Origin: Candidatus Tenebribacter davisii
Lineage (GTDB): Bacteria; Cloacimonadota; Cloacimonadia; Cloacimonadales; TCS61
Direction of reading: 5' to 3'
Assembly: GCA_030765535.1 (NCBI GenBank)
Contig: JAVCCH010000129.1
Location: 1 to 47,788 of the forward strand
DNA length: 47,788 nt
Shown here piece after piece: positions 1 through 47,788 of the stretch. Under the pieces are notes generated by a model that saw only the letters and a program-made list of their open reading frames with translations, ran no database searches and was not told the DNA's origin. The position numbers and the translations under genes are program-made. Within the stretch, counting starts at the first letter, position 1; each line of letters starts with the position of its first letter.

Positions 1-1
1 G

Positions 2-540
2 GATAGTTTCACATTTGAAGAGGATGGAACACTGGTAGAAGATTTTGCAGCTTACATTGATGATATTGATCTTGATGATCTTACATTAACAGTCACTGGT
101 AATACAGAAATCTCAGTAGAGATAGTTGGTACTGAAGTTACGTTTACCGCAACTGAGAACTGGAATGGTACAGAAACGCTTACATTTACAGTGAATGATA
201 ATGTAACTGAAGCAACTGCAGAAGATGTAGTTGATATAATAGTTACTCCAGTTAATGATGATCCAACAATTATTCTTCCTGATAGTTTCACATTTGAAGA
301 AGATGGAACACTTATAGAAGATTTTGCAGCTTACATTGATGATATAGATCTTGATGATCTTACACTAACAGTTGCAGGTAATACAGAAATCTCAGTTGAG
401 ATTGTTGGTACAGAAGTAACATTCACAGCAACTGAGAACTGGAATGGCACAGAAACACTTACATTTACAGTGAATGATAATGTAACTGAAGCAACTGCAG
501 AAGATGTAGTTGATGTAATTGTCACTCCAGTTAATGATGC
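2..540 (+). repeat. Two tandem 279-bp direct repeats inside the adhesin-like gene
   Basis: Copy 1 spans 2-280 and copy 2 starts at 281 with the same 20 bases. Over about 260 aligned bases I count roughly 20 mismatches, most of them at third codon positions, so the protein modules are more alike than the DNA. More copies probably lie upstream of the window. Confidence 0.85.
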
Positions 541-1102
541 ACCTGAAATCACAGGATACACACCTGAGGAACTTGTATTTACCGTTACACAGGATAGCAT
601 AATAACATTTACTGTAACGGCTGAAGACATTGATAGTGAACTGACTTATGAATGGTTGATAAATGATGTACCACAAACTGAAATAACAGAAGAATTTGTT
701 TATCAATTCCAGGATTTAGGTGAGATCGAGGTTAAATCTATTGTATCTGATGAAGAATATGAACTTGAAACTATTTGGAATGTTACTGTAGAACCGGGAA
801 CAAATTCAGGTGAAGTAATCCCTGTAGCCAGCACGTTATCTCAGAACTATCCAAATCCATTTAATCCAACAACAAATATAAAATTCACAATAATTAAAGC
901 CGGTAATGTTAATATAGATATCTATAACATTAAAGGTGAGCTTATTAAAACATTGGTTAATGGTAATTACAATGTTGGTGAGCATAGTGTGGTTTGGAAT
1001 GGAATGGATAACAAAGGTAAAACAGTTTCTTCTGGAGTATATTTCTATCATATGCTATCTAAAGAATATTCTAGTACAAAAAAAATGATATTAATGAAAT
1101 AG
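2..1102 (+). CDS. Secreted repeat protein with C-terminal FlgD-like sorting domain (5' end outside window)
   Basis: The reading frame is open to the left window edge, so this is only the C-terminal 366 residues. It starts with two near-identical 93-residue modules (DSFTFEEDGT... to ...VTPVNDDP) that look like the cadherin-like/tandem-95 beta-sandwich repeats of large surface adhesins; acidic IDDIDLDD stretches could bind calcium. Next comes one Ig/PKD-like module beginning APEITGY. The last ~85 residues (NYPNPFNPTTNIKF, then VYFYHMLSKEY and terminal KKMILMK) match the FlgD-like type IX-style sorting domain common in FCB bacteria. I infer an exported, cell-surface protein, probably structural or adhesive; no catalytic domain is visible. 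A strong terminator follows the stop codon. Confidence 0.85.
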   Translation, partial: DSFTFEEDGTLVEDFAAYIDDIDLDDLTLTVTGNTEISVEIVGTEVTFTATENWNGTETLTFTVNDNVTEATAEDVVDIIVTPVNDDPTIILPDSFTFEEDGTLIEDFAAYIDDIDLDDLTLTVAGNTEISVEIVGTEVTFTATENWNGTETLTFTVNDNVTEATAEDVVDVIVTPVNDAPEITGYTPEELVFTVTQDSIITFTVTAEDIDSELTYEWLINDVPQTEITEEFVYQFQDLGEIEVKSIVSDEEYELETIWNVTVEPGTNSGEVIPVASTLSQNYPNPFNPTTNIKFTIIKAGNVNIDIYNIKGELIKTLVNGNYNVGEHSVVWNGMDNKGKTVSSGVYFYHMLSKEYSSTKKMILMK

Positions 1103-1134
1103 AAGAAAATCTTAGCTATTAATTAGCAATGAAT

Positions 1135-1166
1135 AAAAAGCCCATCAAATCCTGATGGGCTTTTTT
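1135..1166. terminator. Bidirectional rho-independent terminator
   Basis: GCCCATCA (1140-1147) pairs perfectly with TGATGGGC (1153-1160) around a 5-base loop. Five A's precede and six T's follow, so it can end both the plus-strand surface-protein gene and the convergent minus-strand permease gene. Confidence 0.9.
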
Positions 1167-1182
1167 GTTATGTATAATGATA

Positions 1183-1932
1183 TCATATTCCGATCAGTTG
1201 GAATACACCAAATAATTTTAAACATGCAATAATAATTGCAATTGTAAGTATTATCTTCACAAATTTCTCTCCTCCGGTAATTGCAGCTTTAACTCCAATG
1301 AAAGCACCAATAACATTTCCGGAAGCTAGAACAAGTCCGTATTTCCAGATTATTTTTCCTGAAAGTGCAAAAATAATTACAGTAAAAAAAGTATAACTCA
1401 TAATAATGAAAACTTTTATGGCATTTGCTTTAATTAAATCGAATTCCTCAATAAGATTTAACGTAGCAAGAAAAATAAAACCAATACCAACCTGCACTAA
1501 CCCACCATAAAATCCAATAATAATAAAAATAATAAATTCAAGCCATTTAGGAAGAGTACTGGTTAATGCTGATTTTTTTTTATGTGGTTTTAGCATTAAA
1601 ATAAGAATAATAATAAATACAACTGCTAAGATTTTATCATAATACGCAGAAGTAATATTAACAGCAAAAATGGAACCTGCAACTGCACCTATTATAGCAG
1701 CTATCGTAATATGAACTATAGATCTTACCTCTAAAACATTATGCTTATGAAATCTATAAGACCCGGTAATATTCTGCAGTAGGATCGCTACCCGGTTTGT
1801 TGCATTAGCTATGGGCGAAGGAATCCCTGCAACAATTAGTATTGGTAAAACTAATGCTGATCCACCACCTGCCAGAGTGTTTATAAAACCGGCAATTATC
1901 CCAATAAAAAATAACGAAATTAAAAATATCAT
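1183..1932 (-). CDS. TSUP (TauE/SafE) family membrane permease
   Basis: A 249-residue, very hydrophobic protein with about seven to eight predicted membrane segments. The family's two internally repeated glycine-rich signatures are present: AGFINTLAGGGSALVLPIL near residue 14 in the N-terminal half and GFYGGLVQVGIGFIFL in the C-terminal half. TSUP proteins export or import small sulfur-containing or organic anions such as sulfite, sulfoacetate or thiosulfate across the inner membrane. The substrate cannot be told here because no sulfur-metabolism gene is adjacent; the gene stands alone and is transcribed divergently from the TPR gene. The start is preceded by GAGAGA about five bases upstream. 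Length and architecture are normal for the family. Confidence 0.88.
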   Translation of the reverse strand: MIFLISLFFIGIIAGFINTLAGGGSALVLPILIVAGIPSPIANATNRVAILLQNITGSYRFHKHNVLEVRSIVHITIAAIIGAVAGSIFAVNITSAYYDKILAVVFIIILILMLKPHKKKSALTSTLPKWLEFIIFIIIGFYGGLVQVGIGFIFLATLNLIEEFDLIKANAIKVFIIMSYTFFTVIIFALSGKIIWKYGLVLASGNVIGAFIGVKAAITGGEKFVKIILTIAIIIACLKLFGVFQLIGI

Positions 1933-1975
1933 ATATCTCTCAATTTTTTTTCTACACTCTAAATTTCATACTTAG

Positions 1976-2021
1976 TGTCAAATAATAATATAAACAATAC
2001 ACTATTATATTCATATTGACA
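1976..2021. promoter_or_regulatory. Divergent intergenic region with two outward -35-like boxes
   Basis: TTGACA occurs on the minus strand at 1981-1976, facing the permease, and on the plus strand at 2016-2021, facing the TPR gene. Neither has a convincing -10 box at 16-18 bases, so these are only candidate promoters for the divergent pair. Confidence 0.25.
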
Positions 2022-2068
2022 TTGAAATAATCATAAAAATGATAGGTAATGATGTTTTGGAGGAATTA

Positions 2069-5000
2069 ATGAAAAAAATGATTTGTATCTTTCTAATAAT
2101 AATTTCAATAAATTTATGGTCTGATCTAAATTTTGGTAGAGGGCTATATAATGACGGCTTATATGAAGAAGCAATAAAAGAATTTGAAAGAGTAATTGCC
2201 TATTCTCCTACTTCCGATAATTCTCAGGAAGCCATGTTCCTTATTGGAGAAAGTTATAGAGAAAGAGATCAATTTGATAAAGCAGAATCTGCATATAATA
2301 GATTATTAGACGGGTTTCCCGGATTATTATTCCGCGATAAAGTATTGTATTATTTAGCTTTCACACAATATGAAAAACAGAATTATAGAAAGACATCTGA
2401 AAACTTAAAGCTTTTAATTGAAACATATCCAAATTCAAATTTCAGTAAAATGGCACTTTCAAAATATCTGGAATGTTATTATAAAATGGAACAATATGAT
2501 AAAGTTATTATTGAAAGCAGAAAGATCTTACGTAATTATAAAGATTATCATAATCTGCCTGATGTTCTTCTCTGGCAGGCAAATGCACGCTATGTAATGA
2601 AGATGCCGGTGGAGGCAAAGAAGATTCTTAATGAAATTATTGCTGATTATCCAGATCATATTTCTCGCTGGAAAGCTGTAGAAAAGTTGATAGAAATTAC
2701 TGAATTAGAAGAAGGCATTCCAAAAGCTACTGAAGCTTTAAATATTGTACTACAAGATAAAGTACCTCGAAATTATGAGGAAAAACTACGCTCCAGATTA
2801 GCAGATTATTACATGGATCTTCAGAATTTTTCTCAGGCATATATTGAACTTAGTAATATAATAAATAAATTTTCAAGTTCATCACAACTTGATTCATATA
2901 TACTTAAATTAATCGATATACAGATAGAATTGAAGAAATATTTAGAAATTAAAAATGATTATCCCAAATTTAAAAAAGTATTCCGTGAAAGTGATAAAAA
3001 AGATTATTATTTACTGCAACTTTCCAAGGCGGATCTATTGCTGAATGACCTTGGATCAGCAAAAAAATGGTTGAATGAAATCAAGACAGATAAAAGTGAA
3101 ATATTATTTCACAAACAATTTTTAAATGCAGATATATTATTTGCTTCCGGTAGATACACCAATGCTGCAAATGAATATAAAAAACTTTTATCCAACAAAT
3201 TTTCTACAAGGGATATCCTGCTTATAAAACTTGGAGATATTTACTTTGAGAAATTTCAGCAGTATAATACGGCCAAGAAATACTATCAATGGATATTAAC
3301 TGAATATTCAGAAAATAATCTGCAGGATGAGGCTTCTTATAAAATTGCTCTATGCCTAGAACAACTGGGTAATTATACAGAAGCAGTAACAGAATTGAAG
3401 CAGATAGATATCCAAAAAATATCTAACGAAGAATTAAAACAGAAGATCACAGAAAAATTAGAGTATCTCATAAAATTTAAGCAGTATGATTATGAAACTG
3501 CCTTTAATAGATTGTTAAAGTCATTAATAGATAACTCAAATAATTCAGAAATAAACAATGAACTTCAAAATAATTTGCTTGATGTTCTGATAATTGATTT
3601 AAAAAATTATGAAGCAGCAATTAAAATTCTTGAGAAAGAAAATGACCCAGAAAGTAATTTCAGGAAAGCGGTATTATGGATACATCTCGCAGAGAAATTT
3701 ACCTATGATTTAGAAGTAACCTTAGCAGATGAAGCATTACAAAAGGTTGATGAAATTGCTTCAACAATAGATAGTTCTAAATATCCTGATTGGCTGGAAG
3801 AAATATCAATTCGAAAACAGCTTTTGCAAAAAAAGGAAATCTCCGAAGAATTGATCACCAGAATGAAAACATTTATAGATCAGAATTCAAATAGCCTTAC
3901 CGCTAATGAGTTAAAATTGCTAATCGGGAATTACTATATTTCCAAAAATGAGACTGAAAAAGCTATTAAGTATTTTACTGAACTTGTAAATAGTGCAACA
4001 ATTGAGGATGTCGATTTCTATAATGCTAAAATCCATTTAGCTGAATTCTACTATGCCAATAATGATGATGCACAAGCTCTCAAATTTTACTGGATTGCCG
4101 ATAAACATATAAAGATTAATGATCCGATCATCTACTTTCATTATGCAGTTGTATTGAATGAACAGGGAGAAAAAAAACGATCTGAAGATAAACTTGCTTT
4201 CCTACTGAATAACTCTGAATTATTCCAACAATATTCATTAGTTATTAGTTATTTCACAAAATCTCTACGTGAGTCCGGTGATTATGAAAATGCGATCAAA
4301 TATCAGTTATTCCTTCCTGAAGCAGATAAAAATGATGAGACATATAAACTGCTGGCAAATGATTACGATAAATTGGGAATTCACGAAAAAGCAAAAGAAG
4401 CACTAATGCATGTTGTAAATAAGAGTGAAGAAGATCAGGCAAAACTTGCTTATTTGCAATTTACTACAGATGATCTTGAAATGTCGAAATATACTTATGG
4501 CGAACTGGTAAAAAATAGTAAATCTAATTTGAAATATTATGAAATGCTTGGACACATCAATTTTATTCAGGAAAATTATCTTGAAGCTGCTGTAAATTAT
4601 AAAAAAATAATTGATAAACTGGGAGATAAATTTAATAGTTATGAGAACATTGGAAATGTAGTAAAAGAAAATATAATCTCTCTATACAGAATTGAAAATA
4701 GACCCAAAGCTCAAACATTAGCTAAGAAATTCCAGAAACAACTTGCCGAAACAGATAAAAATGAAATTGAATTAAATCGCGGGATATATTATAAGAAAAT
4801 TGATAAAAAGAAATCTGAATCTATCTTTACAAAGCTACTTAAGAATAAAAACTTATCTAGTTCAATCATGATCAATGCATATTTCTGGCGTGGTGTTGTT
4901 AAAATGGAAAAGGAAGAATTAGATGGCGCTGAAGCTGATTTTTCTACAGTGGCAAATTCCATTGATATAAACATGAGCAATAAAGCACATCTAAAGCTTG

Positions 5001-5575
5001 GAACAATTAATTTCTCAAAAGAAAATTATCAGAAAGCCCTTTCACATTATTATAAAGTTATTGAAAAAGATGAAGATGGAAAGCTCGCTTTTGATGCTGC
5101 CAGAAATTTCGCTTTTGTTTGTAAAACAATGAAGGAATGGCAAAAAGCAATAGCAGCTTATCAAATAATTCTGGAACGTTGGGGTGATGAAGAATTAGAA
5201 GCAAAAACAGTTTTTGATATAGCATTTTGCCATTTTCGTGATAAAAAATATTCACATGCAATTGAAATGTTTAACAGAGCTATTCCTTTATTGGAAGATA
5301 AAGAAACTCAAGCCGAAGCTCAATATTGGATCGGTGAATCAGTATTTGGCATGGAAAACTATGAGGAAGCAGTTTCAGAACTGTTAAAGGTTGGTTATAA
5401 TTATCCTCAATTTACCCAATGGGCTGCTTCGGCTGAACTCAAGGCGGGAGAAGCTTACCAGAATAGTAAACAGATCGAGAAAGCGGTTCAAATATATGAA
5501 CGGGTTATAAGCAAATATGGCAAGTATAGTCAGTGGGGTACTGAGGCTAGCAGCCGGTTGCTGATCTTGAAATAG
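2069..5575 (+). CDS. Large exported tetratricopeptide-repeat protein
   Basis: A 1168-residue protein made almost wholly of helical TPR/Sel1-like repeats; clear units include GLYNDGLYEEAIKEFERVI near the N-terminus and DKKYSHAIEMFNRAIPLL near the C-terminus. An upstream in-frame ATG exists at 2039. I prefer 2069 because GGAGG sits at 2059-2063 with a 5-base spacer and the protein then starts with a signal peptide (MKKMICIFLIIISINLWS), which places it in the periplasm or envelope. TPR solenoids of this size act as protein-protein scaffolds; similar BamD/YbgF-like repeats serve envelope assembly. The specific role cannot be deduced. It is followed by the EndoQ-like gene after about 100 bases without an obvious terminator. 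Confidence 0.85.
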   Translation: MKKMICIFLIIISINLWSDLNFGRGLYNDGLYEEAIKEFERVIAYSPTSDNSQEAMFLIGESYRERDQFDKAESAYNRLLDGFPGLLFRDKVLYYLAFTQYEKQNYRKTSENLKLLIETYPNSNFSKMALSKYLECYYKMEQYDKVIIESRKILRNYKDYHNLPDVLLWQANARYVMKMPVEAKKILNEIIADYPDHISRWKAVEKLIEITELEEGIPKATEALNIVLQDKVPRNYEEKLRSRLADYYMDLQNFSQAYIELSNIINKFSSSSQLDSYILKLIDIQIELKKYLEIKNDYPKFKKVFRESDKKDYYLLQLSKADLLLNDLGSAKKWLNEIKTDKSEILFHKQFLNADILFASGRYTNAANEYKKLLSNKFSTRDILLIKLGDIYFEKFQQYNTAKKYYQWILTEYSENNLQDEASYKIALCLEQLGNYTEAVTELKQIDIQKISNEELKQKITEKLEYLIKFKQYDYETAFNRLLKSLIDNSNNSEINNELQNNLLDVLIIDLKNYEAAIKILEKENDPESNFRKAVLWIHLAEKFTYDLEVTLADEALQKVDEIASTIDSSKYPDWLEEISIRKQLLQKKEISEELITRMKTFIDQNSNSLTANELKLLIGNYYISKNETEKAIKYFTELVNSATIEDVDFYNAKIHLAEFYYANNDDAQALKFYWIADKHIKINDPIIYFHYAVVLNEQGEKKRSEDKLAFLLNNSELFQQYSLVISYFTKSLRESGDYENAIKYQLFLPEADKNDETYKLLANDYDKLGIHEKAKEALMHVVNKSEEDQAKLAYLQFTTDDLEMSKYTYGELVKNSKSNLKYYEMLGHINFIQENYLEAAVNYKKIIDKLGDKFNSYENIGNVVKENIISLYRIENRPKAQTLAKKFQKQLAETDKNEIELNRGIYYKKIDKKKSESIFTKLLKNKNLSSSIMINAYFWRGVVKMEKEELDGAEADFSTVANSIDINMSNKAHLKLGTINFSKENYQKALSHYYKVIEKDEDGKLAFDAARNFAFVCKTMKEWQKAIAAYQIILERWGDEELEAKTVFDIAFCHFRDKKYSHAIEMFNRAIPLLEDKETQAEAQYWIGESVFGMENYEEAVSELLKVGYNYPQFTQWAASAELKAGEAYQNSKQIEKAVQIYERVISKYGKYSQWGTEASSRLLILK

Positions 5576-5673
5576 AAAATTATTTTTATGCTTAGCTTCA
5601 GCTTTGCAATATATTTTCTGGAAAAAATCACAATGGTAGAACATATCTGTGTTTTGTAAGGAGAAATAAATTT

Positions 5674-6903
5674 TTGAAATTAGCAGTTGATCTTCATTCT
5701 CATTCCGGTTATGCAGGTGGAGTGGGGCAGATAGAGCTGACAGAAGTTTCCAGAACAATGAAACTGAAGGGGATTGATGTTTTTGGTAGCGGTGATTGCA
5801 TCTTTCCACCCAGAACTGAAGAATTAAAACATGAATTGAAAGAAGTTGAATCTGGTTTGTTTGCACTCCCGGGTGACAAAAGCAAATTCTTATTACAAAC
5901 GGAAGTTATTCTTACCACTAAACTAGCCCATAAAAAAAACAAGACAATCGCACATCATATCATTCTCTTCCCTGATTTTGAATCGATCTATAAAATGCAG
6001 GCTCTGATGAATAAATGGGGAATGAAGAATACAATAGGCAGACCATTTATTACCAGTAATTACCAGAAAGAGCTGGAAGATCAGCTTTTTGAAATACATA
6101 ATATTCATTCTCTACTTGAAATAATTCCAGCCCATGTGATGACTCCTGATGGAATCTTTGGCAGTAAAAATAACCTGGATGAATTAAGTGAATTCTACGG
6201 TTCATTTCTGCCAAATATTAAGGCAATTGAAACCGGTTTAAGTGCTGATCCAAAAATGTTAGAGAAAATACCTGATCTTGCTGAACTTACATTTATTTCT
6301 AATAGTGACTGTCATAGTGCTGCCTTGAACAGGATTGGTAGAGAATTCACAATTTTAGAGGTGGATCAGGTCAGTTACAAAAGCATAATTCAAGCTATCA
6401 GGCAAAACCAGGTTAATATGACCGCTGAATTTAATCCGGCGGAAGGAAAATATTATCTGACAGGGCATAGATCAAATAGAAAAGGACACTCAAGTGAAAT
6501 TATTTTTTCAAATAAAATCCCACAGGATTTGATCTGTCCAGTCTGCAATAAGAAAATGAACCTGGGTGTAAGAGAAAGAACAATTCAATTACAGGATAAT
6601 TCAATAATTCCAACTACACGTAAATATATGCATCTTATCCCACTTATAGAAGTACTTGCAGCTTCACAAAACCTTAAAAGTATTACATCTAATAAAGTAA
6701 GAAGAATTTTTGATATTATAATGAATATCTTCCCTTCGGAAATTGCTTTATGGCAATCAGATAGCATTCAAGTTATGCTTGACAAAAGAGTCCCTCAAAA
6801 AACTATCAACCAGATTTTAGCTGTTCAACAGGGTGATTTTGTTTTCCAACCCCCTGGTTTTGACGGTATTTATGGAAATTTAATAATAGGAGATTATAAA
6901 TGA
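5674..6903 (+). CDS. EndoQ-like PHP-domain endonuclease
   Basis: 409 residues resembling endonuclease Q, which in Thermococcales and some bacteria nicks DNA 5' of deaminated bases (uracil, hypoxanthine, xanthine) and AP sites. The PHP metal motif DLHSHS lies at residues 5-10, followed by GIDVFGSGD and later NSDCHSAALNRIG. A CPVC zinc-ribbon-like motif is at 288-291, with the EndoQ-type tail (HLIPLIEVLA and GDFVFQPPGFDGIYG). The start is a TTG with AAGGAG ten bases upstream; the next Met would remove the DLHSHS metal site, so TTG is well supported. It overlaps the downstream aminopeptidase gene by ATGA, implying translational coupling. The family assignment is good; substrate specificity is inferred from the family. 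Confidence 0.8.
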   Translation: MKLAVDLHSHSGYAGGVGQIELTEVSRTMKLKGIDVFGSGDCIFPPRTEELKHELKEVESGLFALPGDKSKFLLQTEVILTTKLAHKKNKTIAHHIILFPDFESIYKMQALMNKWGMKNTIGRPFITSNYQKELEDQLFEIHNIHSLLEIIPAHVMTPDGIFGSKNNLDELSEFYGSFLPNIKAIETGLSADPKMLEKIPDLAELTFISNSDCHSAALNRIGREFTILEVDQVSYKSIIQAIRQNQVNMTAEFNPAEGKYYLTGHRSNRKGHSSEIIFSNKIPQDLICPVCNKKMNLGVRERTIQLQDNSIIPTTRKYMHLIPLIEVLAASQNLKSITSNKVRRIFDIIMNIFPSEIALWQSDSIQVMLDKRVPQKTINQILAVQQGDFVFQPPGFDGIYGNLIIGDYK

Positions 6904-8108
6904 ATTCTAAACTTTTAACAGACCGCAGAACAAAACTGTTCAAACAACTTAAAACAAAGGAATCGATTGTAGTATTTGCTGCTTCTTTACCTCATTACCC
7001 GCGTAATTTTCTACAGGATAAAAATTTTAAATATCTTACTGGACTGGATATTCCTGATGCTGTACTTGTAATTTACAAAAATAAACAACCTGTAATCGAG
7101 CTCTTTATTGAGCGTGGAATTCCTGAAATGGAAGTATGGGTAGGGAAGAAAATGACAAAGAAAGAAGCTGCTGAAGCTTCTGGAATTGATAAGATCTCTT
7201 ATCTTGACGAATTTGAACGTAAGATCGGAAATTATATGGCATCTTCCACTAAAGTTCATACAAATACCGGTTATAACAGTATTGATAAAACTTTTAATAA
7301 ACCACAAGATTTCATTAATAAAATTAAACAGTATTTTCCTCATATATTTGCAATGGATATGACCAAGATCATGATCCCGCTGCGAAGTGTGAAAACTAAG
7401 TGGGAAATTGAACAAATGCAGAAAGCAATTGATGTAACCGGTGAAGGAATAAAAAACATCATGAAGAGATCTAAGGTCGGTATGATGGAATATGAACTTG
7501 AAGCTATCCTGCAGTATGAAGTTACACGAAATGGATTTAACCATATGGGATTTAAATCGATCGTAGCGGCTGGAAAAAATGCTGCAACACTTCATTATGA
7601 ACAGAATAATTGCAAAATTGGAAAAGATGAAATGGTACTTTTGGATGTTGGTGCTGCCTGTAATGGATATAGCGCAGATATTTCCAGGACTTTTCCGGTT
7701 TCCGGAAAGTTTACGAAACGGCAAAAGGAAGTATACTCTGAAGTTTTGAATATTAATAAAAAAATTATTAAGATGGTAAAACCGGGTGTTGGAATGAAAG
7801 AGTTGAATAAGAAGACTGTGGAGTTGATCCAGAAAGCTCTTATTAAACTAAAATTAATTAAGGATAAAAAAGATTATTTTACATATTATATGCACAGTGT
7901 GGGTCATCATCTTGGCATGGATACTCATGATATCGGAGCAAGAGATTCAATTCTTAAAATTGGGAATGTGATCACGGTTGAACCGGGAATTTATATTGCA
8001 GAAGAGGGAATAGGTGTACGTATAGAAGATGATATCCTGGTTACAAAAACCGGGTATAAAGTTCTTTCTGAAAATATTCCTAAAGAAGTTGATGATTTAG
8101 AAAGTTGA
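6900..8108 (+). CDS. pepP: M24 family Xaa-Pro aminopeptidase
   Basis: 402 residues with an N-terminal AMP_N-type domain and a C-terminal pita-bread metallopeptidase fold. All five dinuclear-metal ligands of the family are visible: D249 and D260 (LLDVGAACNGYSADISRTF), H336 (HSVGHHLG), E361 (VEPGIYI) and E376 (RIEDDI). Such enzymes remove an N-terminal residue preceding proline from peptides in the cytoplasm. It overlaps the EndoQ-like gene by four bases and is followed 13 bases later by coaD, so it sits mid-operon. The symbol reflects the AMP_N plus M24 architecture; PepQ-like dipeptidase activity cannot be excluded. Confidence 0.88.
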   Translation: MNSKLLTDRRTKLFKQLKTKESIVVFAASLPHYPRNFLQDKNFKYLTGLDIPDAVLVIYKNKQPVIELFIERGIPEMEVWVGKKMTKKEAAEASGIDKISYLDEFERKIGNYMASSTKVHTNTGYNSIDKTFNKPQDFINKIKQYFPHIFAMDMTKIMIPLRSVKTKWEIEQMQKAIDVTGEGIKNIMKRSKVGMMEYELEAILQYEVTRNGFNHMGFKSIVAAGKNAATLHYEQNNCKIGKDEMVLLDVGAACNGYSADISRTFPVSGKFTKRQKEVYSEVLNINKKIIKMVKPGVGMKELNKKTVELIQKALIKLKLIKDKKDYFTYYMHSVGHHLGMDTHDIGARDSILKIGNVITVEPGIYIAEEGIGVRIEDDILVTKTGYKVLSENIPKEVDDLES

Positions 8109-8121
8109 TCTGGAGGATACA

Positions 8122-8601
8122 ATGAAAATAGCATTATATGCTGGAACATTCGATCCGATAACTAACGGGCATATTGATATTCTAACCAAAGCTTCAAAAG
8201 TTTTTGATAAGATCATATTAGCTGTTGCTGATAACACCGGGAAAGATACGATATTTACATTGGAAGAACGTACTGATCTTTGTAAGAGATCTATTGTTGA
8301 GAATAATAAGATCGAAGTAATGAATTTCTCCGGTTTAGCTATAGATTTTGCAAATGAGATAGATGCTACAACTATGATCCGTGGATTAAGGGCTTTATCA
8401 GATTTTGAATATGAACTTTCACTTACGCTTATGAATAAAAATCTATGTGAAGAATTGGAAACAGTTTTTTTTGTGCCGGATAATAAATACTTGTATTTAA
8501 GTTCTACAATGATTCGGGAGGTTGTATCCCTGGGTGGAGCGGTTAGTGATTTTGTCCCGGATTGTGTTGAAGAAGCACTTATTCAAAAATTTAAGCATTA
8601 A
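8122..8601 (+). CDS. coaD: Phosphopantetheine adenylyltransferase
   Basis: 159 residues, the normal CoaD length. It transfers AMP from ATP to 4'-phosphopantetheine, the penultimate step of coenzyme A synthesis. The nucleotidyltransferase signature GTFDPITNGH is at residues 8-17 (H17 is the family's catalytic histidine), with the substrate-contact motif TMIRGLRALSDFEYE in the middle and YLYLSSTMIREV near the end. A GGAGGA ribosome-binding site precedes the ATG. It lies within the run from the EndoQ-like gene to secF. Confidence 0.96.
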   Translation: MKIALYAGTFDPITNGHIDILTKASKVFDKIILAVADNTGKDTIFTLEERTDLCKRSIVENNKIEVMNFSGLAIDFANEIDATTMIRGLRALSDFEYELSLTLMNKNLCEELETVFFVPDNKYLYLSSTMIREVVSLGGAVSDFVPDCVEEALIQKFKH

Positions 8602-8641
8602 GATAAAATGAACTATTTAATAAAATAAAGGAGCAAATATT

Positions 8642-8953
8642 ATGAATCAGCCAAAAAAAACAAAACTTAATATTAAACTTGATGAACAAGTTGGAGAAGG
8701 TATATATTCAAATTTTTGTATGATCACAAACTCACCTTCTGAGTTTATATTAGATTTTGGAAGAATTGTGCCAGGCTTGCCAAGTGCTAAGATCTACAGT
8801 AGGATAATGACTACACCTCAACATGCAAAGCAATTCCTCAAAACACTGCAACAAAACATCGAGAAGTTTGAAGAAAAACATGGTGAGATTAATCTGCCAG
8901 GTCAACCTGAAGATAAAGATATTGGTTTTAAGAGTATGCCACAAAACTCTTGA
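8642..8953 (+). CDS. DUF3467 family small protein
   Basis: 103 residues with the DUF3467 pattern: GEGIYSNFCMITNSPSEFILDFG followed by a PQHAKQFLKTLQQNIEKFE helix. Members are small cytoplasmic proteins of unknown function found in many bacteria, often near housekeeping or secretion genes. AAGGAG lies nine bases before the ATG. Here it sits between coaD and secD, but no functional link can be read from that position. Confidence 0.82.
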   Translation: MNQPKKTKLNIKLDEQVGEGIYSNFCMITNSPSEFILDFGRIVPGLPSAKIYSRIMTTPQHAKQFLKTLQQNIEKFEEKHGEINLPGQPEDKDIGFKSMPQNS

Positions 8954-8986
8954 CGAATGATTAAGAAAATAAGTTTTTGATTCGTC
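8952..8986 (+). other. Possible stem-loop between the DUF3467 gene and secD
   Basis: GACGAAT (8952-8958, overlapping the stop codon) can pair with ATTCGTC (8980-8986) across a 21-base A/T-rich loop. There is no clean T tract afterwards, so it is at best a weak attenuator or a 3'-end stabilising stem. Confidence 0.3.
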
Positions 8987-9031
8987 TGTAAATTATTATA
9001 TAAATAATAGATTGATTAAGGAGTAATAACA

Positions 9032-10633
9032 ATGAGGAACAGAAAAATTCGAGGTTTGATCATCCTTGTGGTACTGCTGGTTACAGCTTACTATTTCTTA
9101 CCGATGGTCGTTCCAAACCTACCTTCATTCTGGACAACTAAACGATTGAAACTCGGCTTAGATCTTCAGGGTGGTTCTCAGATCCAGTTAGAGGTTGATA
9201 CTTCCAAACTACCTGAAAACGAAAAAGAAGATGCAATTAAAACTGCTTACGAGATTATTCGTAACAGAATTGACCAGTTTGGCGTTGCTGAACCGTTAAT
9301 TCAAAGAGTTGCAAATCAAAACAGGATCATAATTCAATTGCCTGGATTGAAAGATCCAACCAGGGCAAAAAATCTTATCGGTCAAACTGCTATGCTTGAA
9401 TTCAAACTAGTAGCTTCTTCCGAGCAAATGCAGCAAACATATGAAGCAATGGATAAATTTCTTCAGGAGAATTTCGAGAACTATGATTATCTTGAAGAGT
9501 TCACAGATATCGAAGAGACTGAAGAAGTTGTTGATGTCTTAGAAACAGATGTAGATTCCACTGATACTTCTTATGATAATGCAATGATATTTACTGATCT
9601 TACAACTTCGCATGACGGATACCCGTTAAAGATTGATTACAATTATATTTCCATATTAAAGAAGTTGTTAAAGGATCCACAATTTATACAACATATTCCT
9701 ACAGGACTTCAGATAGCTTTGGGAAAAGAGGATAAGAATGATCCTTATGCTGCCCGAGATATTTATATCTTACATAAACGTGCAGAGATCGGTGGTAGCT
9801 CTCTTGATCATGCTTTTACAAAGATCGGTCAGGGTTATACTGCTAAAGATAAGGGACCTTATATATTACTTGAATTCAAAAAAACAGGTGCAAAAAAGTT
9901 TAAAAATATTACCGCACAAAATATTGGTGAAAGATTATCTATCATGCTTGATAATATCGTTTTTATCGCTCCATCAATTGAGTCCCGTATTCCTAACGGG
10001 CAAGCTCGTATTACAGGTAATTTTACTATAGAAGAATGCCAAGACCTTGTTATCGTGCTTAATGCCGGTAGTCTTCCTGCTCCAGTTTCGATAGTAGAAG
10101 AAAGAACAGTAGGTCCAACACTTGGTTCTGATAGTATCAAAGCAGGAGTACTCGCTGCTATTATCGGGTTGCTTATTGTTATCTTATTCATGGTAATTTA
10201 TTATGGGCTTTCAGGTTTATTCGCAGATATTGCTGTTATCGTTAATGTAACCTTCATTATAGCAGTAATGACAATGCTGGAAGGAACATTAACAATGCCT
10301 GGTATTGCCGGTATGATTCTTACTATTGGTATGGCGGTGGATGCAAATGTTATCATTTTTGAAAGGATCAGAGAGAATATGGCTCTTGGTAAAACTGTTC
10401 GCTCTGCTGTAGACAGCGGTTTTAGTCGTGCATTGGTAACAATTCTTGATGCAAACATAACAACACTTATAACAGCACTTGTACTGTATCAGTTTGGAAC
10501 AGGACCTATTAAAGGTTTTGCTGTAACACTTTCTATTGGTATTGTGGGTTCAATGTTTGCTTCTATAGTATTAGTGAAAGCAATATTTGATGGCGTAATT
10601 ACAAATGCTGCTAAAGATAAATTGAGTATATAG
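9032..10633 (+). CDS. secD: Preprotein translocase subunit SecD
   Basis: 533 residues. SecD works with SecF as an ion-driven RND-type chaperone that pulls exported proteins through SecYEG. The N-terminal membrane segment (residues ~7-25) is followed by the LKLGLDLQGGSQIQLEVD motif, a large periplasmic domain with IRNRIDQFGVAEP, and five C-terminal membrane helices carrying GMAVDANVIIFERIRE. The periplasmic part contains a very acidic, low-complexity stretch at about residues 145-195 that is not part of the conserved core. The start has AAGGAG upstream. secF begins eight bases after the stop; yajC is not adjacent. Confidence 0.96.
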   Translation: MRNRKIRGLIILVVLLVTAYYFLPMVVPNLPSFWTTKRLKLGLDLQGGSQIQLEVDTSKLPENEKEDAIKTAYEIIRNRIDQFGVAEPLIQRVANQNRIIIQLPGLKDPTRAKNLIGQTAMLEFKLVASSEQMQQTYEAMDKFLQENFENYDYLEEFTDIEETEEVVDVLETDVDSTDTSYDNAMIFTDLTTSHDGYPLKIDYNYISILKKLLKDPQFIQHIPTGLQIALGKEDKNDPYAARDIYILHKRAEIGGSSLDHAFTKIGQGYTAKDKGPYILLEFKKTGAKKFKNITAQNIGERLSIMLDNIVFIAPSIESRIPNGQARITGNFTIEECQDLVIVLNAGSLPAPVSIVEERTVGPTLGSDSIKAGVLAAIIGLLIVILFMVIYYGLSGLFADIAVIVNVTFIIAVMTMLEGTLTMPGIAGMILTIGMAVDANVIIFERIRENMALGKTVRSAVDSGFSRALVTILDANITTLITALVLYQFGTGPIKGFAVTLSIGIVGSMFASIVLVKAIFDGVITNAAKDKLSI

Positions 10634-10641
10634 GGGGAACG

Positions 10642-11598
10642 ATGAGATTTTTTGGAAAAACAAAAATAGATTTCATTGGAAAAAGAAGAATTGCATTTGC
10701 AATTTCTGTCATTGTCATTATTGCAGGGATCGTTTCTCTGGGAATTAATAAAGGGCCAAAATACAGTATTGATTTTACAGGCGGAGTATCATTAGAACTT
10801 GATCTTACTCCAGTAGCCGAAGGAGCACAAGAGATCGAAGCTCAAGAAATTCGTGATGCACTTACAAAAGCTGGAATTGAAGAAGCTGAAATCCAGGAAA
10901 TAAAAGGTAGTGAAGGGAAAAAGTTTGTATTGATCAAAACCAAAGTTGTTGGCGGCGAGAAAGATAAAACAAGCATAAAAGTAATTAATGTCATTAAAAA
11001 GGAATTTCCCGGTAATGTTGATGATGAAACACTTATTCGTCTTCAGGAAGAAGTGGGACCAAAAATTGGTGAAGAGCTGAAAGGTAAAGCTATCCTGGCA
11101 ATCTTCTGGGCACTTCTCGGCATTATTCTTTATATTTGGTGGAGATTCGAACTTACCTTTGGTTTAGCTGCTGTTGCTGCTCTCTTCCATGATATTCTTA
11201 TAACTGTTGGAATTTTTTCTATCTTAGGAAAAGAGATCAGCTTATCTATTGTTGCTGCACTGCTAACGATAGTTGGTTATTCTCTGAATGATACAATTGT
11301 TGTATTTGACCGGATAAGAGAAGACCTGAAAATATTTAGAAAAGAACCATATGGTGAAGTAATTAATCATAGTATTAACGAAACACTAAGTAGAACAATA
11401 ATTACATCACTTACAACTTTTGTTGTTGTGCTCAGTCTTTATTTATTTGGTGGATCTGTTATTCATGATTTTGCCTTTGCATTATTAGTTGGAGTTGTTG
11501 TAGGTACATATTCTTCCATCTTTGTGGCTAGTCCATTAATGGTTGAACATTACAACAGAAAAGAAAAAAGAATAGGAACTCGTAAGAAGAAGAAATAA
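10642..11598 (+). CDS. secF: Preprotein translocase subunit SecF
   Basis: 318 residues, partner of SecD. An N-terminal membrane helix (residues ~15-35) is followed by YSIDFTGGVSLELDL, a periplasmic P1 domain and five membrane helices with the SecF signature LTIVGYSLNDTIVVFDRIRED. The C-terminus ends in a basic tail (RKEKRIGTRKKKK). GGGGGAAC just upstream of the ATG is the ribosome-binding site. A strong terminator 30 bases after the stop ends the transcription unit. Confidence 0.96.
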   Translation: MRFFGKTKIDFIGKRRIAFAISVIVIIAGIVSLGINKGPKYSIDFTGGVSLELDLTPVAEGAQEIEAQEIRDALTKAGIEEAEIQEIKGSEGKKFVLIKTKVVGGEKDKTSIKVINVIKKEFPGNVDDETLIRLQEEVGPKIGEELKGKAILAIFWALLGIILYIWWRFELTFGLAAVAALFHDILITVGIFSILGKEISLSIVAALLTIVGYSLNDTIVVFDRIREDLKIFRKEPYGEVINHSINETLSRTIITSLTTFVVVLSLYLFGGSVIHDFAFALLVGVVVGTYSSIFVASPLMVEHYNRKEKRIGTRKKKK

Positions 11599-11627
11599 TT
11601 CAACTCGGATTATTTTTTAATAAATAT

Positions 11628-11656
11628 AAGCCCCTCAAGTAATGAGGGGCTTTTTT
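11628..11656 (+). terminator. Rho-independent terminator after secF
   Basis: AAGCCCCTCA (11628-11637) pairs with TGAGGGGCTT across the loop AGTAA, followed by a T6 run. The leading A/T allows some action from both sides, but its position fits the end of the secDF unit. Confidence 0.92.
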
Positions 11657-11925
11657 GTAGGGTCAATTCTCCGAATTGACTGATAACTTGTTCCCAAGTT
11701 GAATTTGCATACGCTATCAACAATAATGTCATCCTGAGTTTTCCGGTAACTGTCGGAAAGTTATCGAAGGATAGTGATTGAAGATCTCTCAGAATTTCTC
11801 TCGACTCTTCATTAAGATTTATCAGCCTTAGTCTGAGTAACAGCAGATAGACTCCTCCAGCCTTTGTTATAAACTATGGCTTAGCAGGCAGACTGACGCG
11901 TATTCATAGGCTAATTATGGGTAAT
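11657..11925. repeat. Non-coding convergent island with REP-like elements
   Basis: No gene is visible between secF and lpxA apart from terminators. The island has several palindromic pieces: GTCAATTC/GAATTGAC (11662-11669 with 11673-11680), AACTTG/CAAGTT (11685-11690 with 11695-11700), TGTCATCCTGAG (11727-11738), TTTCCG/CGGAAA (11740-11745 with 11754-11759) and CGAAGGAT (11764-11771). A further piece at about 11850-11892 holds GCCTTTGTTATAAACTATGGC. The GTCATCCTGAG...CGAAGGAT frame recurs at 43636-43658 and 44135-44159. Confidence 0.6.
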
Positions 11926-11959
11926 AAAAAACGGTGAGAAATATTTCTCACCGTTTTTT
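11926..11959. terminator. Bidirectional terminator downstream of lpxA
   Basis: A 34-base perfect inverted repeat: A6 then CGGTGAGAAAT (11932-11942), pairing with ATTTCTCACCG (11943-11953) then T6. It lies 18 bases past the lpxA stop and is symmetric, so it can terminate from either side. Confidence 0.92.
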
Positions 11960-11976
11960 ATATTGTTTAATCTAAT

Positions 11977-12750
11977 TTATTTAGTTATCCCTCTATCTGA
12001 TTCTTTTACAAAATCGAGGAATATTTTCTGTTCTTTTGTAAGATCAGGAATAGCCAGAGCTTTTTCCATTGCCTGGCTTGTATTCAACCCGGATTTATAA
12101 AATAATTTATAAACATCTTTAATAGATTTAATTGTTTCACTTGAAAATCCTCGTCTTTGCAATCCAACACTATTCAAGCCCATTACTTTGTAAGGAAATC
12201 CTTCTCCGCGAGTATAGGGAGGAATATCTTTTTTAATACCGGATTTTCCACCGATAAAAGCATAAATACCAACTTTCACAAATTGATGCAATGCAACCAT
12301 GCCACCAATTATCACATTATCATGTACATGAATATGACCGGCAAAATTTACAGCATTAGCAATGATCAGGTTGTTACCGAGAATACAATTATGAGCAACA
12401 TGAGAATAAGCCATAAATAAACCGTTATCACCTATCTGTGTTGGTTCATCCATAGTTGCAGATTTATTCACGGTACAGAATTCCCGGAAAGTATTATTAT
12501 TTCCAATTATTAATTGTGTCGGTTCACCATGGTATTTCAAGTCCTGGCAATCTGTACCGATCACTGCTGAATGAAAAAATCTGTTTCCATCACCGATTGT
12601 CGTGTGTCCGTCAATGATAACACTGGAAACCAGCTCATTATTATCACCCATTTTCACATTATCATGAACAATACAAAATGGACCGATAACGCAATCTTTT
12701 CCTATTATAGCTTTTGGACTTACTATTGCAGTGGGGTGAATTTGTGTCAT
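11977..12750 (-). CDS. lpxA: UDP-N-acetylglucosamine acyltransferase LpxA
   Basis: 257 residues of left-handed beta-helix hexapeptide repeats followed by an alpha-helical C-terminus, the usual LpxA size. It transfers a 3-hydroxyacyl chain from acyl-ACP to UDP-GlcNAc, the first step of lipid A synthesis. The catalytic histidine is H120 in SHVAHNCILG; HQFVKVG and GLNSVGLQRRGF are the C-terminal family signatures. AGAGG lies five bases before the ATG. It is the last gene of ompH-lpxD-lpxC/fabZ-lpxA, nine bases after the fused gene. Confidence 0.96.
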   Translation of the reverse strand: MTQIHPTAIVSPKAIIGKDCVIGPFCIVHDNVKMGDNNELVSSVIIDGHTTIGDGNRFFHSAVIGTDCQDLKYHGEPTQLIIGNNNTFREFCTVNKSATMDEPTQIGDNGLFMAYSHVAHNCILGNNLIIANAVNFAGHIHVHDNVIIGGMVALHQFVKVGIYAFIGGKSGIKKDIPPYTRGEGFPYKVMGLNSVGLQRRGFSSETIKSIKDVYKLFYKSGLNTSQAMEKALAIPDLTKEQKIFLDFVKESDRGITK

Positions 12751-12759
12751 TCTTACCTC

Positions 12760-14151
12760 TTATTTTTCCATAACTTTTGCCAGGAAGTCACCTTCACAAA
12801 CTTTTATACTTCCTACATAGGCATCACCATGCATTTTAGCTAATCCGCGTTTCAATGATATTACTTTCAATTCGAAGCGGAGTGTATCACCCGGATGAAC
12901 AGGTTTGCGGAATTTCACATTATTTAGTGATGCGAAATAAGCTACGAATTCTTCCGGATTATCATAAGAATTAAGTAGCATGATGCCACCCGTTTGAGCC
13001 ATTGCTTCCACGATCAATACTCCCGGCATTACCGGGTGTCCTGGGAAATGACCGTTAAAGAAAGGTTCATTGATAGTAACATTTTTCAAGCCAACAATGC
13101 GTTCTCCTGCATCAAATTCGATGATCTTATCTACCAGCAGGAAAGGATAACGATGCGGCATGATCTTCTGAATAGCATTTATATCAAAAACAACTTCCGA
13201 AGTTTTCTTTTTCTGATATATTTTCTGTAATTCCTGTTTTTTATGAAGCTTACGAAGTTTTTTAACCAGTTCGACATTTGTCTTATGACCTGATCGAGCT
13301 GCCAGAAAATGTCCTTTTATTGGAACTCCCAAAAGGGCAATATCGCCTATAAGATCGACAACTTTATGACGAACGAATTCATTATGATAACGTAAAGGTG
13401 TATTATTTAATAAACCATCAGGACCAATTTTTATCTCTTCATGGAAGTTGAACATTTCTCTTAATCGTTTTATCTGGTCTTCCGAAGTATCCGGATTTGC
13501 TACTACCAATGCATTTTCCAGTGAACCGCCTTTGATAAGTCCAGCCTCTTTCAACATGATTATTTCATGCAGGAAGCAGAATGTTCTGGCTGATGCAAAG
13601 TCCTGTTCAAAATCATCAAGTGTCTGCATAGTTGTATATTGTGTACCAAGAGCTTTTTGTTGATAGTCAACCATAAACGTAACTTTAAGATCATTGGAAG
13701 GGACAATAACAATATCTACATTATCAGCTGGAGCGGAAAAAGATAGAGGTTTCTCAATCTCAAGATATTCACGCTCAGCATCCTGTTCTACAAGTCCAAC
13801 TTTTTTCAGAAGTTCGATCCAGACAATTGCACTGCCGTCTGCCACAGGTACTTCCGGTCCGTCAACTTCTATACGTATATTGTCAATATTAAGACCTTTT
13901 ACAGCGGCTAGAACATGTTCAATAGTTGCTACGGTAGCTTTCCCAATTCCAATTGTTGTACCTCTGGAAATATCTACTACATGATCTATATCAGCAGGTA
14001 TCTCAGGTTTATTTTCCATATCAGTTCTAATGAAAACAATTCCTTCATTTTTTGCAGCCGGTTTAAAAGTTAATGTTGAAATCTGACCGGAATGAAGACC
14101 TACACCATTATAACTAATTGTTCCTTTTATGGTTTTTTTGAATTCTTTCAT
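12760..14151 (-). CDS. lpxC-fabZ: Bifunctional LpxC deacetylase / FabZ dehydratase fusion
   Basis: 463 residues containing two complete enzymes. Residues 1 to ~300 are LpxC, the zinc deacetylase that commits UDP-3-O-acyl-GlcNAc to lipid A; zinc and catalytic motifs are TIEHVLAA (H79), HKVVDLIGD and [13 protein letters not shown] basic linker (~300-318) leads to FabZ, the 3-hydroxyacyl-ACP dehydratase, with [13 protein letters not shown] and [18 protein letters not shown] carrying the catalytic His and Glu. The fusion couples supply of saturated acyl-ACP to lipid A commitment; the same fusion is known in Bacteroidota and relatives. The gene overlaps lpxD by four bases. Confidence 0.96.
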
Positions 14152-15194
14152 TTTTTATCCTTAGCTTTTTGTTGTCTTTTGTATTCTTTTACAATTTCAG
14201 GAAGATACTTTTCCGAAACCATTATTCTCTTTTGAAGTCCTGCATCTCGGGCTGGAGTACCAAAATATTTAGCCCCTTTTGGGATACCATTAGTAACTCC
14301 GGATTGTGCTCCGACCATTGCTCCATCATCAATTTTTAGATGGCCTGCAACACCAACCTGACCGGCAAGATAAACTGTTTTCCCAATTATTGTACTACCT
14401 GCCAGTCCGGTTTGAGCGCAAAGAACTGAATTCTCATCGATCTGGCAATTATGTCCGATCTGAACTAAGTTATCAATTTTTGTGCCTTTACCAATTGTAG
14501 TTGAACCTAAGGTTGCACGATCAATGGCAGAATTGGCTCCAACTTCTACATCATCTTCTATAATAACATTTCCTACTTGCGGGATCTTGTTATGAATGCC
14601 ATTATGGAATAGATAACCAAATCCATCAGCACCAATTACACAACCTGCGTGGATAATGATATTATTTTTTAAAATACAATCTTCATAAATAGTTGTATTC
14701 GGGTGAATATGGCAGTTGCCACCGATCTTGACGTTATCTTTAATGACACAGTTACTTTCAATAATTGTGTCATTTCCGATTATTACATTTTCACCCAGAA
14801 CACAGTTACTTCCAAGTATGATATTCTTACCAATTGAAGCTGACTTTGCAATCTTTGCAGAACTCTCAATTTTTCCTTTTAACTTAGGAAGATCAAGTTT
14901 GAGCCAAGTTTGAACAAGCATCATAAAATGAATGTAAGGATTCTCTATCAATAAAAGATTTACATTCAGCTTCAGCTGGTTTACATCAAAATTTTTTGGG
15001 ACAAAGACTAATCCTGCTTTTGTGTTTTTGAGAGAGTCTAGGAATCTCGGATTCTCAAAAAAACAAACAGAATGCTCATTTGCCTCAGTTAGTTCAGCAA
15101 CATTATCTAATTTTATATTATTTATAAAATTAGTAGTTCCATTCAGCTTTGAAGCTATTTGAGCAGGTGTGAGCAGGAAACCGAATCTCTTCAT
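14148..15194 (-). CDS. lpxD: UDP-3-O-acylglucosamine N-acyltransferase LpxD
   Basis: 348 residues. An N-terminal uridine-binding domain (residues 1-~100, ending near NPYIHFM) precedes a long left-handed beta-helix of hexapeptide repeats and a C-terminal helix. It adds the second 3-hydroxyacyl chain in lipid A synthesis. The family motifs GADGFGY and QIGHNCQI are both present; the His of the latter is the catalytic base position. It starts one base after the ompH stop and its stop overlaps the lpxC/fabZ start, so the genes are translationally coupled. Confidence 0.96.
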
Positions 15195-15716
15195 TTATTC
15201 TACAGTTTTTTCCATTTCAGTTAAAATTGCATCAGTAATGTCTAGATTTGGTTTAGCATAAAGTAAGCTGCCGGCTGATGCATCAAGAACGAGAGAATAA
15301 TTATTTTCTACCGCAACTTTTTCTATTATAGTTTTCAGCTTATTTAATATTGGTGCAAGAAGTTCATTTTGCCTTTGTACAAATACTCCATTCTCACCAA
15401 AAATTTCTTGTACTTTTGCCTGACGTTGTTCACTCATAGAAGTAATTTTATTTTCTGCTTCTTGTTTTCCAGATTCAGTTAAAATCATTTTTTTACTGTC
15501 ATAGTCAGAATAAAGTTGTTGTATCTCAGCATCCATATCTGCAATTTCCTGTTCCCATTTCTGACGTTCACCCATAAGAACAGTTTGTGCTTCCTGAGTT
15601 TCAGGACTGGTCATCATAATTCTGTCAGTATCGATGTAAGCGATCTTCTCCGTTTCCGCAAATACAAATGTACTCAAAATTACACCTAAAACTATTGTTA
15701 ATACTATTTTTTTCAT
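15195..15716 (-). CDS. OmpH/Skp-family periplasmic chaperone
   Basis: About 173 residues: a signal peptide (MKKIVLTIVLGVILSTFVFA), then EKIAYIDTDRIMMTSPE and a long charged coiled coil (residues ~30-110) as in the tentacles of Skp/OmpH. Skp escorts unfolded outer-membrane proteins to the Bam complex. An in-frame ATG lies 12 bases upstream at 15728, but it is part of the GGAGGAG ribosome-binding site of the ATG at 15716, so I chose the shorter form. It heads the lpx operon; bamA, the frequent upstream neighbour, is not here. Confidence 0.9.
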   Translation of the reverse strand: MKKIVLTIVLGVILSTFVFAETEKIAYIDTDRIMMTSPETQEAQTVLMGERQKWEQEIADMDAEIQQLYSDYDSKKMILTESGKQEAENKITSMSEQRQAKVQEIFGENGVFVQRQNELLAPILNKLKTIIEKVAVENNYSLVLDASAGSLLYAKPNLDITDAILTEMEKTVE

Positions 15717-15817
15717 TTTCTCCTCCATTTTTTATTTCTATATTATTGCCTTTTCTATGATTTATTATTTAAAGTCAAATAAAAACTTCTTAACATTAAT
15801 GAATAGAAACACTAAAA

Positions 15818-16273
15818 TTATTCAGCAGCTTTCTTCACAGCATTCAAAATTGGAATGTATCCAGTACATCTACAAAGATTACCTTCTAATGCTTCTTTTA
15901 TTTGTTCTTCGTTTGGATGCGGGTTTTTATCAAGAAGTGCTTTTGCACTCATCAGCATACCGGGCGTACAGAATCCGCATTGAATTGCTCCTTCTTCCAC
16001 AAAGGCATTTTGCAGTTTGGAAAGAACATTGTCACGCTCCAGGTTCTCTACTGTTTCTATTATAGCATTATTTGCCTGAGTTGCCAGAACCATACAAGAA
16101 TTCACTGCATCACCGTTCATGATTACAGTACATGCTCCGCACTCTCCAACTCCACATCCTTCTTTAGTCCCTGTTAATCCAAGTACATCACGTAGTATAT
16201 CTAATAAACGCATTGTATCTTCAACTTCCAAATTGTGATCTTTTCCGTTTACATTAATTTTCAATTTAACCAT
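15818..16273 (-). CDS. 2Fe-2S subunit of a xanthine dehydrogenase-family molybdenum hydroxylase
   Basis: 151 residues with both iron-sulfur domains of the family. The plant-ferredoxin-like cluster uses C40, C45, C48 and C60 (GCGVGECGACTV...SC). The four-helix domain cluster uses C99, C102, C134 and C136 (QCGFCTPGM and GNLCRCTGYIP). It passes electrons from the molybdenum site to FAD. Its start lies two bases after the stop of the upstream fused Mo/FAD gene, so the two form one operon. The substrate (purine, nicotinate, aldehyde or other) cannot be decided from this subunit. Confidence 0.93.
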   Translation of the reverse strand: MVKLKINVNGKDHNLEVEDTMRLLDILRDVLGLTGTKEGCGVGECGACTVIMNGDAVNSCMVLATQANNAIIETVENLERDNVLSKLQNAFVEEGAIQCGFCTPGMLMSAKALLDKNPHPNEEQIKEALEGNLCRCTGYIPILNAVKKAAE

Positions 16274-16275
16274 AT

Positions 16276-19200
16276 CTATCCTCTTTGTTCAATTATTTCA
16301 GTTAATGCGTCTCTAGTCATATTAACAAAAACAGGCATTTTATAAACTGATGACCAGCGTTTCCCGATCTCATCATCAATCAACTTTTTAAGCGGCTCCT
16401 CAATTGTATTGATCAATTCTTTTGTTAATTTCTTACCGATCAGGATTTCCTCGATCTCTCCAAGACGCATTGGCTTATGGAAAAGTGAACCGGAAACGAT
16501 CCTGCATTCATTCACTTTGTCTTCTTCAAAAGAGATAAGAATGCCAATACTTATTCTGGTTATGTTCACTGCATTTCTTCTGCCAAGCTGGAAATAGCTG
16601 AAATTGTATTTTTTCTGTGGAATTGGAATAACTACTTCAGTTAGTATCTCATCATTTTGTATATCTGTTTTATAATTTTTTATTATGAATTTGTCAGCAG
16701 AAACTTTTCGTACACCTTTTTTTGAAGTTAGGATGAATACAGCGTTATAAGCAATTAAGGGTGGATAAGAATCAGCACAGGGAGCTGCGTTTACGATATT
16801 TCCACCGATAGTACCTCTATTTCTGATCTGTAATGAACCAATTGTTGAGCATGCTTTGTTTAGCAATGGAAAGTGCTTTTTAATATTCTCATCATTAACT
16901 ATTTTAGTAAAAGTACAACCACAACCAATTCTAATTTCATTTTCATTTACTTTAATATTTTTCAATTCATCAAGATGTGAAATATCTAATAGGGTATGTT
17001 TACCTGTTTTCATTCTTGATTCGATAATTAGATCTGTACCACCAGAAAGAACCTTAAGCTCTTGTTTTGATAATTTTTCTAGTGCATCTTTGAGATCCTT
17101 TGGAGTTCGTGTTTTTATATCGGTGATTCGTAAGGTTAATTTATCAGCATATTTATAATGAATTTTACAAGAATCATGTACTGCTACTTGACTTTGTCTG
17201 GAAGGTTTTTTCAAATTCTTACCGAGAAATACTTTTTCCAGAGTTAATGGGAGCTCATAAGATTGAATGCCGGTAGCAACTTTTAAAGCATTATTAATTG
17301 CAGCAGAAGTGAGTTCTAATGTAGGTTCTCCTAAACTTTTTGCACCAAAGGGTCCATCATCATCTTCATTTTCTATTAATATTGGTGTTATATTACCGAT
17401 ATCTTTAATAGTGGGAATTAAATAATTATCGAAATTTTCTGATTTAACAATACCATCCTGAATATTATAGTCTTCCAGTACAGCATAACCGAATCCTTGC
17501 ATTACTCCACCATAAACTTGCCCTTCTGCACCAAGTTTATTAAGTACTTTACCGACATCATGAGCAGCTGTTATATCAGTTACTTCTATCTTCCCGGTGG
17601 ATGTATCAACCTTGATATCTGCAACATGAGCACCATAAACATAAGTGAAGTAAGCATTACCTTGCCCGGTTTCTTCATCCCAACTAACATTGGGTGCTTT
17701 AAACCAGCCATAAGCTGAAAGATTTTCTCCAGACCAATAAGCTTTTTCTACCGCAGCTTCAAATTTTATAGTTTTAATATTATCTTTACTATCTTTTCTT
17801 GAAATTGTTCCATCTTTCCATACAGTTTCTGCAATGCTATGCACTTTGAGATCATCCTTGATAATATTGAAGATTCTCATTTTCACTTTCTCTGCTGCGT
17901 CTATAACTGCATTACCACCCATTAATGTTCCACGTGAGGCAACAGTTGGACCGCCATCTGTAATTGTAGCAGTTTGTGGATTTAAAAAAACAATTTTTTC
18001 AAGATCAGTTCCCAGTACTTCTGCCGCTACTTGTGAAAATGTAGTTCGCATTCCTTGTCCATTCTCATTCAATCCGGTCAGGATATAAATACTTCCATCA
18101 GCCTGTACAGAAACAATTGCAGAAGTAGCATCAGTTCCTTCTGCACCCAGAGAGCAACCACGATAACTGCATGAGAATCCAATTCCATATTTATAGCGGT
18201 TGGTTTGTTCATTATGTTTTTTGTATTCTATTAGCTTGTTATGATAATCAGCTTTTTCTAATGCTTTATCAATAACTTCGTTTAACGAGACTGTATGTTT
18301 ATTTAAAATTTGGCCGCTTGCAGTTTTGCTCCCTTGTTTAAAACCGTTCAGTTTTCTTATTTTATGAGCAGAAATTCCACAGATCTCAGCGATTTCATCC
18401 ATTAAAGATTCTTGAGCAAAAATAACTTGTGGTGAACCAAATCCCCTGAATGCGGCAGTATAAGTGTTATTTGTATAAACACCTTTAATATCGGTTTCAA
18501 CATTTTCAATTTCATAAGGTCCCGTTGCCTGCACAACTGATCGCCAGGTAACAAAGAATGTTTGAGACGAATATGCACCGCTGTCTGCGATGATATTGAT
18601 CTTCATAGCTTTCAGTTTACCGTCATTATTAAAGCCGACTTTATAGTTCATATAATATGGATGTCTTTTATAGCTTTCTTTAAGTGAATTTTCCCTTGTA
18701 TAGGTTAATTTCACAGGTCGTCCGGTAAGTTTGGAAAGTAAGGCACATCTGCAGGCCATGTAATTTACAGTATCATCCTTGCCACCAAAAGAACCACCTA
18801 ATGTAGAGCAGCAAATATTGATCTGATTCATGTTTAAACCCATAAATAGTGCAACAACCTTTCTAGTTGTAAATGGATTCTGAATTGATCCGTAAACACT
18901 GTATCCTTTAGATACATGATCTGGAACGACAGTAATTGTTTCAGGTTCTATGTATGCATGTTCATGAAAACCTGTTTTGTAATTACGTTCTATAATGTGA
19001 TCAGAAGCACTGAATCCTTTTTCTATATTCCCTTTCCGTAATGGATAATGAATAACTACATTACTTTTATATTCCGGATGAATAAGTCTTGCTTCCGGTT
19101 TTATGGCGATCCTGGGATCATAGATTCCTTCAATTGCTTCGTATTCTACCTGTATCAGGTCAGTTGCTTTATAGGCGCTTTCCTTAGTTTCGGCAGCTAC

Positions 19201-19503
19201 AACAGCTATCACGTCACCAGAAAAGAACACTTCGTCATTAACTATTGCAAATTGGTCAGAGCGGATAGGGCCAAGTTTTTTTTGTCCTGGGATATCTTTG
19301 TATAATGCAATTTTTACAAATCCGGGTACTTTCACCGCATCACTATAATCGATTTTAGTTATTTTACCTGCTGGGATATCAGTATAGCGAACTGCTGCAT
19401 AGAGCATGTTAACCAATTTGATATCATCTCCATAAATTGCTTTACCGGTAACTTTTTCATATGCATCAACTCGTTTTACTTTTTTCCCTATAATATTATC
19501 CAT
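16276..19503 (-). CDS. Fused molybdopterin-binding and FAD-binding subunit of a xanthine dehydrogenase-family hydroxylase
   Basis: 1075 residues joining two normally separate subunits. Residues 1-~760 are the molybdenum cofactor subunit: KVTGKAIYGDD start, GGSFGGKDD (K242-D243), TAAFRGFGSPQ (R353) and KSLGEP with the catalytic base at E726. Residues ~795-1075 are the FAD subunit: VLSGGTDLI, then STIGSLQIRNRGTIGGNIVNAAP. By bovine enzyme comparison, R353 matches the substrate-orienting Arg880 and D243 falls where Glu802 lies, a conservative change. The Arg favours a purine-like or heteroaromatic substrate, but this is inference. No maturation gene (xdhC type) or transporter is adjacent. Confidence 0.92.
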   Translation of the reverse strand: MDNIIGKKVKRVDAYEKVTGKAIYGDDIKLVNMLYAAVRYTDIPAGKITKIDYSDAVKVPGFVKIALYKDIPGQKKLGPIRSDQFAIVNDEVFFSGDVIAVVAAETKESAYKATDLIQVEYEAIEGIYDPRIAIKPEARLIHPEYKSNVVIHYPLRKGNIEKGFSASDHIIERNYKTGFHEHAYIEPETITVVPDHVSKGYSVYGSIQNPFTTRKVVALFMGLNMNQINICCSTLGGSFGGKDDTVNYMACRCALLSKLTGRPVKLTYTRENSLKESYKRHPYYMNYKVGFNNDGKLKAMKINIIADSGAYSSQTFFVTWRSVVQATGPYEIENVETDIKGVYTNNTYTAAFRGFGSPQVIFAQESLMDEIAEICGISAHKIRKLNGFKQGSKTASGQILNKHTVSLNEVIDKALEKADYHNKLIEYKKHNEQTNRYKYGIGFSCSYRGCSLGAEGTDATSAIVSVQADGSIYILTGLNENGQGMRTTFSQVAAEVLGTDLEKIVFLNPQTATITDGGPTVASRGTLMGGNAVIDAAEKVKMRIFNIIKDDLKVHSIAETVWKDGTISRKDSKDNIKTIKFEAAVEKAYWSGENLSAYGWFKAPNVSWDEETGQGNAYFTYVYGAHVADIKVDTSTGKIEVTDITAAHDVGKVLNKLGAEGQVYGGVMQGFGYAVLEDYNIQDGIVKSENFDNYLIPTIKDIGNITPILIENEDDDGPFGAKSLGEPTLELTSAAINNALKVATGIQSYELPLTLEKVFLGKNLKKPSRQSQVAVHDSCKIHYKYADKLTLRITDIKTRTPKDLKDALEKLSKQELKVLSGGTDLIIESRMKTGKHTLLDISHLDELKNIKVNENEIRIGCGCTFTKIVNDENIKKHFPLLNKACSTIGSLQIRNRGTIGGNIVNAAPCADSYPPLIAYNAVFILTSKKGVRKVSADKFIIKNYKTDIQNDEILTEVVIPIPQKKYNFSYFQLGRRNAVNITRISIGILISFEEDKVNECRIVSGSLFHKPMRLGEIEEILIGKKLTKELINTIEEPLKKLIDDEIGKRWSSVYKMPVFVNMTRDALTEIIEQRG

Positions 19504-19692
19504 ATAAACCTCTTTTTAGAATTTAAACATAAAGCAAATTTTATTTTAATAAGATTAAGGTCAAATCTTTAATTTAATGTAGTTTTAACATTAGTTGAAA
19601 ATTCATTTTATTGACAAAGAAAACTATGAAAGAAAAATTAGTTACATTCATTTTTTATATTTATTTCAATATTTTTCAATGTGGAGGAAAAA

Positions 19693-22600
19693 ATGAAAAA
19701 AGGAATCTTGCTGTTATTGGTCATTATTCCATTGGGTTTATCTGCAAATTTTAATGTAAGATCTACATCTTTAACTAAACTTGAAGCAAATTATGAAGTG
19801 AACAGTTATAATATTTATCAGGAAAATAGATTTTCACATCTAAATTTCAGAGATTTTGGAAGTCAGCAAATTCCGGGTGCACCGGAGCTCCCATTTAAAG
19901 AGTTCTGTGTAGGTGTACCGCCTAATGGGAATATTGAAGTGATTATTATTTCAATAGAAAAGGAAACGATTAAACTGGAAAAGAAACTATCACCGGTACC
20001 ACGAATTGTATCATCAGGTAAAACCTCAGATTACGTTTACGAAATTGATCAAAAGTTGTATGATGAACAGTCAAATAAATTCATTCAGATAATGCAAAAT
20101 TCTAAATACAGATTTAATAATATTGTTCCCATTAGATTTTATCCAGTTATATATGACCAGAATACAAATGAGATAACGATCTGCAAAAAGATCAATTTTG
20201 AGATACTGATAGATGGTGATGTAAAATTTAGAAATTATATAGAAGAAAAAAATGATATATCCCTCTCAAAATTAATAGTGAATTATGATCAGGCAAAATA
20301 CTGGAAAGAATCAAAACCTGCTATCATCAATAAAATGCCGTTTGAAAAATCCGATTTCTGGTATAAATTTAAAACTGATAAATCTGGATGGTTTGAAATT
20401 CCTTATCAAGATCTGCAGATATTACCGGAATTTTGTCAACCATCTCAGATTAGAATGTTATCAATGGTAAAAAACCAACTTAGTGGTAAAACAAAATTTG
20501 AACTGAAGAAAATTCCAATTTATATTGATGCTAAAGATGATGACTCTTTTGTAAAAGGTGATAGAATATTATTTGAACGAATACAATCCTCTAACAAGGA
20601 GAATTATTTTCAAAATGAAATAACTTTCTGGATCACATTTGGAGGAGATTTCCAGGGTGAACCAATTCGATTGGAAGATCATCTCAGCTTATCATATTAT
20701 AATTCAATTACAGAATTCAAGAAAAAAGAAATATCAGAAGCTCAGAACTCTCGTGAAAGTGTGGATGGTATTATCATATATCCTGGTGATCTTACATCAA
20801 GTCAAACTAATGTGTTTGCTACTCAGGCACAAAATTTTGCTCTACTTCATCCTGATATGAGTTTCACTATGAAAAGTCAGTCTGATATATTTGATGAATT
20901 CGGTGGTAATCCAGACCAGCAAGCTATTGAGGATTACCTTGAACTTGAATTCTATGGTGATGGCTCTCCGGAGTATCCCGGCCGTCCGGAAATGGAATAT
21001 GTGATTTTATTGGGATCAGGTATTCATGATTGGAATCCGCAGAATGAAAAAAATAAAATAATAGTTGCTATAGTACCAAATTCAGTAGCAAGTGATGACG
21101 AGTTTGTAGATTTCAATGATGATGATAGACCGGATCTGATCATTGGCAGAATCCCGGCAAAAAATGATGAAATGATGGATTATTATCTCCAGAGAGTTCA
21201 GGATTACATTCAATATCCAACTCCTGGATTTTGGCGAAATGAATTGTTGTTCCTGGCGGATGATGAACATAAAGGAGATATTTTAGAAGGGTGTTACTAT
21301 GAAAGTGGGCTAAATCATACTGCTCGAGCTCAAAATACTGAAGATTTCATCACTGATACAGTAATTGTAGATAAAGTGTTGGGAATTGAATTTGGTTTTG
21401 ATGAATATCAAAATAAGCCGGAAGCTCGTATGGCTCAGATGGAGAAGATCAATCAGGGAAAACTGATCTGGTATTTCATTGGTCATGGTAATGAAGATGT
21501 CTTAGGTGATGAAGATTATTTTAGAGCCTCTCTTCATATGGATCTACTGGATAATTTAGAACATTTACCACTATTCCTGGCAGCATCCTGTGAAGTTGGG
21601 AAATTTGATAATACCGAAATTGACTGTATTTCAGAGAAATTTCTCTTTCATGAAAGTGGAGGGTCAATTGCTTCAATTGCAGCAACAGCTAAGGTAAGTG
21701 GTGGCGCAAATACAATTTTAATGAAGCATATAATTAAAAATATCACTGATGAACGATTAGATATTGGAAATGCGTTAAGAGATGCTAAACTTAATTCAAA
21801 TGCCGGATTAATAAATAGTCAGTTTTTTAATATTATGGGTGATCCCATTCTTAATGTACTTCTACCTTTAACTACTGGGAATATTACTGGAATACCTGAT
21901 AGTGTTCAAGCTAGACAAACGATAAACCTGGCTGGAGATTATGAAAATCCGGTTAATGAGGTTGGTGAAGCCAGGATCTATGAATCAAAATATGCTCAAC
22001 ATTATGAAAATACTCTCATTACACCCAGTCGAATATATCACTATATTGTAGATTATACTAGTAATGGTCATACGTTTTATTTTGGTAATACTGAAATAGA
22101 TGATGGCGTATATAATACCCAGTTCATTGTACCGGATGATGTTCATTCCGGTGAAGAAGGCAGGATATTGAACTATGTTTTCGATAATAATGAACAAACA
22201 GATTTTCTGAACTGCTATCTGCCTATGAAACTTAGCAGTATTCCCGTTTTTGCTCCCAGTACTGGCTCTCCGGTTGTCCAATTATGGCTGGATTCACCCT
22301 CATTTATTGCTGGAGACTTTGTATCTACAGAACCAACCTTAATTGCACACATTGAGGATGAAAATGGAATAAATATTCTTGGCTCATCAGGACATTGTAT
22401 TTTACTTATTATTGATGGTTCTATATCTCCAATTGATATTACTGACGGATTTATCTATAGTGCTGGTTCTGCTACTGAAGGAGAACTTACCTGGCAGCTG
22501 GATGATCTTGCTGAGGGTAATCACGTAATTGAGCTGATCGTATTTGATAACTATAACAATCCAACAGTTGCACAAACTAATTTTGTTTGTAAAAAAAGTG

Positions 22601-22902
22601 GGAAAGTCTCAATTGAGCAAATGCTTCCTTACCCTAATCCCATGAAAAATGGTGGGCATTTCACATTTGTTGTTACCGAAGATTCTGATATTACGATCAC
22701 GATCTATACACTTACCGGTAGGAAGATAAAAACAATAAAGCAGTTAAATTGCTCAGCTGGATATAATCAGGTTCAGTGGAATGGAAAAGATGCAGAAGGA
22801 GATACCATTGCCAATAATACTTATTTCTACAAAATTAAAGCTAAACAATTGAATACAGATAAAATTACTGAAAAAATTGGCAAATTGATAATTTTAAAGT
22901 AG
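19693..22902 (+). CDS. C25 (gingipain/PorU-like) cysteine peptidase with C-terminal sorting domain
   Basis: 1069 residues. A GTG 12 bases upstream is in frame but overlaps the GGAGG site (19683-19687) of the ATG at 19693, so I start there; a signal peptide follows (MKKGILLLLVIIPLGLSA). After a propeptide-like region (QQIPGAPELPFKEF), the caspase-fold domain contains DLIIGRIPAK, the catalytic His598 in YFIGHGNE and Cys633 in AASCEVGKFD, then NIMGDPILN. The C-terminus (PYPNPMKNGG...NNTYFYKIKA...KLIILK) is a FlgD-like sorting domain. PorU, the type IX sortase, and gingipain-type proteases share this layout. The ASCE..KFD context resembles PorU, but both roles remain possible. It is divergent from the hydroxylase operon. 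Confidence 0.88.
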   Translation: MKKGILLLLVIIPLGLSANFNVRSTSLTKLEANYEVNSYNIYQENRFSHLNFRDFGSQQIPGAPELPFKEFCVGVPPNGNIEVIIISIEKETIKLEKKLSPVPRIVSSGKTSDYVYEIDQKLYDEQSNKFIQIMQNSKYRFNNIVPIRFYPVIYDQNTNEITICKKINFEILIDGDVKFRNYIEEKNDISLSKLIVNYDQAKYWKESKPAIINKMPFEKSDFWYKFKTDKSGWFEIPYQDLQILPEFCQPSQIRMLSMVKNQLSGKTKFELKKIPIYIDAKDDDSFVKGDRILFERIQSSNKENYFQNEITFWITFGGDFQGEPIRLEDHLSLSYYNSITEFKKKEISEAQNSRESVDGIIIYPGDLTSSQTNVFATQAQNFALLHPDMSFTMKSQSDIFDEFGGNPDQQAIEDYLELEFYGDGSPEYPGRPEMEYVILLGSGIHDWNPQNEKNKIIVAIVPNSVASDDEFVDFNDDDRPDLIIGRIPAKNDEMMDYYLQRVQDYIQYPTPGFWRNELLFLADDEHKGDILEGCYYESGLNHTARAQNTEDFITDTVIVDKVLGIEFGFDEYQNKPEARMAQMEKINQGKLIWYFIGHGNEDVLGDEDYFRASLHMDLLDNLEHLPLFLAASCEVGKFDNTEIDCISEKFLFHESGGSIASIAATAKVSGGANTILMKHIIKNITDERLDIGNALRDAKLNSNAGLINSQFFNIMGDPILNVLLPLTTGNITGIPDSVQARQTINLAGDYENPVNEVGEARIYESKYAQHYENTLITPSRIYHYIVDYTSNGHTFYFGNTEIDDGVYNTQFIVPDDVHSGEEGRILNYVFDNNEQTDFLNCYLPMKLSSIPVFAPSTGSPVVQLWLDSPSFIAGDFVSTEPTLIAHIEDENGINILGSSGHCILLIIDGSISPIDITDGFIYSAGSATEGELTWQLDDLAEGNHVIELIVFDNYNNPTVAQTNFVCKKSGKVSIEQMLPYPNPMKNGGHFTFVVTEDSDITITIYTLTGRKIKTIKQLNCSAGYNQVQWNGKDAEGDTIANNTYFYKIKAKQLNTDKITEKIGKLIILK

Positions 22903-22932
22903 AGAGTTGACAAGATACTATAATAATTTTCT

Positions 22933-22960
22933 TTTGAACAGCTTAATAGTTATATATAAT
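22933..22960 (+). promoter_or_regulatory. Candidate promoter of the EF-G paralogue operon
   Basis: A perfect TATAAT at 22955-22960 is preceded at 16 bases by TTTGAA (22933-22938). The expected start of transcription lies about 30 bases before the ATG, a normal leader length. There is no terminator after the preceding peptidase gene, so read-through is also possible. Confidence 0.45.
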
Positions 22961-22997
22961 ATTAAAGAAAAATATATAATATAAATTCGGAGGATAT

Positions 22998-25034
22998 ATG
23001 AAAAGCATTAGGAACATTGCTCTAGTTGGAGCTGTTGGTGCAGGAAAGACAAGCCTTGTTGAACAAATGTTGTTTAACTCGAAAACTATTAACAGGATTG
23101 GCAAGATCGAAGACGGCACTACGGTTATGGATTACAATCCTGAAGAAATTGAAAGGAAATCTTCAGTTTCACTGAGTATTGCAAATTTTATGTGGATGAA
23201 AAACAAGATAAATATTCTGGATGCACCAGGGTTAGTTGATTTTAGTTCAGAACAAATATCTGTTTCTCTTGCAGCAGAAACAATTATGTTTGTTGTAAAT
23301 GGAGCCTCAGAATTTGATGTTAGTCTTGAAAAATCAATTGAATTACTGGCAGACAAACCTGTAGTAAAAGGTTTTATTATTAACAGGATCGATAATGAAG
23401 GTGCTGATTTTAATAAAGCAATAGAAAGAATTAGAGAGAATACTGATTTCAATCCGACACCAATTTTAATTCCAATAGGAAGTGAACACAAGTTTGAAGG
23501 TGTTATTGATATTGCAAAAGGTAAAGCATTTAAAAATGGGGAAGAGATCGAAATTCCAGCTGATATGGCAGCTCAGGTCGAAGAGAGTAAAATGGAATTG
23601 ATGGAAGCTGTTGCAGAAAGTGATGATGCACTTCTGGAAAAGTATTTTGAAGTTGGGAAACTTACAAAAGATGAAATGACTTTAGGTTTGAAGAATGCAA
23701 TCATTCAAGGTAAATTGATGCCGGCATTTGCAACTTCTGCTACACATGATATTGGAGTTATTGATTTAATGACTGCAATTGTAGAATATTTACCATCTCC
23801 AGCTGATAGAGATGAACTTCAAGTCATTGATAATAAAGAAGAAAAGGTGATCAAGATCAGTGAAAACGGAAGCCTTTTTGCATACATATTCAAATCATTT
23901 TCCGATCCAAACGTAGGTGATATCTCTTATGTAAGAGTATTCTCAGGAAAAATGACCAGTGGCTCAGATGTTTATATCCCGGAAAAGGATAGTAAAGATA
24001 GAATTGGTTCGATGTATTTTGTAAATGGTAAAAGCAGAATAGATGCAGCTGAATTGAAAGCTGGAGATATTGGCGGATTAGTTAAAATGAAAGTTGCTCG
24101 TGGTTTTGATTCTATTGTAACTCCAAATTCTAAGCTCAGGTTCCGTCAAATCAATCTTCCCACACCGGTTTATTGGCAGAGTATTAAAGCAGCTAATCAG
24201 CATGATGAAGATAAAATTGGAGCTGCCTTAAATAAATTATTAGACGAAGATCATACCTTAAATCTTGAGATGAATCAGGAAACAGCAGAAAATATTATCT
24301 CATGTATTGGTGAACAGCAAATTACACTTTTACAAAAGAGATTAAAATCCAGATATAAGATTGAAGCAAATCTTAAAACCCCTTCTGTTCCATATAAGGA
24401 AACCATATCAGGAACAGCTGATGTAAGTTATAGACATAAAAAACAATCCGGTGGAAAAGGTCAATTTGGAGAAGTATATTTCAGAGTAAAACCACTCTCT
24501 CGCGGTGAAGGATTCCAATTTGTTAATTCTGTCGTTGGCGGCAGGATACCTACAAAATTTATTCCAGCAATTGAAAAAGGATTAGTTGAAGTTATTGGTA
24601 AAGGTATAATTTCCGGTAATCAGATCGTTGATATTTGTGTTGATGTTTATGATGGTAGTTATCATGATGTTGATTCATCAGAAATGGCTTTTAAAATTGC
24701 TTCCTGGAATGCACTGAGAAAAGCTTTTGATAAGGCCAAACCCATTCTTCTTGAACCAGTGCATAATGTCCAAATTATTATCCCGGATGAATATATGGGT
24801 GATGTTATGGGCGATATCTCTACCAGAAGAGGTAAAATTCAGGGAATGGAAAAACAAAGTAAAAAACAGATTCTCAATGCTGAAATGCCATTGTCAGAAT
24901 TGATGGGTTATTATCCTGCTCTAAAATCACTTACACAAGGACGTGGTAAATTCACTCAAGAGTTCTCGCACTATGAGAAAGTTCCACATGAAATCGCCGT
25001 GAAAGTAATTGCTGAAGCAAATAAAGAAGATTAG
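22998..25034 (+). CDS. EF-G-like translational GTPase paralogue
   Basis: 678 residues with full EF-G length and domain order: GTP domain, domain II, and domains III-V recognisable by YRHKKQSGGKGQFGEVYFRV and the GDISTRRGKIQGME segment. The P-loop is GAVGAGKTS (residues 11-19). Three G-domain motifs differ from canonical EF-G: switch I RGITI reads KSSVS; the DTPGH motif is DAPGL, so the catalytic His is Leu79; and NKxD is N129-R-I-D132. This marks a paralogue, similar to the EF-G2/EF-G-like class, rather than the main translocase. A role on the ribosome is inferred from the fold. It heads a run into yebC and ruvCA. Confidence 0.85.
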   Translation: MKSIRNIALVGAVGAGKTSLVEQMLFNSKTINRIGKIEDGTTVMDYNPEEIERKSSVSLSIANFMWMKNKINILDAPGLVDFSSEQISVSLAAETIMFVVNGASEFDVSLEKSIELLADKPVVKGFIINRIDNEGADFNKAIERIRENTDFNPTPILIPIGSEHKFEGVIDIAKGKAFKNGEEIEIPADMAAQVEESKMELMEAVAESDDALLEKYFEVGKLTKDEMTLGLKNAIIQGKLMPAFATSATHDIGVIDLMTAIVEYLPSPADRDELQVIDNKEEKVIKISENGSLFAYIFKSFSDPNVGDISYVRVFSGKMTSGSDVYIPEKDSKDRIGSMYFVNGKSRIDAAELKAGDIGGLVKMKVARGFDSIVTPNSKLRFRQINLPTPVYWQSIKAANQHDEDKIGAALNKLLDEDHTLNLEMNQETAENIISCIGEQQITLLQKRLKSRYKIEANLKTPSVPYKETISGTADVSYRHKKQSGGKGQFGEVYFRVKPLSRGEGFQFVNSVVGGRIPTKFIPAIEKGLVEVIGKGIISGNQIVDICVDVYDGSYHDVDSSEMAFKIASWNALRKAFDKAKPILLEPVHNVQIIIPDEYMGDVMGDISTRRGKIQGMEKQSKKQILNAEMPLSELMGYYPALKSLTQGRGKFTQEFSHYEKVPHEIAVKVIAEANKED

Positions 25035-25040
25035 ATAATC

Positions 25041-25084
25041 AATAAGACCTGCGATAATTTGTCGTGGGTCTTATTATTTGGAGG
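25041..25084 (+). promoter_or_regulatory. Stem-loop ending at the yebC ribosome-binding site
   Basis: AATAAGACC (25041-25049) pairs perfectly with GGTCTTATT (25067-25075), five bases before GGAGG (25080-25084) of yebC. A short inner CGA/TCG stem may extend it. Weak T content follows, so it could be a leaky terminator, an intercistronic stability stem or a translational control element. Confidence 0.45.
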
Positions 25085-25094
25085 ATTGTATAAT

Positions 25095-25844
25095 ATGTCT
25101 GGTCATAGTAAATGGAGTTCCATAAAACATAAAAAAGGTGCTGCGGATGCTAAACGTGGTAAAATATTTACAAAATTGGTAAAAGAGATCATCGTCGCCG
25201 CAAAAGAAGGTGGTGGTGATATTGAAATTAATCCACGCTTAAGATTAGCTGTCTCTACTGCTAAAGGCTCAAATATGCCTAATTCTAATATTGAAAGGGC
25301 TATTAAAAGAGGTACTGGAGAATTAGACGGTGTTAGTTATGAAAACCTTACTTATGAAGGATATGGCCATAATGGAGTAGCAATTATAGTAGAAACCCTT
25401 ACTGACAATAAACAGCGTACAGTCGCAGATGTTAGACACATTTTCTCAAAGTATGGTGGAAATTTAGCTGAGAACGGTTCTGTGTCTTGGATGTTTGAGC
25501 AGAAAGGATTGATCGCTATTCCTGAAGATGATCTTGATGAAGATAAGGTTATGATGGCTTCACTTGATGCAGGTGCTGAAGATTTTGTAGTTGAAGAAGG
25601 GAATTTCAATATTTATACTGCTTATTCAGAGTTGCATAGTGTTCTTAAAAAATTGGAAGATTCCAACTACAAGATCGAAAAAGCCGAACTGACCCGAATT
25701 CCAAAAAACACAGTAAATGCAGATGATGTAGCAGAAAAATTGCTTAAGTTAATTGATAATCTGGAAGATTGTGATGATGTTCAGAAAGTATATGCAAACT
25801 TTGAGATATCAGATGAAGTATTTGAAAGGTTATCAGAAGATTGA
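25095..25844 (+). CDS. yebC: YebC/PmpR family protein
   Basis: About 249 residues, the family's usual size, beginning with the hallmark MSGHSKWSSIKHKKGAADA. An in-frame ATG 36 bases upstream would add a non-conserved MSWVLLFGGLYN leader that lies in the stem-loop, whereas GGAGG precedes the 25095 ATG by ten bases. YebC-family proteins were long called DNA-binding regulators; members have since been linked to relieving ribosome stalling at proline stretches. It sits between an EF-G paralogue and ruvC; yebC-ruvC-ruvA adjacency is common in bacteria. Its TGA stop overlaps the TTG start of ruvC. Confidence 0.94.
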   Translation: MSGHSKWSSIKHKKGAADAKRGKIFTKLVKEIIVAAKEGGGDIEINPRLRLAVSTAKGSNMPNSNIERAIKRGTGELDGVSYENLTYEGYGHNGVAIIVETLTDNKQRTVADVRHIFSKYGGNLAENGSVSWMFEQKGLIAIPEDDLDEDKVMMASLDAGAEDFVVEEGNFNIYTAYSELHSVLKKLEDSNYKIEKAELTRIPKNTVNADDVAEKLLKLIDNLEDCDDVQKVYANFEISDEVFERLSED

Positions 25845-26323
25845 TAATTCTTGGAATAGATCCTGGTAGTTATAATGTGGGATATGGAATCCTGCAGGTT
25901 GAAAAACGTAAGATCATAGCTGCTGGATGTGGTACGATAAAGGTAAAACAAAAATTACAATTAGCAGAAAGATTGGTGCAAATACATTCTGAAGTCGCTA
26001 AAATTTTAACTGAATACAAACCTGATATTGCCGCGATAGAAACTATTTTTTATGGTAAAAATATAAAATCTGCATTTACTTTAGGTCATGCCAGAGGAGT
26101 GATAATGCTGGCTATAGCTCAACAACATGTTGAAATAGCAGGATATTCTCCCAGAGAAGTAAAGAAATCGGTTGTGGGAAATGGAAATGCATCGAAAGAA
26201 CAAGTTGAATATATGATCCAGAAAATCCTGAACTTAAGTAATAAACCCAAAACACAGGATGCTTCGGATGCTTTAGCAATTGCCTTATGCCATTTCAACA
26301 GAAATAAGTTTAAAATCAAATAA
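25841..26323 (+). CDS. ruvC: Holliday junction resolvase RuvC
   Basis: 160 residues. RuvC cuts Holliday junctions symmetrically during recombination, guided by RuvAB. The four acidic catalytic residues match E. coli in spacing: D7 (LGIDPGSYN), E67 (IETIFYGKN), D140 and D143 (QDASDALAIA). The start is TTG; the first aspartate is only six residues later and no other start would keep it. The four-base overlap with the yebC stop indicates coupling. ruvA follows after about 65 bases. Confidence 0.96.
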   Translation: MIILGIDPGSYNVGYGILQVEKRKIIAAGCGTIKVKQKLQLAERLVQIHSEVAKILTEYKPDIAAIETIFYGKNIKSAFTLGHARGVIMLAIAQQHVEIAGYSPREVKKSVVGNGNASKEQVEYMIQKILNLSNKPKTQDASDALAIALCHFNRNKFKIK

Positions 26324-26387
26324 ATGTGGACATTATTGTTATTAATTTCTATATGTAATTGATGAATTTTAATATAAGAGGGTAAAC

Positions 26388-26999
26388 ATGTATTCTTACC
26401 TAAAAGGAATATTAACAGAAAAAGATCCGACGATCATTGTTATTGATTGTAATGGTATAGGATATGAATTACTGATCCCATTAAGTACTTTTGATAAATT
26501 ACCTGGGATTGGAAGTGAAGTTAAAATACTTGTTCACTACTCATTCAACGAATCGGATGGTGTCAGGTTATTTGGATTTTATTCAAATGAAGAGAAAGCA
26601 CTTTTCAGACAGTTGATTAATATTTCTAAAGTTGGTCCAAAGTTAGCCCTTTCCGTTCTATCAGGATTATCTGTAGTAGATCTCCTTCGTGCAATACAAA
26701 TAGGTGACGTAAAATTGATCTCTACAATACACGGAATCGGGAAGAAATCTGCAGAACGTCTTGTGATTGAATTGAAAGATAAAGTTGGAAATATTTCTAA
26801 TATATCTTTGGGAAGCGATTATTCAGAAGCTGATACAGAAATAACTCAAGATGCAGAAACAGCTCTTCTTACTTTAGGATACAAACGCTATGATATTAGA
26901 AAAATTATTTTTAAGCTGATGAAAGATAATGACTATACGTCATCAGAAGAGATAACTAAAGCAGCAATAAAGGCTTTATATAAAAAACGAAATATATGA
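26388..26999 (+). CDS. ruvA: Holliday junction branch-migration protein RuvA
   Basis: 203 residues. RuvA tetramers bind four-way junctions and load the RuvB motor. The N-terminal OB fold (MYSYLKGILTEKDPT) is followed by two helix-hairpin-helix motifs (INISKVGPKLALSVLSG and ISTIHGIGKKSAERLVIELKDK) and a C-terminal RuvB-contact domain (ETALLTLGYKRYDIRKII). ruvB is not in this window. The stop overlaps the ATG of rsmB by four bases. Confidence 0.96.
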   Translation: MYSYLKGILTEKDPTIIVIDCNGIGYELLIPLSTFDKLPGIGSEVKILVHYSFNESDGVRLFGFYSNEEKALFRQLINISKVGPKLALSVLSGLSVVDLLRAIQIGDVKLISTIHGIGKKSAERLVIELKDKVGNISNISLGSDYSEADTEITQDAETALLTLGYKRYDIRKIIFKLMKDNDYTSSEEITKAAIKALYKKRNI

Positions 27000-28330
27000 T
27001 AAACGTAAGACTAGAAGCATATAAGATAATTTTAAAAGTTATTTCAAAAAATATTTTTTCCGATAAATTACTTCATCAAATGACGAAAAAAATACATCAG
27101 GCAGGTGAACGATCTGATCTGCTTTACGTTCTAGTAAAAGGTGTTATTAAGATGCAACTGAATTTGGAATATATAGCATCATTATATACTGATCCTAAAA
27201 AATTTGCAAATACAAACAATAAAATCAAAATATTATTATACATGGGATTGTATCAGCTAATTTATTGTGATTATATTCCCCAGCATGCTGCAGTGAATGA
27301 AACCGTTTCAGTTGCAAAAAAAATATATGGAGAAAAAATTGCTAATTTTATTAATGCAGTTTTAAGAAAATATCTCCGTGTAGAGAAAATCGAATATCCT
27401 ACAGAGACAGTAGATAGAATTTCTACTCAATACTCATTCCCTAAACCATTGATAGAAAAATGGATAGAGTATTGGGGCTGGGAAACAACTGAGGAATTAT
27501 GTAATTATTATAATCAACCGCCAAGTCTACATATTCGCATTAATATATGTGCAACTAATAAACAAAGGTTAATGGAATATTTATTAAGGCGTGAAATAAT
27601 TGTTATAGAAAGTGATATTTCACAAAATATTTTAATTACAGATCAGGCAAGGGATGTTCTAAATGAAGTTTCTTTCTCAGAGGGGTATTTTTCCATTCAG
27701 GATGTCTCTGCAGCAATGGTAGTAGAATTATTGCAACCAGAATTAAATGAGTCAATCCTGGATCTTTTTGCAGCTCCAGGCGGCAAAGCTACTTATATAT
27801 CTGAATTGATGCGTAATACAGGTGAATTGATTGCTGTTGATAAATTTCCAAATAAGATAAAAAAACTTAAGAGAGCAATAGAAAGGTTGCAAATAAACAA
27901 TATGAAACTTCATGCTGAAGATGCTTTTAAATTTGGACCGATAACACCTTCATTTGATAGAGTGATCTTAGATGTACCATGTTCAGGTTGGGGTGTTTTT
28001 CAAAAAAAAGCTGAATTAAGATGGCAATTAAACCAAAATATGAAAGAATTAATTAAACTTCAGAAAAAAGCACTTGATTTTGGAGCTAAATTCTTACGCC
28101 CGGGTGGAATTTTGGTGTACAGTACTTGTACCTTGAATATAGATGAGAATGAAAAGCAGATTGAAAACTTTTTGAATAGAAATCCAAACTTTACTCTTGA
28201 ACCAGCTGATCAATTTATTCCTAAAGAGATCACTGAGGGTGGATATTTAAAAACTTTACCTTTTAAACATAATTCAGATGGTGCTTTTGCTGCCAGATTA
28301 AAGAAAAAAGACATTGGAGAAAAAAAATGA
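26996..28330 (+). CDS. rsmB: 16S rRNA m5C967 methyltransferase RsmB
   Basis: 444 residues: an N-terminal NusB-like RNA-binding domain (residues ~1-140) followed by a Rossmann methyltransferase. The SAM site is ILDLFAAPGGKATYISEL. The two cysteines of the RNA m5C mechanism are C329 (DVPCSGWGVF) and C378 (YSTCTLNIDENE). It methylates cytosine 967 of 16S rRNA by E. coli numbering. It overlaps ruvA upstream and the PASTA gene downstream by four bases each. Confidence 0.95.
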   Translation: MINVRLEAYKIILKVISKNIFSDKLLHQMTKKIHQAGERSDLLYVLVKGVIKMQLNLEYIASLYTDPKKFANTNNKIKILLYMGLYQLIYCDYIPQHAAVNETVSVAKKIYGEKIANFINAVLRKYLRVEKIEYPTETVDRISTQYSFPKPLIEKWIEYWGWETTEELCNYYNQPPSLHIRINICATNKQRLMEYLLRREIIVIESDISQNILITDQARDVLNEVSFSEGYFSIQDVSAAMVVELLQPELNESILDLFAAPGGKATYISELMRNTGELIAVDKFPNKIKKLKRAIERLQINNMKLHAEDAFKFGPITPSFDRVILDVPCSGWGVFQKKAELRWQLNQNMKELIKLQKKALDFGAKFLRPGGILVYSTCTLNIDENEKQIENFLNRNPNFTLEPADQFIPKEITEGGYLKTLPFKHNSDGAFAARLKKKDIGEKK

Positions 28331-28896
28331 TAAAGACAAAATCTATATTAATAGCATTAGGAATTTTAGTAGGATTATTTCTTATCACATTTTTCGGAAC
28401 AGATATAGTCATGAAAATAATTGTGGGGCATAGTAACGAAGTTCAAGTTCCCCTTTTAATAGGATCAGATTATGAAGTGGCACGCAATACATGTAATAAA
28501 ATGAAATTATATGTAGAACAAAGTGATCTTGTTCATGATGAGAATATCGAAAAAGGCAAAATTATATCGCAAAAACCTAATCCCGGTATAATGACTAAAA
28601 AGCATAGAACGGTACATGTAGTTATCAGTAAGGGTCCTGAAATGGTAAGAATACCATATCTTGATAATCTGAGTATTGTAGAAGCAAAATTAAAATTAGA
28701 AAATGCAGGACTTTCTTTAGGTAAAAAAGTGTTTAGGTATTCAAATGAAGTAGATAAAGGAAATATTGTAAATTCACGACCAATGGCTGATGAATTAATA
28801 CCTAAAAAAAGTGATGTTGATGTGGTTATAAGTCTGGGAAAATATACAACATCTTCCGGAGACGATAATAAGTGGAAAAATCTTCTTGGAGAATAA
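28327..28896 (+). CDS. Membrane-anchored protein with two PASTA domains
   Basis: 189 residues: a short cytoplasmic N-terminus, one membrane helix (ILIALGILVGLFLITFFGT, residues ~8-26), then two PASTA repeats, the first around residues 37-100 (VQVPLLIGSDYEVARNTC, ending TVHVVISKGP) and the second about 105-172 (VRIPYLDNLSIVEAKLKL, ending VDVVISLGK). PASTA domains bind muropeptides or beta-lactams in Ser/Thr kinases and PBPs, but no kinase or transpeptidase domain is present. A periplasmic peptidoglycan-sensing or cell-wall role is inferred. It overlaps rsmB by ATGA and is the last gene of the run. Confidence 0.88.
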   Translation: MIKTKSILIALGILVGLFLITFFGTDIVMKIIVGHSNEVQVPLLIGSDYEVARNTCNKMKLYVEQSDLVHDENIEKGKIISQKPNPGIMTKKHRTVHVVISKGPEMVRIPYLDNLSIVEAKLKLENAGLSLGKKVFRYSNEVDKGNIVNSRPMADELIPKKSDVDVVISLGKYTTSSGDDNKWKNLLGE

Positions 28897-29105
28897 ACAA
28901 AAAATGGCAATAAAGTCGCATCAATACAATACTCTCGATGTCATAATAATTCAAATTTATTAAAAAAAAATAAAAATATTTTAACATATTTTCTTGCAAA
29001 ATAATTAATGGATCTGTAACCACCTGTAATATAAGCAGTTATGGAGCATTATTTTATATTTGGTAATTCAACAAATAATTAGCTAACCTTATATAAATAA
29101 AATAG

Positions 29106-29138
29106 TTGACACGTATTTGTATCCTGACGTTATCGTCA
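29106..29138 (+). promoter_or_regulatory. gyrB promoter candidate with an embedded palindrome
   Basis: A perfect TTGACA (29106-29111) is followed at 19 bases by TATCGT (29131-29136). The -10 region lies within a perfect inverted repeat, TGACG (29125-29129), TTAT, CGTCA (29134-29138), which could be an operator. The rest of the ~300-base gap from 28897 to 29193 is AT-rich and holds no gene that I can see; the ribosome-binding site is GGAAGAGG before the ATG. Confidence 0.45.
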
Positions 29139-29175
29139 CAAGAAAAAAGGGAAAAAATTGTAAAATAATTACTAA

Positions 29176-31089
<1,914 letters not shown>

Positions 31090-31097
31090 GAGGATGA

Positions 31098-33746
31098 ATG
31101 ATACACGATAGATCAAGAATAGAATTATTAGAAATAGAAGATGTTTTAAAGAAAGCGTACCTGGAATACTCTATGAGTGTAATTGTTTCCAGAGCATTAC
31201 CTGATGTCAGGGATGGTTTGAAGCCTTCACAGCGAAGAATTCTTTTTGCTATGGATGAACTTAACTTGGCTCCCGGTAAAGGTTTTAGAAAATGTGCAAA
31301 AATTGCCGGTGATACTTCGGGTAACTATCACCCACATGGTGAGCAGGTTATTTATCCTACATTAGTTAGAATGGCTCAGGAGTGGAGTTTGAGGTACATG
31401 CTGGTCAATGGTCAAGGTAACTTCGGTTCACAAGATGGAGATCCCCCAGCTGCTATGCGTTATACAGAAGCTAGACTTCAAAAAGCAGCGGTTGATCTTA
31501 TGGAAGATCTTGATAAAGATACAGTTGATTTTAAATCAAACTACGATGAGACAAGAAAAGAGCCAGTTGTTTTTCCTTCTAAATTCCCTAATCTACTCGT
31601 AAATGGATCTTCCGGGATTGCTGTTGGAATGGCAACAAACATGGCTCCACACAATATTTCAGAAGTCTGTGATGGTATTACAGCTTATGTTGAGAAACCT
31701 GAGATGGAACCTGCAGAGTTTGTTAATTATATAAAAGGTCCTGATTTTCCAACAGGTGGCTATATTATAGGAACTCAAGGTATTAAAGATTACTACGAAA
31801 CAGGTCATGGTCGGGTTATTGTGCGCGGTAAAGCAGCTATAGAAACAAAAAATAATGGCTCTGAAATGATTGTAATAACTGAAATTCCTTATATGCTAAA
31901 CAAGAGTTTACTTATACAAAAAATAGTTAGTCTTGTTAAAGAAAAGCGAATTGAAGGAATTAGTGATATTCGAGATGAATCAGGACGCCAGGGGATGCGA
32001 CTTGTAATTGTTGTAAAGAGGAATTACGAAGCAAGTTCTGTTTTGAATAAATTATACAAGTATTCGCAACTGCAAGGAAGTTTTAGTGTTAATAACCGAG
32101 CTCTTGTTAAGGGTATTCCGAAAGTTGTTAACATGAAAGAAATGATTTCTAATTTTGTTGATTTTCGTCATGAAGTTATTGTCAGAAGAACAAAATTCAA
32201 ATTAAAAAATGCAGAAGAACGTCTTCACATATTAGAGGGTTATAGAATTGCATTGGATAATATTGATGAGATCATAACAACTATAAAAGCATCAAAAAAT
32301 GCTGCTGAAGCAAGTATAAAACTACAGGAAAAATTCAAACTTTCAGAAATCCAGGCTAAAGCAATTTTAGAAATGAGACTTCAAAAACTTACTGGACTAG
32401 AAAGAGACAAAATTGAAAATGAATATCTCGAAATTATAAAAACAGTAAAAAAACTAAAGAGTATTCTTGAGAAAAAATCACTTAGAATGGATATGATTAA
32501 GAAGGAAGTTGGTGAGATCAAAACAAAATATGCAGATCTTAGAAGAACAACCATTTTAGAGGGTACTGCAGATATTGAAACAGAAGATATGATTGCTGAT
32601 GAAGAGATGGTCATTACTATTTCTCGTCAGGGATATATTAAACGTCTGCCAATAAGAACTTATAGAAATCAGGGAAGAGGTGGAAAAGGATTATCCGGCT
32701 CTAACCTAAAAGACGAAGATTTTATTGAGAACATCTTTGTTGCTTCAACTCATGCTTATATATTATTTTTCACAGATCATGGAATTTGTCATTGGCTCAA
32801 GGTTCATAAAATTCCAAGTTTGGGAAGACTTGCCAGAGGAAAAGCTATTGTAAATCTTCTTCAACTTGAAAAGGATGAAAAAATTGAAGCTTTTGTAACT
32901 GTAAGAGATTTTAATGATCCATATTATGTTACTATGGTTACTAAGAATGGTACAATAAAAAAATCTGAATTGAAATCGTTCTCAAGACCAAGAGTTAATG
33001 GTATAATTGCAATAAAATTATTGGATGATGATAGACTGATTGAAGCAAAAATAACTGAAGGCGACAATGATATTATCTTAGCAACCAGAAATGGATATGC
33101 AAATAGATTTAATGAAACGGATGCCAGATCAATGGGAAGAAATTCTCAAGGTGTGCGTGGTATTAGACTTAGAGATGATGACCAAGTAGTTGCCATGGTA
33201 GTTGTCAGACGTGAAGGTACACTTCTTTCTATAAGTGAGAATGGATATGGAAAACGAACAGAGATCAGTGGATACAAAGTTACAAAACGGGGTTCTAAAG
33301 GTGTAATTACTCTTAAAACTACTGAACGTAATGGAAAATTGATCTCGCTATTGGATGTAGTTGATAACGATGACCTTATGATAGTTACCAAAGACGGTAT
33401 GATAATTCGCCAACCTGTAAATAAAATATCTATAATTGGAAGGAATACTCAAGGTGTTAGACTGATTGCTCTTAACAATAAAGATAAAGTTTATGATATT
33501 ACCCGAATTATTGCCGAGGAGGAACAGGAAGAGGTTGATGGATTGGATGAATTATCAGATCAAGTACCTGAAGATAATATTCAAGAAGATCCAGATTCCC
33601 ATGTTGTTATTGATGAACCTGTTATTGAAGAAACTGAAGAAAAAACTGAAGAAGAAACTGTTGAGGTTGAAGAGAATGAAGTTACCAAAACACCTGATGC
33701 TGAAGCAGATAAAGAAATAGAATTAGATTTTGGACTTGACAACTAA
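31098..33746 (+). CDS. gyrA: DNA gyrase subunit A
   Basis: 882 residues. The DNA-cleaving tyrosine is Y122 (AAMRYTEARL), at the same number as in E. coli. The C-terminal beta-pinwheel carries the GyrA-box variant QGRGGKG near residue 524, needed for DNA wrapping. The quinolone region reads HPHGEQVIYPTLVR, placing Gln at 83 and Pro at 87 where E. coli has Ser and Asp. The last ~75 residues are a highly acidic tail (many Glu/Asp, no fold). The gene follows gyrB directly; a palindromic stem follows its stop. Confidence 0.96.
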   Translation: MIHDRSRIELLEIEDVLKKAYLEYSMSVIVSRALPDVRDGLKPSQRRILFAMDELNLAPGKGFRKCAKIAGDTSGNYHPHGEQVIYPTLVRMAQEWSLRYMLVNGQGNFGSQDGDPPAAMRYTEARLQKAAVDLMEDLDKDTVDFKSNYDETRKEPVVFPSKFPNLLVNGSSGIAVGMATNMAPHNISEVCDGITAYVEKPEMEPAEFVNYIKGPDFPTGGYIIGTQGIKDYYETGHGRVIVRGKAAIETKNNGSEMIVITEIPYMLNKSLLIQKIVSLVKEKRIEGISDIRDESGRQGMRLVIVVKRNYEASSVLNKLYKYSQLQGSFSVNNRALVKGIPKVVNMKEMISNFVDFRHEVIVRRTKFKLKNAEERLHILEGYRIALDNIDEIITTIKASKNAAEASIKLQEKFKLSEIQAKAILEMRLQKLTGLERDKIENEYLEIIKTVKKLKSILEKKSLRMDMIKKEVGEIKTKYADLRRTTILEGTADIETEDMIADEEMVITISRQGYIKRLPIRTYRNQGRGGKGLSGSNLKDEDFIENIFVASTHAYILFFTDHGICHWLKVHKIPSLGRLARGKAIVNLLQLEKDEKIEAFVTVRDFNDPYYVTMVTKNGTIKKSELKSFSRPRVNGIIAIKLLDDDRLIEAKITEGDNDIILATRNGYANRFNETDARSMGRNSQGVRGIRLRDDDQVVAMVVVRREGTLLSISENGYGKRTEISGYKVTKRGSKGVITLKTTERNGKLISLLDVVDNDDLMIVTKDGMIIRQPVNKISIIGRNTQGVRLIALNNKDKVYDITRIIAEEEQEEVDGLDELSDQVPEDNIQEDPDSHVVIDEPVIEETEEKTEEETVEVEENEVTKTPDAEADKEIELDFGLDN

Positions 33747-33775
33747 TTCAGAAAAGTAAACCTAAATATCATAAA

Positions 33776-33803
33776 GCAGGGACGATTTTAAAATCGTCTC
33801 TGC
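33776..33803 (+). other. 14-bp near-perfect palindrome between gyrA and the lipoprotein gene
   Basis: GCAGGGACGATTTT (33776-33789) is followed directly by AAAATCGTCTCTGC (33790-33803); the single non-Watson-Crick pair would be a G-U wobble in RNA. TATTTT follows. It could act as a terminator of gyrBA, an RNA-stability stem or a REP-like element. Confidence 0.5.
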
Positions 33804-33821
33804 TATTTTAAGGAGTAAATT

Positions 33822-34433
33822 ATGAAGCGATTAATTTTTCCCCTTCTATTACTTGTCTTAATATTTACCGGTTGCACGATCAGATACGTTCCAGTTCAAT
33901 CAGATGGAGTAACCATCACTGATAATTTTGGAGTAAAAAAAGCTAAAGATTTTACATTTGCAGCTGCCAATGAATACTGGAATAAAGAACCCCAAAAATT
34001 AACAAATTATTTTACTACTTTCTATATCTCAATTCAAAATAGAGAACGAAAAGAGATGGAAGTTACTATGAGCGATTTTGGTTTAATTGATCAAAACGGT
34101 AATCAATTTGATGTAATCACTCAGGACTATATTGAGAATTTGCTTGCTCCAAGACAGATCGATTACCTGTTACTAAACGAGAATAAAGAAGAACCAATTA
34201 ATACTGAAGATTTTTTTAATGAGCAAAAACTAATTATGGAAAAATGGCGAACTGCTAGAAACAATCTGTTAACATATTCTTTTCATTTTGGGAAAATTAT
34301 GCCGGGAGCAAAAAAATCGGGTTTCCTTTTCTTTCCTAAACTGGAATCTGAAAATGCTGAATGTATACTTAAATTCAACGATATGAGTATAAATTTTATC
34401 AGACTTGACGAGAAAAAGAAACTAGATAAATAA
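33822..34433 (+). CDS. Lipoprotein of unknown function
   Basis: 203 residues with a type II signal peptide (MKRLIFPLLLLVLIFTGC) ending in the lipobox FTGC, so C18 should be lipidated and the protein anchored in the envelope. The remainder (FYISIQNRERKEMEVTMSDFGLID, and KIMPGAKKSGFLFFPKL) looks like a single beta-sandwich similar to the DUF4352/FxLYD-like folds that describe extra-cytoplasmic ligand or assembly modules, but I do not recognise a named family. AAGGAG precedes the ATG. A terminator follows. It may be co-transcribed with gyrA if the intervening palindrome does not stop polymerase. Confidence 0.8.
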   Translation: MKRLIFPLLLLVLIFTGCTIRYVPVQSDGVTITDNFGVKKAKDFTFAAANEYWNKEPQKLTNYFTTFYISIQNRERKEMEVTMSDFGLIDQNGNQFDVITQDYIENLLAPRQIDYLLLNENKEEPINTEDFFNEQKLIMEKWRTARNNLLTYSFHFGKIMPGAKKSGFLFFPKLESENAECILKFNDMSINFIRLDEKKKLDK

Positions 34434-34456
34434 TAAAATCAATTAATTCTACATTT

Positions 34457-34493
34457 AAACCTTCTTGGTACTTGCTACCTTGAAGGTTTTTTT
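34457..34493 (+). terminator. Rho-independent terminator after the lipoprotein gene
   Basis: AAACCTTC (34457-34464) pairs with GAAGGTTT (34482-34489); GGTA/TACC adds an inner stem beyond a TT/TT mismatch. T's follow, extending the tract to 34493. Confidence 0.85.
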
Positions 34494-34569
34494 GTTTTCC
34501 TAAGCATTGACAAATTATCAGAAAATTAAATTCTCGCTTAAAATTTATTATAAATAAAAGGAAATGAAG

Positions 34570-36360
34570 ATGTTAGATTTTATTAAGGATAAAAAGAGAA
34601 CTCATTATGCAGAAAAAATAAGTAATAAAAATGTTGGTGAAAATGTAACTATAATGGGTTGGGTTCATCGTCGAAGAGATCTTGGCGGCTTGATCTTTGT
34701 TGATCTGCGTGATGTATCAGGCAAGATCCAGATCGTTTTTCATCCTGAAAATGAAAAAGTTCATACTAAAGCAGGTAAACTTAGAAATGAGTATGTAATA
34801 GCTGTAACGGGTAAAGTAGTTTTACGGGAACAGGGCAATGTTAATAAGAAAATGACAACCGGTGAGCTAGAAGTAGAAGCACAAGAACTACTTCTTCTCA
34901 ATAATTCTGAACCTCTTCCTGTTCAAATAAATGAGAATGTCCTGGCTGATGAAGACTTACGTCTTAAATACAGGTATCTTGATCTGCGTCGTGATAAGCT
35001 GAAGGACATCATCTTGATCCGACATAAGATAGTTTATGCGATCAGGGAATTTCTGGTTAAGCAAAATTTCTTTGAAATTGAAACACCAATGTTGATGAAG
35101 AGTACACCGGAAGGAGCTAGAGATTTCTTAGTACCCAGTAGAGTACATAATGGGAAGTTCTTTGCACTTCCTCAATCACCACAAATTTATAAGCAGCTTC
35201 TGATGATTGGTGGTTTTGATAGATATTTCCAAATAGCTCGTTGTTTTCGTGATGAAGACCTAAGGGCAGACAGACAACCGGAATTTACTCAACTTGATCT
35301 TGAAATGAGTTATGTAACCCAAGAAGATATTTTCAAGATTATGGAAGAACTTTTCAAATACATATTTAAAAAAGTTATCGATACTGATCTTCAAATTCCC
35401 TTTCCACATTTAACATATAAACAAGCAATGGATCGATATGGATCTGATAAACCGGACACTCGTTTTAATATGGAATTATGCGATCTCTCAGATATATTAG
35501 CTGATTCAGAGTTTAAGGTGTTCAGTGGAGCACTCCAAAACGGTGGAAGTGTACGTTGTATTGTTGCTTCGGGATGTTCTGGTTATTCCAGGAAACAGAT
35601 AGATCAACTAACTGGGAAAGCAAAGCATGTAGGAGGTAAAGGGCTTGCGTTTGTCAAGTATCTAGATGGTGAATTTCAAACTGGGATTACTAAATTTCTA
35701 TCTGATGAAGAGAAAAAAAATATTATTAAAAAAACGGGAGCTCAAGATGGTGATTTGATCCTTTTTGCTGCTGATAAGAATAAGATCATTTTTAAAGTAC
35801 TATCTGAAATTAGAAATTATCTGGGAAAGGAACTTAAGCTTTATGATCCAAAACAGTTCAATTTTCTCTGGATAACCGATTTCCCTCTATTTGAATATGA
35901 TGATGAAAATCAGTGCTGGGAAACCGCTCATCACATGTTTACATTACCCAAAGAAGAACATTTAAAGTATTTTGAAACTGAAGAATATGATAAAATTGAG
36001 GGGCAATTGTATGACATGGTTTGTAATGGTATGGAACTTTCTTCAGGAAGTATTCGTTGTCATAGACTTGATATTCAAAAGAAAATATTTGATGTCCTGG
36101 GTTTCTCTGAGGAAGAGTTAAATGATAAATTCGGTTTCTTCCTGAATGCCTTAAAATATGGAACCCCTCCTCATGGCGGGATCGCACCGGGTATTGATAG
36201 AATAGTTATGATATTAACAAGAGCTCAATCAATTCGTGATGTTATAGCTTTTCCAAAAACACTTCAGGCTACCGATCTGATGAGCGCTTCTCCTGCCTTT
36301 GTTTCACAGAAACAATTGGATGAATTGGCATTGAAAATTGTGCCAAAAGATAAGGATTAG
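34570..36360 (+). CDS. aspS: Aspartyl-tRNA synthetase
   Basis: 596 residues, bacterial-type class II synthetase. An N-terminal OB anticodon-binding domain ([19 protein letters not shown]) precedes the catalytic core, with motif 2 [20 protein letters not shown] and motif 3 [14 protein letters not shown], and a GAD insertion domain between. It charges tRNA-Asp. An ATG six bases upstream (34564) is in frame, but the AGGA site at 34559-34562 is only one base from it and seven from 34570, so I chose the latter. Whether the enzyme also charges tRNA-Asn cannot be judged here. TTGACA at 34507-34512 may be a -35 box, without a clear -10. Confidence 0.95.
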
Positions 36361-36397
36361 ATAGTAAATATCTTATCGCTGAAAATAACAAAAATAT

Positions 36398-36463
36398 TGT
36401 TACCCTGAGCCTGACAAAGGGTTGGACTAGAATTATCATACTTTATTGAAATCAGTATGATAA
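36398..36463. repeat. REP-like fragment and a perfect 10-bp hairpin upstream of mtaB
   Basis: TTACCCTGAGCCTGACAAAG (36400-36419) resembles a diverged member of the dispersed CCTGAGC...GAAGGG repeat type. Just after it, TTATCATACT (36433-36442) pairs perfectly with AGTATGATAA (36454-36463) around an 11-base loop. No T tract follows, so it is not a standard terminator of aspS. Confidence 0.45.
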
Positions 36464-36487
36464 TACAAAATAGGTAAATAATTATAT

Positions 36488-37789
36488 ATGAAAAAAGTTG
36501 CTTCAATCACTTTTGGTTGTAAGATAAATCAATATGAGACCTCTTGCATTGTAGATGAATTTAACCAGGCAGGTTATGAAGATACTGATTTTAACAATCC
36601 TGCTGATGTCTATATAATAAATACTTGTACTGTTACTAATAGAACGGATTATAAAAGTAGAAATGCAATTCGGAAAGCGCTGGCGCAAAAGCAAATAAAT
36701 CCTTCGGTAAAGGTTGTAGTTACTGGTTGTTATTCACAAAGAAAAAAAGAAGAGATCATTGCATTGGGAGATGTTGATCTGATAGCTGATAATAACAGTA
36801 AAAGTAAGATCTTTTCCAAGCTCAATTCAGGGGATCTAATCTTTAAAGATATAAATGAACAACACAATTTTGACGAGATTTCAACAACCAGAATGATCGA
36901 TAAGACCAGAGCATTTATAAAAATACAGGATGGATGTGATTATTACTGTGCTTACTGTGCAATTCCGTATGCCAGGGGACATAGTAGAAGCAGCAAGAGA
37001 GAAAATGTTTTAAAACAAATTAAAAAATTAATTGATAATGGTTATAAAGAATTTGTCCTTGGCGGGATAAATCTTGGATTATATGGTGTAGAAGCAGGTT
37101 ATTCATTAGCAGAGTTGTTATATGAAATCGAGAAGATCGAAGGTGTAAAACTAATTAGGTTGAGTTCTATTGAACCACAGCTTTTTACTGATGAATTATT
37201 AGAATATTTAAAACAAAGTAAAAAAATATGTCATCATTTTCATATACCTCTGCAAGCGGGATGTGATGAGCTATTAACTAAAATGGGTAGGCGGTATACG
37301 ACTGCACAGTTTGAAAACACAATTAACAAACTGAGAACTATATTCCCTGATGTAGCTATTGGGATCGATGTAATAAGCGGTCTTCCCGGAGAGACCGATG
37401 AACTTTTCCAAAAAACACATCTATTTCTTACTAACCTTGATTTTACTTATCTACATGTATTTTCATATTCTAAAAGACCTGGAACCCGTGCTGAAAAAAT
37501 GAAAGATCATGTAAATGGTAAGATCATAAAACAGAGAAGTAATAAACTGATTGCCATCTCTGAAACTAAGCTGGGAAAATATATAGATTATATAATTAAA
37601 AATAAAATTGAACTTCAAGGTGTTATTGAACACAGAAAAAACGGGTATTGGACAGCGCTTTCTGATCATTATGTACGAGTTTATATAAACAGTAATGAGA
37701 ACCTTGAGAAAAAATATTTACATCTAACACCCGTTAGTAAAAATGATTATGGAATTGAAGCTAATATTATAGTGCGGGATATTAAATGA
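36488..37789 (+). CDS. mtaB: tRNA t6A37 C2-methylthiotransferase MtaB
   Basis: 433 residues of the MiaB/RimO radical-SAM methylthiotransferase family. The N-terminal domain has the MtaB signature SITFGCKINQYET (C11), NTCTVTNR and VVTGCYSQ, ligands for the auxiliary 4Fe-4S cluster. The radical-SAM motif is C150-C154-C157 in DGCDYYCAYCAIP. A short TRAM-like C-terminus follows. MtaB turns t6A37 into ms2t6A37 in tRNAs reading ANN codons. It overlaps the next gene by ATGA. There is no strong Shine-Dalgarno before its ATG. Confidence 0.93.
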   Translation: MKKVASITFGCKINQYETSCIVDEFNQAGYEDTDFNNPADVYIINTCTVTNRTDYKSRNAIRKALAQKQINPSVKVVVTGCYSQRKKEEIIALGDVDLIADNNSKSKIFSKLNSGDLIFKDINEQHNFDEISTTRMIDKTRAFIKIQDGCDYYCAYCAIPYARGHSRSSKRENVLKQIKKLIDNGYKEFVLGGINLGLYGVEAGYSLAELLYEIEKIEGVKLIRLSSIEPQLFTDELLEYLKQSKKICHHFHIPLQAGCDELLTKMGRRYTTAQFENTINKLRTIFPDVAIGIDVISGLPGETDELFQKTHLFLTNLDFTYLHVFSYSKRPGTRAEKMKDHVNGKIIKQRSNKLIAISETKLGKYIDYIIKNKIELQGVIEHRKNGYWTALSDHYVRVYINSNENLEKKYLHLTPVSKNDYGIEANIIVRDIK

Positions 37790-38502
37790 TAAAGATCAAG
37801 AATCTTTCAGTAAATTTTGGCGAGCAGGAGATACTGCAAAATATAGACCTTACAATTAAGGAAGATCAAATAACTGTAATTGTTGGGCAAAGTGGAACAG
37901 GAAAAAGTGTTTTAATGAAGTGTATTGAAGGTCTCATTGAACCATCAGCCGGATCGATAATTATAGATGAAAAAGATCTTTTTACATTAAATAAACTACA
38001 GAAAAATGAGGTTAGGAAGAAGATGGCAATGCTGTTCCAAGGTTCAGCATTACTGGATTCTCTAAATGTTTATCAGAATGTTGCTCTCCCAATTATTGAA
38101 CACAGGGATATCCCTGAAAAAGATGTACTGAAGGAAGTAATTGAGAAACTTGAACTAGTTGGATTGAAAGATGTTTTAACAAAAATGCCTTCAGAACTAA
38201 GTGGTGGTATGAAAAAGAGAGTTGCACTTGCCAGAGCAATTATCATGAAACCTAAATATATTATTTATGATGAACCAACTACAGGTCTTGATCCGATAAT
38301 AGCGGAAGAAATTTCCAATTTGATATTGAAACTGCAAAAGCAATATAAAGTAGCTTCTATAATTATAACTCATGATATGAATTGCATCAGAAAACTGAAA
38401 GGACACATAGCAATGATACATGATAAAAAAATAATTTTTGACGGAACTTTTAATGATTTCAATAATGATACAAGAAAAATAATAAGAGAATTTGTGAAAT
38501 AA
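37786..38502 (+). CDS. mlaF: MlaF-like ABC transporter ATPase
   Basis: 238 residues with the complete ABC ATPase set: Walker A GQSGTGKS (34-41), Q-loop MLFQGSALLDSLNV, signature LSGGMKKRVALARAI, Walker B IIYDEPTTGLDP and switch ITHD. The FQGSALLDSLNVYQNVALP segment and the following MCE gene identify it as the phospholipid-transport (MlaF/Ttg2A) type. It would power lipid exchange between inner and outer membranes. The usual MlaE permease gene is missing: the upstream neighbour, overlapping by four bases, is mtaB. The partner permease is presumably elsewhere in the genome. Confidence 0.88.
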   Translation: MIKIKNLSVNFGEQEILQNIDLTIKEDQITVIVGQSGTGKSVLMKCIEGLIEPSAGSIIIDEKDLFTLNKLQKNEVRKKMAMLFQGSALLDSLNVYQNVALPIIEHRDIPEKDVLKEVIEKLELVGLKDVLTKMPSELSGGMKKRVALARAIIMKPKYIIYDEPTTGLDPIIAEEISNLILKLQKQYKVASIIITHDMNCIRKLKGHIAMIHDKKIIFDGTFNDFNNDTRKIIREFVK

Positions 38503-38511
38503 GGAAAAGTT

Positions 38512-39411
38512 ATGAAATTTTATCAAAATAAAAAAAGTACAGAATTTAAAGTCGGACTATTTACAATACTTGCGATTGTTGTATTTGCTGCATCTTATAT
38601 GTGGTTTACTGAAATCTTGCATAATAAGGATATGACTGTCATAAAAGTTAAATTCCAAAATGCCGGGAATATTGAAGTTGGAAGTAGTGTAAGTGTGAAT
38701 GGAGTAAAGAAGGGACGGGTTAAGAAGATTCAAGTTGCTCAAGATGGTGTTGTTTTAGAACTCCAGGTAAAAATAGATTTCCCATTAAAGGATGGTACCC
38801 AATTTTCTGTAATTGAATCTAATCTTATGGGTGATGTGCAGGTAGAGATCATTCCATCCCCATCAGGCAAAGATATTAATATTGCTCAGACCCAAATCGG
38901 TGAGAAAAGGTATGGACTCATGAAGCTGGTTTCAGAGTTAAGCAGCGTTGTAGTAGAATTTCAAACAATAATGAATAGAATTGCCGGGGATGGAAATATT
39001 GTGATGCGGATAGATTCAGTACTTGATACTACACAAGTAGTTATGAATAAGATCAATAATAATTTAGATAATAATGCAGAAGATTTCGAGAAACTTATTA
39101 GCAATGCAAGTCAACTTACTGTTAAGCTGAATACACTAGTTACAGCTAATGAAAAAAATATCTCTAATTCGATGGAAAAATCTTCAGAGGTGATCACTTC
39201 TATCAACTCTACTTTGAATGATATCCAAAAAACTTCAGGAAGTATACGAAATTTAACTAACAAAATACAAAGTGAAAATAGTAGTTTGAATAGATTAATA
39301 AGTGATGATGTATTATACAAGAATCTCTTACGATCGTCAGCAAGGATGGATTCATTATTACAAGATATCAAGAAAAATCCTAAAAGATATTTCAATATCA
39401 AAATTCTTTAG
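38512..39411 (+). CDS. MCE-domain (MlaD-like) lipid-binding protein
   Basis: 299 residues: a membrane anchor (residues ~13-31), one MCE domain (about 38-125; VKFQNAGNIEVGSSVSVNGVKKGRVKKI, then SNLMGDVQVEII) and a ~150-residue helical, Asn/Ser-rich tail (about 140-290) predicted to be coiled coil. MCE proteins form hexameric rings or tunnels that carry lipid through the periplasm. It starts nine bases after mlaF, with AAGGAA upstream, and the outer-membrane protein gene follows nine bases after its stop, suggesting one functional unit. Confidence 0.9.
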   Translation: MKFYQNKKSTEFKVGLFTILAIVVFAASYMWFTEILHNKDMTVIKVKFQNAGNIEVGSSVSVNGVKKGRVKKIQVAQDGVVLELQVKIDFPLKDGTQFSVIESNLMGDVQVEIIPSPSGKDINIAQTQIGEKRYGLMKLVSELSSVVVEFQTIMNRIAGDGNIVMRIDSVLDTTQVVMNKINNNLDNNAEDFEKLISNASQLTVKLNTLVTANEKNISNSMEKSSEVITSINSTLNDIQKTSGSIRNLTNKIQSENSSLNRLISDDVLYKNLLRSSARMDSLLQDIKKNPKRYFNIKIL

Positions 39412-39420
39412 GGAGAATTT

Positions 39421-42400
39421 ATGAAAAAAAACATTTTTGCGATCTTGTTAACTCTCATTTCATTGCAGTTACTTGCGTATAATTTCGGTAAAAATAAAAT
39501 TCAGAATTCTAAGATCAAGTGGGAAAAAATAGAATCACTTCATTTCGATATTTATTATCCTAACCAGAATGAAGAATTTGGTAAACTTGCCGTTCTTATT
39601 GCTGAAGAAGCATATTATCATATTAAAGAAGATTTTAAACAACCCGTAATGCATAGAATTCCAATAATACTGTATAAATCACACGATGATTTTGAAGCTA
39701 CAAATGTAATAAGTTCACTTTTAGGGGAAGGAGTGGGAGGTTTTACAGAAACATCTCATAATAAGGTTGCAGTTCCATTTGATGGCGATTATAAAAAAAT
39801 GGAAGAGACTCTTACCCACGAACTTACACATGCTTATGTTAATGAAATAAATAATAATAGAAGTAAATTGATCACAATGAATAATCTGCCATTCTGGTTT
39901 CAAGAAGGATTACCGGAATTTGAATCGATCAATGGTAAATCAGTTTATAACAATATGTTTGTAATTGACCTGTTGATAAATGACAGGATCGGCAATCTGG
40001 AAATGATCGGTGGCTACTATGCTTACAGATTGGGTGAATCATTTCTCTGCTATATAGAAGAAGAATATGATCGTAATAAAGTGATGGAATTATTCTATGC
40101 TGTAAGGTATAATAAAAATACTGATGCTGCTTTTAAAAAGGTTTTTGGAGAAGAATTTGAATATGTTCAACTTCGGTGGAAAAACTTTCTAAAAAGAAAA
40201 TACTATCCACAATTTGCAGCTTTTGATATCCCAAACGAAACATTCTCCAGAATGACAGAACATAATAAAGATGGATCATCACTTAATTATGCACCCAGAT
40301 TTTCTCCCGATGGAAATAGTTATATCTACTTTTCTAATAGAAATTTGAAAACTGATATATGGCGGGGTTCCGTTCTGGGACTAACTAAGAATAAAAAGAT
40401 ATTAAGTGGTGAATCAACTGGAGATTATGAAGAATTCCATTATTTACGTAATAATTTAGCCTGGTTTCCAGACGGTAAAAATTATGCATTAGTATCTAAA
40501 ACCTCATTTGGAGATAAAATCTATATTATAGATCATAAAACTGGTAAAGCTGTTTCCAATATGGAATTTACAGAGTTTGATGCGATCTTTGAAATGGATA
40601 TTTCAAATGATGGAACTAAAATAGTATTTTCCGGTCAGAAAAAATTAAAATGTGATATCTATACCTATGATCTTATCACACAAGAGATTATAGCAATAAC
40701 TGATGATCAATATTTAGATAGTCAGCCCCATTGGTCTCCTGATGATCAAAAGATCGTTTTTACTTCTGAAAGAACTCTTAATCCGGAAGCTAAAGCTGTA
40801 CAGATCTTCAGCAAACTAAAATCAGATATTTTTTATTATGATCTTCAACTGGAAAAATTCTTTCAGGTAACAAATGATCCACAAAATAACAACTTTCCAA
40901 TTTGGGATAAAACAGGTGAGAGGATAATTTTCGTTAGTGAATCTGAATTTACATTAAATTGTGATGTGATTGAAATAGCTTCAGGAATGAGAGCGACGAT
41001 AACAAATGTGCACGGTGGCATATTTGCACCGGATATTTCCTTGGATAATAACGAACTAATATTTTCCGTCTTTTTCAATGGAGGTTGGGATGTATATAAT
41101 TTAACAAATCCACTGGAGAATTTAGAATATATACAAGGTACATTACCAAATGAATATAATTTTATTGATGATTTTTATGAAATATTCAAGTTAGATCGTT
41201 ATCAAGTATTCGGAAAACAGAATAAGAAATTTTTGAAGGAATTACCGGAATATTCTCATAATGTTACAAAAATTGACTTCAGAAATTTCGCACATACAGA
41301 TAGTTTGAATAAAGCATACAATCGAGATCTGGATAAAAGACCAACTGAGAATAGAGAACCTTTGAGTTCTCCTTATAAACCAAAATTTGCCTTAGATTAT
41401 CTTTGGGGAGGAGCTGCTTATTCCCCTTCTAGCGGAACATATGCTCAATTGCAGTTTGGTCTTTCTGATTTGATGGGAAATCATGCAATTGGAGTGCAAC
41501 TGGGTATTGCTGGTGACTTGAGCTCATCAGATATTGTGCTTACTTATATGAATTTAAAAGGCAGGATAGATCATGGGTATGGAGGCTTTTATCTGAGTGA
41601 TGAATGGATTTACCAGATTTTGAATGAGGTTGGAGATTCTGATTATATGAGAGAGCGGGAATATCGTTTTGGCGCTTATTCCATACTCCGTTATCCCTTT
41701 AATAAATTTTGGAGATTAGATCTTGAAAATATCTTTTCTACTGAGATCATAAAAAGAGACTGGTGGGATGGGAATGATTGGAAGCTGGAATATCTTGAGC
41801 CTGATTTTGCTGAATACTATGATCTGAAGACTGATGAATCCGAATATATATATGCACCTCAATTCACGTTAGTGCATGATAATGCGATCTATGGTAGTGT
41901 GGGACCAATCTCCGGGTCACGTAAAGCTCTTCTCCTTAATCACAGTTTTTCTACAGAGAAGGATTACACAATTGTTTTTGCAGATCTAAGAAAATACTAT
42001 TTCTTTGAAAAAAGATATGCTCTTGCCTTTAGATTAAGCGGAGGTACGATCCAGGGAGATACAAATCAAAAATTCACAATGGATTATTATAATGGAGTAC
42101 GAGGACTGACAGAAGATTATTATGGCAGCAATAAATTCCAGTTTTCAGCTGAACTAAGGTATCCATTTATTGATCATCTGCAAATGTCATTTCCTTTCCC
42201 CTTATACTTTTATCAGATACGTGGAAGTGCATTTATCGATGCAGGAAGTATATGGGATAATGATGATAATTTAAAATTAGTTGAGAATGAAAAATTAGAG
42301 GATTTAAAACTCTCTGTAGGATTCGGTCCCAGGCTGAACTTGGGGTATTTCGTTGTAAAATTTGATGTCGCCTGGAATACTGATCTGGAAAATTTTAGTA

Positions 42401-42438
42401 AACCGACTTATTTTATAAGTTTAACACCAGATTTTTAG
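39421..42438 (+). CDS. Outer-membrane protein fusing a gluzincin protease domain, a PD40/TolB-like propeller and a beta-barrel
   Basis: 1005 residues with a signal peptide (MKKNIFAILLTLISLQLLA). Residues ~25-265 resemble a peptidase-MA gluzincin: the zinc motif is H133-E-L-T-H137 with the likely third ligand E162 in WFQEGLPEF. Residues ~285-600 hold about six PD40/WD40-like blades (YAPRFSPDGNSYIYFSNR, HWSPDDQKIVFTSE, IWDKTGERIIFVS). From ~655 to the end, alternating strands with an Omp85/surface-antigen look (NGVRGLTEDYYGSNKFQFSA, ELRYPFIDHLQMSFP) end in a C-terminal Phe (ISLTPDF), as in outer-membrane barrels. I infer a barrel-anchored protease facing periplasm or surface. Its place after the MCE gene suggests envelope lipid or protein maintenance; this is unproven. 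Confidence 0.82.
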   Translation: MKKNIFAILLTLISLQLLAYNFGKNKIQNSKIKWEKIESLHFDIYYPNQNEEFGKLAVLIAEEAYYHIKEDFKQPVMHRIPIILYKSHDDFEATNVISSLLGEGVGGFTETSHNKVAVPFDGDYKKMEETLTHELTHAYVNEINNNRSKLITMNNLPFWFQEGLPEFESINGKSVYNNMFVIDLLINDRIGNLEMIGGYYAYRLGESFLCYIEEEYDRNKVMELFYAVRYNKNTDAAFKKVFGEEFEYVQLRWKNFLKRKYYPQFAAFDIPNETFSRMTEHNKDGSSLNYAPRFSPDGNSYIYFSNRNLKTDIWRGSVLGLTKNKKILSGESTGDYEEFHYLRNNLAWFPDGKNYALVSKTSFGDKIYIIDHKTGKAVSNMEFTEFDAIFEMDISNDGTKIVFSGQKKLKCDIYTYDLITQEIIAITDDQYLDSQPHWSPDDQKIVFTSERTLNPEAKAVQIFSKLKSDIFYYDLQLEKFFQVTNDPQNNNFPIWDKTGERIIFVSESEFTLNCDVIEIASGMRATITNVHGGIFAPDISLDNNELIFSVFFNGGWDVYNLTNPLENLEYIQGTLPNEYNFIDDFYEIFKLDRYQVFGKQNKKFLKELPEYSHNVTKIDFRNFAHTDSLNKAYNRDLDKRPTENREPLSSPYKPKFALDYLWGGAAYSPSSGTYAQLQFGLSDLMGNHAIGVQLGIAGDLSSSDIVLTYMNLKGRIDHGYGGFYLSDEWIYQILNEVGDSDYMREREYRFGAYSILRYPFNKFWRLDLENIFSTEIIKRDWWDGNDWKLEYLEPDFAEYYDLKTDESEYIYAPQFTLVHDNAIYGSVGPISGSRKALLLNHSFSTEKDYTIVFADLRKYYFFEKRYALAFRLSGGTIQGDTNQKFTMDYYNGVRGLTEDYYGSNKFQFSAELRYPFIDHLQMSFPFPLYFYQIRGSAFIDAGSIWDNDDNLKLVENEKLEDLKLSVGFGPRLNLGYFVVKFDVAWNTDLENFSKPTYFISLTPDF

Positions 42439-42477
42439 AGTAATTAGAATAGCATAACTAGTTATTATGTGCCATTA

Positions 42478-42921
42478 TTAATCTTTATCTATTAGCTTAC
42501 ATTCATCAAGAATAACATGTATTTCAGAGATATGTCGGATTTTGCCAACAAAATAGATTTCATGTCCTTTATTCAAAGAGGATGCAGGACCATCTTCATC
42601 AAACCAAGCAGATATTTCATTCATTTTAATTGATATTTTTCCATAAGGAAAGCTACCCATGTCTTCAATAATACCTTTATATTTTATGTATTTCTCATAG
42701 TACAATTTTTCAGCTAACTGCTGTGCTTGATAATCATTATCAATCTTATTATATCAAATAATAAGTTCTCCTGGAGTAATCTCAATAATTTCTTTATTAT
42801 CACTACTATCACTAGTTATATAATCGTATAATATTGGTAATGAAAAAGTTAGAAATGCACCGATCACAGCACCAATAATTGCCGCCAGAATTGTTATTTT
42901 AATAGAAATATCTATTTTCAT
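42478..42921 (-). pseudogene. Membrane-anchored OB-fold (tRNA_anti-like) gene interrupted by an in-frame TGA
   Basis: From the ATG at 42921, with AAAGGAG ten bases upstream, the frame runs 55 codons, meets TGA (42756-42754), then continues in the same frame to a stop at 42480-42478, 147 codon positions in all. Residues 1-55 have a membrane anchor (ITILAAIIGAVIGAFLTFSL) and EIIEITPGELII. Beyond the TGA, YNKIDNDYQAQQLAEKLYYE, IKYKGIIEDMG and VILDECKLID fit the tRNA_anti-like OB-fold family, whose members often carry an N-terminal anchor followed by a comparable linker. I read it as a nonsense-mutated gene; programmed readthrough is the alternative. A TTG inside (42705) could restart translation of the OB fold alone. 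Confidence 0.7.
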
Positions 42922-42983
42922 TCTTTTATTTCTCCTTTATCGGAAAATAAGTGATTAACAATAACTTCACTCAAATAATTCAT
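42918..42983 (-). CDS. 21-codon micro-ORF coupled to the OB-fold gene
   Basis: On the minus strand, AAGGAG lies about six bases before an ATG at 42983. The frame encodes MNYLSEVIVNHLFSDKGEIKE and stops with TGA at 42920-42918, which overlaps the ATG of the OB-fold gene as ATGA. A good Shine-Dalgarno site, correct spacing and a four-base stop-start overlap are the hallmarks of a translated coupled cistron. I do not recognise the peptide; it has no membrane segment and no runs of one amino acid typical of attenuation leaders. It may be a leader that delivers ribosomes to the next gene. Confidence 0.5.
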   Translation of the reverse strand: MNYLSEVIVNHLFSDKGEIKE

Positions 42984-43044
42984 TTTTAACTCCTTGTCAA
43001 AAATGAACCTGCGAAATTGATGATAATTGTCAACTACAAAGTAA

Positions 43045-43593
43045 TTAACTGGGATTCTCTACCCGTTTCGGTGATAGCACTTGAAATGCTTCCCGGCAAT
43101 CACTGTTTTTACCGTCACGCCGTGAACTTACATTGTAGAAGTTGATAACGATTTCTGGAAAGAAGTCTTCCAGAACAGAAACAATCCCTTTGGCAAAGGT
43201 ACGGCAATAAATTGCACAAACATCTTCATGACATTGTTCTGCCAGCTTTTCTGCTTCAATTGTAAGGCAGTTTTTATAAAATTTTGTCTCCAGAAATACA
43301 GTGTTACCTTCAATGAAAACATCAGGCATATTGCCGCCACGATCTGCAAAATAACCATGAATAAATTTACGAACTCCTATCACAGGATTTAATCTGAAAG
43401 CTTCAATATTGAATTTATCTTCTTTTATAAGTCTTGTAATCCTTTCCATTCCAACTGCATAGCCGGAATAATAATTATTCTTCTGAATTGCCCGGAAAGC
43501 AACATTGCCAAATTTCTTAAGTAGAAGTGCAAAATCATTCAACTCTTCAACTCTTGTTTGAATACTGAGGTTATTGATTCCTTTATCGTTCAT
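43045..43593 (-). CDS. Conserved-looking orphan protein, possibly with a V4R-like C-terminus
   Basis: 182 residues with no signal peptide or membrane helix. GGAG lies six bases before the ATG and codon use looks ordinary, so the gene is probably real. The C-terminal half contains spaced cysteines and histidine (EQCHEDVCAIYCRTF, GIVSVLEDFF, NSDCREAFQVL). The pattern of a helix followed by a strand and a final '..dC.f.v' resembles 4-vinyl-reductase (V4R) small-molecule-binding domains, but the similarity is weak. No confident family or function can be given. It lies upstream of the micro-ORF and OB-fold gene on the same strand, separated by about 60 bases that include TTGACA (43033-43028). Confidence 0.6.
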   Translation of the reverse strand: MNDKGINNLSIQTRVEELNDFALLLKKFGNVAFRAIQKNNYYSGYAVGMERITRLIKEDKFNIEAFRLNPVIGVRKFIHGYFADRGGNMPDVFIEGNTVFLETKFYKNCLTIEAEKLAEQCHEDVCAIYCRTFAKGIVSVLEDFFPEIVINFYNVSSRRDGKNSDCREAFQVLSPKRVENPS

Positions 43594-43635
43594 TTATTCT
43601 CCTTAAATTAATTGTTCGTGTCTTTACCCTTCGTC

Positions 43636-43678
43636 TTTCGACTACGCTCAGGATGACACAAGCTCAGAATAACAGACA
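43636..43678. repeat. Dispersed REP-like repeat, downstream side of the GIY-YIG gene
   Basis: TTTCGACTACGCTCAGGATGACA (43636-43658) is immediately followed by a diverged second unit, AGCTCAGAATAACAGACA (43661-43678). The same core appears at 44135-44159. A further GGATGACAGGATA lies at about 43723. Confidence 0.7.
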
Positions 43679-43762
43679 AATTAATTAATATTACTTTTCT
43701 AATAATTTTCTTAAATTCTTTCTAGGATGACAGGATACGTTTTAATATCATAGTTCCAAATT

Positions 43763-43790
43763 TGTCATGGTGAGCGGAGTCGAACCATCA
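43763..43790. repeat. Inverted-orientation REP-like unit abutting the GIY-YIG stop
   Basis: TGTCATGGTGAGCGGAGTCGAA, continuing to 43790, is the opposite orientation of the flanking repeats with variant ends (CATGG for CATCC). It overlaps the last codon and stop of the GIY-YIG gene by a few bases. Confidence 0.65.
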
Positions 43791-44111
43791 GGTTTGGTTA
43801 ATATCAAAATTATTATAATGTATTTCATCCTGACATTCGGATAATTCATGTAATAAATCAAAATCTCCATTAATCAAGGCTTCTTTTTTTGCTCTTGTCC
43901 AAGCTTTGATCTTTCTTTCTGCTGAAATTGCATAATAAACTTTATTAAAGAATTCAGAGAATACTAATTCAACTGGAAGTCGCTTGGATGTATAACCTTT
44001 AACTAAACCACTTTGATGCTCACTCAGCCGTTTCCAAATATCAGAAGTTGAGCCAGTGTAATAACTCCCATCAGAACACTTTAAGATATAAACCCAATAA
44101 GTTTTTGGCAT
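43788..44111 (-). CDS. Single-domain GIY-YIG nuclease-family protein
   Basis: 107 residues, the stand-alone UPF0213/YhbQ-like type. The GIY motif is VYI (7-9) and the YIG motif is YTG (18-20); the conserved arginine is R28 and the metal-binding glutamate E65 (ISAERKIKAW), so the catalytic set looks complete. Such small proteins may act as structure-specific nucleases, but their cellular role is mostly unknown. The Shine-Dalgarno site is weak. REP-like repeats lie on both sides (43636-43790 and 44135-44175), one reaching into the stop codon. Confidence 0.88.
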   Translation of the reverse strand: MPKTYWVYILKCSDGSYYTGSTSDIWKRLSEHQSGLVKGYTSKRLPVELVFSEFFNKVYYAISAERKIKAWTRAKKEALINGDFDLLHELSECQDEIHYNNFDINQT

Positions 44112-44134
44112 AATTAATTTCTAACTATCCTTTG

Positions 44135-44175
44135 TCCTTCGACTTCGCTCAGGATGACACAAGCTTAGGATGACA
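44135..44175. repeat. Dispersed REP-like repeat, upstream side of the GIY-YIG gene
   Basis: TCCTTCGACTTCGCTCAGGATGACA occupies 44135-44159, followed by a partial second unit AAGCTTAGGATGACA (44161-44175). This two-unit arrangement mirrors that at 43636-43678. Confidence 0.7.
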
Positions 44176-44197
44176 TTCTTCTTGCTTTTCTTATGTT

Positions 44198-44230
44198 CCC
44201 CTCGCCTGCGACATCGGAGTAGGAGAGGGG
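44198..44230. repeat. GC-rich hairpin downstream of the phosphohexomutase gene
   Basis: CCCCTC-G-CCT (44198-44207) can pair with AGG-A-GAGGGG (44221-44230), nine pairs around one mismatch. Composition is far more GC-rich than its surroundings, and it directly adjoins the REP-like units; no T tract follows on either strand, so it looks like another dispersed element rather than a plain terminator. Confidence 0.5.
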
Positions 44231-44244
44231 ACAGCAGGGGTGAG

Positions 44245-45588
44245 CTATCCTACTAACTTCCTAATCGTTTCTTCACAAATCTGTTCAGATTTCTCTGCTG
44301 TTTCACTTTCCACATAAACCCGGATGATCGGTTCAGTACCACTTTTACGAATATGGATCCAGAATTTATCTCCCAGGATTTTTATACCGTCTGTTGTATC
44401 GAGTTTATAATCTGCAAAGATTGCTGGTACTTTTGTCATAATATTATCTAATTCTGCAGGATCAACTTTGATCTTGTTTTTAGCGAAATAGTAATGCGGT
44501 ATTTCTGCAGCAAGTTTACTTATCGGTTCATTGCGTTCTGCCAGATAACCTAGTATAATTGCCATGCCAGCAGGAGCATCACGAGTGTAATGAACTTCCG
44601 GGCAGATTATGCCACCGTTACCTTCACCGCCAACCGGACTTTGTAGTTCCATCATTTTCTTACCAACGTTGATCTCACCAACTTTAGTACGATGAACTTC
44701 TACGCCAAATTCTGTTGCAATATCTTCCGATGCCATGGAGGAAGAAAGGTTAGTAACAATATCACCTTTGGTTTTAGATAGAATGAATTTTTCTGCCAAC
44801 AGTAAACTGAATTCTTCACCGATGCATTTTCCTGTTTCATCTACAACGGATAGTCTGTCAACATCGGGGTCAGTGGCAAAGCCGATATCGGCTTTATGAG
44901 CTGCGACGGATATTTCTAGATCTCTTAAATTTTTATTCAATGGCTCAGGAACATGAGCAAATATACCGGTTGGGTCACAATTTAATTCAATAACTTCGCA
45001 GCCCAGATCGCGCAGAAGCAGCGGAGCGATCACGCCACCGGCACCATTCACGCAGTCAATTACAACTTTGAATTTCTTAGCTTTGATCTTTTCCACATCC
45101 AAATAAGGGATCTGTAGCACTTTTTCAATATGACGTTTACTGCCATCCGGATCGGAAGTTATCTTTCCAATTCTATCCCAACCAACATAATCAACAGGTT
45201 TATCCAGAGAATTGATGAAAGTATCGGCATTTTCAGGGAAGAGGAACATTCCATTTTCGCCTACGAATTTCATAGCATTCCATTCTGCCGGATTATGAGA
45301 AGCTGTAATGGAAATCCCACCGTTTGCATCACTTTCTTCTACTGACAGTAAAACTGTTGGAGTAGATACAATGCCCAAATCAACAACATCGCATCCAACG
45401 GACATTAACCCTGCTGTAACTGCATTGAACATAGCTGGTCCTGTTACGCGGGAATCACGACCAACAATAATTTTTCCTCGTTTACTGAAAATTCCAAAAT
45501 GTGCAGCATATTTCATTGCAATTTCGGGAGTGAGTGTATCGCCATAAATTCCCCGTACACCCGAAACACTAACCATTAATTTACTCAT
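44245..45588 (-). CDS. Phosphoglucosamine/phosphomannomutase family enzyme
   Basis: 447 residues with all alpha-D-phosphohexomutase motifs: N-terminal FGVRG-like SVSGVRGIYGD, the phosphoserine loop TASHNP (S97), the metal loop ATDPDVDRLS, the sugar loop GEGNGGII and the phosphate loop RKSGTEPIIRVY. Such enzymes move phosphate between C1 and C6 of hexoses; the GlmM form feeds UDP-GlcNAc for peptidoglycan and lipid A, while the ManB form feeds mannose or glucose polymers. Which of these applies cannot be settled from sequence reading, so no symbol is given. GGGAG precedes the ATG. It starts 20 bases after the helicase-nuclease gene stop, likely in one operon. Confidence 0.92.
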   Translation of the reverse strand: MSKLMVSVSGVRGIYGDTLTPEIAMKYAAHFGIFSKRGKIIVGRDSRVTGPAMFNAVTAGLMSVGCDVVDLGIVSTPTVLLSVEESDANGGISITASHNPAEWNAMKFVGENGMFLFPENADTFINSLDKPVDYVGWDRIGKITSDPDGSKRHIEKVLQIPYLDVEKIKAKKFKVVIDCVNGAGGVIAPLLLRDLGCEVIELNCDPTGIFAHVPEPLNKNLRDLEISVAAHKADIGFATDPDVDRLSVVDETGKCIGEEFSLLLAEKFILSKTKGDIVTNLSSSMASEDIATEFGVEVHRTKVGEINVGKKMMELQSPVGGEGNGGIICPEVHYTRDAPAGMAIILGYLAERNEPISKLAAEIPHYYFAKNKIKVDPAELDNIMTKVPAIFADYKLDTTDGIKILGDKFWIHIRKSGTEPIIRVYVESETAEKSEQICEETIRKLVG

Positions 45589-45608
45589 AATTTATTTCTC
45601 CCAGTTTA

Positions 45609-47788
45609 TTATATTTCTAAAAACTCTGTATCCACTCTGTAATCATCTCTTTTAACTATTGGCAACTTCTCAACTATCTGCCTGTATCTGTCAAGCTGCT
45701 CTTGTTGATAGTGAGAGCCTGTTTTGAAATCTACAATCAATATCCTCTTATTGGTCGAATTGATCATCAGTCTATCTATTCGAAACTCTCTTCCGTATTC
45801 ATCAAAGATCACAAATTCATTGAAAACTCTATCCCATTTGTTTTCATCAAAGTACTCCTGTCTTTGTTCAATGAAAGCTTGAATATTTTCAATAATATTT
45901 TTCAACTTATCCTGATGCATTAAACTACCATATTTTGCAATTATTTTCTTGTGAGCTAACTCAATTTCATTTCCTGTTTTGTATTTTATGTAGCTTAGAA
46001 AATCATGGGTTATATTTCCGATCAAAATACTTTTATTATTCAAAAATTCTTTAGATAATTGCTGCAGATTTGGTTCTTCAATATATTGGAATTCAGGGTC
46101 ATAAATTTTGAAATATTCAGGTAAATCTAATTCTTTAAGTTCCTGTTTTTCTTTGTTAAGAGGCTCTACTGTAATCTTTCCGAATTGCAATTGATGAGTA
46201 CTTTCTGATATTTTTTTTATATGTTCCTTAAATTCATAATATATTGTTTTTGTGATGTTTTTCAAGATCGAACTTTCAGACTTAATATCTTTTATAAATT
46301 TTTCCAGATCACCTTTTTTATTGTAATGCAGATAGATAAGTAGATTATTCTTTGCCCGTGTAAAAGCTACATAAATATTGTTTAGTTCATCACCTGAATT
46401 GTGGTTATTCACATATTCAATCAATTCCTGTTTCTGAGAGTTTTGCAGGATCTTATCGAAATTATAGGTGAAGGCAAAATCATCCAAACTTCGGAAGTTC
46501 TCTGTAAATCGATAGTATAATTTCAAACCGGATTGATTTCCTCCCATCTTTCCGGTTACATCGAAAACTGCATAAACAGTTTCAAATTCTAGTCCCTTTG
46601 ATTTGTGGATAGTTAGCAATTTAATAGAATCACTCAGCGACTGACCGATCTGGGAATATTCATCTTTTTCGGAGAGTGTACGGCAATATTCTAAAAAGCC
46701 AGACACATCGTTAACATTATCATGCTTGGAAAGTTCAAATTCTGCAACAATTTCTAAAAATCTTTGTATATTTTTTAACTCAATTTCAGTACTAAAGACT
46801 TGAGTAAAACCAAACTCTTCCAAAATTGTTTTGATCAAATGAACAAGTGAACCAGAATGATATTTAATTTTATGTAATGCACTTAAATATGGGTGAGATT
46901 CGCAAGTTTGCAAGAAAGCATCAAGAGATTGGGATGAATGAAATTCAGAGATCAAATTGTTCAAATCAGCAGTATTCATCAAAACCAGATCAGAACGAAG
47001 GAACTTGATCAATTCCATAAAATCTTCATAAACCAGGAATTTCAGAACGAAAAGGATTGGCTTAATGACTTTGTGCTGGAAAAGTGAACCGGACATCTCT
47101 AAAGTGTAATCAACTCCGGCTTCATCAAGAACCAGTGACATGATCTCAAGCTCTTTATTCTTCCGCATCAAGATGGCAGTATCAGCAGGATTTATCTCGC
47201 CTGTTTCTAGATGTGGAATGATATTTTTGTGCACAAATTCTCGATATATTTCTGCTTTTTCCAGTTTGTGATCATTTTCTGTACAATTGCGGAAATCAAC
47301 CTGAACGAATCCATCATCTGGTTTCGCGCATTTAATCTCAGTATATTCCCAATCCTCTACAAATTTCAGTAATTCAGATTTGAAAAGTTTGTTCAACCAG
47401 TTCATCAGAAAGGGTTTACTGCGGTACGAGGTGGAAAGTGTATCATGAACTACCGAATCACCCAAGATCTTTTCAAAATCTGTCAGCAATTTTCTCTCTC
47501 CGCCACGCCAGCCGTAAATTGCCTGCTTTTCGTCTCCTACCACGATAACATTTCCATATTCTTTTTGCCCGATTCCACTGATAATTTCTTTCAGCATTGG
47601 GAAAAAAATACTCCATTGCAAGATACTTGTATCCTGAAATTCATCAATCAAAACAAACCGTGTATTGTAGGAAAGCTGCTCGTAAAACACATTCAACACA
47701 TTCCCTTTATCAACAATGGAAAGTTGTGGATCATACAAAAAGCGGAAGGTGTAATAACTGATATCGGAATATGTGAAGATCTTATCCC
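45609..47788 (-). CDS. AddA/RecB-like UvrD-family helicase with C-terminal nuclease (N-terminus outside window)
   Basis: The frame is open to the right window edge, so at least 726 residues are visible and the Walker A part is missing. UvrD/Rep motifs follow in order: II VLIDEFQDTS, III VVGDEKQAIYGWRGGE, IV LSTSYRS, V LTIHKSKGLEFE and VI IYVAFTRAKNNLL. The C-terminal ~100 residues carry a PD-(D/E)XK nuclease: FRIDRLM, IVDFKTG and QEQLDRY, as in AddA and RecB. Such proteins resect double-strand breaks for recombination, normally with an AddB partner, which would lie outside the window. The gene ends just upstream of the phosphohexomutase gene. Confidence 0.9.
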   Translation of the reverse strand, partial: DKIFTYSDISYYTFRFLYDPQLSIVDKGNVLNVFYEQLSYNTRFVLIDEFQDTSILQWSIFFPMLKEIISGIGQKEYGNVIVVGDEKQAIYGWRGGERKLLTDFEKILGDSVVHDTLSTSYRSKPFLMNWLNKLFKSELLKFVEDWEYTEIKCAKPDDGFVQVDFRNCTENDHKLEKAEIYREFVHKNIIPHLETGEINPADTAILMRKNKELEIMSLVLDEAGVDYTLEMSGSLFQHKVIKPILFVLKFLVYEDFMELIKFLRSDLVLMNTADLNNLISEFHSSQSLDAFLQTCESHPYLSALHKIKYHSGSLVHLIKTILEEFGFTQVFSTEIELKNIQRFLEIVAEFELSKHDNVNDVSGFLEYCRTLSEKDEYSQIGQSLSDSIKLLTIHKSKGLEFETVYAVFDVTGKMGGNQSGLKLYYRFTENFRSLDDFAFTYNFDKILQNSQKQELIEYVNNHNSGDELNNIYVAFTRAKNNLLIYLHYNKKGDLEKFIKDIKSESSILKNITKTIYYEFKEHIKKISESTHQLQFGKITVEPLNKEKQELKELDLPEYFKIYDPEFQYIEEPNLQQLSKEFLNNKSILIGNITHDFLSYIKYKTGNEIELAHKKIIAKYGSLMHQDKLKNIIENIQAFIEQRQEYFDENKWDRVFNEFVIFDEYGREFRIDRLMINSTNKRILIVDFKTGSHYQQEQLDRYRQIVEKLPIVKRDDYRVDTEFLEI

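Follow-up and report, generated by a model that had tools for sequence, protein, structure and literature searches.

We have found that the gene at 39421-42438 (+) of the 47,788-nucleotide stretch of Candidatus Tenebribacter davisii DNA analysed here (the window) encodes a 1005-aa fusion of a zinc peptidase domain, a propeller and an outer-membrane barrel, that this fusion is nearly universal in Cloacimonadota, and that an MCE lipid-transport gene lies directly upstream of it in most of the Cloacimonadota genomes with upstream sequence. We tentatively favour the explanation that this Omp85 protein, which lacks POTRA domains and would carry its own periplasmic protease, is a partner of lipid traffic at the outer membrane, a function that we infer from the barrel, the putative docking propeller, the enzyme arm and the repeated lipid-transport neighbours taken together.

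The protein begins with a signal peptide (39421..39477 (+), residues ~1-19), which by eye is of the SPase I type and shows no lipobox; the N-termini of its relatives are similar, and AlphaFold places a helix of low confidence at residues 2-18. The following domain (39520..40221 (+), residues ~34-267) is predicted to be a clan MA gluzincin, as the HELTH motif (39817-39831, H133-E-L-T-H137) and the downstream Glu of the zinc motif (E162, 39904-39906) lie in a zincin-type alpha/beta domain of the AlphaFold model. Pfam detects Peptidase_MA_2 at residues 73-258 just over the cut-off (E 7.5e-8), and the domain modelled separately is matched by Foldseek to M9 collagenase and M1 aminopeptidase structures, i.e., to gluzincins. 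An M48 (BepA-like) identity was considered and rejected: Peptidase_M48 is found in 1 of 56 members and Peptidase_MA_2 in all 56. Next comes the TolB-like propeller (40261..41106 (+), residues ~281-562), with PD40 repeats in Pfam (E 8.4e-18), model strands within 289-562 that we read as six blades, and TolB as the top match of both Foldseek and the PDB sequence search. A disordered linker (41140..41337 (+), residues 574-639, pLDDT <50) leads to the 16-strand Omp85-type barrel (41386..42435 (+), residues 656-1005; AlphaFold strands 656-1003), which ends in Phe1005, carries the Pfam Omp85 match at 849-988 (E 2e-9) and is matched by Foldseek to Sam50, BamA, TamA and FhaC. The full-length model has a pLDDT of 82.9 and a pTM of 0.83. 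No POTRA domain is matched by Pfam, and the modelled periplasmic part leaves no element for one. That is, the predicted structure places the protein in the Omp85 superfamily by its barrel, but not in the BamA/TamA type, which has at least one POTRA domain. An earlier sequence-only reading had given the frame, its strand and length, the positions of HELTH and E162, about six PD40-like blades and an Omp85-like barrel ending in Phe, all of which are borne out; the structure prediction it proposed as a check returns both the C-terminal 16-strand barrel and the gluzincin fold around HELTH.

The fusion is matched in 117 of the 125 Cloacimonadota genomes, and in 70 of the 71 genomes of good quality (completeness >=90%, contamination <=5%). 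A species collection of genome contigs was further scanned with an alignment whose first sequence was a divergent copy of the fusion, and 318 stretches encoding relatives were obtained, the best 80 of which were kept as loci. Among these best 80 of 318 are, as labelled, Neomarinimicrobiota, KSB1, Calditrichota, LCP-89, Ignavibacteriota, Chlorobiota and Kapaibacteria, and also Zixibacteria, Latescibacterota, Gemmatimonadota, Eisenbacteria, Chitinivibrionales and Poribacteria. In a set of 40 diverse members, Pfam finds Peptidase_MA_2 and PD40 in all 40 and Omp85 in 24. H133, E134, H137 and E162 do not vary in either of two alignments, one with 30 members and one with 56, and HExxH together with PxWxxEG is present in 76 of the 78 loci from other phyla among the best 80; of the two others, one (L171) starts within the gene, and the other (L175) has an over-long reading frame of which the first part was searched. 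The fusion architecture is thus conserved beyond chance, and is no local oddity of the window.

Two placements in this sample depart from the taxonomic labels. One Cloacimonadota metagenome-assembled genome (G002) has a second fusion copy, 30% identical (L070 / L098:2015-5176), which groups inside Neomarinimicrobiota and shares with them an upstream thymidylate-kinase-like gene, indicating either transfer or a mis-binned contig. In addition, a Calditrichaeota-labelled fusion (L154) nests among Zixibacteria sequences in the tree.

Part of this architecture has a name already. Heinz and Lithgow described a WD40-Omp85 subfamily in 2014 (PMC4104836), which, as far as the available part of that paper goes, resembles the fusion in its N-terminal TolB-like propeller, its Omp85 barrel and its want of POTRA, while the zinc peptidase and the MCE linkage are features of the fusion here. 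Neither 'peptidase' nor 'PD40' is found in its main text, and its proteins may be identical with the members studied here, their N-terminal domain having gone unremarked. A literature search on 'WD40-Omp85' found the 2014 paper alone; among the papers from a wider search none is, judging by title and abstract, evidently about a peptidase-propeller-Omp85 protein, and a search by domain names found none. The propeller-Omp85 combination is therefore known, and it is the N-terminal protease and the MCE link that we have not found in the literature. The suggestion from the sequence that the combination is little described has to be narrowed accordingly: with WD40-Omp85 already named and the triple architecture widespread in FCB-type phyla, the combination is not rare, and what stands is that neither the protease nor the link to MCE turned up in the papers searched. 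An 'Omp85-metalloprotease' group also exists by name, defined by PF00149 in PMC4104836. PF00149 is a metallophosphoesterase family, whereas the protein here seems to join a genuine zinc protease to an Omp85 barrel.

Other systems share single elements with the fusion. PlpD, a patatin-Omp85 protein, likewise joins a periplasmic enzyme to an Omp85 barrel with a possible lipid role, its N-terminal enzyme being periplasmic and the membrane lipids of a plpD-minus strain being altered (PMC11116518), but its enzyme is patatin-like (lipase-type) and it has no propeller, whereas the fusion has a zinc peptidase and a propeller. In the TamA-TamB pair an Omp85 barrel is also partnered with an envelope-spanning protein, and TamB adjoins the fusion in Eisenbacteria; unlike the fusion, however, TamA has POTRA domains and neither peptidase nor propeller.

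In the window, the fusion gene is the last of a group in the order mtaB-mlaF-mce-fusion. The 3' end of mtaB (36488..37789 (+), tRNA t6A methylthiotransferase, NCBIfam TIGR01579 above cut-off) overlaps by 4 bp the gene of an MlaF-like ABC ATPase (37786..38502 (+); ABC_tran 1.5e-34; best NCBIfam match MlaF, 5.3e-59, below the model cut-off). After a gap of 9 bp follows the gene of the MCE (MlaD-like) protein (38512..39411 (+), 299 aa; MlaD 5.6e-13), and a second gap of 9 bp, with a Shine-Dalgarno-like AGGGAGA inside it, separates this from the fusion, just as the nine-base distance had been read. The MCE protein has one hydrophobic segment (~14-32) and an MCE domain at 43-115 according to hydropathy and Pfam, and its C-terminal half, with few Gly/Pro, is probably helical. 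Pfam matches no barrel domain in its 299 aa; the barrel sits on the neighbouring fusion. As mtaB is in the gene group but probably outside the shared function, neighbours here need not share function. Consensus scans found no terminator-like site 3' of the fusion, and promoter-like sites are as frequent as in shuffles. Beyond the fusion, at 42481-42921 (-), lies a short reading frame that is interrupted by one internal stop and has a hydrophobic segment at its N-terminus; it may be a broken gene.

Across Cloacimonadota, an MCE gene is directly upstream of the fusion in at least 78 of the 84 genomes with upstream sequence (50 by analysis of reading frames and profiles, 28 by count from coordinates); in the other six (G011, G043, G050, G053, G117 and G119) upstream sequence is present with no MCE there. 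The MCE linkage, whose conservation had been proposed as a check, is hence kept across the phylum. The order mtaB-mlaF-mce-fusion is seen in the family of the window (f1) and in f13, a family of the same class and a different order; several other families keep the mce-fusion pair alone, with mlaF gone and the flanking genes different, and in f9 the transporter is encoded but not adjacent to the fusion.

Outside Cloacimonadota, MlaE is directly 3' of the fusion in seven loci (L109, L110, L114, L115, L116, L120 and L123), with MlaF next in 5 of the 7; TamB is 5' of it in an Eisenbacteria clade (four loci by Pfam, a fifth by sequence clustering), and LptF/G is 3' of it in L102, where L104 has a gene of equal length at the corresponding position. 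In most Zixibacteria the upstream gene is MurA, and in the tree of 96 members a lipid-transport neighbour is lacking in 61 of the 75 rows that fall outside the Cloacimonadota clade. On this tree the neighbour labels need 9 changes, compared with 27.8 in shuffles, though relatedness alone can cluster labels. TamB was rejected as a universal partner, being absent by Pfam from the genome of the window and patchy in Cloacimonadota.

The permease of the fusion-linked system is probably encoded elsewhere. The genome of the window (G000) has two MlaE genes: one, on contig C60, is near a second MCE and belongs to a second MCE system (G000:C60:15861-19863), whose long MlaE carries an N-terminal extension of ~140 aa before the MlaE domain, and the other stands alone on C169. 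In four genomes (G051, G076, G081 and G083) the single MCE is the fusion-linked one and is accompanied by one short MlaE, while in G011, G117 and G119 the single MCE shares its contig with a long MlaE, no short MlaE is found, and the fusion is kept. This co-occurrence makes the short unlinked MlaE the probable permease partner of the fusion-linked MCE; in the window MlaF and MCE are adjacent, and the MlaE likely to go with them lies apart, on contig C169. One genome (G066) breaks the pairing, with a fusion-linked MCE and a long MlaE only; the compared genomes are drafts, in which single absences weigh little. No MlaA is found in any of the 125 Cloacimonadota genomes. At the second MCE locus, the adjacent gene of 302 aa has no match in Pfam, and a PqiC-like partner there is thus unsupported.

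Based on these results, we suggest how the fusion could act in lipid traffic. Its barrel would lie in the outer membrane, with the propeller as a docking platform that carries the zinc peptidase on a presumably periplasmic arm. In Cloacimonadota it would partner an inner-membrane transporter in which the adjacent MlaF and MCE join with the unlinked short MlaE; the stalk of MCE would span the periplasm as far as the propeller or the barrel, and through this contact a lipid could enter or leave the outer membrane, while the peptidase might act on a partner or a misassembled substrate, trimming or removing it. PlpD (PMC11116518) speaks for such a reading by its periplasmic enzyme and by the altered lipids of the plpD-minus strain. 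Against this, the cargo of known Omp85 proteins is mostly protein rather than lipid.

This suggestion is of interest because FCB bacteria have MCE transporters but an MlaD without the outer-membrane barrel present on long MlaD elsewhere (PMC10665443), and MlaA is missing from Cloacimonadota; a conserved barrel encoded directly beside MCE is a concrete candidate for the acceptor or donor of lipids at the outer-membrane end of the route. In Veillonella parvula, MlaE, MlaF and MCE similarly occur without MlaA and MlaC, and a barrel is proposed at the far end (PMC10665443), but there it is on the long MlaD itself, whereas here a separate Omp85-type barrel stands beside a barrel-less MCE. A more specific proposal, which we consider rather unlikely as it stands, is that the fusion replaces MlaA, or the barrel of long MlaD, at the missing outer-membrane end of MCE lipid transport, both in Cloacimonadota and in other FCB bacteria, as an Omp85 lipid port under the control of its own zinc protease. 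The role of outer-membrane station of an MCE route had been offered from the sequence as well. The conserved linkage speaks for it, but it cannot be the whole function, since G011, G117 and G119 keep the fusion without a linked MCE or short MlaE and most members outside Cloacimonadota have no lipid neighbour; the loss of the fusion-linked transporter in some genomes that keep the fusion also means that the coupling is not obligatory.

The same observation brings in a close rival, which we rank second and regard as possible though less probable than the lipid-traffic partner: the fusion may be a machine for outer-membrane protein assembly and quality control, and a barrel-anchored quality-control protease had likewise been suggested from the sequence. 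In one polypeptide it would take on the work of the zinc peptidase BepA, of the propeller protein BamB and of an Omp85 barrel, inserting or releasing outer-membrane proteins and degrading failed intermediates, and its linkage to lipid genes would reflect shared envelope homeostasis. Being near-universal and outliving the transporter, the fusion is more conserved than the transporter, like a housekeeping assembly factor, and this suits a general role of such kind. Heinz and Lithgow proposed WD40-Omp85 as a BamA-BamB-like platform (PMC4104836), and BepA, an M48 periplasmic zinc metallopeptidase that works beside an Omp85 barrel, acts on LptD at the BAM complex, either promoting or degrading it (PMC8423444), although it is a separate soluble protein and the fusion has a Peptidase_MA_2 domain with a fold closer to M9/M1. 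On the other hand, the same genome has a stronger and separate Omp85 match (G000:C47, E 6.5e-57), likely BamA, the fusion is without POTRA by Pfam and model, and its recurrent neighbours are lipid-transport genes. The two readings overlap, because the lipid route could itself be what a quality-control factor acts on.

It is improbable that the linkage is by descent only, that is, that the core envelope role of the fusion has nothing to do with MCE and the two genes have simply remained neighbours. The Cloacimonadota members do form one clade, so that their MCE linkage may have a single origin, and most members in other phyla lack such linkage; however, the MCE-fusion pair persists where the genes around it, even mlaF, change, and MlaE/F and TamB neighbours appear in separate lineages of the tree. 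Protein- or amino-acid-fermenting lifestyles are plausible for Cloacimonadota, and the peptidase fold resembles M9 collagenase domains, both of which would suit a barrel that carries the peptidase-propeller arm out to the cell surface, there to degrade external protein. Such a surface protease is nevertheless highly improbable, as PlpD, long assumed to do likewise, keeps its enzyme domain in the periplasm (PMC11116518), and the single-copy, core-gene conservation of the fusion and its lipid-transport neighbours are unlike an exoenzyme.

Finally, two other genes recur around the fusion. A secreted-looking protein of ~423 aa, with no match in Pfam, NCBIfam or PDB, is encoded upstream of mce-fusion in 13 Cloacimonadota loci (e.g., L058:5820-7088 (+)) and downstream of fusion-MlaE-MlaF in L114, L116 and L120. 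A protein of ~840 aa, with FG-GAP/VCBS-like repeats recognized by eye, is encoded 3' of the fusion in 11 loci of f13 (L078:9852-12380 and 10 others).
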